Assembly (NCBI RefSeq): GCF_003987065.1
Contig: NZ_PIPY01000007.1
Coordinates: forward strand, 62,001-126,000
DNA from: Pseudidiomarina insulisalsae
GTDB taxonomy: Bacteria > Pseudomonadota > Gammaproteobacteria > Enterobacterales > Alteromonadaceae
Direction: 5' to 3'
Length of the DNA: 64,000 nucleotides
Made by a program: the position numbers and the translations under genes. The number at the start of each line of letters is the position of its first letter. The first letter of the stretch is position 1. The notes under the pieces are model-generated. The model made no database searches. It worked only from the letters and a program-made list of their open reading frames with translations, and was not told the origin of the DNA. Below, one piece after another: positions 1 through 64,000 of the stretch.

Positions 1-591
1 AGTCGTAATCTGGCCCGCTACATTGACTGGATGGCGGACCGCTACATCACCAATCTTGATACCATGGTCATTTACCGACTCGATCGTTTTGGCCGGGGCG
101 GTCACCATCGACCATTTAACGACTTAGGTTATCCGGGTGTGCGGATTATGGAAACCAACGAAAATTACCATCGTCAGCACCAGGATATCCGCGTCGAAGA
201 CGGTATTCATTACGGTGACACCCTTGATGGCGTTGATTTTGATTACGCCGCCAAACTCACGGCCTTAAATGCAGTGTCATTGGCCAGTATGGCCTGGGCC
301 CCCAGCCCGCCGGCAGAGGTAAGTATTAAAGGTGCGGTAAGCCCGGACACCACGCTGTCCTGGCAAGCGCCGAGCGCCGCCGAGCAGGAATTGATTGCCG
401 GCTATCGTATTTACTGGCGCCACACGGACGCGCCAAACTGGGAGTTCAGCCGCGATGTCGGTCTGGTCAATGCGTACACTTTAGAGAATATTGTTATCGA
501 TAACTATTTCTTTGGGGTGGCCAGTGTTAGTAAGGACGGCTTTGAGAGTCCTGTGGTCTTTCCCGGACCCGCCGGAGCCTTTGGTGAATGA
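1..591 (+). CDS. M28-family zinc peptidase, C-terminal part (5' end outside window)
   Basis: The reading frame is open from base 1, so only about 196 C-terminal residues are present. The motifs FGRGGHHRPF and NENYHRQHQD resemble the C-terminal half of the M28 catalytic domain, where the GGxHxPF segment and the NYH-x-HQ segment lie close to the zinc ligands. From about residue 105 the protein changes to a Pro- and Ser-rich strand pattern (TLSWQAPS, YRIYWRHT) typical of a fibronectin type III domain. Such domains are common at the C-terminus of secreted M28 aminopeptidases. The protein is probably exported, but its signal peptide lies outside the window. The stop codon overlaps the next start in an ATGA arrangement, which suggests translational coupling. 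The family is clear; the substrate is not determined. Confidence 0.85.
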   Translation, partial: SRNLARYIDWMADRYITNLDTMVIYRLDRFGRGGHHRPFNDLGYPGVRIMETNENYHRQHQDIRVEDGIHYGDTLDGVDFDYAAKLTALNAVSLASMAWAPSPPAEVSIKGAVSPDTTLSWQAPSAAEQELIAGYRIYWRHTDAPNWEFSRDVGLVNAYTLENIVIDNYFFGVASVSKDGFESPVVFPGPAGAFGE

Positions 592-1187
592 CACCTCCAC
601 CTAAACCGGATGACCCTCAGGCCAATAAGTGGCTTGAGCGCATTCTGCGTTCGCGAAGCATTCTCTGGATGATTTTTATATTGTCCATGCTCGAGTCGAT
701 CATTATTCCGGTGCCGCTGGAACTAGTGTTGATCCCATTACTCATTCATGAACGTGAGCGCTGGTTCAGTATTGCTACAGCAACGCTGGCGGGGTGTCTG
801 GTGGGCGCCACTATTGGCTATGCAGTCGGCTTTTACTTGTTTGATTCGGCGGGGCAGTGGCTGCTAAACCTGTGGGGTTACGAGGCAGCGTTTGCCGAAC
901 TGAAAGCTGACTTCAGCGAACATGGGTTTGCCACCTTGTTGCTGGTAGGCATTACTCCTATTCCGTTTCAGGTGGGGATGTTAATCGCCGGGACAACGCA
1001 TTATCCCTTTTATCTGTTCCTGCTCGCGACATTGATCGCCCGCGGTATCCGCTACTACGGGCTGGCGGTGTTGGTCTACTGGCTGGGCGTCCAGTTATGG
1101 CACTGGTGGCAGAATCATCACCGTCGACTGGGTTGGACCGTACTGTTGGCAGGCACTGCAATTTACCTTTTGGTGGTGCTGGTTTAA
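588..1187 (+). CDS. YqaA/DedA-type (VTT domain) inner membrane protein
   Basis: The protein has 199 residues and several hydrophobic segments (about residues 25-52, 60-85, 113-135, 140-165 and 178-199). The segment around PIPFQVG, near residue 125, resembles the re-entrant loop of the SNARE-associated/VTT (DedA, YqaA) family. Members are inner-membrane proteins linked to lipid carrier or phospholipid flipping and to envelope homeostasis. The start codon overlaps the stop of the upstream peptidase gene by 4 bases. The next gene is convergent and its stop codon overlaps this gene's end by 4 bases. The family assignment rests on the membrane topology and the proline-rich motif. The exact substrate is unknown. 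Confidence 0.8.
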   Translation: MTPPPKPDDPQANKWLERILRSRSILWMIFILSMLESIIIPVPLELVLIPLLIHERERWFSIATATLAGCLVGATIGYAVGFYLFDSAGQWLLNLWGYEAAFAELKADFSEHGFATLLLVGITPIPFQVGMLIAGTTHYPFYLFLLATLIARGIRYYGLAVLVYWLGVQLWHWWQNHHRRLGWTVLLAGTAIYLLVVLV

Positions 1188-2212
1188 AGCTTCTCCAAGG
1201 GTGTTGCGGTTATTTCCTGCTGCAGGTGTTGTAAGCCTTGCAAGCCGACCAGATCCGTCGCAAAAAGTGGCAGGAAGGCTGCCGCAATACCTTTAAAACT
1301 GGTGCGGATCTGCTGCTGATATACGGCCTCCTGCTGTCGGCGTTGGGCCAGAAAATCGCCGTCCGCCGTTGCTGGTAAATTGCGGTTAATCCATAACGCT
1401 GCCAGTGGCAGCCGCTGTTCCTGCAACTGTTGCACCGCCCGCTGAGTTTCCAGAATGGGTAGTTTTTCCGGGGTTAAAACAAGGGCAATCGCGCAGCGTT
1501 TCGGGTTTTTTAGCTCATGGCGTACGCGTTGAAATAATTGTTGCCGCTGACGCAGCCGCGTTGCAATTTGCGCATTACGGTCGGCTAACGCCGTCACATC
1601 ATGTTGTTGTGGCTCAGCCAACGGGTGACCCGGGGCCACGCGGCGATCCGTGGAAAGATGATCGACCACACCTTTCAGTTGCCGGGCTTTATCAGTCGTT
1701 TTCAGCATGCCCTGAGTCCAGGCCGCCATGGCCTCAGGTAAGATCAGTAAACGTAATGTATGACCGGTGGGCGCGGTATCAAAGATCAGCACGTCGTACC
1801 CCTGTTGTTCGCGGGTATCAATAAGTTTGGCAATGGCTTCGAGCAGTGCCGCTTCCTGAGTGCCGGGCGACTGTGCGGTAAGCTTTAACTGGCGCTCGAT
1901 CTGTGGATACATTGCCGGTTTGCTGAGCTGCTTCATGCTGGCCAGGACTTCGGCTATATGGGCTTCGACCTGGCTGTCGGGATCGAGCTCAAGTGCGTAA
2001 AGACGCTCGTTAATACGGGTTCCGCCAGCACCAATGGGCATAGCAAAGGCGTCACTGAGACTATGTGCCGGGTCGGTAGAAACCAACAAGGTGCGATATC
2101 CGTTAGTTGCATAGTGCAATGCCAGGGCAGACGCTACTGAGGTTTTGCCGACACCGCCTTTACCACCGATGAAAAGCACTGGCGGCGGCTGTTGCAATAA
2201 GGCATCGGTCAT
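1184..2212 (-). CDS. ArsA/GET3-family ATPase encoded next to cstA
   Basis: This is a 342-residue soluble ATPase of the ArsA/Get3 branch of the SIMIBI class. The deviant Walker A GGKGGVGKTS lies at residues 16-25, the switch I segment STDPAHSLSDAF at 46-57, and the switch II region FDTAPTGHTLRLL near residues 142-154. Family members are dimeric ATPases that drive arsenite pumps or deliver membrane proteins. There is no ArsB or ArsR gene nearby, so arsenic resistance is unlikely. An ATG at 2212 is preferred because it shares one base with the stop of the upstream gene (TGATG) and has CAGG about 8 bases upstream. A GTG at 2221 is the alternative. The gene is the last of a cstA/CC-protein/ATPase unit, and a role linked to CstA is inferred from that arrangement only. 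Confidence 0.85.
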   Translation of the reverse strand: MTDALLQQPPPVLFIGGKGGVGKTSVASALALHYATNGYRTLLVSTDPAHSLSDAFAMPIGAGGTRINERLYALELDPDSQVEAHIAEVLASMKQLSKPAMYPQIERQLKLTAQSPGTQEAALLEAIAKLIDTREQQGYDVLIFDTAPTGHTLRLLILPEAMAAWTQGMLKTTDKARQLKGVVDHLSTDRRVAPGHPLAEPQQHDVTALADRNAQIATRLRQRQQLFQRVRHELKNPKRCAIALVLTPEKLPILETQRAVQQLQEQRLPLAALWINRNLPATADGDFLAQRRQQEAVYQQQIRTSFKGIAAAFLPLFATDLVGLQGLQHLQQEITATPLEKL

Positions 2213-2484
2213 CAACAGCACCTGAACTCATCAAAAGGTGAATGCTCCATGCCCATGCGCAGGTGCCAGTCGTGAAACTGTTCCAGTAACAGCGGTTGCA
2301 GCTCCAGCGTATAGTAACTGGCAGGGTTAGGGATGCCCATAAGCTCGGCATACACGTAAAGCATAAACAGATCTTCCTGCTCGCGCTGCGCTCTGGCCAC
2401 AGCAGCGCGGTAGGGCGCATTGTAATAGTCCTGCGCGAGCTGATTGGCGCGGCTGAGAAAGCGCAAAATGGCTCTAATCTTCAT
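2212..2484 (-). CDS. Small protein ending in Cys-Cys (cory-CC-star type), partner of cstA/ArsA ATPase
   Basis: The protein has 90 residues. It begins MKIRAILRFLSRANQLAQDYYN and ends in EFRCC, directly before the stop codon. The strict C-terminal Cys-Cys and the position between cstA and an ArsA-like ATPase match the small family that I recall being named cory-CC-star protein. There is no signal peptide and no clear membrane segment, and the middle is rich in Tyr, Leu and Glu (LYVYAELMGIPNPASYY). The start overlaps the end of cstA by 11 bases and the stop shares one base with the ATPase start, so the three genes are probably co-translated. A longer frame exists upstream, but the extra residues fall inside cstA. 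The function is unknown. Confidence 0.75.
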   Translation of the reverse strand: MKIRAILRFLSRANQLAQDYYNAPYRAAVARAQREQEDLFMLYVYAELMGIPNPASYYTLELQPLLLEQFHDWHLRMGMEHSPFDEFRCC

Positions 2485-4165
2485 TGCTCGTAGCCTGCAG
2501 TGTTTTATTTTGCTGGCGTAAACGGGCAAGTGTGGCGGTCGCTTCCAGCGCAATCCATACGGCGGCGATCAGCACCAGCAGATCCAGCGTAAACAGGAAC
2601 CAGTTGCCAATCTCATAAAACCCGCGTAGCTGAATCAGTAACGCAAAGATGGTCATGACCAGTAAGAATAACAGCGGTAACAGCGTCACATACATCGGGC
2701 GGTTTAGTTTCACCAGCATGGTGGTGATGACAAGTAGCGTCAAACCGGCAAGCAGCTGGTTGGTGGTACCAAATAAGGGCCAGATGGCCAGGCCGCCCGA
2801 GCCGTCGGCGCCGCCGGCACCAAACGCCAGCAACAAACAAGAGCTGACTGCGAGCAAAGTGGCGGGTGCGGCTTTGGTCATCCAGTTGATATTATAAATG
2901 CCGCCCCATTCCTGAAAGATATAACGCTGTAGGCGCAGGCCGGTATCCATGGTGGTACCGGCAAAGAGTACTGCCATAACCGTCAGTAAGGTTTCGGCGA
3001 TATCGACATTGAGTCCCACACCATCTTGTAAAATACGCGCACCGCCGGAAACAAAGGCGGTGACGCCACCCTGGCCGAAACTATGATACACCGCCTGCCA
3101 GTCTGCCAGGGTCGCGAACCCCGCGGTGACGGCAATAATGGTCGCCAGCGATAACGAGCCTTCGCCGACGGCGCCAAAATAGCCGACAAAACGCGCGTCA
3201 GTTTCTTTATCGAGCTGTTTTGAGGTGGTGCCCGATGCGACCAAACCGTGGAAGCCTGAAATCGCACCGCAAGCGATGGTGACAAAAAGTAACGGGATCA
3301 TCGACGGGGTGCCTTCCGGCGTGTTGGTATTAAACGCCGGGGCCACCAGCTCCGGACCGCTGATGAGCACGGCGCCATAAAGTAAAATCAGGCCGATAAA
3401 TAATTGTAAGCCGTTGATGTAGTCCCGTGGCTGTAGCAGCACCCACACCGGCAGCAACGATGCGATGGCGGCATAGAAAAACAGAATCAGGATCCAGCTA
3501 GCGTTGTCCGACACGCCGAACACCGACTCTGGCAGGGTGATTGGCACCGACGGGCCGGCAATGATCAGCGCATAGAGCGCAATCACGCCCAGCACCGACA
3601 CAGTGCCGAGGTTCAGCCACTTACGAAAAATGATCTGACCGATAATCAGGGCAACAAAGATAGCGCCCCAGACCGGCACGACAGAGCTGGGGAAGTTGAT
3701 CAACAGAGTGGCGATGGCGGTAGCAAACACCGCATTGACCATCAGCAAGACTAAAAAGATAACAATCATAAAGAGCGACTGCGAGCGTTTGCCGACCACA
3801 TCACCGGTAAGGGCACCGATGGAACGGGCGCGGTTGCGGTTCGACGCCCAGATAGCACCAGCGTCATGCACGCCAGCGAAGAAGATGGTGCCAAAAACGA
3901 CCCACAGGAACGCCGGTACCCAACCCCAGATAACCGCGATGGCCGGGCCGATAATGGGGGCTGCACCGGCTACCGAGGTAAAATGGTGACCCCATAAAAC
4001 GTACTTATTGGTGGGCACAAAATCGACACCATCTTCGAATTCATGTGCCGGCGTACGAAAGTCCGGATCAAGGCGATAAATTTTTTCCGCGACAAACCGC
4101 GAGTAAAAGACGTAACCAAGAAACATTCCGCCTAAACCGAGTAACATCAGCAAAATAGCGTTCAT
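2474..4165 (-). CDS. cstA: CstA-family carbon starvation / pyruvate-type transporter
   Basis: This is a polytopic membrane protein of 563 residues that is hydrophobic almost throughout. It shows the CstA hallmarks near the N-terminus: FEDGVDFVPTNKYVLWGHHF, and then SVAGAAPIIGPAIAVIWGW. CstA proteins take up pyruvate and possibly peptides during carbon limitation. This is the shorter form; E. coli CstA has about 700 residues. I place the start at ATG 4165, where MNAILLMLLGLGG begins and AAGG lies about 7 bases upstream. A longer in-frame start at 4198 would add a charged, unconserved stretch. On the complementary strand a TATAAT box lies at 4227-4222, in the divergent gap shared with the ABC exporter. 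The small CC protein and the ArsA-type ATPase follow with overlaps. Confidence 0.93.
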   Translation of the reverse strand: MNAILLMLLGLGGMFLGYVFYSRFVAEKIYRLDPDFRTPAHEFEDGVDFVPTNKYVLWGHHFTSVAGAAPIIGPAIAVIWGWVPAFLWVVFGTIFFAGVHDAGAIWASNRNRARSIGALTGDVVGKRSQSLFMIVIFLVLLMVNAVFATAIATLLINFPSSVVPVWGAIFVALIIGQIIFRKWLNLGTVSVLGVIALYALIIAGPSVPITLPESVFGVSDNASWILILFFYAAIASLLPVWVLLQPRDYINGLQLFIGLILLYGAVLISGPELVAPAFNTNTPEGTPSMIPLLFVTIACGAISGFHGLVASGTTSKQLDKETDARFVGYFGAVGEGSLSLATIIAVTAGFATLADWQAVYHSFGQGGVTAFVSGGARILQDGVGLNVDIAETLLTVMAVLFAGTTMDTGLRLQRYIFQEWGGIYNINWMTKAAPATLLAVSSCLLLAFGAGGADGSGGLAIWPLFGTTNQLLAGLTLLVITTMLVKLNRPMYVTLLPLLFLLVMTIFALLIQLRGFYEIGNWFLFTLDLLVLIAAVWIALEATATLARLRQQNKTLQATSNED

Positions 4166-4286
4166 GTGGTACCTTTTTCGTTTATGATGAGGTGGCAAAC
4201 AGGCTGTTACAGGTACGTCTTATTATAAGTTAAACAGCCATTTTTATGACATTCGACCAAGGTCTAGCCTGACTTCAAGGATAGTT

Positions 4287-6113
4287 ATGTTTCGTTGGTT
4301 TGAAAACCGCTTAAACCCGTTCCCGTCGCCAGATTACCAGCAGCCGCCCACCTCGTTGGTGGCCTTTTGTCGTTATTTTACGCGCGGCGCCTGGCCCTAT
4401 ATCTTCACTACTGGCGTACTGATGATGCTGATTGCCATCACCGAGGTCTGGCTATTTAGTTTTATCGGCAATATTGTCGACTGGCTGAGCCAGCAATCGC
4501 GCGAAACCTTTCTGAGCGAGCAGCGCTGGTCGCTTCTGGGCATGGCGGCGGTGGTTCTGATCGGTCTGCCTTTGTTGGTGGTATTGCATTCGCTGGTCAC
4601 CTATCAGTCATTGCTGGGCAACTACCCGATGCGCATTCGCTGGCTGGTGCATAATTACCTGTTACGCCAGTCATTGTCGTTTTATCAGGATGAATTTGCC
4701 GGACGCATTGCCACCAAGGTGATGCAGACGGCGTTAGCAGTACGTGAGAGCGTTATTAAGCTGTTCGACGTGCTGAACTATGTCAGCGTTTATTTCGTCG
4801 GTACCGTGGTGATCGTCGCCAGCGCCGACTGGCGCCTGGCATTACCGTTGCTGGTGTGGTTACTCTGTTATCTGGTGTTGTTACGCTATTTTGTGCCACG
4901 CCTTGGCAAGGTCGCAACAAAACAGGCCGATGCGCGTTCAGTTATGACCGGGCGCGTGGTCGACAGCTATACCAATATTCAGACCGTGAAATTATTCTCC
5001 CACGCGCAGCGTGAGAGTGCGTTTGCACGCGAAGGCATGGAACAATTTCTTGGCACCGTGCATAAGCAGATGCGTCTGGTCACCAAGCTCTATACCTGTT
5101 TGTACCTGATTAACTCATTGTTGTTATTCACTATCGCAGCCATGGCGTTGTGGTTATGGGTCGATGCGCTCATCACCATCGGCGCCATTGCCGTGGCTCT
5201 AAGCCTGGTGCTGCGCTTATGGGGTATGAGCCAGTGGATTATGTGGGAGGTCTCGGCCTTATTCGAAAATTTAGGCACAGTGCAAGATGGCGTAAAAACC
5301 ATTTCGGTGCCGCAGCATATTCAGGATCCGCCCGATGCACGCGAACTTCAAGTTAAGCGCGGCGAAGTGGAGTTCGATCATGTTGATTTCCACTACGCTG
5401 ACGACAAGCCGGTACTGCGTGATCTCTCATTGCGTATTCGCGCCGGTGAAAAAATTGGTCTGGTAGGACGGTCCGGAGCAGGTAAATCGACCCTGGTGAA
5501 TCTGCTCTTGCGCTTTTACGAATTGAACAGCGGTACCATTCGCATTGACGGTCAGGACATTACCGGGGTGACCCAGGACAGTCTGCGTGAGCATATCGGC
5601 ATGGTGACCCAGGACACGTCGTTATTACACCGCTCAGTGCGCGGCAATATTGCCTATGGTCGTCCTGATGCCAGTCAGCAAATGATCGAGCAAGCTGCAG
5701 CGCGCGCCGAAGCCACCGATTTCATTGCCGATCTTGAAGATTCCGAAGGGCGTCGAGGCTATGACGCTCATGTCGGTGAGCGGGGCGTTAAGTTATCCGG
5801 GGGGCAGCGGCAACGTATCGCGATTGCCCGGGTAATGCTAAAAGACGCGCCTATTCTTATTCTCGATGAAGCCACATCGGCGCTTGACTCAGAAGTCGAG
5901 GCCGCGATTCAGGAAAACCTCTACCGACTAATGGAAGGAAAAACCGTGATCGCGATTGCGCACCGCTTGTCCACGATTGCGGCGATGGATCGTCTGGTGG
6001 TCATGGACGAGGGGCGGATAGTGGAGCAGGGCAGCCATAGTGAGTTACTGGCCAACAAAGGCCTGTATGCCAGCTTATGGGCGCGCCAGTCAGGCGGTTT
6101 TATTGCCGAGTAA
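4287..6113 (+). CDS. ABC exporter, fused permease and ATPase (half-transporter)
   Basis: The protein has 608 residues. The N-terminal membrane domain has about six hydrophobic segments between residues 25 and 320. A single nucleotide-binding domain follows. It contains Walker A GRSGAGKST near residues 392-400, a Q-loop around MVTQDTSLL, the signature LSGGQRQR near 502-509, Walker B ILILDEATSALD near 522-533 and the H-loop IAHRLST. This is the layout of homodimeric or heterodimeric type IV exporters such as MsbA and multidrug half-transporters. Nothing in the sequence identifies the substrate. The gene is divergent from cstA and appears to be transcribed alone. Confidence 0.92.
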   Translation: MFRWFENRLNPFPSPDYQQPPTSLVAFCRYFTRGAWPYIFTTGVLMMLIAITEVWLFSFIGNIVDWLSQQSRETFLSEQRWSLLGMAAVVLIGLPLLVVLHSLVTYQSLLGNYPMRIRWLVHNYLLRQSLSFYQDEFAGRIATKVMQTALAVRESVIKLFDVLNYVSVYFVGTVVIVASADWRLALPLLVWLLCYLVLLRYFVPRLGKVATKQADARSVMTGRVVDSYTNIQTVKLFSHAQRESAFAREGMEQFLGTVHKQMRLVTKLYTCLYLINSLLLFTIAAMALWLWVDALITIGAIAVALSLVLRLWGMSQWIMWEVSALFENLGTVQDGVKTISVPQHIQDPPDARELQVKRGEVEFDHVDFHYADDKPVLRDLSLRIRAGEKIGLVGRSGAGKSTLVNLLLRFYELNSGTIRIDGQDITGVTQDSLREHIGMVTQDTSLLHRSVRGNIAYGRPDASQQMIEQAAARAEATDFIADLEDSEGRRGYDAHVGERGVKLSGGQRQRIAIARVMLKDAPILILDEATSALDSEVEAAIQENLYRLMEGKTVIAIAHRLSTIAAMDRLVVMDEGRIVEQGSHSELLANKGLYASLWARQSGGFIAE

Positions 6114-6135
6114 TGCCCCTGCGGCGCAAAAAGTT

Positions 6136-6161
6136 GGAATAAAAGCAGTTGGAGCTACGTC
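6136..6161 (+). promoter_or_regulatory. Candidate ECF-type promoter of the sigma/anti-sigma operon
   Basis: GGAAT at 6136-6140 and CGTC at 6158-6161 are separated by 17 bases, about 30 bases upstream of the sigma factor start at 6193. Many ECF sigma factors recognise a GGAAC-like -35 and a CGTC or TCTAA-like -10 and activate their own operon. The match is suggestive, and autoregulation is an inference. Confidence 0.4.
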
Positions 6162-6192
6162 TTTAACAGGAACATGACGCTAAAGAGAGTGC

Positions 6193-6705
6193 ATGATGCC
6201 AGATCAAACGCAGCAACGTTATTTACAGTTACAGCCCCATGTGCCGGGTGCGAGAGTGCTGGCCGAGCAACTGCTTAACTGTTCGCAACGTGCTGCGGAT
6301 ATGGTTCAGGACGCGCTGGAAAAAGCACTGACCACACAGCATTTTCCGGCCCGGGAAAAAACCAAAGCCTGGTTTTTGCAAGTTGTGCGGAACCGTTGTC
6401 TGGACGAGCTGCGTCATTTGCAGCGCTTGACGAATGACACTGACCTGGCAGAGCCAGCTGCTGAAACCTGGTCGGCGGAGCGCCAACAACAGCAGAACCT
6501 GGTTCAGCGCGCACTGGCGCAGTTAAGCGCCGAACAGCGTGACTTACTGGTGTTACGTGAATTTAATGACTGCAGCTACGCTGATATTGCCATCATTATG
6601 GGGATTCCTGCAGGAACGGTGATGTCCGGTTTGCATCGTGCGCGCTTAGCACTGAGGCATAAGTTACAACGACAAATGGGAGTCGATCATGAACCCACAA
6701 ACTGA
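6193..6705 (+). CDS. ECF-family RNA polymerase sigma factor
   Basis: The protein has 170 residues. Region 2 covers about residues 25-80 (RAADMVQDALEKAL, then WFLQVVRNRCLDELRHLQR). Region 4 covers about residues 108-158 (LSAEQRDLLVLREFNDCSYADIAIIMGIPAGTVMSGLHRARLALR) and has the helix-turn-helix of sigma-70 family proteins. There is no region 3 and no C-terminal extension, as expected for an ECF factor. A second ATG lies immediately after the first; the first is used here. The 3' end overlaps the anti-sigma gene by 17 bases, the usual arrangement for a coupled sigma/anti-sigma pair. A candidate self-activated promoter lies at 6136-6161. The inducing stress is not evident. Confidence 0.93.
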   Translation: MMPDQTQQRYLQLQPHVPGARVLAEQLLNCSQRAADMVQDALEKALTTQHFPAREKTKAWFLQVVRNRCLDELRHLQRLTNDTDLAEPAAETWSAERQQQQNLVQRALAQLSAEQRDLLVLREFNDCSYADIAIIMGIPAGTVMSGLHRARLALRHKLQRQMGVDHEPTN

Positions 6706-7120
6706 CCCCTGTGACAGCTTCGCCCCGCTGATTAGTGGCGCGCTCGATAATGAGCTGACACAACAGCAACGGCAGGCCTTGCATTTACATCTGGCACACT
6801 GTGAGCAGTGCACACGTCTGTATCAGGAACTTGCCGAGCAGCGTGGCGCGGTAAAGTTCGGCGTAGCGCCACCAACTGACGCCGCTGAAACCACAAGTAC
6901 CCGTTTCTGGAATCGCTTTGGCTGGTTATTGATAGTGCTCGGGGTACTACCTTTGCTGGCCTATGGCGTGTACCAGTTCAGTCAGGATCCCACCTTGCCT
7001 TTGTGGGTAAAAATTACCAGTGGTGTTACCGTCCTGGGCTTACTTATTCTGTTTGCCAATGTGCTACGAGAACGTCTTCATAACGCAAAAAATGACCCCT
7101 ACAAGAAGGTACAATTATGA
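6689..7120 (+). CDS. Membrane-anchored zinc-finger (ZAS) anti-sigma factor
   Basis: The protein has 143 residues. The cytoplasmic N-terminus carries the anti-sigma zinc-finger signature His34-x3-Cys38-x2-Cys41, preceded by the acidic helix ISGALDNELT. Two hydrophobic segments follow, at about residues 75-95 and 105-125, so the protein is anchored in the inner membrane with a very short external loop. ZAS proteins hold the cognate ECF factor inactive until a redox, metal or envelope signal arrives. The small external part argues for sensing on the cytoplasmic or membrane side, which is an inference. The gene overlaps the sigma gene by 17 bases and the next gene by 4 bases (ATGA), so all three are probably co-translated. 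Confidence 0.9.
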   Translation: MNPQTDPCDSFAPLISGALDNELTQQQRQALHLHLAHCEQCTRLYQELAEQRGAVKFGVAPPTDAAETTSTRFWNRFGWLLIVLGVLPLLAYGVYQFSQDPTLPLWVKITSGVTVLGLLILFANVLRERLHNAKNDPYKKVQL

Positions 7121-7452
7121 AACACATTGCCATTGTTACTACGGAAACCATTGCTGGCTACGATATTTCTGAACAGCTCGGCATTGTGCGTGGCAATACC
7201 ATCCGCGCGCGCCACATCGGTCGCGATATTCTGGCTGCTTTTCGCAATCTGGTCGGTGGCGAAATTAACGACTACACCAAACTCATGGCGGAGAGCCGCG
7301 AGCAGGCGCTCGATCGCATGCAGGCCGAAGCCGTGTCACTGGGCGCTGATGCCATTGTTAACGTCAGATTCACCACTTCAATGCTGGCGCATGGTGCCGC
7401 TGAGCTGCTGGTATACGGTACAGCAGTAAAGTTAGAGCAACATTTACGCTAA
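7117..7452 (+). CDS. YbjQ/UPF0145 family protein
   Basis: The protein has 111 residues and matches the YbjQ (heavy-metal-binding-domain-like) family. Visible features are the TTETIAGYDI start, the VRGNTIRARHIGRDI segment and the helix-strand segment AVSLGADAIVNVRF near the C-terminus. Family members are small soluble proteins that form a ring-like pentamer in crystal structures. Their biochemical role is not established. The start codon overlaps the anti-sigma stop codon (ATGA), which places the gene inside the sigma/anti-sigma operon. That makes it a likely member or target of the stress response, though this is inferred from position alone. Confidence 0.88.
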   Translation: MKHIAIVTTETIAGYDISEQLGIVRGNTIRARHIGRDILAAFRNLVGGEINDYTKLMAESREQALDRMQAEAVSLGADAIVNVRFTTSMLAHGAAELLVYGTAVKLEQHLR

Positions 7453-7554
7453 ATTTACGGACAGGGCTGTACTTTTTCTTTATTCTGAGCTTCATTAAAA
7501 CCTAACGATCGGTTAAAATGTACACAGCTGTATAGGAAGCGAGGGGTGAGAACA

Positions 7555-7791
7555 ATGCGTAAATTGCTGATTTTAGCTATTTTCGCGGCAGCCGTGTACC
7601 AGTATTATTATGGTTTCGGCGCGCATTTGCTGCCCGCCGTGGATTTAGGCCAGGTCGCCGGCGACCTGAAGCGCAAAGCCGTAGAAAAACGTGACCCTAC
7701 GCAGTTAAAGCTTGAGTGCCCGGCGGGAACTTACGTTGCCGTCGACGAAAACCTGCAAAACGCCCACTGCCAGCCGCGTAGCCGCTATTAA
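7555..7791 (+). CDS. Small membrane-anchored or exported hypothetical protein
   Basis: The protein has 78 residues. A short basic start and a hydrophobic segment (LLILAIFAAAVYQYYYGF, about residues 4-22) form a signal anchor. A soluble tail with two cysteines follows (LECPAGTYVAVDENLQNAHC). ATG 7555 is chosen because GAGGGGTG lies 6 bases upstream; a GTG at 7546 in the same frame falls inside that ribosome site. I do not recognise the family. The cysteine pair suggests a disulphide if the tail faces the periplasm. The gene lies downstream of the sigma operon after a gap of about 100 bases and could have its own promoter. Confidence 0.65.
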   Translation: MRKLLILAIFAAAVYQYYYGFGAHLLPAVDLGQVAGDLKRKAVEKRDPTQLKLECPAGTYVAVDENLQNAHCQPRSRY

Positions 7792-7869
7792 ATGGCGGCA
7801 TGCCACTTTACCTGAGCAACAGCCTCCAGTATCTTTAACCTTCCACTGACGGACAGGGGAAGGACATCC

Positions 7870-9165
7870 TTGCGTTTCTCTCGTTTTGAACTTTTCTGGT
7901 TAGCTGAATTACAGCGACAGCGTGATGTCAGCGACGCCGATCAGCAAGCCGACAGGTTCCGGCTGACAGAGCTGGACGCCAAACAGGGTATGACAGAGCA
8001 ACTGCTGGAGCGCGCGCGGCGTAGTGCTGAACGCCGCAAGGACACTCAGCACATCGGTCGCTGGCAGCAATTACGCCGTTTACTTACCTTAATTTTTGCA
8101 CTATTGGCCGTTGCGCTGGGTATCGGGGCGACGCAAGCGGTGCTGAATCAGCCACAGCCAATATCGTTGTTGTTTGCCGTCAGTGTTTTGGTGGTTCCGA
8201 ACTTAATTATGCTCCTGCTCTGGGCGCTGGTGGCGGTGCGCCGTAATCGTCCTGTCGGTGTGACTGCCTCGGGACTGCAGTTGCTGGAATGGCTACAGCG
8301 CAGCTCGCAAGCGCATGAGCTCGGCACCGCGTGGCTAAGTCACGTGCAACAGCAAAAGCTGCTGCAACCTTTAATGGCAATGCTCTCCAATGGCTTCTGG
8401 TTACTCATCGCGCTAAGTTCGTGGGCAACACTCCTGCTTTATCTCAGTTTTAACGATTATGCCTTTCACTGGGCGACTACCATTTTAAGTGAGGAGCAGC
8501 TGCATACCTTTGTCAGGCTGGCTCATTACTTACCTGAGCTGCTGTTTGGTGCGACGTTGCCAGAACTCTCGGCAGCTTCAGCTGCAGCGAATTTTGATAA
8601 TACGGCGGGGCGTTGGCTCAGTTTGACCGTAGTCAGCTACGCCGTGCTGCCACGGGCGGTGATTTTCAGCGCCGCGTTTTTGTTATTCAGCTTGCGTTGC
8701 GCGCGTATGCAACTTGACCTTAACGCGCCCGGACATGTGGCTACCGTTCGTGCGATTGAGGCGGCGCAGCGGCCGACCCGGAATGTCGACGCTGATAGTG
8801 GCCGGGAGCATGAAAGCCTGACGTTTCGCTATGCCAGCGAAGGCAAAGGCGAGGTGAGTCTGAGCCTTGACTTTGAAGCCGATCCAAATTGGCGCGGCGA
8901 TGAGAATTACCTTGGTGTGGTGGCCCGCCAGCAAGATAAAAAAGCGCTGTTAGATCGTTTGGATAAAGAGCCCGCTGAGCGCTTAGAAGTGCGCATTGCC
9001 GGTAGTCTCACGCCCGATCGCAGCAGCTTGCGCTACCTTGCCGCTCTGGCAGCAAGGACCCGTCGACTTACGGTCGTATTGGTGAAAAGTGCCGGGACAA
9101 CTTACCTTAAACAGTGGCAAGAACTACTGGAACAGCATGAGGTCACTTATGTCGACACTGAATAA
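7870..9165 (+). CDS. DUF2868 domain membrane protein
   Basis: The protein has 431 residues. A charged N-terminal helix (residues 1-60) precedes hydrophobic segments near 65-90, 97-122, 172-200 and 260-277. A soluble C-terminal domain of about 150 residues follows. The layout matches the DUF2868 family, which is usually encoded next to a GTPase with a DUF3482 domain, as here. The start is TTG with a strong AGGGGAAGGA upstream; no ATG lies near the conserved N-terminus. The gene ends inside the GTPase gene with a 17-base overlap, implying translational coupling. Function is unknown. A membrane partner for the GTPase is the simplest inference. Confidence 0.8.
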   Translation: MRFSRFELFWLAELQRQRDVSDADQQADRFRLTELDAKQGMTEQLLERARRSAERRKDTQHIGRWQQLRRLLTLIFALLAVALGIGATQAVLNQPQPISLLFAVSVLVVPNLIMLLLWALVAVRRNRPVGVTASGLQLLEWLQRSSQAHELGTAWLSHVQQQKLLQPLMAMLSNGFWLLIALSSWATLLLYLSFNDYAFHWATTILSEEQLHTFVRLAHYLPELLFGATLPELSAASAAANFDNTAGRWLSLTVVSYAVLPRAVIFSAAFLLFSLRCARMQLDLNAPGHVATVRAIEAAQRPTRNVDADSGREHESLTFRYASEGKGEVSLSLDFEADPNWRGDENYLGVVARQQDKKALLDRLDKEPAERLEVRIAGSLTPDRSSLRYLAALAARTRRLTVVLVKSAGTTYLKQWQELLEQHEVTYVDTE

Positions 9166-10507
9166 GCCACTACAGGTCGCCGTGGTTGGCCATACCAATG
9201 CAGGGAAGACGTCACTGCTGCGTACCTTACTGGAATTGCGTGAATTTGGCGAAGTGGATCAACGTCCCAGCACCACCCGTAGCGTGTTAGCGCAGGGCGT
9301 ATGGCTGGAGGGCGAGCAGATCCTGAGTTTCTACGATACGCCCGGACTGGAGTCCGGATCTGAGCTTTATACTGAAATAGAGGGCTATGCCGACGCCCAC
9401 CGCCATGACGGACCGGCGCAGATCCGCGCGTTTTTACAGAGCCCTTCAGCCGAAACGATCTACGCTCAGGAAGCCAAAGTATTGCGGCAACTATTGCAGT
9501 CCGACGCTGCTTTTTACGTTATTGATTGTCGCGATCCGGTATTGCCCAAATACCAGGATGAATTACAGCTATTAACCCGCTGCGGTAAACCTATGCTGCC
9601 GGTGCTCAACTATACCGCCAGCACACCTAACCGTGAGCAGGACTGGCGCGAGGCACTGGCGCGGCTGAACCTGCATGCAGTGGTGGCCTTTGATACGGTG
9701 TCGCCACCAGAAGGCGGTGAGAAATACTTGCTGCAAAGTTTAGCCACCGTCATACCAGCCGCCGAGCCGGTATTAACCAAGCTTCTGCAACAGCGCCGGC
9801 AGGAGCGGGAACGGCGTTTTATCGGTGGTATCCACAGTATTGCCGAATTGCTGTTTGAGGTTGCCAGTTATCATATACGAGTGCCGCATGAGTTGCCGGA
9901 GCATGAGCTAAAGCAAGCCGCGGCCCGACTGCAGCAACGCATTCGTGAGCGCGAGCAAAAAACTGTACAGGAACTGCTCGGGCGTTTTGCCTTTTTACCG
10001 GAAGACGCGGTCACCGCGCACCTGGATATCCGCACCGGAACCTGGCAGGACGATCTGTTTGAACCGGAAACGTTAAAAGCCTGGAGTAAGGACACTGGCT
10101 TTGGTGTCGGCGCCGGGGCCGCAGCCGGTGCTGGCGTTGATTTAATGGTCGGTGGTCTGAGTCTGGGGCTGGCCACGGCGTTAGGTGCGGCCGCAGGTGG
10201 GCTCTATCAAAGCTGGCGCCATCTGGGCGAGAAAGTAAAACAGCGCTGGCGCGGTGAGCGTGAGCTTGGCGTTGACGCGGCAACGCTGGCAACCATTGCC
10301 GGGCGGCAATTATTTTTATTGCAGCAACTAAGCCGTCGCGGGCATGCTGCGACCGAAGCCGTCGAAGTCGCTGTTGATCACCGTTTATCGCGTGAACAGT
10401 TCAGCGCGATCGAAAAAGTATTACGTCCGGTGCTGACGGAAACGCCCGATATTGATCGGGAAAAAGTTATACGCAAGTTGGAAGTACTGTTACAGGAAAG
10501 TTTATAG
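9149..10507 (+). CDS. GTPase with DUF3482 domain
   Basis: The protein has 452 residues. The N-terminal G domain has G1 GHTNAGKTS at residues 14-22, a plausible G2 threonine in RPSTTRS, and G3 DTPG about residue 60. At the expected G4 position the sequence reads LPVLNYTAS instead of NKxD. The C-terminal half contains a Gly/Ala-rich hydrophobic stretch (GVGAGAAAGAGVDLMVGGLS, near residues 320-340), probably a membrane-inserting hairpin, followed by a basic region. ATG 9149 is chosen because GAGG lies about 6 bases upstream; it overlaps the DUF2868 gene. The pair probably acts together at the inner membrane. The cellular role is not established. Confidence 0.85.
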   Translation: MSTLNKPLQVAVVGHTNAGKTSLLRTLLELREFGEVDQRPSTTRSVLAQGVWLEGEQILSFYDTPGLESGSELYTEIEGYADAHRHDGPAQIRAFLQSPSAETIYAQEAKVLRQLLQSDAAFYVIDCRDPVLPKYQDELQLLTRCGKPMLPVLNYTASTPNREQDWREALARLNLHAVVAFDTVSPPEGGEKYLLQSLATVIPAAEPVLTKLLQQRRQERERRFIGGIHSIAELLFEVASYHIRVPHELPEHELKQAAARLQQRIREREQKTVQELLGRFAFLPEDAVTAHLDIRTGTWQDDLFEPETLKAWSKDTGFGVGAGAAAGAGVDLMVGGLSLGLATALGAAAGGLYQSWRHLGEKVKQRWRGERELGVDAATLATIAGRQLFLLQQLSRRGHAATEAVEVAVDHRLSREQFSAIEKVLRPVLTETPDIDREKVIRKLEVLLQESL

Positions 10508-10532
10508 CGAAGCGCTAAGAAGAGGGAAGAAT

Positions 10533-10609
10533 TGGTCGGCGTGACTGGATTTGAACCAGCGACCCCTGACACCCCATGACAGTGCGCTACCAAGCTGCGC
10601 TACACGCCG
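10533..10609 (-). tRNA. tRNA-Pro (anticodon GGG)
   Basis: On the complementary strand this 77-base sequence folds as a full cloverleaf. The acceptor CGGCGTG pairs with CACGCCG, the anticodon loop is ATGGGGT with anticodon GGG, the T loop is TTCAAAT, and the 3' CCA is encoded. The anticodon stem has a T-T mismatch in the same place as E. coli proL, which supports the identity. Confidence 0.95.
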
Positions 10610-10621
10610 ACCGAGCCCGTT

Positions 10622-10649
10622 ATATTACTGCTTTTTTTCGATTAAACAA
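10622..10649 (-). promoter_or_regulatory. Promoter of tRNA-Pro
   Basis: Read on the complementary strand, TTGTTT (10649-10644) and TAATAT (10627-10622) are spaced by 16 bases. The -10 box ends 12 bases before the tRNA 5' end. A GC-rich stretch (ACGGGCTCGG) follows the -10, as is common for stable RNA promoters. Confidence 0.55.
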
Positions 10650-10683
10650 GTCGTCGGCAGCGCTTCGTGTACCGTTTGGCGAA

Positions 10684-12288
10684 TTATTGCTCGTTTTGCT
10701 GGCTAAAGCGTTGCAGGTGACGGATGCCATCTACTAATACCGGGGTTGCCGGTGACACGCTTGGCAGCTCGGCAAAGGTGCCATTGTCGAAGGTGCGCAG
10801 TTGGCCATTAACTTCTATCACCGTTGTTGAAGCGCGATCGTAAACGACCAGATCACGATTGAAACTTGTCATGACCGGAAAGCTGCGCTCGTGCGCTTCG
10901 AACAGGTTTTTACCGGTGGCAAAGGAGCGCACGCCATCGGAACAGACCATGTAGTGACTGCTCAGCGTTGGCATAATATCGGTCAGCAGGGCGACGTCCT
11001 GCGTCGCGAAATCAAGGTTCTCCGAGTGATAGAAGGGCACCTGTACTTCGCTTAAGGCATAGGCTTCGGGACCGCTGCTCAGCGCATGGTTCGGGGTCAA
11101 CGCGGTGATTACCACTTGCGTACCAGCTGCCAGCTCGGTTTGCACCTGCTCAATCAGCGCGGTATCCAGGCTGGTACTGAACTGCACTTCGATACTGTCG
11201 CGGAAGGCTTTTGTTTGCGCTTGCTGTAAAAATTCGGGGACCGCGAAGGCGGCAAAATCGCCGCGCAAACGCACACGTACCTGATAGTCACTTAATTGCT
11301 GCCAATACGCTGGCCGCACCTGTTGCTGCAGAACTGGCTGCGCATAAATATCGGCAAGTCCGTATAACAGCTCGAACATACCGCCCTGAGTGCTGATCTG
11401 ACCCACCAATGGTGTCGGCAAAGCGGTCAGGGCTGGCAGTGCGCTGGCAATTTGTTGTTGCTGTGCGGCGGTCAGGTGATTAAATACCACGACCAGAGTG
11501 TTATTGGTTTGCGGTTGCCGGGCGCACATTAAGTTACGCGGCGGGTAATTCAGTTCAATGGAAGAGGTTTCTTTTAACAGGCGATCAGTCGCTTCCAGGC
11601 GCTCCTCCGCCAGCCAGCCGTGTTTGCTCATTAACGTGCGGGCGGTGGTGGGGTAGGATAACGGAAATAAGTCATCCTGCTTGGTAATAGGAGTATAGAA
11701 GACTGCATCGGCCCAGATATGAATGCTGTGGCTGGCCAGAAAGCACATCACAAACACTGCGCTGAATGCCGCGCCCCAATGCTTTTCACGGAGGCGATCA
11801 AGCCGTTTCCAGGCAATATTGGCAAGCGCCAATTCAAACACCAGCAATATCACGAAAATCAGTAACATGCCCAGAAGTAACACAAAGCTGGCACCGGCGA
11901 AGGCGGCTTCGGCATCGACAGCCAGTTGCGACAGCGAGTAGGTATTAAGATGATAGCCGTACTGACGGAAGAACAGGGCATCCGCAACCAGCGCAATCAG
12001 ACCGAACGAAGCAACCAGGGTGGCGATACCCTTCAGGATGCGTGAGAACGGAATCAGCAAACAAAACGGAAAAACCAGAATGATAAAGGCAATAAAAGGT
12101 AAGAAGGCAAAGTGGCCAAGCCAACTGATCACCATGTAGATGCCGCCTAATACCGTCGCTGGCGTCTCTGCCGCTTCAATATACAGAGTACCTATCGCCA
12201 GTGCCAGCAGGATATTGAAAAAGGTAAACCAGTGTCCCCAGCTGATCAGTCGAGCAATTTTATCGCGCCGCTGTTTGCGTTGTCTCAT
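10684..12288 (-). CDS. yejM: YejM/PbgA (LapC)-like inner membrane protein, DUF3413 plus sulfatase-like domain
   Basis: The protein has 534 residues. Five hydrophobic segments fill the first 190 residues (DUF3413 region, beginning RLISWGHWFTFFNILLALAIG). A periplasmic domain of about 340 residues with an alkaline-phosphatase/sulfatase fold follows. In enterobacteria YejM protects LapB/FtsH-controlled LpxC and tunes lipopolysaccharide synthesis. Its sulfatase-like domain is considered catalytically inactive. Here that domain is strongly diverged: the usual metal-binding Asp and the nucleophile motif are not visible. The gene lies 20 bases from yejL and is probably co-transcribed with it. yejK is divergent, as in E. 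coli, where yejK, yejL and yejM are neighbours. Confidence 0.88.
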   Translation of the reverse strand: MRQRKQRRDKIARLISWGHWFTFFNILLALAIGTLYIEAAETPATVLGGIYMVISWLGHFAFLPFIAFIILVFPFCLLIPFSRILKGIATLVASFGLIALVADALFFRQYGYHLNTYSLSQLAVDAEAAFAGASFVLLLGMLLIFVILLVFELALANIAWKRLDRLREKHWGAAFSAVFVMCFLASHSIHIWADAVFYTPITKQDDLFPLSYPTTARTLMSKHGWLAEERLEATDRLLKETSSIELNYPPRNLMCARQPQTNNTLVVVFNHLTAAQQQQIASALPALTALPTPLVGQISTQGGMFELLYGLADIYAQPVLQQQVRPAYWQQLSDYQVRVRLRGDFAAFAVPEFLQQAQTKAFRDSIEVQFSTSLDTALIEQVQTELAAGTQVVITALTPNHALSSGPEAYALSEVQVPFYHSENLDFATQDVALLTDIMPTLSSHYMVCSDGVRSFATGKNLFEAHERSFPVMTSFNRDLVVYDRASTTVIEVNGQLRTFDNGTFAELPSVSPATPVLVDGIRHLQRFSQQNEQ

Positions 12289-12308
12289 GTGTTGCCTGAT
12301 TCTTTAGC

Positions 12309-12530
12309 TTATGCTGATTTATTCAACGATTGTAGCAGTACTTTACCAAATTGTTCAGCGACTTGATGCGCCCGTTCCGGGGCATAATGCTCAGACAAGA
12401 TATGAGTGACCGCATTGCCAAGCGTCATCAACGCCAGGTCAACGGGTACCTGCTCTTCATGTAAAACGCTTAGGACGTCGTTGACTAATTTTTCCTGGCG
12501 GTCGGCGTCATATTTTGACACGATTGGCAT
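12309..12530 (-). CDS. yejL: YejL family (UPF0352) small protein
   Basis: The 73-residue protein matches the YejL family closely: it begins MPIVSKYDADRQEKLVNDV and contains VDLALMTLGNAVTHIL. Members are small helical proteins of unknown function, conserved next to yejM and yejK in gammaproteobacteria. The gene is the first of the leftward yejL-yejM unit. AGGAAAAAA lies just upstream of the ATG. Confidence 0.93.
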   Translation of the reverse strand: MPIVSKYDADRQEKLVNDVLSVLHEEQVPVDLALMTLGNAVTHILSEHYAPERAHQVAEQFGKVLLQSLNKSA

Positions 12531-12613
12531 CGATTTTTTTCCTCACATGATAGAATAACGTCAATCTTATCACAGGCTACGCCATTTGCAGTAAGAAAGG
12601 ACAAGGCAACAGC

Positions 12614-13657
12614 ATGCAAGCAGATGTTCAACATAGCATTATTCACCAGTTTTACACCAATGACGGTCAGGTCGGCCTGCGCCTGGCGCCGGCGACACTG
12701 GCGATAAACGATGAGGTGAGTTTGTTGCTGGCAGAACTCACCGAGGTATATCAGGCCAAGCCAAGTAAAGGCTATGCACGTTTTTTGCGTGAGGATGATG
12801 AACACGACAGCACCTTGAAAAGTAACTTTCCGGAGCTGCTGGAAAAATGGCAAAAAGGCGACGAGGAGTTCGTTAACTTCTCCCAGGAAGGCGCCAAGCT
12901 ATTACACCAGCAGTTACAACACTACGGCATTCTTGAAGCGGGTTTTCTGCTTTTAGCCAGCTATCGCGAGCGCGGTCAGGACTTTCTGGTGGTAGCCTTT
13001 TTGCCGAGCCAGGATGGTGTCACTATTGCCGCCGACTTAAGCGTTGACCGCTCGTCGCAGCTAGCGATCAGCAAAGTGCAGCTGGCAGCGACGATCAATC
13101 TGACCGAGTGGCATGAAGAGCCGGCGTCGACCACCTATATTTCCTTTATTAAAGGTCGTGCCGGGCGCAAGGTATCGGATTTCTTTTTAGATTTTCTCGG
13201 CTGTGCCGAAGGCCTTAATCCGAAGAAACAATCGCAGCAGCTGATTGAGAGTGTCAGCCGTTATGCGCAGGAAGAGCAGCTGGAGAGCGAACAGGCACGG
13301 CAATTACGGAAATCGGTGTACGATATCTGTGACAATCAGTGGCAACACGGTGAGCCGGTGCGGGTGAAAGACTTGTCTGAACAGCTACGTGAAGCTGTGC
13401 CGATGGAGCGTAGCTTCGCGGACTTTAACAAGGCGCAGGCGGAGCGCGCGTTGGTTGATGAGTTTCCGACCGACCGTTCGACCTTGCGCAAGCTGGTCAA
13501 GTTTCAGGGGCAGGGCGGCGGCCTGAGTGTGGGGTTTGATCAGGAGCTGCTCGGAGAGCGCGTCGAATACGACCCCAGTACCGACAAACTAACGATTCAT
13601 GGTACGCCACCCAATCTGCGCGACCAGTTACGCCGCTATTTTGGCATTGACAGTTAA
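12614..13657 (+). CDS. yejK: Nucleoid-associated protein YejK (NdpA)
   Basis: The protein has 347 residues, close to the usual length of about 335-345. It shows family features such as the start HSIIHQFYTNDGQVGLRLAP and the segment YISFIKGRAGRKVSDFFLDFLGC near residues 176-198. YejK is a 37 kDa nucleoid-associated protein that interacts with topoisomerases in E. coli. The gene is divergent from yejL with about 80 bases between the starts. A strong hairpin immediately after the stop (13663-13698) terminates it. Confidence 0.95.
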   Translation: MQADVQHSIIHQFYTNDGQVGLRLAPATLAINDEVSLLLAELTEVYQAKPSKGYARFLREDDEHDSTLKSNFPELLEKWQKGDEEFVNFSQEGAKLLHQQLQHYGILEAGFLLLASYRERGQDFLVVAFLPSQDGVTIAADLSVDRSSQLAISKVQLAATINLTEWHEEPASTTYISFIKGRAGRKVSDFFLDFLGCAEGLNPKKQSQQLIESVSRYAQEEQLESEQARQLRKSVYDICDNQWQHGEPVRVKDLSEQLREAVPMERSFADFNKAQAERALVDEFPTDRSTLRKLVKFQGQGGGLSVGFDQELLGERVEYDPSTDKLTIHGTPPNLRDQLRRYFGIDS

Positions 13658-13662
13658 GATCA

Positions 13663-13698
13663 AAAAACGCTGGAGCAGTGAGCTGGTCCAGCGTTTTT
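13663..13698. terminator. Bidirectional rho-independent terminator between yejK and cspD
   Basis: A perfect 12-base-pair stem (AAAAACGCTGGA with TCCAGCGTTTTT) encloses a 12-base loop. The arms end in an A-run and a T-run, so it can terminate both converging genes. Confidence 0.9.
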
Positions 13699-13715
13699 AA
13701 AGTTAAGACAGGGTG

Positions 13716-13925
13716 TTATTTCTGCACGGGAATGATATTCGTGGCGTGAAGACCTTTGGGCCCTTCCTCGAGTTCGAACTGAACGTCCTGACCCGCTTTT
13801 AAGGTGCGATAGCCTTCCATTTCGATGGTTGAATAATGTGCGAAGATATCACCTTCACGGTCTTCTGCTTCAATGAATCCAAAACCTTTTGAGTTATTGA
13901 ACCATTTCACTTTACCGGTTGCCAT
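13716..13925 (-). CDS. cspD: Cold-shock-domain protein CspD
   Basis: The protein has 69 residues and consists of a single cold-shock domain. RNP1 is KGFGFI (residues 13-18) and RNP2 is DIFAHYS (27-33), followed by GYRTLKAGQDVQFELEEGPKG. It resembles E. coli CspD more than CspA. The position next to divergent clpS-clpA is the same as in E. coli. CspD is a stationary-phase single-stranded DNA-binding inhibitor of replication, which suggests the name and role here. Assignment to CspD over other Csp paralogues relies partly on this position. A good AAGGAAG ribosome site precedes the ATG. Confidence 0.92.
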   Translation of the reverse strand: MATGKVKWFNNSKGFGFIEAEDREGDIFAHYSTIEMEGYRTLKAGQDVQFELEEGPKGLHATNIIPVQK

Positions 13926-14153
13926 ACTTCTACTTCCTTTAATTCTGCAGTTACTATTTAATTATTGTTAGAATGACGTCGAGGCCTTTAAAAAGCCATT
14001 TGTTAACGCCATGTTTTACTCTAGGTGAGTTCTGTTCAGTGTCAAGGCATATTTTGATTATTTATTGAACGGCTGATGGCGGCCCAAGCGTTTAATTTAA
14101 ATGAAAGTGAGCGAAAGGCGCATTTTCTGGCTATAAATAGGTAAAGAGCGGTT
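13926..14153. other. cspD-clpS divergent intergenic region
   Basis: This 228-base AT-rich gap must hold both divergent promoters. A TATAAA lies at 14132-14137, close to the clpS start, and TTGAAC at 14065-14070. Neither is paired with a second box at ideal spacing, so I do not call a defined promoter. No RNA gene is visible. Confidence 0.3.
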
Positions 14154-14474
14154 ATGAGTCGGATGGACCAACATCAACAGAAAGCGGTGCGCGATCGCGA
14201 AAGCGAGAAACAAAAGTTGCAACCACCGCCAATGTATAAGGTCATATTAAATAATGATGATTACACGCCGATGGACTTTGTCATCGAAGTACTCATCAAA
14301 TTTTTTCGGATGGATCAGGAACGGGCGACAGACACCATGCTGACCATCCATTATAAAGGCCAAGCCGTTTGCGGGGTCTATTCAGCAGAAGTCGCTGAAA
14401 CGAAAGTGGTACAAGTAAACCAGTATGCTCGCGAGCATGACCATCCGTTACTTTGTACGATGGAGAAAGCTTGA
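14154..14474 (+). CDS. clpS: ClpS adaptor for N-degron recognition
   Basis: The protein has 106 residues, as usual. After a flexible charged N-terminus, the ClpS core starts at [20 protein letters not shown]. The NDDYTPM segment provides the residues that hold the N-terminal destabilising amino acid. ClpS delivers N-degron substrates to ClpA. clpA follows after 36 bases on the same strand, forming the conserved clpS-clpA operon. aat, which makes N-degrons, lies a few genes downstream on the opposite strand. Confidence 0.97.
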
Positions 14475-14510
14475 ACAGCAGTGTTGTCTGGTCGAAGTTG
14501 AGGAGTGCGT

Positions 14511-16784
14511 ATGTTAAATAAAGCTCTGGAAATAACCTTAAACGATGCGTTTCGCATCGCTCGTGACCGTCGTCATGAACTGATGACGGTGGAACATTTA
14601 TTATTAGCACTTCTTGATAATCCTGAAGCGTCAAAAGCACTGCGTGCCTGTGGTTTGGAGTTCACTAAGCTCAAACAGGAGCTACTGGCTTATATCGATC
14701 GCAGTACGCCAAGTTTTGACAGTGAGACAGCTGAGACCGAAACCCAGCCAACGCTTGGTTTTCAGCGCGTACTGCAGCGGGCTGTGTTCCATGTGCAGTC
14801 ATCAGGGAACAGTGAAGTCACCGGCGCCAACGTGCTGGTTGCTATTTTCAGCGAGCAGGAGTCGCACGCGGTTTACCTGCTCAACAAGCATGATATTACC
14901 CGACTGGATGTCGTCCATTTTCTCTCGCATGGCCTGTCGAAAGTGGACGAGCCGATTATTCGTCAGGAAGATGACGAGGCAGAGCAGCAAGAGCAGCCTG
15001 TTGATGAGCAGGAAAGCTATTTAAAACGCTTCTGCAGCAATTTAAATGCGCGCGCTAAAGAAGGCAAGATTGACCCATTGATCGGTCGTGAACTTGAACT
15101 TGAACGCTGTGTGCAGGTGTTGTGTCGTCGGCGTAAAAATAACCCGTTATTAGTAGGCGAAGCGGGCGTCGGTAAAACAGCGATTGCCGAGGGCCTGGCC
15201 TACCGTATTGTCAACGAAGACGTGCCAGAGGTGATGGCAAACGCCACCATTTATTCACTGGATATGGGTGGACTCCTGGCCGGTACCAAATACCGGGGTG
15301 ATTTCGAAAAACGCTTTAAAGCACTACTCAAAGAAGTACGTGCTAAAGAGCATGCGATCTTATTCATTGACGAAATTCATACCATTGTCGGCGCGGGTGC
15401 TGCCAGCGGTGGCGTCTTAGACGCTTCAAATCTGCTAAAGCCTCTTTTGAGTAGCGGTGAGCTTAAGTGCATTGGTTCTACCACTTACAGTGAGTTTAAA
15501 AATATTTTCGAGAAGGATCGCGCGCTGGTGCGCCGTTTCCAGAAAATTGATATCGCCGAGCCGTCGGTGGACGATACCACGAAGATCCTGATGGGCTTGA
15601 AAGAACGTTATGAAGAGCATCATGGTATTCGCTACACGCAACCAGCGATTCGGGCGGCGGCAGAACTTTCGGCACGCTATATTAATGAACGTCATTTGCC
15701 CGATAAGGCGATTGATGTCATTGACGAAGCCGGTGCGAGTCAACGCCTGGTGGCGCCTTCAAAGCGCAAGAAAACCATCAATGTTGGCGATATTGAGCAG
15801 ATTATTGCGAAAATCGCGCGGATTCCGGAGCAAAGTGTGTCACGCTCCGATCAGCAGCTATTGAAGCAGTTGGATCGCAATCTGAAACTGGTGGTGTTTG
15901 GCCAGGATCCAGCTATTGATCAACTAAGTGCGGCGATTCGTTTGTCACGTTCGGGGTTAGGAGCTGAAGACAAGCCAATCGGTTCGTTCTTGTTTGCCGG
16001 TCCGACCGGGGTCGGTAAAACCGAGATAACGCAGCAACTGGCCAACGCGCTGGGCATTGAATTCCTGCGTTTTGATATGTCGGAATATATGGAGCGTCAC
16101 GCGGTCAGTCGTCTTATCGGCGCACCGCCGGGCTACGTCGGCTATGAGCAGGGCGGCTTATTGACTGAAGCGGTGATCAAGCATCCGCACGCGGTAGTGT
16201 TACTGGACGAAATCGAGAAAGCGCACAGTGATATTTACAATATTCTGTTGCAGGTGATGGACCACGGGACATTGACCGATAACAACGGTCGTAAGGCCGA
16301 TTTCCGCAACGTGATTTTGGTCATGACCACCAATGCCGGCGTACAGGAAACCGTGCGGCAGTCGATTGGCTTTAAACAGCAGGATCACGCACCGGACGCA
16401 ATGTTGGAAATCAATCGCACCTTCAGTCCTGAATTCCGTAACCGCCTGGACGGTATTGTCTGGTTTAATCACCTGAGTCCGGAGGTCATAGTGCAGGTGG
16501 TCGATAAGTTTGTCACCGAGCTACAGGCGCAGCTGGATCGCAAGCAAGTAACCTTAGAGCTCGATGATCAGGCGCGGACCTGGTTGGCGGAAAAAGGCTA
16601 CGACAAAGCAATGGGTGCGCGGCCAATGGCGCGGGTTATTCAGGAACATCTGAAAAAGCCGCTGGCCAACGAAATACTATTTGGCAAGTTAACTCATGGT
16701 GGTGAAGTGCGCGTCAGTGTGAAGGGCGACGCATTAGAACTTACGATTGAAGAGCGTGAAGCCCGTGGTTCAACCACGGGCTAA
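14511..16784 (+). CDS. clpA: ClpA, ATPase subunit of the ClpAP protease
   Basis: The protein has 757 residues, typical for ClpA. It has an N-domain (1-150), a first AAA+ module with Walker [10 protein letters not shown] near residues 217-225 and Walker B ILFIDEIH, and a second module with Walker [10 protein letters not shown] near 497-505 and Walker [15 protein letters not shown] 14511 is chosen because GAGGAG lies about 6 bases upstream; a GTG two codons earlier sits inside that site. ClpA unfolds substrates and threads them into ClpP. The last codons form a perfect hairpin that includes the stop codon (16760-16782). Confidence 0.98.
16760..16782. repeat. Perfect inverted repeat across the end of clpA
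   Basis: AGCCCGTGGTT and AACCACGGGCT form an 11-base-pair stem with a single-base spacer, so the true loop must open a few pairs. It reaches into the TAA stop codon of clpA and lies between convergent clpA and infA. No T-run follows on either strand, so it is not a classical terminator. Confidence 0.6.
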
Positions 16785-16797
16785 CGGCAAGCGTGGT

Positions 16798-17016
<219 letters not shown>

Positions 17017-17082
17017 TCAAATCCTCGATTTTTTGCTAAGCTCGGAAAAAGTGGTCAGAATTCTAGCTGTTTTCGATCTGAA

Positions 17083-17799
17083 TTACCACTCGATTTCTTT
17101 TTTCAACTCGCGTGACTGCCAAAAATCCGCTGCTAATGGCGGCGATTTCTGTGCAAATGACCGTAATTGATACAAAAATTGCGCCCGTGGCAGTTGTTTT
17201 AGTCCTAACGAATGCAGGTGTTCATTCGGTACCTGTGCATCAATGAGTTGCCCGCCCGCCTGAAAGTAATGCCGGGCGAAGGTCAGTAGGGCCAGCTTTG
17301 ACGCGTTGGTAACGCGGTGAAACATGCTCTCCCCACAGAAAATGCCCGGTATTGCCACGCCATACATGCCACCGACGAGTTGTCCGTCGCGCCAGATTTC
17401 AATGGAATGGGCATGACCTTCCTCATGCAGCCGCTGATACGCACGCTGCATTTCTTCTGTTATCCAGGTTCCGGCGCCGTCCGCATGGGCCTGCGCGCAA
17501 CCGCGAATGACCTCTGCAAAAGCCTGATTTAAAGTCACCGTCAGTTCAGTGCGGCGGCGAAAACGGCGCATTGAGCGGCTTTCATGAATGCTTTGCGGTG
17601 TAAAAACCGCACGCGGATCAGGACTCCACCAAAGTGGCGGGTCGTCTTCAGTAAACCAGGGAAAAATACCGTTTCGGTATGCATTGAGCAGGCGATCGGT
17701 GCTTAAATCACCACCGATCGCCAGCAAACCGTCAGGTTCTCGCAGCGCCAGTTCCGGCCGGGGAAAATGGTTGTCACGGGCTGCGAGCCGGTAGACCAT
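17083..17799 (-). CDS. aat: Leucyl/phenylalanyl-tRNA-protein transferase
   Basis: The protein has 238 residues, the usual size. It shows the family segments FPRPELALREPDGLLAIGGDL, NGIFPWF and LVGGMYGVAIPGIFCGESMFH. Aat adds Leu or Phe to N-terminal Lys or Arg and so creates N-degrons for ClpS/ClpAP, which are encoded close by. The gene starts 6 bases after the end of trxB on the same strand, so it is probably co-transcribed with trxB. Confidence 0.97.
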   Translation of the reverse strand: MVYRLAARDNHFPRPELALREPDGLLAIGGDLSTDRLLNAYRNGIFPWFTEDDPPLWWSPDPRAVFTPQSIHESRSMRRFRRRTELTVTLNQAFAEVIRGCAQAHADGAGTWITEEMQRAYQRLHEEGHAHSIEIWRDGQLVGGMYGVAIPGIFCGESMFHRVTNASKLALLTFARHYFQAGGQLIDAQVPNEHLHSLGLKQLPRAQFLYQLRSFAQKSPPLAADFWQSRELKKEIEW

Positions 17800-17805
17800 A
17801 AAGAA

Positions 17806-18783
<978 letters not shown>

Positions 18784-18854
18784 TTAATTATTCGATTTGC
18801 AAGTTGCATAGATACATTGGGACTGATTGTATGGATTACAACGGCCGCAAACAA

Positions 18855-18881
18855 GAGACCCGCAACAATTGTGCGGGTCTC
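18855..18881 (-). terminator. Probable terminator downstream of ald
   Basis: A perfect 10-base-pair stem (GAGACCCGCA with TGCGGGTCTC) has a 7-base loop. On the minus strand it is followed by the moderately T-rich CTTGTTT. It separates ald from trxB. Confidence 0.65.
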
Positions 18882-18902
18882 AAAGGGGAGGAAAGTGTAA
18901 AC

Positions 18903-20030
18903 TTAGCTGCGAATTGCTTCGATTGGGTCGAGATAATCAAGACCCAGCTTTTCACCTAAGTCATCATGCACTGCTTTGTAAGTGATCTTACCTTTGTGCA
19001 TGTTCAGGCCGTTACGCAGGTGCTCGTTGTTTTCCATCGCTTTTAGGCCTTGATTCGCCAATGCCAGACCGAATGGTAAGGTCGCATTGTTCAGCGCGAT
19101 GGTAGAGGTACGGGCAACACCACCTGGCATGTTCGCAACACAGTAATGCACAATGTCTTCAACCACATAGGTTGGTTCCTGGTGCGTGGTTGCTTTTGAC
19201 GTTTCAAAACAACCGCCCTGATCGATGGCGACGTCAACCACCACAGAGCCTGGCTTCATGTTCTTCAGGTGTTCGCGGGTCAGCAGCTTCGGTGCAGCAG
19301 CGCCCGGGATCAGTACCGCGCCGATCACCAGATCAGCTTCACGGGAGAACTTGTCTACCGCATCAACGGTCGAGTAGATGGTTTTCACGCGGCCGGCGAA
19401 AATGTCATCCAGTTGACGCAAGCGCGGCAGTGAGCGATCTAAAATAGTGACGTCAGCACCCATGCCCACCGCCATCTTAGCGGCCTGGGTTCCGACCACG
19501 CCGCCGCCAATCACCAGTACTTTACCTGGCTCAACGCCTGGTACGCCGCCAAGCAGTACGCCGCTGCCGCCGTTGGCTTTCTCAAGATTGTGCGCGCCAG
19601 CCTGAATCGACATACGGCCAGCAACTTCGCTCATTGGCGCCAACAATGGCAAACCGCCGTTACGGTCAGTGACCGTCTCGTAAGCGATAGCGGACACGCC
19701 AGCTTTGGCCAGCAGGTCAGTTTGCGTTGGATCCGGTGCCAGGTGCAGATAGGTGTACAGAATCTGGCCTTCACGTAACTGTACGCACTCGTTTGGCTGT
19801 GGCTCTTTGACCTTGATGATCATCTCAGCTTTGGCAAAAATCTCAGCTGGATCATCAACAATCGTCGCGCCGGCCAGTTCGTAATCTTCGTTGGTAAAAC
19901 CGATGGCCGCGCCACCGTTATTTTCAACCATCACATCATGACCGTGGGCAACATATTCACGTACTGCTGCCGGAGTTAGGCCGATACGATATTCATGGTT
20001 TTTTATTTCTTTAGGTACACCAATTAGCAT
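18903..20030 (-). CDS. ald: Alanine dehydrogenase
   Basis: The protein has 375 residues, full length. It has the N-terminal [20 protein letters not shown], the catalytic-region KVKEPQPNE and TYLHLAPDP, and the NAD-binding glycine motif [15 protein letters not shown] near residues 173-187. It converts L-alanine to pyruvate and ammonia using NAD, or the reverse. It lies between trxB and a divergent lrp. In other bacteria ald is often controlled by an Lrp-type regulator, so regulation by the adjacent gene is likely. A TATAAT sequence on the coding strand (20087-20082) is a candidate -10 box. Confidence 0.97.
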
Positions 20031-20119
20031 GACTTTGATCCCGTTAAGGTTGTCGGTTTTACAGAATGATTTAAGGCGAGCATTATAGGCGAAACCCCAG
20101 CCTTGTTTCGTACTTTTTT

Positions 20120-20141
20120 TATACCTCTATACCGTTTATAC
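20120..20141. promoter_or_regulatory. Three TATAC direct repeats in the ald-lrp gap
   Basis: TATAC occurs at 20120-20124, 20128-20132 and 20137-20141, at steps of 8 and 9 bases, between divergent ald and lrp. The last copy extends to TATACT, which could serve as the lrp -10 box. Lrp binds degenerate AT-rich repeats, so this could be part of an operator. That is an inference. Confidence 0.3.
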
Positions 20142-20174
20142 TACGGCATAAATAACTTTCGACCGTGGAAAAGC

Positions 20175-20666
20175 ATGTTTAACGCCGAAGAACCCGTACG
20201 AATCACTATTGACAGAATTGACCGGAAAATATTAAGGCTATTGCAGGACGAGGGACGCCTGAGTAACGTTGCTTTAGCGCAGCGTGTGGGCCTGAGCGCC
20301 TCGGCCTGTAACGAGCGCGTGCGTAAGCTGGAGCAGGAAGGCATTATTGAAAGTTACCATGCCCGCATTAATCCCAGCAAACTCGGCGCCAACCTGATGG
20401 TGTTCGTTGAAATTACGCTGACCCGGACTTCTTCCGATTCGTTTGCTGAGTTTAGTGAGGCGGTGCGCAAAACGCCAGAAATTCTCGAATGTCACCTGGT
20501 TGCCGGCGACTTCGACTTTCTCATTAAGGCGCGGGTGCCGGACATGCCTTCGTATCGAAAGTTACTGGGAGAAACCTTGTTAACGATGCCGGGGGTAAAC
20601 GAGTCACGCACTTATGTAGTGATGGAAGAGGTGAAAAACGATAATAAGGTACTGATAAAAGGTTAG
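20175..20666 (+). CDS. lrp: Leucine-responsive regulatory protein (Lrp)
   Basis: The protein has 163 residues, the usual Lrp length. The N-terminal helix-turn-helix is IDRKILRLLQDEGRLSNVALAQRVGLSASACNERVRKLE (about residues 14-52) and the C-terminal ligand-binding RAM domain includes VAGDFDFLIKARVPDMPSYR. ATG 20175 is chosen; the frame extends upstream, but those residues are not Lrp-like. Lrp is a global regulator of amino acid metabolism. It lies between ald and ftsK; in E. coli lrp also precedes ftsK and is divergent from trxB. Confidence 0.97.
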   Translation: MFNAEEPVRITIDRIDRKILRLLQDEGRLSNVALAQRVGLSASACNERVRKLEQEGIIESYHARINPSKLGANLMVFVEITLTRTSSDSFAEFSEAVRKTPEILECHLVAGDFDFLIKARVPDMPSYRKLLGETLLTMPGVNESRTYVVMEEVKNDNKVLIKG

Positions 20667-20809
20667 CAAAGAGGTGGTAAAACAGCTGAATCTCTGCCGC
20701 TGACACGCTACACTAAGCAATAAACGTCGCGCCAAATAACAATAACGACGCTAACAGGGAATGAACGAACGATGACGACCGTGCCACACTATCTTTTTCC
20801 GGGTGCTCT

Positions 20810-23245
20810 ATGAGTGGTGCCCAACGCGTACTTGAAGTAGGCCTGATTCTCTGTGGGGCCTTTGCTATTTTCTTATTTCTGGCGCTGGTGAGCTTCAACC
20901 CGGCCGATCCCAGCTGGTCGCAAACCGGCTACGAGGGCACAATTGAGAACGCGGCGGGTGCCATTGGTGCCTGGTTTGCCGACGCGCTGCTGTTTGCGTT
21001 TGGCTTTGTCGCCTATGCCATTCCTTTTGGTCTTGCCGGGTTAGGCTATGTCATGTTTCGGCAGCCCCATCGCTTACTTGAGCTTGACTACTTAGCTCTT
21101 GGGCTGCGCCTGATCGGTTTAATTCTGACCTTGGTCGGCGCTTCTGCGCTGGCATCACTGAACTTTTCTGCGCTTTATTCCTTTTCCGCCGGCGGTGTCG
21201 TCGGCGACGTGATCAGTAGTTCTTTATTGCCTTACTTTAATCTGATTGGCACCACGTTACTGTTACTGACTTTTTTGTGTACCGGCCTGACGCTGGTGAC
21301 TGGCATCTCGTGGGTGTGGTTGGCTGACAAGCTGGGCGAGTGGACAATTCAGGGAACGCAGTGGCTGTATCATGGTGCGCAGAAGCAAATCAATAAGTGG
21401 CGCAGCAGCGATCATGACAGCACACCCACTGCCAGTGAACGTCGGAAAAAACGGCGCAAGCTAAAGGCATTACCAGCGGACGAAGCGCCGCAACGGCATG
21501 AACCGGAGCTCGATCTGGACTTAAGTATCAGTACTGATGATATGGATGGGGAACCCGATCTCGGATTATTTGCGGAAGTGGAGCAGAAGGTCGAGCCCGA
21601 TGGCCGTCTTAGTGAAGATGCCGCGCCTGCAAGCCAAAATTCCCGTTTTGCGCGCCCGGCACCGGCTGCGAAATCTGCGCCTGCCACCGAAACCGCGGCA
21701 ACCGCAGATGTGACAGCTGATGAAGACGATAACAGCGTCGCTGCACCGCTTGACCCTTTGCCATCTATTGCCTTACTGGATAAACCGGCACAAACAGGTA
21801 ATCCGCTGACTCCGGCCGAGCTGGACCAGATCAGTCAGACGGTGGAGGCGGTACTGCAGGACTTTGGTGTGGAAGTAAAAGTCGCCAATGTCCAACCAGG
21901 GCCGGTGATTACCCGCTTTGAGCTGGATCTGGCACCGGGCGTGAAAGTTTCCAAGATATCAAACCTTGATAAAGACATTGCCCGTTCATTGTCAGCGATA
22001 TCAGTACGGGTGGTCGAAGTGATCCCGGGTAAATCCTACGTCGGCCTTGAGCTGCCGAATAAGAGTCGGGAAACGGTTTTCTTCAGCGACGTCATTGCTT
22101 GTGACGCTTTCCAGCAAAGCGCGTCGCCACTGACCATGGTCTTAGGGAAAGGTATTTCCGGGCAGCCGGTCATTGTGGATCTGGCGAAGATGCCGCACTT
22201 GCTGGTCGCAGGTACCACAGGGTCAGGTAAGTCGGTGGGCGTGAACGTCATGATACTGAGCCTGCTATATAAGAGCACGCCGGAAGAAGTGCGCCTGATC
22301 ATGATTGACCCGAAAATGCTCGAGTTATCGGTGTATGAGGGCATTCCGCACTTGCTGACCGAGGTAGTGACTGACATGAAAGACGCTGCCAACGCACTGC
22401 GTTGGTGTGTCGGCGAAATGGAGCGCCGCTATAAGCTTATGTCAGCACTTGGAGTACGTAATCTGAAAGGCTATAACGCCAAAGTTGCTGAGGCAAGCGA
22501 TAGCGGTGAGCCCTTGCGTGACCCGCTATGGAAACCGGGTGACTCGATGGACGAGCTGCCACCGCATCTGGAAACGCTGCCCAGCATTGTCGTTGTCATT
22601 GACGAATTTGCCGATATGATGATGATTGTCGGTAAAAAGGTTGAGGAATTAATTGCCCGTATCGCGCAAAAAGCGCGGGCAGCTGGTATTCACCTCATTC
22701 TGGCCACGCAGCGCCCGTCAGTTGATGTTATTACCGGCTTGATTAAAGCTAATATTCCGACCCGTATTGCGTTTCAGGTACAGTCAAAAATTGACTCGCG
22801 AACGATTCTTGATCAGCCCGGCGCAGATCAGCTGCTGGGGCAGGGCGATATGCTGTATTTGCCGCCAGGCAGCGGCGTGCCGACCCGCGTTCACGGCGCT
22901 TTTGTTGATGATCATGAAGTACATGCGGTGGTCGCTGACTGGAAAAAACGTGGTAAGCCAAATTATCTTGATGAAATTCTTAACGGCGACCCGACTGAGG
23001 AAAGTCTGCTGCCGGGCGAGTCGTTAGAGGATGACGATGGTGAAAGCGACCCGCTGTATGATGAGGCCGTCGCCTTTGTCACCGAGACCCAGCGGGTGTC
23101 GGTCTCGAGTGTGCAACGTAAGTTCAGAATTGGTTACAATCGCGCCGCGCGCATTGTTGAACAAATGGAGCACAGCGGTGTCGTTAGTAGTGCGGCAAGC
23201 AACGGTCAACGGGACGTATTAGCGCCGCGCCCACCACGAGATTAA
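20810..23245 (+). CDS. ftsK: DNA translocase FtsK
   Basis: The protein has 811 residues. Four membrane segments lie within residues 1-180 ([12 protein letters not shown] is the conserved N-terminal loop). A short linker of about 130 residues rich in Ala, Pro and Glu follows. The motor domain has Walker [11 protein letters not shown] near residue 467 and Walker [12 protein letters not shown] near 595-605. The C-terminal gamma winged helix ([25 protein letters not shown]) reads KOPS sites. The linker is much shorter than in E. coli FtsK (about 1329 residues). FtsK coordinates division and chromosome-dimer resolution with XerCD. lolA follows after 9 bases. Confidence 0.98.
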
Positions 23246-23254
23246 GGATGTTGT

Positions 23255-23914
23255 ATGAAGTTGATAATTGCCGGCCTGATGCTGTTTGCGAGTGCAGGCA
23301 CGCTGGCCCAAAGCTCTACAGAGTTGTCGCAGCCGCACAGCAGTGACGCCAAACGCCAGTTACAGGCGCAACTGGCGCCAATTAGTACCCTGCAGGCTAA
23401 CTTTCAGCAGCAGGTCATGGATGCTGAAGGCGAGCTCATTCAGGAGCTTCAGGGTGAGCTTGCCCTGGCACGCCCGAATAAATTCTACTGGCAAAGTGAT
23501 GCCCCCGATGAACTGATTTTGGTCGCCGACGGACAGTCGGTGTATTACTACGACCCCTTTGTTGAGCAAGTTACGATTTCGTCGCAAAGCAATGCCAGCG
23601 CGCAAAGTCCGTTTTTGTTGCTACTTGACGCTGAAGCCAGCGCCTGGGCGGAGTATGAGGTGAGTGCCGAGGGTTTGAGCTACCAGCTTGAGCCGCTAAC
23701 GGGTAGCGCTCAGCAACAAAGTCTGCAAGTGAATTTTCGCGCGCAGGAAGAGGGTGATGCTGAGCTGGCAGAGCTGATTCTGGACGATGGTCAGGGCCAG
23801 GTGACCCGTATTGAGCTGCACGATGTTACCGTCAATGCGGCCTTACCCTACACGACCTTTAGGTTTGAAATTCCGGAGCATGCTGTGGTCGATGATCAGC
23901 GTGAGCAACCCTAG
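23255..23914 (+). CDS. lolA: Outer-membrane lipoprotein carrier protein LolA
   Basis: The protein has 219 residues with a signal peptide ([18 protein letters not shown], cleavage near residue 18). The LolA features [20 protein letters not shown] and [20 protein letters not shown] follow. It carries lipoproteins across the periplasm from LolCDE to LolB. It lies between ftsK and rarA, the conserved order ftsK-lolA-rarA, with 8 or 9 bases on each side, so the genes form an operon. Confidence 0.96.
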
Positions 23915-23922
23915 GGGGGCAT

Positions 23923-25243
23923 GTGGCCAACCAGAGTTTTGATTTCAGTCCTGATTTTCGGCCACTGGCGGCGCGCATGCGACCGCAGACCCTAGATACT
24001 TATGTCGGCCAGGAGCACCTGCTTGGGCCTGGCAAACCTCTGCGTGAGGCAATAAAAAAAGGCCAGCTCCACTCGATGATTTTGTGGGGACCACCGGGCA
24101 CCGGCAAAACCACCCTCGCTGAAATTATCGCGCAGTCGGGCGCTGCAGCGTTAGAGCGGGTAAGCGCGGTCACCTCAGGGGTAAAAGAAATACGTGCCGC
24201 CATCGCAAATGCCAAGGCGAATCAGCAACAGGGCCGCCGCACCTTACTCTTTGTCGACGAGGTGCATCGCTTTAATAAAAGCCAGCAGGATGCCTTTTTG
24301 CCACATATTGAAGATGGCACGGTTATTTTTGTTGGCGCGACTACTGAAAATCCGGCCTTTGAGTTAAATGGCGCCTTACTTTCCAGAGCGCGGGTTTATC
24401 GTCTGAAAACGATTGAAGACGATGCGATTGCCAACTTACTTAAAACCGCTTTAGCCGATTCAGAGCTGGGGCTGGGGCAGCGTGAGCTGGACATTTCCGA
24501 CGATGCACTGGACTACCTGGTGCATGCTGCCGCAGGCGATGCCCGTCGCGCCCTGAATTACTTAGAGATCAGCACCGACAGTATTGCCGACGGCGCACGA
24601 CTTGAACGCGAGACAGTTGTCGCTGCCATTGGCGGGCGTCAGGCCGGTTACGATAAGCAAGGCGATATTTATTATGATTTACTCTCGGCATTGCACAAAT
24701 CCGTGCGAGGCTCATCGGCGGATGGCGCACTGTACTGGTACGCACGTATTTTGCATGGTGGCGGCGACCCGTTAATTGTCGCGCGCCGGTTGTTAGCGAT
24801 TGCCTCAGAAGATATTGGTAATGCTGATCCACGTGCCTTGCAGCTGGCATTAAATGCCTGGGATACCTTTCACCGGGTGGGGCCTGCTGAAGGGGAACGT
24901 GCCATTGCTCAGGCGTTGGTTTATTGTGCCCTGGCAGCAAAAAGTAACGCTGTTTACCAGGCATTCAATGCAGCAAAACGCCTGGCCGCCGAGCATCCCG
25001 ACCTGCCGGTGCCGCACCACCTGCGTAACGCGCCGACAAAGATCCATAAGCAGGAAGGCTTTGGCGCCGATTATCGCTACGCCCATAACTACCCGCATGC
25101 ATATGTGGCGGGCGAGCGCTACCTGCCCGAAAGCATCGCGCAAAGCAGCTTGTACGAGCCCAGCGAACGTGGGCTGGAGCTGCAGCTGAAGAAAAAATTG
25201 CAGTGGCTGCAACAACAAGACGAACAGAGTCAGTGGCAACGCG

Positions 25244-25260
<17 letters not shown>
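23923..25260 (+). CDS. rarA: Replication-associated recombination protein RarA (MgsA), AAA+ ATPase
   Basis: The protein has 445 residues. The AAA+ module has Walker [10 protein letters not shown] near residues 55-63, Walker [11 protein letters not shown] near 102-111 and sensor 1 in [12 protein letters not shown]. The C-terminal tetramerisation region includes [18 protein letters not shown] and [11 protein letters not shown]. The start is GTG with AGGGGG just upstream. RarA acts at stalled forks with RecA and SSB. The 3' end overlaps crcB by 17 bases. Confidence 0.97.
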
Positions 25261-26936
<1,676 letters not shown>

Positions 26937-26940
26937 CTGC

Positions 26941-27270
26941 TCAGATACACTTTGCTGGTTTTGGCAGGCCCGCTATACGCGTGGCCTGTTTTGCCGGGCC
27001 TTTTGGGAATAATTTATAAAGATAGCGGCTGTTCGCTTTATCCGGCCCTAAACGTTGACCGATGGCTTTCACCAGCACGCGCATGGCAGGGCTGGTATCA
27101 AATTCCTGGTAAAAATCGCGCACGAACAGCACGACTTCCCAGTGTGCATCGGTCATTTCTATCCCTTCAAGACCGGCAATATAAACCGCCAGCTCCGGCG
27201 ACCACTCGGCAAAATTTGCCAGGTACTCGTGCTTATCGGTGGCGTACTGACGCCCGTTAAACTCAAACAT
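26941..27270 (-). CDS. tusE: Sulfur relay protein TusE (DsrC family)
   Basis: The protein has 109 residues. It shows the DsrC/TusE core ([55 protein letters not shown]) and the essential penultimate Cys (KCI at the C-terminus). TusE accepts sulfur from TusBCD and passes it to MnmA for 2-thiouridine synthesis in tRNA. ATG 27270 matches the E. coli start (MxFxGxx); a GTG at 27279 is the alternative. The gene overlaps tusB by 8 bases and forms one unit with tusDCB. Confidence 0.96.
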
Positions 27271-27604
27271 CAGGATCACCCAAATAAAGTACCGGCTGCG
27301 ACTCCAGCGTCAGCTCAACCCAGCTGGCATCATTGAGTTGCATAACATAAGCCGGAAGCTCCTCAACTGCTTCGCCATATAGCTTTAATTCCGTCACTAA
27401 TACGTACGCCGGGTATGAGAAGCTGGCAAGCACATCGGGCTGCCGTAGTACCTTTTCCAGCGCTGCCTCAGTGAGAATAACAGTAACATCCTGCTGCCCG
27501 GCAGCACTCGCCAGCAACTCTTTATCACGTTCATTAAGCGGCCAGTCGCGCAAGTAAAAGAGGGCGCGCTCAGCCTTGGTAAGATTCAGTGCAGACGTCA
27601 TCAT
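27263..27604 (-). CDS. tusB: TusB/DsrH-like sulfur relay protein
   Basis: The protein has 113 residues in the TusB position of tusD-tusC-tusB-tusE. A DsrH-like pattern is visible ([19 protein letters not shown], then [12 protein letters not shown]), but similarity to E. coli TusB is weak and the N-terminus is longer. It contains no cysteine, as expected, since sulfur transfer uses TusD and TusE. Its role as a structural subunit of the TusBCD hexamer is inferred mainly from position. Two ATG codons in a row begin the gene; the first is used. Confidence 0.8.
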
Positions 27605-27610
27605 CAGCCC

Positions 27611-27943
27611 TTAAAACCGTAAAACCTTGCCGGCTGCAGCAAGTAATTCAGTGAGTTCTTCGCTACTAATAGCGCGCACATCGGCAACCCAGTGACCGGC
27701 TTCTACATCATTAGTAACGACCAGTGGCGCAGGACATTCGTATAGGTCGAGCAGGGCGTAGCGCTTTTGCAATGAGCGACCGTCACGCTGGGCGTCGGCA
27801 CCGGTTTGCAGATGGCGCAGTGCGTCACCCAGTAAAATGAGCTGTGGATTCAACTCCATCGTTGCCAGTGCCAGGTACATGTCCTGACCGTGCCAGCTTG
27901 AGGGATGATCGGGCGCCTGAGTTTGAATAATGTAAATACTCAT
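27611..27943 (-). CDS. tusC: TusC/DsrF-like sulfur relay protein
   Basis: The protein has 110 residues with the DsrE/DsrF fold pattern. An N-terminal strand and a loop of SSWHGQDMYLALATMEL type are followed by LILLGDALRHLQTG, and the protein ends in GKVLRF, as TusC proteins typically do (ILRF). It is a subunit of the TusBCD complex that relays sulfur from TusA to TusE. The start shares one base with the tusD stop (TGATG), indicating coupled translation. Confidence 0.88.
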   Translation of the reverse strand: MSIYIIQTQAPDHPSSWHGQDMYLALATMELNPQLILLGDALRHLQTGADAQRDGRSLQKRYALLDLYECPAPLVVTNDVEAGHWVADVRAISSEELTELLAAAGKVLRF

Positions 27944-28290
27944 CAGAACTGCAACACCCGCTCTGCCTGCGCCGCCGCCATACTAAATTCGGTAAGGCCA
28001 CCCAGCGCAAAACCTGAATGAAGTGCCTCGGCGCTTAATTGGAAATCCTGCTCGACCACAGTCGCGCAAAGAATGAGAGGGAAGCCGTGTTGCTCGCCCA
28101 GACGCAACCAGTCAGCGGCGACCGGTGCCACCTGTCCCGACTGTAAGCGCCCGTGTAATACACCAGACTGATAGAAAAACACCTGGCGGATGCGATGCCC
28201 CAATGCAAGCGCAGCCTGCGCGTAGTGATACGCTAACAGGCTGCGAGAGTGTTCTGGTGCGCTATGCACCGAAAGAACAATATCAGTCAC
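27943..28290 (-). CDS. tusD: Sulfur transferase subunit TusD (DsrE-like)
   Basis: The protein has about 115 residues. It shows the TusD pattern: an N-terminal strand and SAPEHSRSLLAYHYAQAALALGH, then RQVFFYQSGV. The putative active Cys is in HGFPLILCATVV, and the end AERVLQF is typical. The catalytic Cys position agrees with E. coli Cys78. A GTG at 28290 is chosen because the conserved N-terminus begins there and GAAG lies upstream. Longer starts (GTG 28308, TTG 28311) would overlap the yccA-like gene. Together with TusC, TusB and TusE it forms the thiolation relay for tRNA wobble uridine. Confidence 0.9.
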   Translation of the reverse strand: MTDIVLSVHSAPEHSRSLLAYHYAQAALALGHRIRQVFFYQSGVLHGRLQSGQVAPVAADWLRLGEQHGFPLILCATVVEQDFQLSAEALHSGFALGGLTEFSMAAAQAERVLQF

Positions 28291-28294
28291 AATT

Positions 28295-28969
28295 TTATTC
28301 TTCGCCACCAAAGGCCATCAACAGGTTCAGCAGGCTGACGAAAATATTGTAAATAGAAACGTATAGGGTCACGGTCGCTAAAACATAGTTACGCTCGCCG
28401 CCGTGAATAATCGCGCTGGTCTGCATTAAAATAGCACCTGCTGAGAACAGGATAAACAAACCAGATAATGCCAGACTCAGTGCCTGCATATTCAGGAAGA
28501 TGTTGGCAATAAAGAGGGCAATCAGCACCACAAAACCAGCCATCATCATGCCACCTAAGAAAGACATGTCTTTTTTGGTGGTCAGCACATAGGCAGACAA
28601 AGCAAAGAAAATCAGCGCGGTGCCACCTAAGGCCATCATGATGATTTCAGAACCCTGCGGGCCAATGGCGTTAATCATTCCAAGAATAGGTCCAAGGGTG
28701 TAGCCCATGAAACCGGTCAAAGCAAAGACCGATACCAAACCCATAGCGCTGTTTGCTGTTTTATGAACTAAAAACAGCAGGCCGTAAAAACCTACCAGCG
28801 TGATAATGAGGCCTGGGTGCGGCAAATTCATGCTTGCCGACAAGAACGCGGTGAAAGCACTAAATGCCAGCGTTAAACCAAGCAACATATAAGTGTTGCG
28901 TAATACTTTGTTGGTTTGCAGAACCGACTCGCTGTGTTGCGAGCTCGAGACGTGAACTTGATTGTTCAT
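28295..28969 (-). CDS. Bax inhibitor-1/YccA family membrane protein
   Basis: The protein has 224 residues and about seven membrane segments. The N-terminus carries the BI-1 pattern [23 protein letters not shown], and the C-terminal segment [21 protein letters not shown] resembles YccA and YbhL. E. coli YccA modulates the FtsH protease. BI-1 proteins are also reported as proton or calcium leak channels. In E. coli yccA is next to tusE, and here the gene heads the tusDCBE unit, so the neighbourhood is conserved. Confidence 0.93.
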
Positions 28970-29101
28970 GGACTTCTCCGTTATTTAACAAACAGCCTCA
29001 GTGTATCCCAAAAGTGGGGGTAACAGGCAATGCTTTCAAGTTATTTTTCTTACTGATTGTATAAAATGACAGCAAACGAACCCAATGATTCAAATTTTTG
29101 C

Positions 29102-29130
29102 TTTACAAGCTGAATCAGGCTCTTTATCAT
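29102..29130 (+). promoter_or_regulatory. Promoter of tRNA-Ser
   Basis: TTTACA (29102-29107) and TATCAT (29125-29130) are separated by 17 bases. The tRNA begins 37 bases after the -10 box, so a leader of about 30 bases is processed off. Confidence 0.5.
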
Positions 29131-29166
29131 TCGCTTCGTCTTGAGGCACACAACGCCACAGACAAC

Positions 29167-29259
<93 letters not shown>

Positions 29260-29266
29260 ATTCCCG

Positions 29267-29297
29267 AAAGCCCGCTGGTTCGCCAGCGGGCTTTTTT
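29267..29297 (+). terminator. Rho-independent terminator after tRNA-Ser
   Basis: A 12-base-pair stem (AAAGCCCGCTGG with CCAGCGGGCTTT) has a TTCG tetraloop and is followed directly by further T residues. Confidence 0.95.
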
Positions 29298-29381
29298 CTT
29301 GCCTCTTTAACATCTGGTCGTACCTGTTTATACTGCTGGTCAGTAATATTTCACTCCGCGGGAAAAAAACTAAGAGGATCA

Positions 29382-30179
29382 ATGGGCATGGAAAGTTTTC
29401 ATCAGATCTTGGCACAAATTTCATCTGCCGCAGAGCAGAGTATCGAGTTACCAGACGGCTGGGGGCAAGGTCGCGCCCTGTTCGGTGGTTTAACCGCCGC
29501 CATTGCCTGGCAACACGCGGTAGCAGGTGCGGCTAAGGGACAACAATTACGCGCCATGACAGTCTCTTTCGTGGCACCTCTGTTAAGCGGGCAGGCGCAG
29601 TTGCAACGGCGGGTGTTACGACAGGGGAAGAATGTGACCCAGATCGCTGTTGATATCGTGCAAAACGACGAAGTGGCCCTGGCCGCGCTGGTCACTTACG
29701 GTAGCCCACGCAACTCCAGTGTTAAGATCACGGAAACGCCCGAACCGCCGGGCAAATTGCCCGAGCAAGGTATGCCTTTTCCAGACGTGCAGGGCGTTCC
29801 TGAGTTTACCCGCGCTTTTGATTATCGGGTCACCGTCGGTGGTTTACCCTTTAGCGGTGTCAAAAGTCGGGAATTTGGTGGCTATATGCGCTTTTCTGAA
29901 CTGGACGAGACCATCAGTACTGGCTCGATCCTCGGCCTGGTGGATGCCTGGCCGCCCGCGCTGTTGCCACATCTTACTGAACTCGCTCCGGCGAGTTCGC
30001 TGACCTGGACGATTGAGTTTCCAACCCATTTACCTGAGTGTTCGACCCATGACTGGTGGCACTATGTCGCCACTATTGATTATGCTGCCGACGGTTATGG
30101 TCATACCCATGCCCACATCTGGGACAAAGCTGGCAAGTTGGTGGCAATAAGTCGTCAGACGGTAACGGTTTTTGCCTGA
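29382..30179 (+). CDS. Acyl-CoA thioesterase-type protein (double hotdog)
   Basis: The protein has 265 residues. The N-terminal half contains the TesB-like pattern WGQGRALFGGLTAAIAWQHA (residues 27-46) and RAMTVSFVAPLLSGQAQLQRRVLRQGKNVTQI. The C-terminal half repeats the fold (GGYMRFSE, WTIEFPTHLP, AHIWDKAGKLVAISRQTV). This matches two tandem hotdog domains as in TesB-like acyl-CoA thioesterases. It probably hydrolyses acyl-CoA in the cytoplasm; chain length is unknown. ATG 29382 or 29388 are both possible after AGAGGA. The open frame runs upstream into tRNA-Ser and that part is not coding. Confidence 0.85.
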   Translation: MGMESFHQILAQISSAAEQSIELPDGWGQGRALFGGLTAAIAWQHAVAGAAKGQQLRAMTVSFVAPLLSGQAQLQRRVLRQGKNVTQIAVDIVQNDEVALAALVTYGSPRNSSVKITETPEPPGKLPEQGMPFPDVQGVPEFTRAFDYRVTVGGLPFSGVKSREFGGYMRFSELDETISTGSILGLVDAWPPALLPHLTELAPASSLTWTIEFPTHLPECSTHDWWHYVATIDYAADGYGHTHAHIWDKAGKLVAISRQTVTVFA

Positions 30180-30407
30180 AAAAATCGAATTTTGGTCTAA
30201 AAAAGTGTCAATTGACCGCCTTCACCGTAACTCAGAACGGTCGCGCGGCTCAATTGAATATTAGTTGGTAAGATATTGTTTAATTTCAGGAAAGTGGTTA
30301 AAAAAGGCTTGCGTTGTTGGCGTATACAGGGCATATCTTGAAGCGCACCGAAACGGTTTTTGGTGCGAAGTCCGAGCTGATTCGGAATCAACTACAAGGA
30401 AGATAAG
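30180..30407 (+). other. uvrY leader region with two small hairpins
   Basis: This 228-base gap precedes the uvrY-like gene. Close to the start are two hairpins: CGCACC/GGTGCG (30344-30349 with 30362-30367, 12-base loop) and TCCGA/TCGGA (30371-30375 with 30382-30386). AAGGAAGATAAG then leads into the ATG. GGA in a ribosome site is the core of CsrA sites, so CsrA control is possible but unproven. I see no RNA gene and no clear -35/-10 pair. Confidence 0.35.
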
Positions 30408-31091
30408 ATGACGGAGTTCATCGTCGCCGTACCCTCACAGATTGTGAGCATCGGTATGCAAACGTTAATTAATCAAGATCCTCACTTTAAAGTCGCTGCC
30501 GTCGTAACCAATCAACACCAACTACGCGACGCCATCAGTCAATCACCTTATGCCACCGTAATTCTGGGAAGCCAGCTATGTGGTGACGGTACCATTGAAA
30601 TCTGGCGACGCATTCAGCGCCGGTTTGCCGATGTGCAGGTGTTGCTTTGGGCAGTCAGGTTTCAGGACGTGCTTGATTTTCAGTGTAACCTGGATCGGGT
30701 TGAAGGCTACTTGCTGGCGTCCGCCCAACAGTCGGAGTTTCTGCAGGCCTGTCAGACACTCAGTCGCGGACGGATCTACGTGGCGGCAAGTGTTGCCGAA
30801 TACCTGGCCCGGAATCCGGCCCGGCAACGGCAAAGTGAGGTGCTGAGTAAACTCAGTAAACGTGAGATTCAGGTCGCACAGATGATCGCCCAGGGGCGAC
30901 GGGTTGCCGTTATCGCACGGTTGCTGAATATCAGCAGTAAAACAGTAAATACCTTTCGCTACCGAATCTTTGATAAACTTGAGTTAAGTGGTGATGTAGA
31001 ATTAACCCATCTGGCCTTACAGACAGGCCTGGTGGATCTTGATGTCGAGGTGATAGTTGAAGAAGACGACGCAGCAGAGGGAGACCTTTAA
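30408..31091 (+). CDS. uvrY: UvrY/GacA-family LuxR-type regulator with degenerate receiver domain
   Basis: The protein has 227 residues. The C-terminal LuxR-type helix-turn-helix (about residues 145-205: [44 protein letters not shown]) is very close to UvrY/GacA. The gene order with uvrC and pgsA is that of E. coli. The N-terminal receiver aligns with E. coli UvrY (recalled sequence) without gaps through residue 104, but all residues needed for phosphorylation are changed. Asp8 and Asp9 are Val8 and Pro9, Asp54 is Gly54, Thr82 is Ala82 and Lys104 is Ala104. It is therefore probably not phosphorylated by a BarA-type kinase. An acidic tail ([10 protein letters not shown]) is also present. The 3' end overlaps uvrC by 35 bases. 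Confidence 0.88.
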
Positions 31092-32937
31092 CCCGAAGCA
31101 GTTTCTGCAGAGCCTGACTCATCAACCAGGCGTTTATCGCATGTACGATGAGTCAGGCGATATTATTTATGTCGGTAAAGCCAAAGACTTACGTAAGCGC
31201 GTGGGCAGCTATTTCCGTGCCCAGGTCGATAGTCCGAAAACGCAGACACTCGTGCGGCAAATTGCTCATATTGATGTCACGGTAACGAACACCGAAGCCG
31301 AAGCGCTGATCCTCGAAAACAACTTCATCAAAAAATATCGTCCGCGCTACAACGTGTTGCTGCGCGATGACAAATCTTATCCCTATATTCTGGTCAGTGA
31401 TCATCAGCATCCGCGCCTGGCGTTTCATCGCGGTACCCGGCGTGAGAAAGGCCGTTATTTTGGTCCGTTTCCCAACGGCGTTGCCGTGCGTAACAGTTTG
31501 CGCTTGCTACAGAAACTGTTCCCGGTGCGGCAGTGTGAAGATTCTTACTATCGGGCGCGTAGCCGCCCATGCCTGCAGTATCAGTTGCAGCGTTGTCTGG
31601 CGCCTTGTGTAAAAGGCTATTGCAGCGACGAGGACTATAATGAACAGGTGGATCTGGCCAAGGCCTTTCTTGAGGGCAAGAACCAGCAAGTGATTGACCA
31701 ACTGGTGATTAAGATGGAAGGCGCCAGTGAAGAATTGCAATTTGAACGCGCGGCACGTTTTCGTGATCAGATTGCGGCGTTACGCCAGGTACAGGAACGT
31801 AACGCGGTCACCGGTAATCAGCAGGAGCTGGATGTGATCGGCTACGCCCGCCAGGGCGGTATCGCGGCGATTCATTTACTGTTTATTCGTGAAGGTTCGG
31901 TGCAGGGCAGTCGCAGCTATTTTCCTAAGGTACCGGCCAATACCGAAGACAGTGAAGTTCTGTTAGCCTTCTTATTGCAGTTTTATCTTAACGATCAGAT
32001 CGAGCGACGCCTGCCGCGCGAGATTATCCTGCCCGAACAAAATGCCGCCACTGTGCTTGATCCCGAACAGGAATTGCACACGCTGGAACAGGCGCTGGCA
32101 CAGAAAATACGCATGACCCATAATGTCAGAGGCGAGCGGCGCAAGTACCAGATCCTGGCGCAGAAAAACGCCATGAACGCGCTCGATAGTAAAGCCAATC
32201 AGGCCAGCACTATGATGATGCGGGTCAGGGCACTGGAGCAGGTGCTTGATTTTGGTCGTCCTATCACGCGCATGGAGTGTTTTGATATTAGTCATACCAT
32301 GGGCCAGGAAACGGTTGCGTCCTGTGTGGTGTTTGATCAGCAGGGACCGAAAAAAAGTGACTACCGGCGCTACAATATCAAAGGTATTACCCCGGGTGAC
32401 GATTACGCGGCCATGGCACAGGTGCTGCAGCGGCGCTTTGATCCGCTGAAACAGGCGAAAGCTGATGCTGCCGCTATGCCTGACGTGTTATTTATTGACG
32501 GAGGCAAAGGGCAGTTGACGCAGGCTGAGAATTATTTTTCCGATTGGCCGACGATTGCGGCACGCGCGGCACCTTTGTTGGTCGGCGTGGCCAAGGGCGA
32601 GTCCCGTAAGCCCGGTCTGGAAACGCTGATTCTGGCGGGCGGTCACGCAACTATTCCGCTTCCCGCGGATGCGCCGGCGTTGCATCTGGTGCAACATATA
32701 CGCGATGAGTCGCATCGCTTTGCGATTACCGGACACCGGCAGCGCCGCGCGAAAGTTCGCCGTACCTCACGGTTAGAAGATATTCCCGGTATTGGTGCTA
32801 AGCGTCGTCAACGTTTACTGCAAAATCTGGGTGGATTACAACAGGTAAAACAGGCTAGTATTGAGCAACTTGCAGCGGTACCTGGCGTCAGTCATGAACT
32901 AGCTGAAACCATCTATCACGCGTTTCGCGACGAATAA
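31057..32937 (+). CDS. uvrC: Excinuclease ABC subunit C
   Basis: The protein has 626 residues in this frame. The GIY-YIG domain ([25 protein letters not shown]) is at residues 25-45, the UVR motif for UvrB binding is [17 protein letters not shown], the C-terminal RNase H-like nuclease is near [19 protein letters not shown] and FIDGGKGQL, and two helix-hairpin-helix motifs end the protein ([13 protein letters not shown]). It makes both incisions in nucleotide excision repair. TTG 31057 is the only start before the conserved core and has GAGGTG upstream. It overlaps uvrY, so the two are probably translationally coupled. Confidence 0.97.
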
Positions 32938-32954
32938 AAGGAACCTCAAGCGGT

Positions 32955-33503
32955 ATGTGGAATATTCCCAACTTGCTGACCAGCTTTCGCATTCTGTTAA
33001 TCCCTGTGTTTTTAGGTATTTATTACCTGCCGGGACAAGACGCTCATTTCTGGGCGGCGTTTATCTTTGCGCTGGCGGCAATTACCGACGGTCTGGACGG
33101 CTACATTGCCCGGCGTTTTAACCAATTTACCCAGTTCGGCGCATTTCTAGACCCAGTGGCAGATAAAGTCATGGTGGCAGCATCGCTGGTGGTGGTAGTG
33201 GAAAACTACGCCACCTGGTGGATTAGCCTGCCCGCGCTAGCTATTGTCAGTCGCGAACTGGTGGTTTCAGCGCTACGCGAATGGATGGCGCAGATTGGCC
33301 ATCAGAGCAAGGTAAAAGTATCGAATCTTGGCAAGGTGAAAACCACCGCGCAAATGGTCGCTATTGGCGGCCTGATTTGGGAAGCCAATACCTTTGTGGT
33401 GGTGGTCGCTACCGTTTTGCTCTATGTCGCCTTTGTCCTGACGCTTTGGTCAATGTGGAAATATTTACGCGCCGCCTGGTCAGATTTAAGCCAAGTGGAT
33501 TAA
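32955..33503 (+). CDS. pgsA: CDP-diacylglycerol--glycerol-3-phosphate 3-phosphatidyltransferase
   Basis: The protein has 182 residues and several membrane segments. The CDP-alcohol phosphatidyltransferase signature DGLDGYIARRFNQFTQFGAFLDPVADK (DG-x2-AR-x8-G-x3-D-x3-D pattern) lies near residues 45-75. It makes phosphatidylglycerol-phosphate in the inner membrane. It follows uvrC after 17 bases and precedes three tRNA genes, the same order as in E. coli. Confidence 0.97.
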   Translation: MWNIPNLLTSFRILLIPVFLGIYYLPGQDAHFWAAFIFALAAITDGLDGYIARRFNQFTQFGAFLDPVADKVMVAASLVVVVENYATWWISLPALAIVSRELVVSALREWMAQIGHQSKVKVSNLGKVKTTAQMVAIGGLIWEANTFVVVVATVLLYVAFVLTLWSMWKYLRAAWSDLSQVD

Positions 33504-33539
33504 AAATAAGCAAACAAACGGCTTCAGGGCAAAAAATCG

Positions 33540-33567
33540 TTGACCTTGGCAAAATAGACAGTAGAAT
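33540..33567 (+). promoter_or_regulatory. Promoter of the tRNA-Gly-Cys-Leu cluster
   Basis: TTGACC (33540-33545) and TAGAAT (33562-33567) are 16 bases apart, and tRNA-Gly starts 15 bases after the -10 box. This is a near-consensus sigma-70 promoter. Confidence 0.75.
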
Positions 33568-33582
33568 GCCTCGGCACTGGAT

Positions 33583-33658
33583 GCGGGAATAGCTCAGCTG
33601 GTAGAGCACAACCTTGCCAAGGTTGGGGTCGCGAGTTCGAATCTCGTTTCCCGCTCCA
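33583..33658 (+). tRNA. tRNA-Gly (anticodon GCC)
   Basis: A 76-base cloverleaf. The acceptor GCGGGAA pairs with TTCCCGC, the anticodon loop is TTGCCAA, the T loop is TTCGAAT, and TCCA ends the gene. It corresponds to E. coli glyW downstream of pgsA. Confidence 0.97.
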
Positions 33659-33666
33659 AACTCGAT

Positions 33667-33740
33667 GGCGGGTTGGCAGAATGGCTATGCAGCGGATTGC
33701 AAATCCGTGGATCTCGGTTCGACTCCGGGACCCGCCTCCA
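33667..33740 (+). tRNA. tRNA-Cys (anticodon GCA)
   Basis: A 74-base cloverleaf. The acceptor GGCGGGT pairs with ACCCGCC, the anticodon is GCA within GGATTGCAAATCC, the T loop is TTCGACT, and TCCA ends the gene. It corresponds to E. coli cysT. Confidence 0.97.
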
Positions 33741-33769
33741 TCGAAAACTTCAGGTAGTACCTCAGGTAT

Positions 33770-33856
33770 GCCCGGGTGGTGAAATTGGTAGACACAAGGG
33801 ATTTAAAATCCCTCGCTGGCAACAGCGTGCCGGTTCAAGTCCGGCCCCGGGCACCA
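33770..33856 (+). tRNA. tRNA-Leu (anticodon TAA)
   Basis: An 87-base class II tRNA. The acceptor GCCCGGG pairs with CCCGGGC, the anticodon loop is TTTAAAA with anticodon TAA, there is a long variable arm (CGCTGGCAACAGCG), and ACCA ends the gene. It corresponds to E. coli leuZ. A T-run follows shortly after, but no clear terminator stem. Confidence 0.97.
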
Positions 33857-33951
33857 CTTCTCTTTTTAGTTTGCTGATAAAAATTATCTTAACCTCTCTT
33901 GTTATTGCCCGGCAGACGCACCATATTTAGTTCATCAGTGGTTACCCGGTA

Positions 33952-34251
33952 ATGTTTGTGTATTTTCGTCTGCTATTAACGCTGTTACTGTTAGGCATCG
34001 GAGGTGCTGAGTCGCATAGTGCGACCGGGCCGTCGTGGGTCAAACAGTCCTCGACGGTAACCGCGAAAGCCACTGTCTGCCAACTGGCGATTGACGAGCA
34101 ATTGCAAAGCCAGGAGGAAGATAACGACATCACCCATAACCGGGTGCGCAGCCTATCTACGCGTATTGCTGGCGAGCAATCGTTCCTACCCAACACTGAT
34201 GTTTTCACTTCCACCTTTTTGCCACAGGCGCGGGCACCTCCTGTTCGCTGA
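33952..34251 (+). CDS. Possible small exported hypothetical protein
   Basis: A 99-residue frame begins with a good signal-peptide pattern (MFVYFRLLLTLLLLGIGGAESHSA, hydrophobic residues 5-18). A polar tail follows with no motif I recognise (one Cys, acidic stretch QEEDNDI). The ribosome site before the ATG is weak (CCCGGT). The gene lies between tRNA-Leu and the CBS protein. If it is not real, about 450 bases after tRNA-Leu hold nothing identifiable. The function is unknown. Confidence 0.45.
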   Translation: MFVYFRLLLTLLLLGIGGAESHSATGPSWVKQSSTVTAKATVCQLAIDEQLQSQEEDNDITHNRVRSLSTRIAGEQSFLPNTDVFTSTFLPQARAPPVR

Positions 34252-34307
34252 TTCGATAAAACCTTTGTTCCTGTTATCTATTTATCTGAATCAGAATGAG
34301 GCCCTTT

Positions 34308-34898
34308 ATGGCAAACTTTCATGCATTGAACTGGCATCAGGCAACCACTGGCGTGCGCCTGAGCGAAGCCACGGCACAACAACCAGCACGTTTGAGCTGG
34401 CATCATAATGCCAAAATTGCGGTGGAGTATTTTCAGCAACAGAGTAACTTACTCACTGAGTCAACGCGCTTACCGGAAGCCGAGCAAAAATTTGAGAAAA
34501 ACGGTAGCCGTTATGTCTGTGTACTCGACACCCAAAAAAATCTGAGTGGTATTCTGTCGTCACGCGAGTTGCATAGCCGGCATACCGGAGCACTTAGCAG
34601 TGCGCTGCAGTTACCCTGGAGTCAAATCGAAGTGCGTCATCTGATGCAGCCCATCACTCGTTTACCGGTGATTGACAAGGCGCAACTGGAACGCGCCAAA
34701 ATCGGTGATATTGCGGCGACGATGCAGGCGGCAGGTCGCGATTTCGTGTTGGTAGAGGAGCAGGGCCAGTTGACGGGATTCATCGCAGCGCTGAAAATAC
34801 TCGCGTTAACCGGTGAGTCGGTGCGCCTGTATCCGCGAGCCAGTACCTTTGCGGAAGTGTTCACTGCGCTAAAACATCCTGAAATTACGGACAGTTAG
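34308..34898 (+). CDS. CBS-domain protein
   Basis: The protein has 196 residues. One CBS-like unit covers about residues 45-90 (LLTESTRLPEAEQKFEKNGSRYVCVLDTQKNLSGILSSREL). A second, weaker one covers residues 105-165 (VRHLMQPITRLPVI, RDFVLVEEQGQLTGFIAALKILALTGE). Paired CBS domains usually bind adenine nucleotides and act as regulatory modules; no catalytic domain is attached. ATG 34308 has TGAGG 7 bases upstream and is preferred over a frame start at 34296. The protein's partner is unknown. It is followed by a separate FMN enzyme gene after about 60 bases. Confidence 0.8.
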   Translation: MANFHALNWHQATTGVRLSEATAQQPARLSWHHNAKIAVEYFQQQSNLLTESTRLPEAEQKFEKNGSRYVCVLDTQKNLSGILSSRELHSRHTGALSSALQLPWSQIEVRHLMQPITRLPVIDKAQLERAKIGDIAATMQAAGRDFVLVEEQGQLTGFIAALKILALTGESVRLYPRASTFAEVFTALKHPEITDS

Positions 34899-34960
34899 GG
34901 TTGTTGCGTCGGCTGTAGCACGCTACATTAAAGATTGCTTAGGTCAAATGGGAGCGTGCT

Positions 34961-36475
34961 ATGGTCGATAATGCCTGGCTTAACAGCCAAACACTGTTAA
35001 TTGTCGCGCAATGGTTATTAGGTCTGTTCGTACTGCTACTGATTATTGGCCTGATCAGTATTGTGGTGATGTATGTCATTGATAAAACGCAAACGAAGCA
35101 TACTATTCGTCGCAACTTCCCGGTTTTTGGCCGTTTTCGCTATATTTTCGAAAATTTGGGCGAATTCTTCCGGCAGTATTTCTATGCAATGGACCGTGAA
35201 GAAATGCCGTTTAACCGGGCGCAACGCAGCTGGGTGTATCGCGCGGCGAAAGATGCCGATCGCACTCTGGCATTTGGCTCCACGCGGGACTTAACGAAAA
35301 ACGGCACGATTATATTTGCCAATGCGCCTTATCCGCGACAGACAGAAGAGAAAACCCAGCCCGAGCCGGTCGAAATTGGACCTTACTGCGAACATCCTTA
35401 CGCACCTGTATCCTATTTTCATATTTCCGGCATGAGTTACGGCTCATTGTCGCCGGTGGCGGTGCGCGCTTTATCGAAAGGCGCTAAGCTTGCCGGTTGC
35501 TGGCTGAACACTGGCGAGGGCGGGCTGAGTCCCTATCACCTGGAAGGTGAGTGTGATGTCGTGTTTCAGATTGGTACGGCAAAATATGGAGTACGAAACC
35601 AGGACGGTAGCCTCAATGAAATGCGTCTGAAAGAGCTGGGCGAACATAAACTCATCAAAATGTTTGAACTGAAGCTCAGCCAGGGCGCTAAACCAGGCAA
35701 AGGTGGTATCTTACCGGCGATAAAAGTTACAAAGGAAATTGCGGAAATACGCGGTATACCTGAGGGTAAGGACTCAATTAGTCCAAATCGACATCCGGAA
35801 ATTAAAAATGATGAAGAGTTACTCGACTTTATTGAGAAAATCCGCATCATCACCGGCAAACCCGTAGGTATTAAGTTTGTCATGGGGGACCCGGGTTGGA
35901 TCGATCAACTGATCGACGCTATTTTAGCGCGTGGTATTGAGTCAGCCCCTGATTTTATTACCTTGGACAGTGCCGACGGTGGCACTGGTGCGGCACCGCA
36001 ACCGCTGATGGATTATGTGGGCTTAAAGCTTTCTGAGAGCCTGCCCATTTTAATCGACAAACTTATCGCTGCAGGGTTAAAAGATCGGGTGCGCGTGATT
36101 GCCTCGGGTAAGATGATCTCGCCAGCTGATGTCGCCTGGGCACTGGCAATGGGAGCGGACTTTGTGGTTTCCGCCCGCGGTTTTATGTTTTCGATTGGCT
36201 GTATTCAGGCGATGCAATGCAACAAAAATACCTGTCCGACAGGTGTCACAACACATAATAAAAAACTGCAAAAAGGGCTGGATCCGGAAGAAAAATGTGT
36301 GCGTGTGGCTAATTACCACAAGTTTCTTGAATACGGCGTCAATATTGTCGCGCATTCCTGCGGAGTCTCCGATCCACGCCAACTGAATCGTCGGCACGCC
36401 CGTATTATCACCCATACTGGTGAGAGTATCAGCTTGACTGAACGCTATCCGCCACAGGCCCCGCGGCAATCATAG
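34961..36475 (+). CDS. FMN-binding glutamate-synthase-like protein with N-terminal membrane anchor
   Basis: The protein has 504 residues. A single hydrophobic segment (about residues 12-38) anchors it. The rest is a glutamate synthase central/FMN domain (GltB-like): MSYGSLSPVAVRALSKGAKLAG, TGEGGLSPYH, KPGKGGILPAIKV and LDSADGGTGAAPQPLMDYVG, then CNKNTCPTGVTTHNKKL, where cysteines could bind an iron-sulfur cluster. No glutaminase domain is present, so it cannot be a complete glutamate synthase. The physiological substrate of this stand-alone family is not established. The end overlaps the convergent LysR gene by 6 bases. Confidence 0.9.
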   Translation: MVDNAWLNSQTLLIVAQWLLGLFVLLLIIGLISIVVMYVIDKTQTKHTIRRNFPVFGRFRYIFENLGEFFRQYFYAMDREEMPFNRAQRSWVYRAAKDADRTLAFGSTRDLTKNGTIIFANAPYPRQTEEKTQPEPVEIGPYCEHPYAPVSYFHISGMSYGSLSPVAVRALSKGAKLAGCWLNTGEGGLSPYHLEGECDVVFQIGTAKYGVRNQDGSLNEMRLKELGEHKLIKMFELKLSQGAKPGKGGILPAIKVTKEIAEIRGIPEGKDSISPNRHPEIKNDEELLDFIEKIRIITGKPVGIKFVMGDPGWIDQLIDAILARGIESAPDFITLDSADGGTGAAPQPLMDYVGLKLSESLPILIDKLIAAGLKDRVRVIASGKMISPADVAWALAMGADFVVSARGFMFSIGCIQAMQCNKNTCPTGVTTHNKKLQKGLDPEEKCVRVANYHKFLEYGVNIVAHSCGVSDPRQLNRRHARIITHTGESISLTERYPPQAPRQS

Positions 36476-37360
36476 GCTCTGTTGCAGGCGGTTTTGCAGC
36501 CATTTGCTAAAGGCAACCACTGCCACCGGATGGCGCGCTGCCTGTTTCATTGCCAGCAGGACGTCAGTTTTACTCACCACCCGTATATCACTGTGCAGGC
36601 GTAAACCACTGAACTGTGGATGTGCCGCATACAGACTATCGATCAGGGTAGAGCCAGGCGCGCTGGTTACTAATTCCAGTCCAATACTGTTCTTAGCGAC
36701 CGGCTGCAGCCGCTGGCTTTTGGCAAACTCGGGGTAGCCCTGCATTAATTGTTGCCAGCTTTCGCTGAGCGGATCTACCCAACAGGGCGTTAGCGTATCA
36801 CGCTCACTGGTAGCTGAGCTGATCGGGCTAAACGTCGGCTGATACAAGCGTTGCTGTTTAAGGCTACGGTCTTTAATGCGGCCGTGAATCATCGCAAGGT
36901 CTAACGTGCCTTGTTGCAGTGCCTGGGCAATGGCCGCATGTTGCGGTGCGCCGGCGGCTTCATCATAGGTATCCAATTGAATACGTATATGCGGATAAAT
37001 TGCGGTAAAATCTGCCAGTCGCGCTGCCAGCCACCAACGCAGAAAGCTTGCCGGTACCAGTAAGCGCAGCGTGGTCAGCTCCTCATCGCCACTGCTGCGC
37101 GCCGATTGCACACTTTGCTCAAGCCGCTGGAACAGTGGCAGCAAACGCTGGCCGAGGGCTTCACCGACCGGGGTGAGGGCGTGGACACGATTATCGCGGT
37201 GAAACAGTTTGGTGCCCAGTTGCTCTTCCAGCGTCTGAATGTGCCGGGTTATTGCTGACTGTGACAGGTCAAGTTGTTGCGCCGCATGTTTAAATGAGCC
37301 AGCATTAGCAGCGACAGCAAATACGCGTAACGCATTAAGAGAGTAATTTTTCAGCAGCAC
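36470..37360 (-). CDS. LysR-family transcriptional regulator
   Basis: The protein has 296 residues. The N-terminal winged helix-turn-helix is at residues 8-65 (NALRVFAVAANAGSFKHAAQQLDLSQSAITRHIQTLEEQLGTKLF). A co-inducer-binding domain follows. The gene is divergent from the LysE-type exporter with about 80 bases between the starts. This arrangement is typical of a LysR regulator and its target, but the effector is unknown. A GcvA-like relationship is possible from the N-terminal NALRVF pattern. Confidence 0.92.
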   Translation of the reverse strand: MLLKNYSLNALRVFAVAANAGSFKHAAQQLDLSQSAITRHIQTLEEQLGTKLFHRDNRVHALTPVGEALGQRLLPLFQRLEQSVQSARSSGDEELTTLRLLVPASFLRWWLAARLADFTAIYPHIRIQLDTYDEAAGAPQHAAIAQALQQGTLDLAMIHGRIKDRSLKQQRLYQPTFSPISSATSERDTLTPCWVDPLSESWQQLMQGYPEFAKSQRLQPVAKNSIGLELVTSAPGSTLIDSLYAAHPQFSGLRLHSDIRVVSKTDVLLAMKQAARHPVAVVAFSKWLQNRLQQSL

Positions 37361-37442
37361 AGGAACCCGCCTTAGTTGCGATTAAGTTAATGTCGATTGC
37401 AAAAATTAGAACAAGATTAAATAGAAAAGAGGCCGTTTGGCA

Positions 37443-38093
37443 ATGTATTTAAGAGAATTTATTGAAATCGCTGTCCTGCATTTTCTTGCGGTTGCCTCAC
37501 CAGGGCCTGACTTTGCGGTGACTGCGCGTTATAGCCTGGCCTATGGCCGGCGCATTGGCCGCTGGGTGGCGTTAGGCATTGGTGCCGGCATTCTTATCCA
37601 TGTGGCTTATTCGCTGCTCGGAGTGACGCTCATCGTTCACCGTTACCAGTGGGTTTATGCCACCTTACTGCTGCTCGGCGCACTCTATCTGGGTTGGATT
37701 GGCTGGCAAGCCATTCAGGCACAGCCACGGCAACAGGTGCCTGCCGCGGCCGCAGCAGCAGGTGACTTAAGCCGTCGTAAAGCGTTTCGCATTGGTTTTA
37801 TCACCAATGGCCTGAACGTGAAAGCTACCTTATTCTTTATGGCACTGTTCACCGCCGTGATTAGCCCGCAAACGCCGACCTGGATAAAAACCGGTTATGG
37901 GCTGTATATGGCCGTCGCCACGGGTTTGTGGTTCATGTTACTGGCGACGGCGCTGACAATCGGCCCGGTTTACGAGCGCATCTGGCGTTTCGGCCATTGG
38001 CTGGACCGCCTGATGGGCGCTATTTTACTGTTATTGAGCGCCAAGCTTATCTATGACTGGTGGCACGTAATTCAAGTTCTCGTAAACGGCTGA
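37443..38093 (+). CDS. LysE/RhtB-family amino acid exporter
   Basis: The protein has 216 residues and about six membrane segments. The LysE/RhtB signature HFLAVASPGPDFAVTARYSLAYGRRIG is at residues 11-37. Members export lysine, threonine, homoserine lactone or other amino acids. ATG 37443 is used because it fits the family N-terminus; a TTG two codons earlier is an alternative. The divergent LysR gene probably regulates it. Confidence 0.92.
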   Translation: MYLREFIEIAVLHFLAVASPGPDFAVTARYSLAYGRRIGRWVALGIGAGILIHVAYSLLGVTLIVHRYQWVYATLLLLGALYLGWIGWQAIQAQPRQQVPAAAAAAGDLSRRKAFRIGFITNGLNVKATLFFMALFTAVISPQTPTWIKTGYGLYMAVATGLWFMLLATALTIGPVYERIWRFGHWLDRLMGAILLLLSAKLIYDWWHVIQVLVNG

Positions 38094-38140
38094 AGATGCT
38101 ATGATCGGCTTCGTTAAATTAGCTTTTGGTTGAGTACCCT

Positions 38141-39025
38141 ATGCAGTTATTTGTAAACGATCTGACCGTCATTGATTTTTCATACCTGTGCCCGGAGCGG
38201 GGCATTGTCGGTGAAAGCTGGATCGTTGATATTATTCTTGATGGTAGCCTGAACGAGCAGTCCATGGTGCTCGACTTTGGCAAGGTGAAAAAACAGATCA
38301 AACGCATTATTGATGATGCGGTCGATCATAAACTGGCAGTACCTGCCGATCACCCCTATACCCGCGTGTCGCACACCGATGATGACAGCAGTTACTGGGT
38401 CGATTTTTTGCGCCCGGCAGGCAAGTCAATTCATCTTTTCTGTCCGGCTGACGCATTCGCGTTTATTGACGCTGACAGAGTGTCCATGGCGAGTGTTAAT
38501 GCGTATCTGCGGGCGGTCATCAAACGCGAATTACCCGGGAACGTAGCAGGGCTTGAAGTGATTTTACGCGAGGAAGTGATTGCCGGTGCGTACTATCACT
38601 ACACCCATGGCCTAAAAAAGCATGATGGCAATTGCCAGCGCATTGCGCATGGCCACCGTTCACAGTTACAGATCTTTATCGACGGTTTGCGCCGCCAACA
38701 GGTAGAGCAGCAGTGGGCGCTGCGCTGGCAGGACATTTACCTGGGGTCGCGTGAAGATACCTGCAGCTGTAGCGAGTTGCGCCGTTCAATCCATGCTGAA
38801 GCTATTGACGATAACAGTCATCAGGCCTATCGCTATACCGCTGATCAGGGACTATTTGAGCTGGCGGTGCCACAAGATGAGAATTTCATTATTGCCAACG
38901 ACTCAACGGTGGAGTGTATTGCTGAATTCCTCGCCGCAGAGATTGCAGTGGAAAATCAGGCCACGGGTCAGGTAAAGGTGCTGGCCTTTGAAGGTGTCGG
39001 CAAAGGAGCTATCGGTTATGCCTAA
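38141..39025 (+). CDS. Tandem PTPS/6-carboxytetrahydropterin synthase-like (QueD family) protein
   Basis: The protein has 294 residues, about twice a QueD monomer. The N-half has DFGKVKK (45-51) and Asp62-His63 (the catalytic Asp-His of QueD), but the zinc histidines are replaced (Cys17, Val23, Glu25). The C-half has His156, Cys165 and His170-Gly-His172, matching the zinc triad and catalytic Cys, and a Glu in STVECIAEFL near residue 275, but it lacks the DFG and Asp-His segment. One composite active site per fused chain is therefore possible. It may act in queuosine or a related pterin pathway, but this is not shown. The start is ATG 38141. The M23 peptidase gene overlaps its end by 8 bases. 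Confidence 0.8.
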   Translation: MQLFVNDLTVIDFSYLCPERGIVGESWIVDIILDGSLNEQSMVLDFGKVKKQIKRIIDDAVDHKLAVPADHPYTRVSHTDDDSSYWVDFLRPAGKSIHLFCPADAFAFIDADRVSMASVNAYLRAVIKRELPGNVAGLEVILREEVIAGAYYHYTHGLKKHDGNCQRIAHGHRSQLQIFIDGLRRQQVEQQWALRWQDIYLGSREDTCSCSELRRSIHAEAIDDNSHQAYRYTADQGLFELAVPQDENFIIANDSTVECIAEFLAAEIAVENQATGQVKVLAFEGVGKGAIGYA

Positions 39026-39845
39026 GCAAATGCTGCACGTTATCGCTGCCTTTTTCTGCATGGCAAGCGCTTTAGCACTCGCTGCCGAGCCTGTGATTGA
39101 ATTACGCGGCGCACGAACTGCCGGTGCGCTTGTGGTTGGTAAGACCCAGCCGGGGGCTGAAGTTTTGCTGAATGGCAAGGCGCTGAAAGTCTCAGCCAGC
39201 GGGGTGGTGGTGTTTGGTTTTGCGCGCGACGCCAAAGGTGAGCAGCAGCTCACCGTGACTCTGCCTGATGGCAGCGAACATGCGCAAATCATTGAGCTTG
39301 CGCCGCGCCAGTATAAGATCGATCGCGTTGAGGGGGTGCCGCAACGCACAGTGACACCTGATCCTGAACAGGTGGCGCGGGCGCGCAAGGAAGCACAGGC
39401 AGTCTGGCAAGCACGCCAGACTATGACCGACGAACTACATTTTCTGACCCCGGTGGTGGAACCTGCGCAGGGCCGCATCAGTGGCGTATATGGCAGCCAG
39501 CGCATTTTTAACGGTGAGCCCCGCAACCCGCATTTTGGTCTCGACGTCGCAGCACCTACCGGCACCCCGGTAAAAGTGGTCTGGCCCGGAACCGTGGTAT
39601 TTGCTGACTCTGATCTGTTTTATTCAGGCGGCACCATTATTGTTGATCACGGCTTTGGTGTGACCACCACCTATATTCATCTGAGCAGCGTCGATGTCAG
39701 CGTTGGCCAGCAGTTACAACAAGGTCAGCGCATTGGCGCGATCGGCGCCACCGGCAGGGCTACCGGGCCGCACCTCGATTGGCGCGTGAACTGGGGCAAT
39801 GTGCGGCTCGACCCGGCGTTGGTGCTTGAGCATTTCGCTGACTGA
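39018..39845 (+). CDS. Secreted M23 (LytM-type) metallopeptidase
   Basis: The protein has 275 residues. A signal peptide (LHVIAAFFCMASALALA) ends near residue 23. The C-terminal M23 domain has HFGLDVAAPTGTPV (His-x3-Asp zinc ligands) near residue 175, VWPGTVVFADSDLFYSGG, and then YIHLSS and GPHLDW (HxH equivalent), so the zinc site looks complete. Such proteins cut peptidoglycan cross-bridges in the periplasm. ATG 39018 has GGAG 9 bases upstream. The gene overlaps the PTPS gene by 8 bases and converges on the M61 peptidase gene, with both stop codons inside one hairpin. Confidence 0.93.
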   Translation: MPKQMLHVIAAFFCMASALALAAEPVIELRGARTAGALVVGKTQPGAEVLLNGKALKVSASGVVVFGFARDAKGEQQLTVTLPDGSEHAQIIELAPRQYKIDRVEGVPQRTVTPDPEQVARARKEAQAVWQARQTMTDELHFLTPVVEPAQGRISGVYGSQRIFNGEPRNPHFGLDVAAPTGTPVKVVWPGTVVFADSDLFYSGGTIIVDHGFGVTTTYIHLSSVDVSVGQQLQQGQRIGAIGATGRATGPHLDWRVNWGNVRLDPALVLEHFAD

Positions 39846-39862
39846 AGCGTTCAGAGCTTCAG
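39842..39862. repeat. Perfect hairpin covering both convergent stop codons
   Basis: CTGAAGC and GCTTCAG form a 7-base-pair stem with a 7-base loop. The stop codons of the M23 gene (39843-39845) and the M61 gene (39853-39851) both lie within it. There is no T-run. Confidence 0.55.
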
Positions 39863-41623
39863 CCAGCTGCGTGCTTTGGCTTTATCGTCAATGCTTAGCA
39901 AGTAATTATTTCGCTTCGGCGCCTGCCAAATCAGTTCAAGTTCTATCAGCTCGTCGCGGCGAAAAGCATGCAGTTTCACTACGTCACCGGGCTGATAGCG
40001 CTCGAAAACCTCGCGCATATTGCTATCCGTCACCTGTAGCCCATCCACGGCGATAATTCGATCTTGCGCGCTTAAGCCCGCGCTTTGAGCCGCCTCGTCA
40101 GCAAAGACGACCTGTACTTCCAGACCCTGTGCCGAAGCTTTAAATTTAGCGCCTAAGGCAACGGGTAGGGGCGCCGCCGCGGGTTTACCGCCAAAGATAT
40201 TGTCGTCCTGAGACGGCTTGCGCTCAACGGCTACGCCGAACTCGGCTAAAAGCTCGTCAACGGGTAAGGGATCAGTCGTATGGACCGCGCGCTCAATAAA
40301 GGACTTCAGATTGATACCATATTCAGCATCTAAGAAGTCAGCGAAACTGTCGTCCCCGGTACCGCTTTGCGTAGCGCCAAATTGCGTCCAGAACTGCGCC
40401 ATACACTGCGCCAGCGTCTGCTTGTGATGGCTTTTCAGGCGAATCAACAAGTCAGTACATAGCGCTATCAGTGCACCTTTTGCATAGTAGCTGACCACCG
40501 CGTTGGGCGCGTTTTCGTCCTGCTTATAAAACCGGTTCCATGCCTGCAGGCTTGAGTCGGCCACGGTATGTCGGTCAACGCCCGCCCCCCGGTGTACCCG
40601 TGCCAGGGTATCGCCAACCAGCGACAAATACGTGGGCGCATCAATCAGGCCAGCCTCGTGCAAGACAAAGTCATCAAAGTAGGAGGTGACGCCCTCATAA
40701 AACCACAGCTGTCGGGTATATTGCTCGGCATCCAGCCGATAGGGAATAAAATCTTTTGGCTTCAGTGTTTTGATATTCCAGCTGTGAAAGTATTCATGGC
40801 TGCACAGGCTTAAAAAGGTGCGATAGTCGCTGTCAATGGTGCTGCGGATGCCGGGGCTTACCAGGTCACGGCGCGAACATAGCAGCGCGGTTGAATTACG
40901 GTGTTCCAGGCCACCGAAACCTTTGCCCACCACCATGGTAAGAAACAGATAACTATCAAAGGGTATCTGTTTATTGAAAAGTTGTATCTGATGCTCACAG
41001 ATACGCGCAAGATCGCCACAAATACGCTCAGTATCAGCGAAGTTGCGTCCCACGGTCACAAACGCGTGTTTGATCCCGCCGGCAATAAATTCGTGAATAC
41101 CTAAGTCGCCAAGTAAGAAAGGATAATCGATCAGAGCTTCGTAATTATCAGCTCGGAAGGTGCCGGGCAGGAACGCCTCACCGCTTTCCCGTGGTATACC
41201 GGTCGCTACCCGCCAATGCTGACACTGCTCTGAGAGTTTCAGGGTGAGTCTGACCGGTTCATGAGTGCGCTCGGCCACCGCGAGGCAGAGACTACTGTTG
41301 TTGAAAAATCCCCAGTACTGGTCAAGGTAAGCACTGCGAACTGACAAATCGAAGGCATACACCTGATAACTCACGGTAATTTCGCTGGCGTCCTGAGTGT
41401 CGACCTGCCAGGTTTGCTTGTCGACGGCCCGTAATGGCAACTGCCGGCCATCTGCCTCGGCGTGCAGGTCAAGAATGTTGCGGGCAAAATCGCGAATCAT
41501 GTAGCTGCCGGGAATCCACGCTGGCAGTTTGAGCGTTAACTGCTTCGCAGATTTCGTCGCCAGGGTCAGGGTAACGGCAAATTGATGGCCGTTTAAATCA
41601 AGGGGTGTGATCTGGTAATGCAT
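39851..41623 (-). CDS. M61-family aminopeptidase with PDZ domain
   Basis: The protein has 590 residues. An N-terminal beta domain (residues 1-170) precedes the zinc catalytic domain with the motif HEYFHSWNIKTLKPKDF near residues 276-292, followed by LWFYEGVTSYFDDF, which supplies the third zinc ligand. A C-terminal PDZ domain covers about residues 480-570 (AQSAGLSAQDRIIAVDGLQV). This is the glycyl-aminopeptidase-like M61 layout. No signal peptide is seen, so the protein is probably cytoplasmic. It fits the peptide-degrading theme of the region. Confidence 0.95.
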   Translation of the reverse strand: MHYQITPLDLNGHQFAVTLTLATKSAKQLTLKLPAWIPGSYMIRDFARNILDLHAEADGRQLPLRAVDKQTWQVDTQDASEITVSYQVYAFDLSVRSAYLDQYWGFFNNSSLCLAVAERTHEPVRLTLKLSEQCQHWRVATGIPRESGEAFLPGTFRADNYEALIDYPFLLGDLGIHEFIAGGIKHAFVTVGRNFADTERICGDLARICEHQIQLFNKQIPFDSYLFLTMVVGKGFGGLEHRNSTALLCSRRDLVSPGIRSTIDSDYRTFLSLCSHEYFHSWNIKTLKPKDFIPYRLDAEQYTRQLWFYEGVTSYFDDFVLHEAGLIDAPTYLSLVGDTLARVHRGAGVDRHTVADSSLQAWNRFYKQDENAPNAVVSYYAKGALIALCTDLLIRLKSHHKQTLAQCMAQFWTQFGATQSGTGDDSFADFLDAEYGINLKSFIERAVHTTDPLPVDELLAEFGVAVERKPSQDDNIFGGKPAAAPLPVALGAKFKASAQGLEVQVVFADEAAQSAGLSAQDRIIAVDGLQVTDSNMREVFERYQPGDVVKLHAFRRDELIELELIWQAPKRNNYLLSIDDKAKARSWLKL

Positions 41624-41713
41624 AGCACGACAGCCTTTATCAGCTCTCTAAGAATAGCACCGATGGTAGCACGCGCAGATTACGCTATGTAGCCTTTTGC
41701 GTGCGATAAACGA

Positions 41714-41729
41714 ACCGACAGGGGTCGGT
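41714..41729. promoter_or_regulatory. Palindromic operator candidate ACCGAC-N4-GTCGGT
   Basis: A perfect 6-4-6 inverted repeat lies about 50 bases upstream of the LytS-type kinase. It overlaps the -35 region and borders the first of two TATAAT boxes. A dimeric regulator bound here would block or modulate the promoter. The regulator is unknown; the adjacent LytTR protein is one candidate. Confidence 0.5.
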
Positions 41730-41744
41730 ATAATGGGTATAATC
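41715..41744 (+). promoter_or_regulatory. Promoter of the LytS/LytTR operon
   Basis: CCGACA (41715-41720) and TATAAT (41739-41744) are 18 bases apart. A second TATAAT lies at 41729-41734. The kinase start is at 41780. The duplicated -10 could give two transcription starts 10 bases apart. Confidence 0.6.
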
Positions 41745-41779
41745 GGTGGCATAACCGATAGCAAAGTGACACTAAGCCT

Positions 41780-42859
41780 GTGATTGGACGTTGGAAAGCC
41801 TTACTTGATGACCGCAACCGCTTTTTCTGGGTGCTGCAAGCAGCTGGCTGGTTGGGGTATGCATTGGTGCAGTACATCGGCTCACTGATGCACGAGATGC
41901 GCGACATCTACATTCTTATTATTTTACTTGGCGCTTATGCCGGCTTTTTGTTGACCGTACCGCTACGTTATCTGTACCGGCATATCTGGGACATTAAGCC
42001 CTGGCTGCTGGTGCCTATTGTGCTAACTTCGGCCTATATTTGCGCCAGTATCTGGGCGGTGATTGACAACGCGACCTACTGGGAAATCTATAAATTTGGT
42101 TTTCGCCCCGAAAATAACTTGTTTTACTTTAAAAATACCCTGGCAAAGTTTTACATCATGCTGAGCTGGAGTGGCCTGTATTTCGGAATTAAGTACTACC
42201 AGATGCTGCAAGACGAAAAGCAAAAAGCCCTGATGGCGACCTCCATGGCGCATCAGGCGCAGTTAAAAATGCTGCGTTATCAGCTGAATCCGCATTTTTT
42301 GTTTAATACGCTGAATGCAATCTCGACGCTGATCCTGATTAAAGAAAACGAGTTAGCCAATAAAATGATGACCAAGCTCAGTTCGTTTTTACGCTTCTCG
42401 CTGGACAACGAACCGATTAAAAAAATACCGCTTGAGCGCGAAATAGAAGCTTTAATGCTCTATCTTGATATCGAAAAGGTACGTTTTGATGAGCGTTTAA
42501 ACGTGATTATCGAGGTAAGTGAGGAAGCGCAGCAGGCATTGGTTCCAAGTCTGTTTTTACAACCGTTGATTGAAAATTCAATTAAATATGCCATTGCCAG
42601 GCTCGAAGAGGGTGGTGAGATTCGTATTGCCGCAGAACGTCAGGCCGGTGAACTGGTGGTGGTGGTCGCGGACAATGGTCCGGGTGCAAAAGCACCCACT
42701 CAGGACCTTATCAGCAGCGGCGGGGTCGGCCTGGCAAACACACGGGATCGGTTACAGGCCTTGTATGGTAAGAGCTACTCATTTACATTAACGGCTAACG
42801 ATCCTTCGGGCATGCGTGTTGAAATCCGCATCCCCTTCGAACAGGTTGATGTCTCATGA
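41780..42859 (+). CDS. LytS-type (HPK8) membrane sensor histidine kinase
   Basis: The protein has 359 residues. Four hydrophobic segments lie within the first 145 residues, with no extracellular domain. The His_kinase signature LRYQLNPHFLFNTLNAISTL follows, with the phospho-accepting His in NPHFLFN near residue 173. The ATP-binding N box is LIENSIKYAI and the G box is VADNGPG and GGVGLANTRDRL. The start is GTG; no ATG fits. The stop overlaps the start of the regulator gene (ATGA). The signal is unknown; a membrane-embedded sensor is implied by the topology. Confidence 0.93.
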   Translation: MIGRWKALLDDRNRFFWVLQAAGWLGYALVQYIGSLMHEMRDIYILIILLGAYAGFLLTVPLRYLYRHIWDIKPWLLVPIVLTSAYICASIWAVIDNATYWEIYKFGFRPENNLFYFKNTLAKFYIMLSWSGLYFGIKYYQMLQDEKQKALMATSMAHQAQLKMLRYQLNPHFLFNTLNAISTLILIKENELANKMMTKLSSFLRFSLDNEPIKKIPLEREIEALMLYLDIEKVRFDERLNVIIEVSEEAQQALVPSLFLQPLIENSIKYAIARLEEGGEIRIAAERQAGELVVVVADNGPGAKAPTQDLISSGGVGLANTRDRLQALYGKSYSFTLTANDPSGMRVEIRIPFEQVDVS

Positions 42860-43683
42860 CTAGCAAAATTCGCACGCTGATTGTTGACGATGAATCGCTT
42901 GCGCGGCGTGGCCTGATTGTGCGTTTGCAGGACTTTCCGCAAGTAGAGTTACTGGATGAATGCCAAAGCGCACGTCAGGCGTTAGAAAAAATTATCGAAC
43001 TTAAGCCCGATCTGGTGTTTCTCGATATCCAGATGCCGGGCATGAACGGTTTTGAATTGCTGCGCGAAGTAAAAGCACGCGGCGCTGAACTGCCGATCGT
43101 AGTGTTCGTCACTGCTTATGATCAGTATGCGATTAAGGCCTTTGAAGTGCGTGCCATCGACTATTTACTGAAGCCGGTGGACCATGAACGTCTGGCTTTG
43201 GCGCTGGAGCGTGTTGAACGTAATTTAGCTCAGCGTGAGCGTGATCAGCAGCAGCAGCGCATGCTGAATTTGCTGGCAGATGCCACGGGGGAAGACTGCG
43301 AAGCCATCCTGCGCAAACTGGCAGAAGATGAGACCATGGGAGCATCACGTTATCCCGAGCATATCGCAATTAAAGAAAGCGGCGAAATTACCCGGGTCGC
43401 GATTAATTCTATTGAGTGGATAGATGCCGCAGGTGACTACATGTGTATTCATGCAGCAAACGAAACCCACATTCTGCGCCGTACCATGAAAGAGCTCGAG
43501 GATGAACTTAACCCGAATCGCTTTCAACGGATTCATCGCTCAGCTATTGTCAATCTCGATCAGATTGAGAAACTCTGCAGTCGTCAAAACGGTGAATACC
43601 ATATTATCTTGAAAAACGGCAAAGAACTTAAAGTCAGCCGCAGCTATAAAGAGCGCATCAAAAGGCTGATCCTTAACAATTAG
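42856..43683 (+). CDS. LytTR-family response regulator
   Basis: The protein has 275 residues. The receiver domain is intact: acidic pair in IVDDESLARRG, phospho-accepting Asp in LVFLDIQMPGMNGF (near residue 57), Thr in VFVTAYDQY and Lys in YLLKPVDHE. The C-terminal LytTR DNA-binding domain covers about residues 170-272 (SIEWIDAAGDYMCIHAANETHILRRTMKELE, FQRIHRSAIVNLDQI). It is coupled to the LytS-type kinase by a 4-base overlap and probably binds near its own promoter. Confidence 0.95.
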   Translation: MTSKIRTLIVDDESLARRGLIVRLQDFPQVELLDECQSARQALEKIIELKPDLVFLDIQMPGMNGFELLREVKARGAELPIVVFVTAYDQYAIKAFEVRAIDYLLKPVDHERLALALERVERNLAQRERDQQQQRMLNLLADATGEDCEAILRKLAEDETMGASRYPEHIAIKESGEITRVAINSIEWIDAAGDYMCIHAANETHILRRTMKELEDELNPNRFQRIHRSAIVNLDQIEKLCSRQNGEYHIILKNGKELKVSRSYKERIKRLILNN

Positions 43684-43733
43684 GCGGCCGTATAGCGACT
43701 GGTTAACTCTCTGCAGTGGAGGACACTACGTCA

Positions 43734-44588
43734 ATGATTCTTCGTCGGCTGTTGTTGATCATTTTTCTGGCCTCGCTTTTGTCCGCCTGCTCAACGCAGT
43801 TCGGCTATCGCTTGGCTGATACTTTTCTGGAATGGCAACTGGGTAAGTACGTTGAGGTTTCCGGACAGCTCGAACGCGATATTGACGCTTCCATCGACGA
43901 ACTGCACCTATGGCATGCCCGTTCGGAATTGCCGCGTTACCGTGATCTGCTCGATGAGCTGCTGACTGATCTGGATCGGGGCGACATCAGCGAAACAACA
44001 ATCCTCTCCTACAGTGAACACGTCTACGATTTATGGCGCCGTATCCGCTATCAGGTTGAACCTTATGCGCAGGTATACTTACCACGGCTAAGCATTGCCC
44101 AGCGACAGCAACTGATTGATAATCTGGCGCAGCGCCTGGAGGAAGAGCGCGAAGAAGCGCAGCAACTGAGTGCGGAAGAGCGGTTTGAGCAAAGCTACGA
44201 GCGCATGATTGAGCGTGCTGAGGAATGGTTAGGGCGGGTCCATGCCGATCAGCGTCGCATCCTGCGCCGTTGGGTCACGGAAACTGAGCAGAGCGACCGA
44301 CTATGGCTTACCTATCAGGAAAGTTGGCTGGAAGCGTTTCAGGAGGCTCTGGCAGACCCCGCTGATAAGAGTTTCAGCGATCAAATACAGCTGTTGATGA
44401 CTGAGCCTGAGCTACTGCGCTCAGCTGAATTGCAGGCTCAAATTGTGCGTAACCGGCAACTGGGGATCGCCGCTTTAAATCAACTCTATAAAAGCTTGAG
44501 TGAGCCACAGAAACTGCGTCTGAAAAGCAAGTTGCGCGACTACCGCGCAACTTTAACTGAACTCATTGAACACTACCGCACAGACTGA
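43734..44588 (+). CDS. DUF6279-like lipoprotein
   Basis: The protein has 284 residues. The N-terminus MILRRLLLIIFLASLLSAC is a lipoprotein signal peptide with the lipobox LLSAC (Cys at residue 19). The rest is strongly helical and rich in Glu, Gln and Arg with long coiled-coil-like stretches (IDNLAQRLEEEREEAQQ). The segment WQLGKYVEVSGQ resembles the DUF6279 family start. ATG 43734 is chosen because the signal peptide begins there; GGAGG lies 11 bases upstream. The function is unknown. It could share transcripts with the two-component operon 50 bases upstream. Confidence 0.8.
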   Translation: MILRRLLLIIFLASLLSACSTQFGYRLADTFLEWQLGKYVEVSGQLERDIDASIDELHLWHARSELPRYRDLLDELLTDLDRGDISETTILSYSEHVYDLWRRIRYQVEPYAQVYLPRLSIAQRQQLIDNLAQRLEEEREEAQQLSAEERFEQSYERMIERAEEWLGRVHADQRRILRRWVTETEQSDRLWLTYQESWLEAFQEALADPADKSFSDQIQLLMTEPELLRSAELQAQIVRNRQLGIAALNQLYKSLSEPQKLRLKSKLRDYRATLTELIEHYRTD

Positions 44589-46025
44589 TTACTTCACTTC
44601 AATGATTTTACAGGTATTGGTAGAACCTACCGTTTCCATGACATCACCGTGAGTGAGGACAATCAGATCGCCGGCGACGACATGGCCGCGCGCTTTAATT
44701 TCGGCAATGGCATCGTGTACCAGTCCCTCGGGCTTGCTCTGCGTCGAGTCGAAGGCAATAGGGTAGACGCCGCGATATAAAGCACAACGGTTGCGGCTAC
44801 TGCTATGACGTGACAGCGAAAAAATTGGCAAGATGGTGTGGATGCGCGACATCAGCTTGGCGGTAGAGCCTGACTCAGTCAATGCGATAATAGCTTTTAC
44901 ACCGGCTAAGTGGGTCGCCGCATACATTGCGGTGATTGCGGTCGCTTCCTGAATATTGGTAAAGGTTTCTTCCAGATCGTTTTTATCCAGACGTGCGGCC
45001 GGGTGGGTCTCAGCGCCCAGACAAATTTCCGCCATGGCTTTGACAGTGGCAATAGGGTGCTTACCGGCGGCGGTTTCGGCCGACAGCATCACAGCATCGG
45101 TGCCATCCAGTACGGCATTGGCGACGTCCATGACTTCAGCACGGGTCGGCATGGGGTTCTCGATCATCGACTCCATCATTTGCGTGGCGGTGATCACGAC
45201 CTTGTTCAGTTGCCGCGCGCGCTCAATGATTCGCTTTTGTTTACCCACTAGCTTGGCATCGCCAATTTCCACGCCCAGGTCACCGCGCGCCACCATAACA
45301 GCCTCAGAGGCGCGAATAATTTCATCCAGTGCTTCGTCACTGGCGACCGCTTCAGCCCGCTCAATCTTTGCGCAAAGCATGCCAGTGCCGTTAGCTTCGC
45401 GTAATAAGCGTCGGGCCTGCTCCATATCGGCGCCTGAGCGCGGAAAGGAAACGGCCAGATAGTCGACGCCAATAGCGGCGGCTAGCTTTATGTCTTCATG
45501 GTCTTTACTGGTCAGTGCGGCAGCAGAGAGTCCGCCACCCAAGCGGTTAATGCCTTTATTATTCGACAACTTGCCACCTACCAGCACGGTGGTGATGACT
45601 TTCGCGCCGTCGACTTTATCGACCTGCAAGCGTAAGCGGCCGTCATCTAATAACAGAATGTCACCGGGCTCAACGTCCTGCGGTAGTTCCTTGTAATCAA
45701 TACCGACCGCCTGGCCGTTGCCAGCGTCACGCGCCAGTTCGCCGTCAAGGACAAAGGTGTCGCCCTCATCGAGAGTTACCGAGTCATGAGCAAACTTGGC
45801 AATGCGTATTTTAGGGCCTTGCAGGTCGCCCAAAATCGCCACGTGGGTACCGAGTTTGGCACAAATGTCGCGCACCATTTCAGCGCGGTGCTTATGATCA
45901 TCAGCCTTACCATGCGAGAAGTTCAGCCGGACGACATTCGCTCCCGCTTTGATAAGTGCTTCCAGCGTCTCCCGTTTGTCGGTAGCAGGCCCTAAAGTAG
46001 TAACAATTTTGGTACGGCGTAACAT
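44589..46025 (-). CDS. pyk: Pyruvate kinase
   Basis: The protein has 478 residues. It has the N-terminal [38 protein letters not shown] and the catalytic [12 protein letters not shown], and the active-site strand ending [13 protein letters not shown] near residue 270, followed by [27 protein letters not shown]. It makes pyruvate and ATP from phosphoenolpyruvate and ADP. The gene is divergent from GAPDH and has its own extended -10 promoter. Confidence 0.97.
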
Positions 46026-46110
46026 GCAAAACTCCTTACGTGAACAGCCTGATCAGTTGCAGCGACATGCGCATCGATATATGCGGCGGTAAGTGGCAAA
46101 CAGGGCCGAA

Positions 46111-46119
46111 ATTATAGCA
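46111..46119 (-). promoter_or_regulatory. Extended -10 promoter of pyk
   Basis: On the complementary strand the sequence reads TGCTATAAT (46119-46111), a perfect TATAAT with the TGn extension. No good -35 box is present, which fits an extended -10 promoter. It lies about 90 bases before the pyk ATG. Confidence 0.6.
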
Positions 46120-46144
46120 CGGTTATCAGCTGGATACAGAGCTT

Positions 46145-46174
46145 CTGGCACTTCGGGACGCTTTTAAGTACAAT
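46145..46174 (+). promoter_or_regulatory. Promoter of the GAPDH gene
   Basis: CTGGCA (46145-46150) and TACAAT (46169-46174) are spaced by 18 bases, 54 bases before the ATG of the GAPDH gene. Confidence 0.55.
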
Positions 46175-46228
46175 AGCGCGCACTTTTTTCTGTTTCGTTT
46201 CTTTTCACCGTAACGCAAGGGTAATCGC

Positions 46229-47674
46229 ATGAGTGACCAACAGCAGGATTTGACCTTACAAAGCTGGCAGGAGCGCCAGGAATACGCCGAGATGATGCAG
46301 CCACTGATTGGCCGTCTGTATCGCAATTATGGCGTTGAAATTTTGGTCTATGGCCGTTCTCTGTTAAACGTAGATACCATTAATATTATTAAAGCGCACC
46401 GACTGATTCGTCGCCATGAAGGGGTCAAGTTGCGCTTGCGTGAAAGTTTCCCGTTCATTGAAGCACTGAGCAAAATGCGTTTAGCCCCGGCGCGGGTTGA
46501 CCTGGGTAAGCTGGCGTTCAACTATCTGCACAAAGATGCCGGCAATGGCGCTTCTGTTGAAGATTACCTGAATCGTGAACTGGCTGACATTGTCGATAAA
46601 GCCGACGAAATTCCGGCGCAGGACGTCGTACTTTACGGTTTTGGTCGTATCGGTCGCTTGCTGGCACGCTTACTGATTGAGCGTAACGGTAGCAATAATA
46701 AAATGCGGCTACGTGCCATTGTAGTGCGTGGCGGTCGCGACGGTGACCTGGAAAAACGCGCAAGCCTGTTGCGTCGTGATTCGATCCACGGTCCATTCAA
46801 TGGCTCTATTACCGTCGACCATGAAAATAATGCCATCAAAGCGAACGGTACCAGTATTAAAGTTATCTATTCAGATGGCCCGGATCAGGTTGACTATACT
46901 CAGTACGGTATTAATGATGCCATCGTTATTGACAACACTGGTATCTGGAAAGACGAAGCCGGTTTAGGCTTACACCTGAAATCGAAAGGCGTGAAGAAAG
47001 TACTGCTGACGGCGCCATCAAAAGGCGACATTAAGAACGTCGTGTATGGCGTGAACCATGAGATGATTCAGCCGGAAGACCTGATTGTCAGCGCAGCCAG
47101 CTGTACGACGAATGCTATTACACCAGTGCTGAAAGTGATTCACGATCACTATCAGATCCGCAATGGTCACGTTGAAACGGTTCACTCGTACACGAACGAC
47201 CAGAACCTTATCGATAACTACCACAAAGCTGAGCGTCGTGGCCGATCGGCACCGCTGAACATGGTGCTGACCTCGACCGGTGCGGCAAAAGCAGTCGCCA
47301 AAGCACTGCCTGAACTGGCAGGTAAATTGACCGGAAACGCGATTCGGGTACCAACCCCGAACGTTTCGATGGCGATTATGAATTTGAACCTGGAAAAGAC
47401 AACCTCAAAAGATGAGTTAAATGCCTTTTTACGCGATCAGGCTTTGCATTCTGAATTGCAGGCGCAGATTGACTACACCGCCTCAACTGAAATCGTATCT
47501 ACTGACTTAGTTAGTTCGCGTTATGCAGGTGTGGTTGATTCGCAGGCGACCATCGTTGATGGTGACCGTGCTGTTCTATACGTGTGGTATGACAATGAAT
47601 TTGGTTATAGCTGTCAGGTCATTCGTGTCGCTGAAAAAATGGCGGGTCATCAACTAATGAACCTGCCGAAATAA
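46229..47674 (+). CDS. Long-form glyceraldehyde-3-phosphate dehydrogenase
   Basis: The protein has 481 residues. A helical N-terminal extension of about 125 residues precedes the Rossmann start VVLYGFGRIGRLLARLLIE. The catalytic Cys292 sits in SAASCTTNAITP and the C-terminal end YDNEFGYSCQVIRV is typical. Standard GAPDH has about 330 residues; this longer form with a conserved extension is widespread in marine gammaproteobacteria. It could work in glycolysis or mainly in gluconeogenesis; the sequence does not decide. It is divergent from pyk and ends at a strong terminator. Confidence 0.93.
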   Translation: MSDQQQDLTLQSWQERQEYAEMMQPLIGRLYRNYGVEILVYGRSLLNVDTINIIKAHRLIRRHEGVKLRLRESFPFIEALSKMRLAPARVDLGKLAFNYLHKDAGNGASVEDYLNRELADIVDKADEIPAQDVVLYGFGRIGRLLARLLIERNGSNNKMRLRAIVVRGGRDGDLEKRASLLRRDSIHGPFNGSITVDHENNAIKANGTSIKVIYSDGPDQVDYTQYGINDAIVIDNTGIWKDEAGLGLHLKSKGVKKVLLTAPSKGDIKNVVYGVNHEMIQPEDLIVSAASCTTNAITPVLKVIHDHYQIRNGHVETVHSYTNDQNLIDNYHKAERRGRSAPLNMVLTSTGAAKAVAKALPELAGKLTGNAIRVPTPNVSMAIMNLNLEKTTSKDELNAFLRDQALHSELQAQIDYTASTEIVSTDLVSSRYAGVVDSQATIVDGDRAVLYVWYDNEFGYSCQVIRVAEKMAGHQLMNLPK

Positions 47675-47689
47675 TCCGGTAATCTCAAT

Positions 47690-47717
47690 AAAAGCGCCCA
47701 TGGGGCGCTTTTGTTTT
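47690..47717 (+). terminator. Rho-independent terminator after GAPDH
   Basis: A 10-base-pair stem (AAAAGCGCCC with GGGCGCTTTT) with a 3-base loop is followed by GTTTT. Confidence 0.9.
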
Positions 47718-47738
47718 GCCTAACCATAGGAATTTATT

Positions 47739-48869
47739 ATGTTCATTACAGCAAATTTCGATAGCGGCAATATTGACGTCATCAGAGCCGACGAGGCAAG
47801 CGACATTGAATTGCAGATCCGCCGCGATCATCAGTCGGACTTTTATCAGTGGTTTCACTTTAAATTGTACGGTGAAGTGGGTACCGAACATGTGATGACC
47901 ATTACCAATGCCGGTGAGTCTGCCTATCCGGACGGTTGGAAAGAATACGCCGCGGTGGCCTCATACGACCGCGAGACCTGGTTTCGGGTCGCAACTGAAT
48001 ACGATGGTAAACAGCTGACTATTCGTCACACCTTAGAGCAGGAAAGCCTCTACTTTGCCTATTTCACGCCGTACTCGTACGAGCGTCACCAGGATCTGGT
48101 CCAGTGGGCACAGCAGTCAAGTCTGGTTGAACACCGTCTGCTGGGGCAGACGCTGGATGGCCGTGACATGAACCTGTTGGTTATTGGCGAGCCAGACGAG
48201 CAGAAACATAAAATTTGGGTGACCGCCCGTCAGCATCCGGGCGAGAGCATGGCGGAATGGTTTGTTGAAGGCTTATTGAGCCGCTTACTTGATGATGAAG
48301 ACGGTACGGCGCGCAAACTGCTGCAAAATAACGTCTTTTACGTCGTCCCGAACATGAATCCAGATGGCAGCGTCCGCGGTCACCTGCGTACCAACGCGGT
48401 CGGTACTAATTTGAACCGCGAATGGGAAACGCCAACGCTGGAAAAGAGCCCCGAGGTTTATTACGTGTTGAATGCAATGCAGGAGACCGGCGTTGATCTT
48501 TACCTGGATATTCATGGCGACGAAAACCTGCCGTATAACTTCCTGGCGGGCTGTGAGGGCGTACCTTGTTATGATGAGCGGCACGAACGTTTAGCTGCGA
48601 CCTTTAAAGAAACCCTGCTGGCAATTACCCCGGAATTTCAGGTCGAGCATGGTTATGAGGTCGATGCACCGGGCGAAGCGAATCTGACCATTGCAAGTAA
48701 CGCAGTTGCACAGCGTTTTAACTGTTTGGCCTTTACTCTGGAAATGCCTTTCAAAGATAATGCCAACTTACCTGATGAAGATTTCGGTTGGTCTGCTAAC
48801 CGCAGTGTACAATTGGGTGCAGATATTGTCAGCGCAGTCTATGCTGTAGCGAATAACTTGCGCGATTAA
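47739..48869 (+). CDS. M14-family (cytosolic-type) carboxypeptidase
   Basis: The protein has 376 residues. A beta-sandwich N-domain (1-125: WFHFKLYGEVGTEHVMTITNA) is typical of M14D/cytosolic carboxypeptidases. Zinc ligands lie in TARQHPGESMAEW (His-x2-Glu) near residue 168 and in LDIHGDE near residue 250. The substrate region is NMNPDGSVRGHLRTNAVGTNLNREW. No signal peptide is present. Related proteins remove glutamate or process peptides. The 3' end forms a hairpin with sequence past the stop. Confidence 0.93.
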   Translation: MFITANFDSGNIDVIRADEASDIELQIRRDHQSDFYQWFHFKLYGEVGTEHVMTITNAGESAYPDGWKEYAAVASYDRETWFRVATEYDGKQLTIRHTLEQESLYFAYFTPYSYERHQDLVQWAQQSSLVEHRLLGQTLDGRDMNLLVIGEPDEQKHKIWVTARQHPGESMAEWFVEGLLSRLLDDEDGTARKLLQNNVFYVVPNMNPDGSVRGHLRTNAVGTNLNREWETPTLEKSPEVYYVLNAMQETGVDLYLDIHGDENLPYNFLAGCEGVPCYDERHERLAATFKETLLAITPEFQVEHGYEVDAPGEANLTIASNAVAQRFNCLAFTLEMPFKDNANLPDEDFGWSANRSVQLGADIVSAVYAVANNLRD

Positions 48870-48882
48870 CCCGCGCAAGTTA
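48854..48882. repeat. Perfect hairpin spanning the M14 carboxypeptidase stop codon
   Basis: TAACTTGCGCG (48854-48864) and CGCGCAAGTTA (48872-48882) form an 11-base-pair stem with a 7-base loop. The TAA stop at 48867-48869 lies in the loop. No T-run follows. Confidence 0.6.
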
Positions 48883-48935
48883 GCTTAAAACTACAATTAC
48901 AATAAATAACGATAACAATTCGCAAGGGGGATACC

Positions 48936-50624
48936 TTGGAAGCGATTAATAATTTTCTGTTGCTGCTGGACAGTTACCTGGGTTCAGCGGTCTATTTTCC
49001 TTATATTTTGCTGGGTGTCGGTATTTTCTTCACCTTGTATCTGGGCTTTCCTCAGGTGCGCTTTTTCAAACACGCCTGGAAAGTGGTCGGCGGTAAGTTT
49101 GATAAAAAAGGCGCGCAGGGCGATACCAGTCACTTCCAGGCCTTATCAACAGCACTTTCCGGCACCGTCGGTACCGGTAACATTGGTGGTGTTGCCTTAG
49201 CAATCTTCCTTGGTGGTCCTGCAGCACTATTCTGGATGTGGGTGACCGCATTCTTAGGCATGACCACGAAGTTTGTTGAGGTGACCCTATCGCACAAGTA
49301 CCGCGTTAAAACTGAAGATGGCTCGATGGCCGGTGGTCCGATGTACTACATGGATCGTCGCCTGAACATGAAATGGCTGGCAGTGATCTTCGCCGTTGCC
49401 ACCATCATCAGTTCCTTTGGTACTGGTAACATGCCGCAAATCAACAACATCGCGCAAAGTATGGAAATGAGCTTCGGCTTTGATCCTATGCTGACCGGTG
49501 GTGTGCTGGCAATCTTACTGGCGATGGTCATTATTGGCGGTATCAAACGTATTGCTGCGGTGACTTCACGCATTGTGCCGATCATGGGTGTGCTGTATGT
49601 CATCGGTGCGCTCAGCGTTATTTTATATAACCTGGATCAAATCGGTCCTTCGTTTGCTGCGATTTTCACTGATGCCTTCACTGGCTCGGCCGCAACCGGT
49701 GGTTTCCTTGGCGCAACCTTTGCTTATGCGTTTAACCGTGGGGTAAACCGCGGTCTGTTCTCTAACGAGGCAGGCCAGGGTTCAGCGCCCATTGCGCATG
49801 CTTCAGCGCGGGCCGATGAGCCGGTCTCTGAAGGTCTGGTGTCAATTCTTGAGCCATTTATTGACACCATCATTGTTTGTACCTTAACCGGTTTGGTGAT
49901 TTTGTCTTCCGGGGTATGGAATGAGAAACACGAAAACGTTTTCTCGCGTACGGATCTTCAGGTCATTGCCGGCAATTACAACGACACCCTTGATGCCGAC
50001 CGTCAGGAACTGTATCACTATCTCAATAACACGGGTGAGAGCTCTATTGAGACTTTCACTGGTACCATTCAGGTGCGCGACGGCGCTGCAGTATCGGATG
50101 GTTATACCATGCTGCATGCGCGCTCTGTAGCTGAGAACGTACGCTTTATCGTCGCCGGTGAAGACCCTTATACCGGTACTTTACGCATCGATAACGGGCG
50201 TTTGGTGAAAGAGGACATTGTCATTGTCGGCGATAGTCTGGTGCACTCTGCGGCACTGACGTCAATTGCCTTCAGCAATGGTTTCCTTGGCGACGCGGGC
50301 GAGTACATTGTCCCTATCAGCCTGATGCTGTTTGCTTTCTCGACGGCCATCGCCTGGTCGTATTATGGTGACCGTGCGGTGGTGTACCTGTTCGGACAAA
50401 AGGGCGTGATGCCATACCGGATTATTTATGTGGCCGGCTTCTTCGTTGCTTCATTCGCCGACACAACGCTGGTTTGGACCTTGTCCTATGTTGCCATAGT
50501 GCTGATGACGCTCCCGAACTTACTTGGGATCATGTTATTGCGCCGTGAAATGAAAGATACGGTGAAAGCCTACTGGCAGGATTTCGATGCCGAGCAGGCG
50601 AAACGCAAAGAATCTGAGCAGTAA
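48936..50624 (+). CDS. AGCS-family alanine/glycine:cation symporter
   Basis: The protein has 562 residues and about ten membrane segments. Family motifs are visible: [34 protein letters not shown] (residues 73-107) and [23 protein letters not shown] near 267-289. A soluble insertion of about 110 residues (around 335-445: [17 protein letters not shown] to [10 protein letters not shown]) interrupts the transporter and makes it longer than the usual 450-500. The start is TTG with AAGGGGG upstream. It imports alanine or glycine with sodium. Confidence 0.95.
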
Positions 50625-50646
50625 TAAAATCTCAAGGTTTTATTTA

Positions 50647-50675
50647 AAGAACCCGCCGAAGTGCGGGTTCTTTTT
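50647..50675 (+). terminator. Rho-independent terminator after the AGCS symporter gene
   Basis: A 10-base-pair stem (AAGAACCCGC with GCGGGTTCTT) with a 6-base loop is followed by a T-run. Confidence 0.93.
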
Positions 50676-50696
50676 ATTGTGGGCCTTGATCAACGC

Positions 50697-50724
50697 TTGA
50701 ATTTACCGCTGAAACCCTTATATT
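50697..50724 (+). promoter_or_regulatory. Promoter upstream of the zinc-ribbon gene
   Basis: TTGAAT (50697-50702) and TATATT (50719-50724) are 16 bases apart, about 33 bases before the ATG at 50757. It may drive the whole run from the zinc-ribbon gene to prc. Confidence 0.6.
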
Positions 50725-50756
50725 GCTTAGTCTGATGTAAGAACTGAGAGGAACTG

Positions 50757-51083
50757 ATGGCACTAATAAAATGCCCCTCCTGTAATAAACGTACCTCCGA
50801 TAAAGCGAAGCAATGTCCGCACTGCGATTACGTGCTTGCGGGGCGCTCCAAGGATGATCTTGAGCGGGAACAGGAACGTGCCCGGCAACGGCGCAAAGAG
50901 AAGCTGTTGAGTCAATCGATGTTAGCCTTGTTAATTGCTATTGCCGCCTTCGCTTACATATTTCTTGAACAGCCTGCAGAAGATACCTGGTATGCTAAAG
51001 TCAGTTATAGTCTGTTGTTTTTAGGCTTGCTGTGGTTCCTGGTGAATCGTGTGCGGTTAATTTTTAATAAGCGGGAACGTTAA
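50757..51083 (+). CDS. Zinc-ribbon membrane protein
   Basis: The protein has 108 residues. The N-terminal zinc ribbon is ALIKCPSCNKRTSDKAKQCPHCDY (Cys6, Cys9, Cys20 and Cys23). A charged coiled-coil stretch (LEREQERARQRRKEK) and two membrane segments (about residues 52-72 and 82-98) follow. No specific family is recognised. The stop shares one base with the next start (TAATG), so it is coupled to the DUF1315 gene. Confidence 0.85.
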   Translation: MALIKCPSCNKRTSDKAKQCPHCDYVLAGRSKDDLEREQERARQRRKEKLLSQSMLALLIAIAAFAYIFLEQPAEDTWYAKVSYSLLFLGLLWFLVNRVRLIFNKRER

Positions 51084-51373
51084 TGCAGTTCGAAGATTTA
51101 CTCGCTAGTATTACCCCTGAAACCTATGCCCGACTGGTCACCGCGGTAGAAACCGGACGCTGGCCTGACGGCGTGGCCCTGAGTGCAGAGCAAAAAGAGA
51201 ATACCATCCAGTTAGTGATGGCCTATCAGGCCAAATACTGCCCCTCGGATGAACCCTTCCGGGTGGGCGCTGACGGCCTCCTGGTGACCCGTAGTAAACG
51301 GGAAATGAAAGCCAGTTTTGGCAATTCGAACGACACCATCGCCACATTTTCCCTGAACAATAACGAGTCTTAA
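51083..51373 (+). CDS. YeaC/DUF1315-family protein
   Basis: The protein has 96 residues. The segment MQFEDLLASITPETYARLVTAVETGRWPDG and the central VMAYQAKYCPSDEPFRVG match the DUF1315 (YeaC) family. Family function is unknown. It sits in the run zinc ribbon - YeaC-like - MsrC, with a single-base overlap upstream and a 5-base gap downstream. Confidence 0.85.
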   Translation: MQFEDLLASITPETYARLVTAVETGRWPDGVALSAEQKENTIQLVMAYQAKYCPSDEPFRVGADGLLVTRSKREMKASFGNSNDTIATFSLNNNES

Positions 51374-51378
51374 AGAGT

Positions 51379-51858
51379 ATGGCAGATACGGATTATTCTT
51401 TGCTGATAGCCCAGGCTGAAGCAATTACCAGCGGCGAAACTGATCTTATCGCCAATTTAAGCAACCTTTCGGCGCTGGTTTACGATACGCTTGAGGATGT
51501 AAACTGGGTGGGGTTTTATCTGACCCGGGCGCCTGAAACGCTGGTATTAGGCCCGTTTCAGGGCAAAGTCGCCTGTTTGCGCATTGATTTTGGTAAAGGC
51601 GTATGCGGTACAGCCGCGGCGCAGCGTACCACGCAACGCGTGCATGATGTCCACGACTTCCCCGGTCATATCGCCTGTGACAGTGCGTCAAATTCGGAAG
51701 TGGTGGTGCCGCTGATTGTCAACGATGAGGTGGTGGGCGTATTTGATCTCGACAGCCCGACCGTCGGTCGTTTTAGCGAGCAAGACGCCGATGGTTTAAG
51801 TAAACTGGGTCGCTTTATTGAAACCCTTAACTGGTCTGGCTTTGGCAATGTACAGTGA
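51379..51858 (+). CDS. msrC: Free methionine-(R)-sulfoxide reductase (GAF domain)
   Basis: The protein has 159 residues and a single GAF domain. The three Cys of fRMsr enzymes are visible: QGKVACLRI, GVCGTAA and HIACDSAS. NWVGFYLTR and VFDLDSPTVGRFSEQD are further conserved family segments. It reduces free Met-R-sulfoxide using thioredoxin, whose reductase is encoded elsewhere in the window. In E. coli the homologue yebR lies next to proQ and prc, as here, but an extra gene is inserted here. Confidence 0.95.
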   Translation: MADTDYSLLIAQAEAITSGETDLIANLSNLSALVYDTLEDVNWVGFYLTRAPETLVLGPFQGKVACLRIDFGKGVCGTAAAQRTTQRVHDVHDFPGHIACDSASNSEVVVPLIVNDEVVGVFDLDSPTVGRFSEQDADGLSKLGRFIETLNWSGFGNVQ

Positions 51859-52138
51859 ATTCGATATTCATGCCTATCTGGTCAGTTACCGTGATATGGC
51901 GTTTTTTGAAGACGATGCCGATGAAGCTGCCGATCAGTTAAATGAGCTTTTGCATTATATTCATCAATACAGTGATGAAGATGATACCCTTGATGTTTTA
52001 GAAGAAGTCGTACGCCGCACACTCTATGAGTGGATAGAAAATCCCGAGTTATTGGCTCTTGATAGTGAGGAAATGCAGGCGTACATAATGGAGCAATTAG
52101 CTGACGCCCGTCAGCAGGAAAGCGATGATGATGAGTGA
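51848..52138 (+). CDS. Unrecognised acidic small protein between msrC and proQ
   Basis: The protein has 96 residues and is very acidic (stretches FFEDDADEAAD, QYSDEDD, QESDDDE), and is mostly predicted helical, with no signal or membrane segment. The start overlaps msrC by 11 bases and the end overlaps proQ by 14 bases, so it is coupled on both sides and very probably expressed. I do not recognise a family. The acidic character could suit binding to a basic protein such as ProQ, which has a Lys/Arg-rich linker. That is speculation based on adjacency. Confidence 0.7.
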   Translation: MYSEFDIHAYLVSYRDMAFFEDDADEAADQLNELLHYIHQYSDEDDTLDVLEEVVRRTLYEWIENPELLALDSEEMQAYIMEQLADARQQESDDDE

Positions 52139-52784
52139 AGTAAAAAAATTGACGAATAATAAAGAAGTTTTAGCTTACCTGGCAGAGAAGTTTCCTGCTT
52201 GTTTTTCACTCGAGGGCGATGCTAAGCCATTAAAGATTGGCATCTTCGAAGAACTTGCACAACGTCTGGATGATGACGAAGCGGTAAGTAAGACACGCTT
52301 GCGTACCGCGCTGCGTCATTATACAAATTCATGGCGATATCTGCGGGCAATGAAGGCCGGCGGGCAGCGCGTCGATCTGGACGGTAACGAAGTTGCGCCA
52401 GTTGAAGAAGAGCACCAGACGCATGCTGCTGAAGCCTTATCTGCATCACAGGCGGTTGCCGCCGAACGCAAGAAAAAAGCTCAGGCCGCGCAACGTAAAG
52501 AGACCGCGAAAAGTGCGCGGCCTAGCGGCAAAAAAGCTCCAACGGGCAAGGTGAAAGCGAAAACGAAAAGCGACCGTCCGACTAGCAAGCGCGCGCGCCC
52601 ACAGTTACAGGCAGCAAGCGACGCGCAACTGGCAGTCGGCCAGAAAGTACAGGTAAAAGCCGGCAAGCAGCCGGTTCCGGGCGAGATCGTTGAGCGCGAC
52701 CGCAACGATGTGGTGGTGCAACTTCACAACGGTTTGACGGTCAAAGTGGCTACTGATGCCATTTTTATTGCTAAGCAGGAGTAG
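52125..52784 (+). CDS. proQ: RNA chaperone ProQ
   Basis: The protein has 219 residues. The N-terminal FinO/ProQ domain (residues 10-115) includes EVLAYLAEKFPACFSLEG, KPLKIGIFEELAQRL and SWRYLRAMKAGGQRVDLDG. A Lys/Ala-rich basic linker (about 125-165) and a C-terminal SH3-like domain (GQKVQVKAGKQPVPGEIVERDRNDVVVQL) follow. ProQ binds structured sRNAs and mRNAs. Three ATG codons in a row begin the gene; the first has AGGA 5 bases upstream. prc follows after 4 bases, as in E. coli. Confidence 0.97.
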   Translation: MMMSEVKKLTNNKEVLAYLAEKFPACFSLEGDAKPLKIGIFEELAQRLDDDEAVSKTRLRTALRHYTNSWRYLRAMKAGGQRVDLDGNEVAPVEEEHQTHAAEALSASQAVAAERKKKAQAAQRKETAKSARPSGKKAPTGKVKAKTKSDRPTSKRARPQLQAASDAQLAVGQKVQVKAGKQPVPGEIVERDRNDVVVQLHNGLTVKVATDAIFIAKQE

Positions 52785-52788
52785 AGGC

Positions 52789-54852
52789 ATGACGACATTA
52801 ACGTTCAAGAAGCTTGCCCTTGCGGTTACCCTCAGTTTTAGTGTCACGGCGGCAAGTTACGCAGTACCGCCAGCGCACGATCTGAGCGAGCTGCCAGAGC
52901 TGAAACAGGAAGATCAGCATAGTGTTGTCAGCCAACGCGTGACCACGTATTTTACCCGTTATCATTTTAAGAATATGGAACTTGATAACGATCTTTCTGA
53001 GCGCATTCTTGACCGTTATCTGGAAATGATCGATTTCAACAAGATGTTTTTGTTGCAAAGTGACGTCGAGCAGGCTGCCGAATATAAGCACCTGTTCGAC
53101 GACATGATTCATTCCGGCAAGCTGACGCCAGCGTACGCACTGTTCGAAACCGCATTACAACGCAATTTTCAACGTTACGAGTATGCCCTGAGCCTGCTTG
53201 ATGAAGAACAACCCTTTGATTTTACCGTTGCCGGCGATCGCTACCATTACGACCGTGAAGATGCCAAGTGGGCCAGCTCAACCGCTGAGCTTGATGAGCT
53301 ATGGCGCCAACGGGTGAAATATGACGCGCTGAACCTGACCATGACCGGCAAAGAGTGGCCGGAAGTCGTTGAGACGCTATCCAAGCGTTACAATAATGCT
53401 TTGAAACGCCTGACGCAGACGAATAGCGAAGATGTTTTCCAAACCGTAATGAATGCCTTTGCCAGAAGCGTTGAAGCCCATACCAGTTATTTATCACCAA
53501 GTAACTCTGAGCGCTTTGAGCAGAACATGAACCTGTCGCTTGAAGGCATCGGTGCCGTGTTGCAATCGGAATACGATTACACAGTGATCCGCAGTCTGGT
53601 TCCCGGTGGTCCAGCCGATAAAAGCGGTGAGATAGCACCGGATGATCGCATTGTCGGGGTTGCGCAAGGTGAGGGCGAGCTTGTCGACTTTGTTGATATT
53701 ATCGGTTGGCGCCTTGACGAAGTCGTTGAGCTGATTAAAGGGCCGAAAGGCTCCACCGTACAATTACAGGTACTTAAAGCTGACCAGCCGGCCAGCGCCA
53801 AGCCGAGTATTGTGCGCATTGTGCGTGACGAAGTGAAACTCGAAGATCGCGCCGCCAAAATTGATATCAAAACCATGGAAGAAGGGCCATACAAAGGCCG
53901 CACCCTGGGCGTGATTACCGTGCCAAGCTTCTATCATAACGTCAGCGAAGATGTAAAAAATCTGATTGCCGAGGCACAAGTTGCGAACGCTGAGGGTATT
54001 GTGATGGACTTGCGCACCAACGGTGGTGGCAGTCTGCAGGAAGCAATCCGCCTGACCGGTTTATTCATCGATTCCGGCCCGGTGGTGCAGGTCGCCGATG
54101 GTAGTGGGCGCCATGAGGTCAACGGCGATCGCGATAATGAAACCTTCTACAACGGGCCGCTAGTTGTCATGGTCGATCGCTACAGCGCTTCGGCTTCTGA
54201 GATATTTGCGGCAGCACTGCAGGATTATGAACGTGCGTTGATCGTCGGTGAGAATACCTACGGCAAAGGTACGGTACAGCAGCACCGTGGCCTGGAGCGG
54301 CGTTTTGACTTCTTTGATGAAGCCCTGGGCAGTGTGCAATATACCATCGCTAAGTTCTACCGTATTAATGGCGGCAGCACTCAGTTACGGGGCGTCGCGC
54401 CTGATATCACATTTCCTACGGTCACCGACAATGAAGAATTTGGTGAGAGCAGCCTGGAAAATGCCTTACCCTGGGACAAGCTTGATACCGCTGATTTCAA
54501 ACCTGTGGACCTGATTGCCAGCGACAAGCTACAAAAACTACGTGAGCTTAGCGAGAAAAATGTCGCCGAAAACCCTGAGTTCACTTATGTTCTGGAAGAT
54601 GCCGCTGAGTATCAGAAAGAAAAAGCGAAGTCATGGGTCAGTCTGGTGTTGGCTGAACGTGAAACTGAACAGCAGGCGGACGAAGCGCAGCGTCTGGCAC
54701 GAACTAATGAGCGCCTGGTACGTGCCGGGTTTGACCCGGTGGAGAAACTAGAAGATGTACCGGAAGCCTTTGAACAGCCAGATCCTTACCTGAATGAAAC
54801 ACTGGTACTTAGTTTCGAGCTTATCGATACCATGAAGATTGCGATGCAGTAA
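52789..54852 (+). CDS. prc: Tail-specific periplasmic protease Prc (S41)
   Basis: The protein has 687 residues. A signal peptide (KLALAVTLSFSVTAASYA) ends near residue 25. A PDZ domain is centred on SLVPGGPADKSGEIAPDDRIVGV. The S41 catalytic Ser468 lies in YSASASEIFAAALQDY and the general base Lys493 in YGKGTVQ, 25 residues later, as in E. coli Prc. The C-terminal helical domain extends to the end. It processes FtsI and degrades tagged periplasmic proteins. A strong terminator follows. Confidence 0.97.
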   Translation: MTTLTFKKLALAVTLSFSVTAASYAVPPAHDLSELPELKQEDQHSVVSQRVTTYFTRYHFKNMELDNDLSERILDRYLEMIDFNKMFLLQSDVEQAAEYKHLFDDMIHSGKLTPAYALFETALQRNFQRYEYALSLLDEEQPFDFTVAGDRYHYDREDAKWASSTAELDELWRQRVKYDALNLTMTGKEWPEVVETLSKRYNNALKRLTQTNSEDVFQTVMNAFARSVEAHTSYLSPSNSERFEQNMNLSLEGIGAVLQSEYDYTVIRSLVPGGPADKSGEIAPDDRIVGVAQGEGELVDFVDIIGWRLDEVVELIKGPKGSTVQLQVLKADQPASAKPSIVRIVRDEVKLEDRAAKIDIKTMEEGPYKGRTLGVITVPSFYHNVSEDVKNLIAEAQVANAEGIVMDLRTNGGGSLQEAIRLTGLFIDSGPVVQVADGSGRHEVNGDRDNETFYNGPLVVMVDRYSASASEIFAAALQDYERALIVGENTYGKGTVQQHRGLERRFDFFDEALGSVQYTIAKFYRINGGSTQLRGVAPDITFPTVTDNEEFGESSLENALPWDKLDTADFKPVDLIASDKLQKLRELSEKNVAENPEFTYVLEDAAEYQKEKAKSWVSLVLAERETEQQADEAQRLARTNERLVRAGFDPVEKLEDVPEAFEQPDPYLNETLVLSFELIDTMKIAMQ

Positions 54853-54870
54853 CGCATCGCGGTAACCAAG

Positions 54871-54894
54871 AAAGCCGCCCCAGGCGGCTTTTTT
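54871..54894 (+). terminator. Rho-independent terminator after prc
   Basis: A 9-base-pair stem (AAAGCCGCC with GGCGGCTTT) with a short loop is followed by more T residues. Confidence 0.93.
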
Positions 54895-54943
54895 GTGGGG
54901 TACGCCCCGTACATAATAATAATAAACAACGGAACACTTGGTT

Positions 54944-56326
54944 ATGAAAGTTCAAAAAGCAATCGCCAGTCGCTGGTCCAGCCGAATGGCTTTTATTCTT
55001 GCCTCCACCGCGGCCGCAGTAGGGCTTGGTAATATCTGGAAATTCCCTTATATCACCGGCGAAAACGGCGGTGGCGCCTTCGTTCTGGTCTATTTGCTTT
55101 GTATTGCGATTATTGGCGTGCCTATTATGATGGCGGAAATCGTCATTGGCCGCCGCGGGCGGCATAGCCCGGGTATCGCTGCGCGCGAAGTGGCAAAAGA
55201 ATCCGGACGCAGTTCCGTATGGCAGATTACCGGCTGGGTTGGCATGGCCACCGGTTTCTTGGTACTAAGCTTTTATGCGGTCATTGCCGGCTGGGCCACC
55301 GCTTATGTGTTTGAGTCCGCCAGCGGACATTTTGCTGGTCAGAGCGTTGCTTCTATCGGGGCATTGTTCGGCGATCTGGTAAGCTCGCCTGAGCGTCTGT
55401 CCTTTTGGCATGCAGTGGTATTGATGGCGGTGATTCTGGTCGTCGGCCGGGGCCTGAAAGATGGTCTGGAACGCGCGGTACGCTGGATGTTGCCAGCCAT
55501 GGTCGTATTACTCCTCCTGATCGCAATCTACGCAGCAATGATCGGCGACTTTGGCGCGGCCGTGAGCTTTATGTTCGCACCGAACTTTTCTGATCTGACC
55601 ATCAACGGTGTCTTACTGGCATTAGGCCATGCGTTTTTCTCATTAGGTCTGGCCTCGGGTGTGGTCATTATGTACGGCGCCTACCTGCCACGTGAAACCT
55701 CTATTGTGCAGACCACTCTTTGGGTGGCGCTGGCTGACACGCTGGTCGCTTTACTTGCCGGCTTTGCCATTTTCCCCATCGTCTTCGGTAGTCATTTAAC
55801 GCCGGAAGCCGGTCCCGGACTCATTTTCCAGACCTTGCCGGTCGCCTTTAGTACGATGCCCGGCGGCGTATTCATCGGTACTGCTTTCTTTGTCATGCTG
55901 GTCATTGCTGCCTTTACGTCGGCCATTGCAATGATCGAATCTGCAGTGGCGTTTTTACAGGAAAAATTCGAGTGGGGCCGCTGGCGTGCTACTATCATCG
56001 CAGTGTTGATTTTGTGGTTGTTGGGACAGGTCACTATTTACTCATTTACCGGTGCCAGCTGGACCCAGATTAATCTTGCGGTACCAGGTAAAACCCTGGC
56101 CAGTTGGTTTGATGTGATTGACTACGCCACAGGTTCGATTTTGTTGCCATTAGGTGGCTTGTTGCTGGCGATATTTAGCGGTTGGGTGATGGCGCGTTCA
56201 GCAAGTCAGGACGAGCTCGATACGCGCCCCGGCGTTTACCGGCTCTGGTTAACTATGGTGCGTTGGGTCGCGCCACTGATAATCGTCATTATCTTTTTGC
56301 AACTGATCGGTGTGCTGCAGTTCTAA
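54944..56326 (+). CDS. NSS-family sodium-dependent transporter
   Basis: The protein has 460 residues and about twelve hydrophobic segments. The family signature SSRMAFILASTAAAVGLGNIWKFPYITGENGGGAF is at residues 11-46, with the sodium-site segment AAVGLGN. SLGLASGVVIMYGAYLP corresponds to TM6/7 and TSAIAMIESAVAFLQE to TM8. It is a LeuT-like amino acid or compatible-solute importer; the substrate is not determinable. ATG 54944 follows TTG 54938 by two codons. An NhaC-type antiporter gene follows about 46 bases later. Confidence 0.94.
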   Translation: MKVQKAIASRWSSRMAFILASTAAAVGLGNIWKFPYITGENGGGAFVLVYLLCIAIIGVPIMMAEIVIGRRGRHSPGIAAREVAKESGRSSVWQITGWVGMATGFLVLSFYAVIAGWATAYVFESASGHFAGQSVASIGALFGDLVSSPERLSFWHAVVLMAVILVVGRGLKDGLERAVRWMLPAMVVLLLLIAIYAAMIGDFGAAVSFMFAPNFSDLTINGVLLALGHAFFSLGLASGVVIMYGAYLPRETSIVQTTLWVALADTLVALLAGFAIFPIVFGSHLTPEAGPGLIFQTLPVAFSTMPGGVFIGTAFFVMLVIAAFTSAIAMIESAVAFLQEKFEWGRWRATIIAVLILWLLGQVTIYSFTGASWTQINLAVPGKTLASWFDVIDYATGSILLPLGGLLLAIFSGWVMARSASQDELDTRPGVYRLWLTMVRWVAPLIIVIIFLQLIGVLQF

Positions 56327-56372
56327 TCGGGCCGGTTAAGTATTCAGAATTACTAAGCTTGAGAATTTAATT

Positions 56373-57857
56373 ATGCGAAACCAATCTTACTCTGCTTTTA
56401 AAGAGCCCACACTGTTGCAGGCATTGGTGCCACTGGTAGTGCTGATTATTGCGCTGGCCACATCAGTTTATCTGTTTGGTGAAGACTCCTCGTACGGTCC
56501 TAACCAGATTGCCCTATGGGTTGCTGCCGGCGTAGCCATGATTATTGGCTTTATTAATAATTATCGCTGGGAAGATATTGAAGAGGGAATTAAAGAAGGT
56601 ATCTCCGTTGCATTGGGCGCGTTGCTGATAATTCTCGCAGTTGGCTCACTGATTGGTACCTGGCTGTTATCAGGCACTGTGCCGACAATGATCTATTTTG
56701 GCCTTGAGCTACTGAGTCCAAACTGGTTTTACGCCGCCAGCGCGTTGATTTGCGGCATTATCGCACTTGCTATTGGGAGCTCCTGGACCACTGCAGCGAC
56801 CATTGGTGTCGCCTTGATGGGCGTGGCTGCAGGTATGGGACTGTCGCCAGCGATCACCGCAGGTGCCGTTGTTTCCGGAGCTTACTTCGGTGATAAAATG
56901 TCACCTTTATCGGATACCACCAATCTGGCACCGGCCGTGGCCGGTACCGAGCTGTTCGCCCATATTCGCTACATGTTTTATACCGCAGGGCCGGCTTATT
57001 TACTGGCTCTGATCATTTTCGCTATTTTAGGTTTAAACACTGACGCCAACGCCAGTGCTTTGCAGCTGGAACGGATGCAGCTTGAACTCACCAATGCTTA
57101 TAACATTGGCTGGGAGATGCTGGTACCGCTACTGATCTTGCTGTATTTGGCCGCAACCCGTAAACCGGCACTCCCGACCGTATTTTTTGGTGCGCTGTTA
57201 GGCGGCGTCTGGGCGGTGATTTTTCAGGGGGAGGTGATTACCCGTCTGGCCGGCGACGACTCCGCCGTTGCCAGTTTAAAAATGGTCTGGATGGCCTTGA
57301 CCGACGGAATTGTGGTTGAGACCGGTAATGCTGAACTTGACTCGCTGCTAAGTGGTGGCGGCATGTCAAGCATGCTCAATACGGTCTGGCTGATTTTAAG
57401 CGCCATGACCTTTGGCGCAGTGGTCGAGAAAATTGGCTTGTTGCAGCGTTTAATTGCCGGTCTGCTCGGGTTTGTAAAAACGACGGGCAACCTGATTGCA
57501 AGTACCTTGTTAACCTGTTTTGGCGCCAACCTGCTGACCGCCGATCAATACATGGCAATTGTGATTCCGGGCCGCATGTATCGTGAAGAATATATGAAAC
57601 GCGATCTGGACGCCCGCGTCCTGTCGCGCACGCTGGAAGACAGTGGTACCTTAACTTCGGCATTGATCCCATGGAACACCTGTGGCGCCTTTATGATGGG
57701 CACGTTAGCTGTCAGCCCGCTCGAGTATGCACCTTTTGCCTTCTTCAACTGGCTCACGCCGTTGATTGCCATGGTCTATGGTTATACCGGCATGCGTATT
57801 TTGCGCCGTCCAACAGCAACTGACGCAACCCCGACCGCCACCGCCAACGCGAATTAA
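56373..57857 (+). CDS. NhaC-family Na+/H+ antiporter
   Basis: The protein has 494 residues and about twelve membrane segments. NhaC signatures are GALLIILAVGSLIGTWLLSGTVPTMIYFG (residues 80-110), GSSWTTAATIGVALMGVA near 136-153 and GAYFGDKMSPLSDTTNLAPA near 168-187. The C-terminal part has ANLLTADQYMAIVIPGRMY and NTCGAFMMGTLAVSP. It exports sodium or a related cation in exchange for protons or malate. Placement after a sodium-symporter gene suits cation balance during amino acid uptake. Confidence 0.95.
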   Translation: MRNQSYSAFKEPTLLQALVPLVVLIIALATSVYLFGEDSSYGPNQIALWVAAGVAMIIGFINNYRWEDIEEGIKEGISVALGALLIILAVGSLIGTWLLSGTVPTMIYFGLELLSPNWFYAASALICGIIALAIGSSWTTAATIGVALMGVAAGMGLSPAITAGAVVSGAYFGDKMSPLSDTTNLAPAVAGTELFAHIRYMFYTAGPAYLLALIIFAILGLNTDANASALQLERMQLELTNAYNIGWEMLVPLLILLYLAATRKPALPTVFFGALLGGVWAVIFQGEVITRLAGDDSAVASLKMVWMALTDGIVVETGNAELDSLLSGGGMSSMLNTVWLILSAMTFGAVVEKIGLLQRLIAGLLGFVKTTGNLIASTLLTCFGANLLTADQYMAIVIPGRMYREEYMKRDLDARVLSRTLEDSGTLTSALIPWNTCGAFMMGTLAVSPLEYAPFAFFNWLTPLIAMVYGYTGMRILRRPTATDATPTATANAN

Positions 57858-57874
57858 GTAGTTACGAGAGGTTT

Positions 57875-60487
57875 ATGGCACATAAGCAAGCAAAATACCG
57901 GAGCGATTACCGCGCTCCGGCTTTCACTATTGATACTGTTGAACTTGATTTTGATCTGCACGACAACGCGACGCGCGTTACTTCCGTGCTAGGTGTTCGT
58001 CGGCTGGGGCCGGGAGCGCTTGAACTTGATGGCGAACAACTAAAACTCATCAGTGTTGCGGTAGATGACGTCGAACTGGACGCGGACGCGTACATCCTGA
58101 ATGAACATCAACTCATTATTAGCGATCTGCCTGATGAGTGCACACTGACGCTGGTTACCGAGATTAACCCCAGTGCCAATAGTGCGCTGGAAGGACTGTA
58201 CAAGTCAGGTGGCGCATTCTGCACCCAGTGCGAAGCGGAAGGCTTTCGCCGTATTACCTATTACGTTGATCGTCCCGATGTACTGGCGGTATTTACCACG
58301 CGCATCACCGCCGATGCGCGCCAGTTTCCTTACCTGTTAAGTAACGGCAACCTGCAGCAGCAAGGAGAGTGTGAAAATGGCCGCCACTTTGCCATCTGGC
58401 ATGACCCACATCCGAAACCGGCGTACCTGTTCGCTCTGGTAGCCGGTGATTTTGATCGGTTACAGGACACCTATACGACCACTGAAGGGCGTGACGTCTG
58501 TCTTGAAGTCTTCGTGGATAAGGGGAATCTGAGTCGCGCTGAATACGCCATGGTTTCGTTGAAAAAGGCCATGCAATGGGACGAAGAGCGCTTCGGGCTG
58601 GCCTATGACTTAGACCGCTATATGATTGTCGCAGTTGATTTTTTCAACATGGGTGCGATGGAAAATAAAGGTCTGAACATCTTCAACTCAAAGTATGTTC
58701 TCGCCGATCAGAATACTGCCACCGACTGGGATTTTATTCATGTTGAATCGGTGATTGGACATGAATATTTTCACAACTGGACTGGTAATCGTATTACCTG
58801 TCGCGACTGGTTCCAGCTCAGCCTGAAAGAGGGACTTACGGTTTTCCGAGATCAGGAATTCAGTTCTGATCTTGGCTCACGTGCAGTGCACCGTATTGAC
58901 GCGATTCGGGTGATGCGTAGTCATCAGTTTAATGAAGACGCCAGCCCCATGGCGCACCCGATTCGTCCGGATAAAGTGGTCGAAATGAATAACTTTTACA
59001 CCGTGACTGTTTATAACAAAGGTGCAGAAGTAATTCGTATGTTACACACGATACTCGGCGAGGAAGGTTTTCAGCGGGGCATGCAGCGCTACCGTCAACG
59101 CCACGATGGTCAGGCGGTCACCTGCGAAGACTTCGTAGCCGCGATGGAAGCAGCTAATGATGTCGATCTGAGTCAGTTCCGACGCTGGTACAGTCAGGCC
59201 GGCACACCAGTGGTGAACATCACCGAGCGCTACGACGCGTCGACCGGTGAACTTACGATTCGTTGTCAGCAGCAGACGCCAGCAACGCCCGGGCAAACCG
59301 ATAAAGCGCCAGTAGTTATCCCTCTGTTGTTCAGCGTCTTCGACGCCCGGGGGCAACGCCTTGCGGTCGAACATGAGGCCATTAAGCGCCACGAATCTGG
59401 CAGTGAGTTGCTGGTTTTAGACCAGGCTGAGTGCGAATTCACGCTTAGCGGTTTTGCCAAACGACCGATTATTGCCTGGTTGGAAAACTTCAGTGCACCG
59501 GTAAAACTTGAACGTGAGGTCGCGCTCGACGACTACGCGTTACTGCTGGCTCACGCAGAACAAGAAGTGACGCGCTGGGAAGCTGCACAACAAATGTATT
59601 TGCATGTGTTATTGCAAGCCGTGGAGCAGGGCGGTGCACTGACCCTGCCGCAGGGACTGCTTAATGCCTTGCGCCAGGCTTTACAGGCACCGCTGGATAA
59701 TGCCTTGAAGGCGCTCATTTTTACGCCCCCAAGCGCCGAAGAGTTGAGCGAATACTATAGCAGTGACGTACCTTTAGCAGCTATCGAGAAAGCCGGCAAA
59801 GCGCTACGCCAACAACTGGCATTGGCCTTGCAACCTGACTTTGCTGCATTGTTTGACCAGTTGCAGGCAAGCGATGATGATCTAAGCGGACCGGCGATGG
59901 CCACGCGCGCGATGGCGAACCGTTGCCTGTATTTTCTTGCTTATGCGGCGCCGCAGCAATACGCCGATCTGATTGCGAAAAGGGCGACCCGGCGCGGTAA
60001 TATGACCGTCCAGCAAGGGGCATTGGAAATTGCAGTGCATCTTGAGTTACCAAACCGCGACAATATTCTTGCCAGCTTTTTAGAGCAATGGCAGGCGACG
60101 CCACTGGTAATGGATAAATGGTTCGCGGCGCAGGCAAGTGCGGTGACTGCAACCACTGTTAATGAAGTGCAGCAACTGACTGACCATTCACTGTTTACCT
60201 TACGCAATCCAAACCGGGTGTACGCGCTACTGGCGACCTTCTGTCGCAACAGTCTGCGTTTTCATCAGGCTGATGGTGCCGGTTATCGCCTGGTGCTGGA
60301 CGTCATTAAACAGCTTAACAACCTCAATCCGCAGGTCGCTGCCCGGCTTATCACGCCATTTTTACAGTGGCGTCGCTATGATGCTAAGCGGCAGGAACAA
60401 CTAAAATCCTGCCTGTCCGAACTGCAGCAACTGGATGATTTGGCACCGGATTTGGCCGAGAAGATCGCCAGCGCTTTGGAAAGTTAG
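57875..60487 (+). CDS. pepN: Aminopeptidase N (M1)
   Basis: The protein has 870 residues, matching the E. coli PepN length. The exopeptidase motif GAMEN is at residues 260-264 and the zinc motif His296-Glu297-x2-His300 is in HEYFHNWTGNRITCRDWFQLSLKEGLTVFRD, with the third ligand Glu 19 residues later. A C-terminal helical domain follows. It removes N-terminal residues from cytoplasmic peptides. It is preceded by NhaC after 17 bases and followed by a terminator before the glutamate dehydrogenase gene. Confidence 0.97.
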   Translation: MAHKQAKYRSDYRAPAFTIDTVELDFDLHDNATRVTSVLGVRRLGPGALELDGEQLKLISVAVDDVELDADAYILNEHQLIISDLPDECTLTLVTEINPSANSALEGLYKSGGAFCTQCEAEGFRRITYYVDRPDVLAVFTTRITADARQFPYLLSNGNLQQQGECENGRHFAIWHDPHPKPAYLFALVAGDFDRLQDTYTTTEGRDVCLEVFVDKGNLSRAEYAMVSLKKAMQWDEERFGLAYDLDRYMIVAVDFFNMGAMENKGLNIFNSKYVLADQNTATDWDFIHVESVIGHEYFHNWTGNRITCRDWFQLSLKEGLTVFRDQEFSSDLGSRAVHRIDAIRVMRSHQFNEDASPMAHPIRPDKVVEMNNFYTVTVYNKGAEVIRMLHTILGEEGFQRGMQRYRQRHDGQAVTCEDFVAAMEAANDVDLSQFRRWYSQAGTPVVNITERYDASTGELTIRCQQQTPATPGQTDKAPVVIPLLFSVFDARGQRLAVEHEAIKRHESGSELLVLDQAECEFTLSGFAKRPIIAWLENFSAPVKLEREVALDDYALLLAHAEQEVTRWEAAQQMYLHVLLQAVEQGGALTLPQGLLNALRQALQAPLDNALKALIFTPPSAEELSEYYSSDVPLAAIEKAGKALRQQLALALQPDFAALFDQLQASDDDLSGPAMATRAMANRCLYFLAYAAPQQYADLIAKRATRRGNMTVQQGALEIAVHLELPNRDNILASFLEQWQATPLVMDKWFAAQASAVTATTVNEVQQLTDHSLFTLRNPNRVYALLATFCRNSLRFHQADGAGYRLVLDVIKQLNNLNPQVAARLITPFLQWRRYDAKRQEQLKSCLSELQQLDDLAPDLAEKIASALES

Positions 60488-60530
60488 GGCGCTTTTAACT
60501 AATATTCATGCACAAAGCTGTCATAAAGAT

Positions 60531-60569
60531 GTTCAGGCCACGTAAACCGTGGTCTGAACACTGATTTTT
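60531..60569 (+). terminator. Rho-independent terminator after pepN
   Basis: A 12-base-pair stem (GTTCAGGCCACG with CGTGGTCTGAAC, one G-U pair) with a 5-base loop is followed within five bases by a T-run. Confidence 0.85.
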
Positions 60570-60583
60570 CCTGTTTATTATCA

Positions 60584-60612
60584 TTGAATAGCGCGACTAA
60601 ATGTCCGACAAT
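60584..60612 (+). promoter_or_regulatory. Candidate promoter of the NAD-glutamate dehydrogenase gene
   Basis: TTGAAT (60584-60589) and GACAAT (60607-60612) are 17 bases apart, about 70 bases before the ATG. A palindrome lies between this promoter and the start. Confidence 0.45.
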
Positions 60613-60630
60613 AAAGGCTATCGGAAAAAT

Positions 60631-60646
60631 CTGTGACAGTTCACAG
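60631..60646. promoter_or_regulatory. Palindrome CTGTGA-N4-TCACAG upstream of the NAD-GDH gene
   Basis: A perfect 6-4-6 inverted repeat lies about 20 bases downstream of the candidate -10 box, near the expected transcription start. The half-sites resemble CRP half-sites, but the spacer is 4 instead of 6, so a different dimeric regulator is more likely. Confidence 0.45.
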
Positions 60647-60683
60647 TATTGTTCTACCTCAATAGGTTACAAGGATACTTAGC

Positions 60684-63600
60684 ATGAACTCCGTTGGCGA
60701 CAGCCAGACTCCCGTTATATTGCAAAAAGTGGCCGCGCTCATTCAGCAACGCGCAACTGACCGCGCCGATATTATCCAGGATTTTGCCCTCCGTATGTTC
60801 CGCAACGTTGCCTCAGACGAGCTTGCGCAGCGTAACGACAGTGATCTTTATGGCGCAATAATGGGATTGTGGCATAGCTTTAACGAATATACGCCGGGTG
60901 AGAAAGCCCTGATCAAGGTTTATAACCCTGAAGTAGCCCGGCACGGTTGGGAATCAGCCCACACCATTATCGAAATTATCCAAAGCGACATGCCCTTCAT
61001 GGTCGATTCGATCCGCATGGCATTGTCACGTCTGGGTATCAATTCACACCTGTTGCTGCATCTGCCGTTAAGCCATGAACGCGATGACCAGCAGCGCATT
61101 ACCAAGCTGCTGAAAGCCGGAACCCGTGGTGATAACGAAGTTGACACTGTGTTCCTTATCGAAATTGATCGCCAGACCAGCAAAGATGCCATTGCCCAAC
61201 TGAAGCGCGAGCTGGCGTCGGTCATGGATGATGTTACTTACTCGGTGACTGATTGGCAGGCCATGCGCGAGCGGCTGGAACAAATTGCCGGCGAGCTGAG
61301 CGATATTAATTATCCGGGCGAACAAAAAGATCTTAAAGAAGCGCAACGCTTCCTGAAATGGCTGGCAAAAGATAACTTTACCCTGATGGGCTACCGTCGT
61401 TATGACCTGAAGGCGGTCGAAGGTGATTACGTCATCCGGCAGCAAGCCGACTCGAGTTTAGGCTTAATGCGTAAGTCAGCGACCAATAAAGAGCGGCTGG
61501 TGTCATCGTTGCCTGAGGTTGCCCGTGAGCTGACCTTTGACAATACTTTGCTGCTGGTCACCAAAACCAACTCCAAATCACGGGTGCACCGTCCTGCGCA
61601 CTGTGACTATATTGGCGTCAAGCGTTTTGACAAGAACGGCAAGGTGATCGGTGAAGATCGCTTTATCGGACTTTATTCCAGCACCTTCTACAATAACAGT
61701 GCCCGTGACGTGCCATTGGTCAGTGAGAAAATAAAACGCGTGATGGATGCTTCGGGCTTTGCACCGAATTCCCATGCTGCCAAGGCATTGCTCAATATTC
61801 TCGAAACCTACCCGCGCGACGAAGTGGTACAGGCCACTGAAGAAGATCTGCTGGAGGTAGGGGTCGGCGTCTTGCAGATGCAAGAGCGCGATATGACGCG
61901 GGTCTTCGTGCGTCGCGATATTTTTGGTCGATTCGCGTCCTGCATGGTGTACGTACCGAAAGAGCGTTACAACACATTATTGCGCCAGAAAACACAAACT
62001 ATTCTGGCAAATACGCTAAACAGCAAATACGACGTGGAATTCACCACGTATTTCTCAGAATCCGCACTTGCCCGCACTCATTACACAGTGCGTATTGGCG
62101 AGAACGTACAGGACATCGACGTGAAAGAACTCGAACAGAATTTAATTGAAGCTGCGCGCACCTGGGAAGATAACTTTGAACGTATCTTGCGCAGCACTTT
62201 TGGCGAGTCAAAAGCAAACGCCATGAACAAGAAGTACGCAAACGGTTTTCCACGTGCGTACAAAGAAGAGATTCTGCCTTCGGTGGCCATTGCCGATATC
62301 CAGCAACTGGAAGCGTTGGACAAAGATCACAAGCTGGGCATGCTGTTTTACCGCTCGCGTGAAGAGAACGAACAGAGCAAACGCATTCGCTTAAAGCTGT
62401 TCCACAAAGACGAGCCTATCCATCTGTCAGACGTGCTGCCGATGCTGGAAAACTTTGGTCTGCGCATTATCGGTGAGAGCCCGTATCAGATTAAAGCAAC
62501 GAACGGCGACATTTTCTGGATCCTCGACTTCCAGATGTTACACAGCAACGTCAAACTTGACCTTGAAGCCAGCCGCGATGTGTTCCAGGACGCTTTTGCC
62601 AAAGTCTGGTCAGGACACTATGAAGACGATGGCTTCAACCGTCTGGTGCTGAGCGCCGGCCTGACCGGTCGCCAGGTCATTATTCTGCGTATGTTCGCGA
62701 AATACATGCGTCAGATCGGCACGACCTTCAGCCAAAGCTATATCGAGAGTACCTTCAGTAAGTATCCGGTTATTGCAACGCTCATCGTCAAGCTCTTCTA
62801 TAGCAAATTTGAGCCGTCAACCAAGAGCCGTAACAAGAAAATTGAAGCGCTGGAAACACGCATTACCGGTGAGCTCGACAATGTCGCCAACCTCGATGAC
62901 GACCGTATTGTCCGCCGTTACGTAGAACTGATTCTGGCGGCGTTACGCACTAACTTCTTCCAAAATGACGAGCACGGCGAAGAGAAGCCTTATATCTCGA
63001 TCAAGTTTATGCCGGAAAAAGTTCCGGAAATGCCGTTGCCGCTGCCTAAGTATGAAATCTTCGTCTATTCACCGCGGGTAGAAGGTGTCCACCTGCGTGG
63101 TGGTAAAGTTGCACGTGGTGGTTTGCGTTGGTCGGACCGCCGTGAAGACTTCCGTACCGAAGTACTGGGTCTGGTGAAAGCGCAGCAGGTGAAGAACACG
63201 GTGATTGTACCCGTAGGCGCCAAAGGTGGCTTTTTCTGTAAACAGTTGCCGGAAGAGCGCGAAGCGTTCTTTGCCGAAGGTAAAGAGTGTTACCGCACCT
63301 TCATTCGCGCCTTATTGGATATCACCGATAACATCGTTGACGGTGAAGTCGTGCCGCCTGTCGATGTGGTTCGTCATGACGAAGACGATACCTATCTGGT
63401 GGTCGCTGCGGATAAAGGTACTGCAACCTTCTCCGATATCGCCAATGGTATCTCACAAGACTACAACTTCTGGCTGGGCGACGCGTTCGCCTCTGGCGGT
63501 TCGGTTGGCTATGACCACAAGAAAATGGGTATCACTGCCCGTGGTGCCTGGGAATCGGTGAAACGCCACTTCCGTGAAATCGGTATCGACTGTCAGAACA

Positions 63601-64000
63601 CTGACTTCACCGCCGTAGGCATTGGTGACATGGCCGGCGACGTCTTCGGTAATGGTATGTTGTTGTCAAAACACACCCGTTTGGTGGCTGCTTTTAACCA
63701 CTTGCATATTTTTATTGACCCGGAGCCGGATGCAAAAACCAGTTACGCGGAACGCGAGCGCTTGTTTGAGTTGCCACGTTCTTCCTGGGAAGACTACGAC
63801 AAGTCGCTGATCTCCTCTGGTGGCGGCGTATTCTCACGCAGCGCGAAAGCCATTGAGCTGTCACCGGAAATGAAGAAACTGTTCGGTACTCAGAAAAAAT
63901 CTATGACGCCGACAGATATGATTCGCACCATTTTAACCTTACCGGTCGATTTACTCTGGAACGGCGGTATCGGTACCTACGTTAAGTCCAGCAAAGAGAG
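60684..64000 (+). CDS. Large NAD-specific glutamate dehydrogenase (3' end outside window)
   Basis: The frame runs from ATG 60684 (AAGGA 8 bases upstream) to the window edge, so 1105 codons of a protein usually near 1600 residues are visible. The N-terminal part includes YNPEVARHGWESAHTIIEIIQSDMPFMVDSIRMAL. The catalytic core begins near residue 790 with VYSPRVEGVHLRGGKVARGGLRWSDRREDFRTE and QQVKNTVIVPVGAKGGF. It then continues with SVGYDHKKMGITARGAWESVKRHFRE and GIGDMAGDVFGNGML. This is the 180 kDa class that oxidises glutamate to 2-oxoglutarate in amino acid catabolism. It has its own promoter and a nearby palindrome. Confidence 0.97.
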   Translation, partial: MNSVGDSQTPVILQKVAALIQQRATDRADIIQDFALRMFRNVASDELAQRNDSDLYGAIMGLWHSFNEYTPGEKALIKVYNPEVARHGWESAHTIIEIIQSDMPFMVDSIRMALSRLGINSHLLLHLPLSHERDDQQRITKLLKAGTRGDNEVDTVFLIEIDRQTSKDAIAQLKRELASVMDDVTYSVTDWQAMRERLEQIAGELSDINYPGEQKDLKEAQRFLKWLAKDNFTLMGYRRYDLKAVEGDYVIRQQADSSLGLMRKSATNKERLVSSLPEVARELTFDNTLLLVTKTNSKSRVHRPAHCDYIGVKRFDKNGKVIGEDRFIGLYSSTFYNNSARDVPLVSEKIKRVMDASGFAPNSHAAKALLNILETYPRDEVVQATEEDLLEVGVGVLQMQERDMTRVFVRRDIFGRFASCMVYVPKERYNTLLRQKTQTILANTLNSKYDVEFTTYFSESALARTHYTVRIGENVQDIDVKELEQNLIEAARTWEDNFERILRSTFGESKANAMNKKYANGFPRAYKEEILPSVAIADIQQLEALDKDHKLGMLFYRSREENEQSKRIRLKLFHKDEPIHLSDVLPMLENFGLRIIGESPYQIKATNGDIFWILDFQMLHSNVKLDLEASRDVFQDAFAKVWSGHYEDDGFNRLVLSAGLTGRQVIILRMFAKYMRQIGTTFSQSYIESTFSKYPVIATLIVKLFYSKFEPSTKSRNKKIEALETRITGELDNVANLDDDRIVRRYVELILAALRTNFFQNDEHGEEKPYISIKFMPEKVPEMPLPLPKYEIFVYSPRVEGVHLRGGKVARGGLRWSDRREDFRTEVLGLVKAQQVKNTVIVPVGAKGGFFCKQLPEEREAFFAEGKECYRTFIRALLDITDNIVDGEVVPPVDVVRHDEDDTYLVVAADKGTATFSDIANGISQDYNFWLGDAFASGGSVGYDHKKMGITARGAWESVKRHFREIGIDCQNTDFTAVGIGDMAGDVFGNGMLLSKHTRLVAAFNHLHIFIDPEPDAKTSYAERERLFELPRSSWEDYDKSLISSGGGVFSRSAKAIELSPEMKKLFGTQKKSMTPTDMIRTILTLPVDLLWNGGIGTYVKSSKE

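Follow-up and report, generated by a model that had tools for sequence, protein, structure and literature searches.

In E. coli, UvrY of the BarA/UvrY (GacS/GacA) system, a global regulatory two-component system that is conserved widely among gammaproteobacteria, needs phosphorylation in vivo, according to excerpts of PMC4682653. The stretch of Pseudidiomarina insulisalsae DNA analyzed here (64,000 nucleotides; referred to as the window) contains a gene that looks like the uvrY orthologue and from whose product the residues for receiver phosphorylation are missing. This raises the question of whether the protein is still used and, if so, what would control it in place of phosphate.

The uvrY orthologue of P. 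insulisalsae lacks the receiver phosphorylation residues

The open reading frame (ORF) starts with ATG, has no internal stop codons, and is, judging by gene order and DNA-binding domain, the uvrY/gacA orthologue (Table 1). It is followed by uvrC, pgsA, and the genes for tRNA-Gly, tRNA-Cys, and tRNA-Leu in the order found in E. coli K-12, and in all 53 loci examined, uvrY and uvrC lie on the same strand and pgsA is present. Using Pfam, we detected a GerE domain at 59 bits; 34 of the 61 residues in this DNA-binding part are identical to E. coli UvrY, and the recognition helix is kept. The initial annotation had proposed both the uvrY-uvrC-pgsA-tRNA order and a UvrY-type DNA-binding domain, and both are confirmed by these data. 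In the receiver, 23 of 120 residues are identical to E. coli UvrY. For comparison, six canonical relatives share 68 to 87 of 120 residues with E. coli UvrY in the receiver and 39 to 48 of 61 in the DNA-binding part. The Pfam Response_reg model scored 14.5 bits (cut-off 30.2), and the top NCBIfam family, UvrY/SirA/GacA (NF007018), scored 126.1 bits (cut-off 280); automatic annotation would probably not call this protein a response regulator. Protein matches are mostly from Pseudidiomarina, the nearest being that of P. sediminum (80% identity).

Against the database sequence of E. coli K-12 UvrY, the receiver aligned with zero gaps over residues 1 to 104, as the initial annotation had claimed. 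D8, D9, D54, T82, and K104 of E. coli UvrY correspond to V, P, G, A, and A in P. insulisalsae, and the complete loss of the phosphorylation site that had been reported thus stands and, as described below, concerns the whole clade. Receivers that lack both the Asp pair for metal binding and the Lys are not expected to accept phosphate, and because these residues are gone, P. insulisalsae UvrY is not expected to do so. The role of the Asp pair in receiver phosphorylation is covered in excerpts of PMC12632262. Three Asp residues that are well conserved in the clade (D87, D90, and D99) were considered as a phospho-site in a shifted position and were rejected by topology alone; in the predicted model, they would sit in helix 4 or before strand 5 rather than where strand 3 ends.

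Table 1. Coordinates of features (positions in the window unless a locus is named)
Feature	Position	Strand	Basis or remark
uvrY/gacA orthologue, 227 aa, pseudo-receiver and LuxR/GerE DNA-binding domain	30408..31091	+	ORF, Pfam, NCBIfam, E. coli alignment
Pseudo-receiver (residues 1-120)	30408..30767	+	no gaps against E. coli UvrY over residues 1-104; predicted (beta-alpha)5
Codons 8-9, Val-Pro replacing metal-binding Asp-Asp pair	30429..30434	+	alignment
Codon 54, Gly replacing phospho-acceptor Asp	30567..30569	+	alignment
Codon 82, Ala replacing switch Thr	30651..30653	+	alignment
Codon 104, Ala replacing conserved Lys	30717..30719	+	alignment
GerE/LuxR DNA-binding domain (residues 148-208)	30849..31031	+	Pfam GerE; conserved helix
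Predicted leader hairpin, 10-bp stem, 41-64 nt upstream of uvrY ATG	30344..30367	+	comparison of leaders
uvrC	31057..32937	+	overlaps uvrY end if TTG start correct
pgsA	32955..33503	+	ORF, gene order
tRNA-Gly, tRNA-Cys, tRNA-Leu	33583..33856	+	order as E. coli glyW-cysT-leuZ
csrB-like RNA upstream of tadA (third genus: G227, G292, G358, G281)	L130:1150-1441; also L131, L132, L133		

The loss extends over three genera

Orthologues were read in 56 genomes, i.e., 26 of Pseudidiomarina, 19 of Idiomarina, and 11 of a third genus that we infer to be Aliidiomarina (together referred to as the clade). These numbers represent all 26 Pseudidiomarina and all 19 Idiomarina genomes drawn and 11 of the 17 third-genus genomes drawn; the counts exclude the other six as well as genomes with no match (11 of 395 and 3 of 59 in two genome searches). 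Asp8, Asp9, and Lys104 are gone in 56/56 genomes. Asp54 is gone in 52 and still D in four third-genus genomes (4/11), while Thr/Ser82 is also gone in 52, with T or S kept in one Idiomarina and three third-genus genomes (3/11). The loss of all five residues is complete in 48 of the 56 genomes. These include all 26 of Pseudidiomarina, P. insulisalsae among them, which argues that the loss is more than chance. In the four third-genus loci with Asp54 (L081, L082, L083, and L084), the Asp pair and the Lys are missing, and three of these four have the csrB-like RNA next to tadA described below.

Outside the clade, and with T or S at position 82 scored as intact, all five residues are kept in 73 of 74 orthologues, comprising 14/14 relatives and 59/60 genomes of the family or order that were among the best matches listed and are not a random sample. 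The sole exception (L345 in genome G032) is a UvrY that is canonical apart from a Gly in place of Asp54 and is perhaps a spontaneous gacA-type culture mutant. The loss appears to be clade-wide and old.

In a UvrY tree, clade and canonical rows are split by one branch (support 100/99) with a total length of ~3.0 changes per site (2.64 and 0.38 on the two sides of the drawing root); the program issued a warning about the meeting of long branches. In a UvrC tree of 43 loci, the 29 clade rows are joined with support 100/98 on a branch of 0.20. The simplest history is a single origin before the three genera split, a burst of UvrY change, and a stepwise loss of D54 and T82; we consider the latter stepwise because some third-genus members keep D54 or T/S82.

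The initial annotation offered a phosphorylation-independent UvrY as one of several explanations, and on the sequence evidence this would be the likeliest reading. In general terms, we favor, with a probability of roughly 60%, that UvrY of this clade is a pseudo-receiver transcription factor that has become disconnected from BarA and, probably, also from csrB, and that is controlled by its amount, a partner, or a ligand.

csrB-like RNAs, UvrY boxes, and the uvrY leader

In five of five outgroup genomes and in E. coli, a csrB-like RNA is preceded by a UvrY box (1 to 2 mismatches) 156 to 199 bases upstream. Four third-genus genomes (G227, G292, G358, and G281) contain a GGA-rich RNA with 12 to 14 GGA per 200 bases in the interval between a transporter-like gene and tadA (genes identified by reading). 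At none of these four loci is the RNA preceded by a UvrY box with up to 2 mismatches. All four have an exact TGGC-N7-TTGC, which corresponds to the core of a sigma-54 promoter, 34 to 92 bases before the first GGA (background, 0.017 per 350 bases); the motif was chosen after viewing the sequences, and the G227 and G292 loci are near copies. L132 and L133 share TTAAGTAATTGAT just upstream of the RNA, which resembles an IHF site.

Using RF00018 with strict filters and at most 17 candidates scored per genome, we found csrB in 0/15 Pseudidiomarina and 0/19 Idiomarina genomes and, as a control, in only 5/24 outside genomes. A second model (R1), built from the four third-genus rows and run on 13 Pseudidiomarina, 12 Idiomarina, 13 third-genus, and 1 outside genome, gave a next best score of 21.5 bits versus 157 to 191 bits for its source rows and nothing in the outside genome, and the weak R1 matches taken up as loci had GGA counts of 9 or less. 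Because both models also miss outside genomes, the failure to detect csrB with them in Pseudidiomarina and Idiomarina carries little weight. A search for an AGGA-triple pattern, which gives at least two right-strand matches in each of nine csrB loci tried, covered the host, G307, and G014, with the matches in the latter two scanned in part. It revealed no csrB-like RNA in the host among the 46 of 55 matches scanned for GGA (maximum, 9 per 200 bases versus 12 to 17 for csrB). A site in G307 at 2564230 was rejected as not csrB-like, the RF00018 matches of G303 and of G209 resemble terminators, and the tadA neighborhoods scanned in Pseudidiomarina and Idiomarina contain nothing csrB-like. The host genome has 7 UvrY-box sites at one mismatch versus 2 for a reversed control; the 5/7 with surroundings read fall inside ORFs, and no UvrY targets were identified among them.

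Upstream of uvrY, 24 of 25 Pseudidiomarina leaders have a potential stem of 7 to 13 bp located 24 to 67 bases before the ATG, the exception being that of P. planktonica (L054), while the stem sequences differ widely. Tested singly and with G-U pairs allowed, 10 of the 25 leaders have a significant stem (shuffle P < 0.05), and several of these ten are near copies. RNAalifold returned zero pairs on the leader alignment, in which stem positions do not line up from one subgroup to the next. In a comparison with the other genera that leaves out 10 outgroup rows begun at the wrong codon, no comparable stem was found except in L069 (9 bp) and L080 (13 bp). That pairing is kept while the stem sequence has changed suggests a leader RNA element that may control the amount of UvrY. 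In several members of the host subclade, a second small hairpin of the CCGAA..TTCGG type comes after the first. The L080 stem (third genus, 34 to 62 bases upstream of uvrY) carries a GGA loop and is similar to hairpins bound by CsrA.

These data bear on the possibility that UvrY is locked in an active state and still binds its old site, with output set by the UvrY level only. It is consistent with the recognition helix, in which K178, T179, and N181 to R186 are invariant in 57/57 aligned clade rows, and with the suggestion from the leader hairpin that UvrY amount is controlled. Moreover, in excerpts of PMC4682653, phosphorylation in vitro raises the affinity of E. coli UvrY for csrB only ~two-fold, and unphosphorylated UvrY (in a preparation with some UvrY-P) binds csrB DNA with about half the affinity, so UvrY without phosphate may still bind. 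The same excerpts report that UvrY-csrB crosslinking in E. coli in vivo needs UvrY phosphorylation and that the SirA D54A substitution abolishes CsrB expression. However, position 54 in the 56 clade genomes is G, S, C, H, F, A, or (in the four genomes mentioned) D and never Glu, which makes a built-in phosphomimic unlikely. The absence of a UvrY box within 2 mismatches from the third-genus csrB-like loci and, weakly, the failure to detect csrB in Pseudidiomarina and Idiomarina also argue against a locked-on UvrY, and we consider it unlikely.

Predicted structure and newly fixed receiver residues

An AlphaFold2 model based on 26 sequences predicts the strand and helix order of a (beta-alpha)5 fold followed by a linker and a helix-turn-helix domain (mean pLDDT, 82.9; pTM, 0.60). 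In a PDB sequence search with P. insulisalsae UvrY, NarL was listed first (E, 2.8e-8). We defined a residue as newly fixed if neither E. coli nor the canonical consensus has it. A7, L39, and W81 are newly fixed in all three genera (55 to 57 of 57 rows, one genome being counted twice), and W66, R68, R72, Q86, D87, F91, Q92, and C93 in Pseudidiomarina and Idiomarina. In the model, W66, R68, and R72 map to helix 3, and W81 and Q86 to C93 map to strand 4/helix 4.

This predicted clustering would fit a UvrY that has been taken over as a ligand or redox regulator, the sensor being a pocket or a surface formed near W66, W81, F91, and C93. According to excerpts of PMC12632262, helix 3 is among the regions often used by pseudo-receivers that bind ligands, and Cys-based redox control is known for RitR. 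Still, the cluster may reflect mere packing or a dimer surface, and we give this specific version low odds. The pseudo-receiver transcription factor that we favor is compatible with a ligand as one of several types of control.

The receiver is under purifying selection

Most species pairs are saturated. The dN/dS was pooled over five close pairs chosen by hand; taken by itself, one of them shows a saturated receiver dS. The pooled omega of the receiver (residues 1 to 120) is 0.041 (bootstrap, 0.026 to 0.058), and in the same five pairs, the values are 0.008 for the UvrY DNA-binding domain and 0.023 for uvrC. Thus, the UvrY receiver is under purifying selection. The initial annotation had argued from retention of fold and synteny that the protein is still used. 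Purifying selection and the kept gene order support this as far as they go, while retention of the fold depends on the AlphaFold model, because the receiver has only the low identity to E. coli UvrY given above and scores below the Response_reg cut-off. That uvrY is decaying, has no function as a protein, and is kept only for translation into uvrC, with which its ORF overlaps in the host, is very improbable given a receiver omega far below 1 in the five species pairs and a uvrY ORF that is open in 56/56 genomes read.

The clade has CsrA and a csrA-linked hybrid kinase

The initial annotation had raised the use of another GacA copy. Among the matches in searches of the host genome (2.56 Mb, 99.7% complete), we found no second UvrY-like regulator, and this suggestion received no support. 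A search with PF00072 identified 19 receiver domains in the host; those with LuxR-type outputs other than UvrY itself were picked by reading, and none of them adjoins uvrC. L002, which lies beside a DesK-like kinase, was rejected as GacA (102.2 with the UvrY model versus 175.6 with MadR, its best model), as was the NarL-like L003 (84.1). The proteins of L275 and L276, with LuxR-type output and intact-looking receivers, are not located at uvrC and do not pass as UvrY.

The BarA sensor domain PF09984 (sCache_4) was over the cut-off in 0/51 clade genomes (one weak match), the host included. It was over the cut-off in 8/24 outside genomes; among the 16 others, UvrY is canonical in the 8 read. Because these 16 genomes also lack the domain, its absence alone does not prove that BarA function has been lost. 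With full-length BarA as the query, the best stretch in 29/29 clade genomes does not begin before BarA residue 248, and in the host, it covers BarA residues 279 to 891 only. By comparison, BarA was matched over nearly its full length in G071, G026, and G100, which have canonical UvrY, while the canonical relatives G034 and G187 have 7TMR-DISM sensors on a BarA-type core.

The best BarA match in the clade is a different hybrid kinase that combines HisKA and HATPase domains with two receivers and an Hpt, joined by PAS in an Idiomarina example. Its gene lies at most ~7 kb from csrA in 28 of 29 clade genomes, the two being on different contigs in G350. In the host, the order is alaS-csrA-tRNAs-oadA-oadB-kinase-gshA (gene names by reading), and the kinase (L168:6657-8735, minus strand) has intact catalytic motifs. 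The kinase frame is 678 to 765 aa in eight of nine Pseudidiomarina genomes versus 879 aa in P. planktonica and 869 to 918 aa in Idiomarina and the third genus. A stand-alone receiver (L277; G000:C16:117050-117385) is encoded ~10 kb from the host kinase and is a possible partner of it. CsrA was found in 40/40 genomes searched, the host included.

In favor of a csrA-linked kinase that still acts on UvrY by binding without phosphotransfer, the motifs of the catalytic His, both receiver Asp residues, and the Hpt His are all kept in 29/29 genomes. Against it, such an intact relay points to another, phosphorylatable partner, and the top NCBIfam family of the kinase, BarA, scores 536.6 bits, below the cut-off of 890; we consider this reading very improbable. 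Of the Gac/Bar pathway presumed for this organism in the initial annotation, CsrA is present; a BarA with its sensor was not found in the host, and csrB was undetected or, in four third-genus genomes, lacks a UvrY box. Because the loss in UvrY is clade-wide, no sensor-bearing BarA was found, and csrB is undetected or, in those four genomes, has a sigma-54-like promoter, it is doubtful that the pathway in its usual sense survives in P. insulisalsae.

Discussion

With E. coli UvrY and the UvrY/SirA/GacA family (NF007018), the P. insulisalsae protein shares gene order, length, and a GerE domain with a nearly identical recognition helix; it differs from E. coli UvrY in that all five catalytic receiver residues are replaced and in scoring below the family cut-off. 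As for the rest of the BarA/UvrY system, no sensor-bearing BarA was found in the host, and csrB was not detected there or, in the third genus, has no UvrY box. The same cascade exists in a related gammaproteobacterium, Shewanella oneidensis, as BarA/UvrY-CsrB1/B2-CsrA, and there, according to excerpts of PMC11045786, UvrY has Asp54 and is phosphorylated in vivo in a BarA-dependent manner.

Pseudo-receivers are of a known kind. To our knowledge, none of the described examples (ChxR, HP1043, RitR, and others) is a UvrY/GacA orthologue that can be traced by gene order to a phosphorylated ancestor. Excerpts of PMC12632262 describe ChxR, HP1043, and RitR as atypical response regulators that likewise combine a receiver-like domain without the catalytic residues with a DNA-binding domain, put pseudo-receivers at ~6% of receivers in one bacterial set and at several per cent overall, and state that the mechanisms by which bacterial pseudo-receivers are activated and inactivated remain a mystery. 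In our literature search, in which sources were available in part, we found neither a description of a UvrY/GacA that lacks its Asp nor any work on UvrY from these genera, and a natural clade-wide conversion of UvrY/GacA did not turn up.

For the pseudo-receiver transcription factor that we favor, we propose the following sequence of events. With the BarA input and the csrB target lost, the phospho-switch would have been relaxed, and the receiver may then have been rebuilt as a fixed dimerization module or a module that binds a protein or ligand. The structure of the protein would fix its state. Activity would depend on how much UvrY is present, which the leader hairpin may control in Pseudidiomarina, or, alternatively, on a partner, a ligand, or the redox state (C93), and the targets would be genes other than csrB. 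A more far-reaching and tentative scenario, to which we assign clearly less than even odds, is that the whole Gac-Csr circuit has been rewired, with the BarA input lost, UvrY blind to phosphate and having new targets, and CsrA controlled from elsewhere; in one lineage, csrB would depend on sigma-54 and an enhancer-binding protein, and the csrA-linked kinase would be a candidate sensor.

The clade represents a natural case in which UvrY has become a pseudo-receiver; it can be compared both with canonical relatives and with forms that are eroded in part and in which D54 or T82 is still present. This lineage allows a test of which changes make a phospho-switch independent of phosphate and of what becomes of a global cascade once its input is lost.
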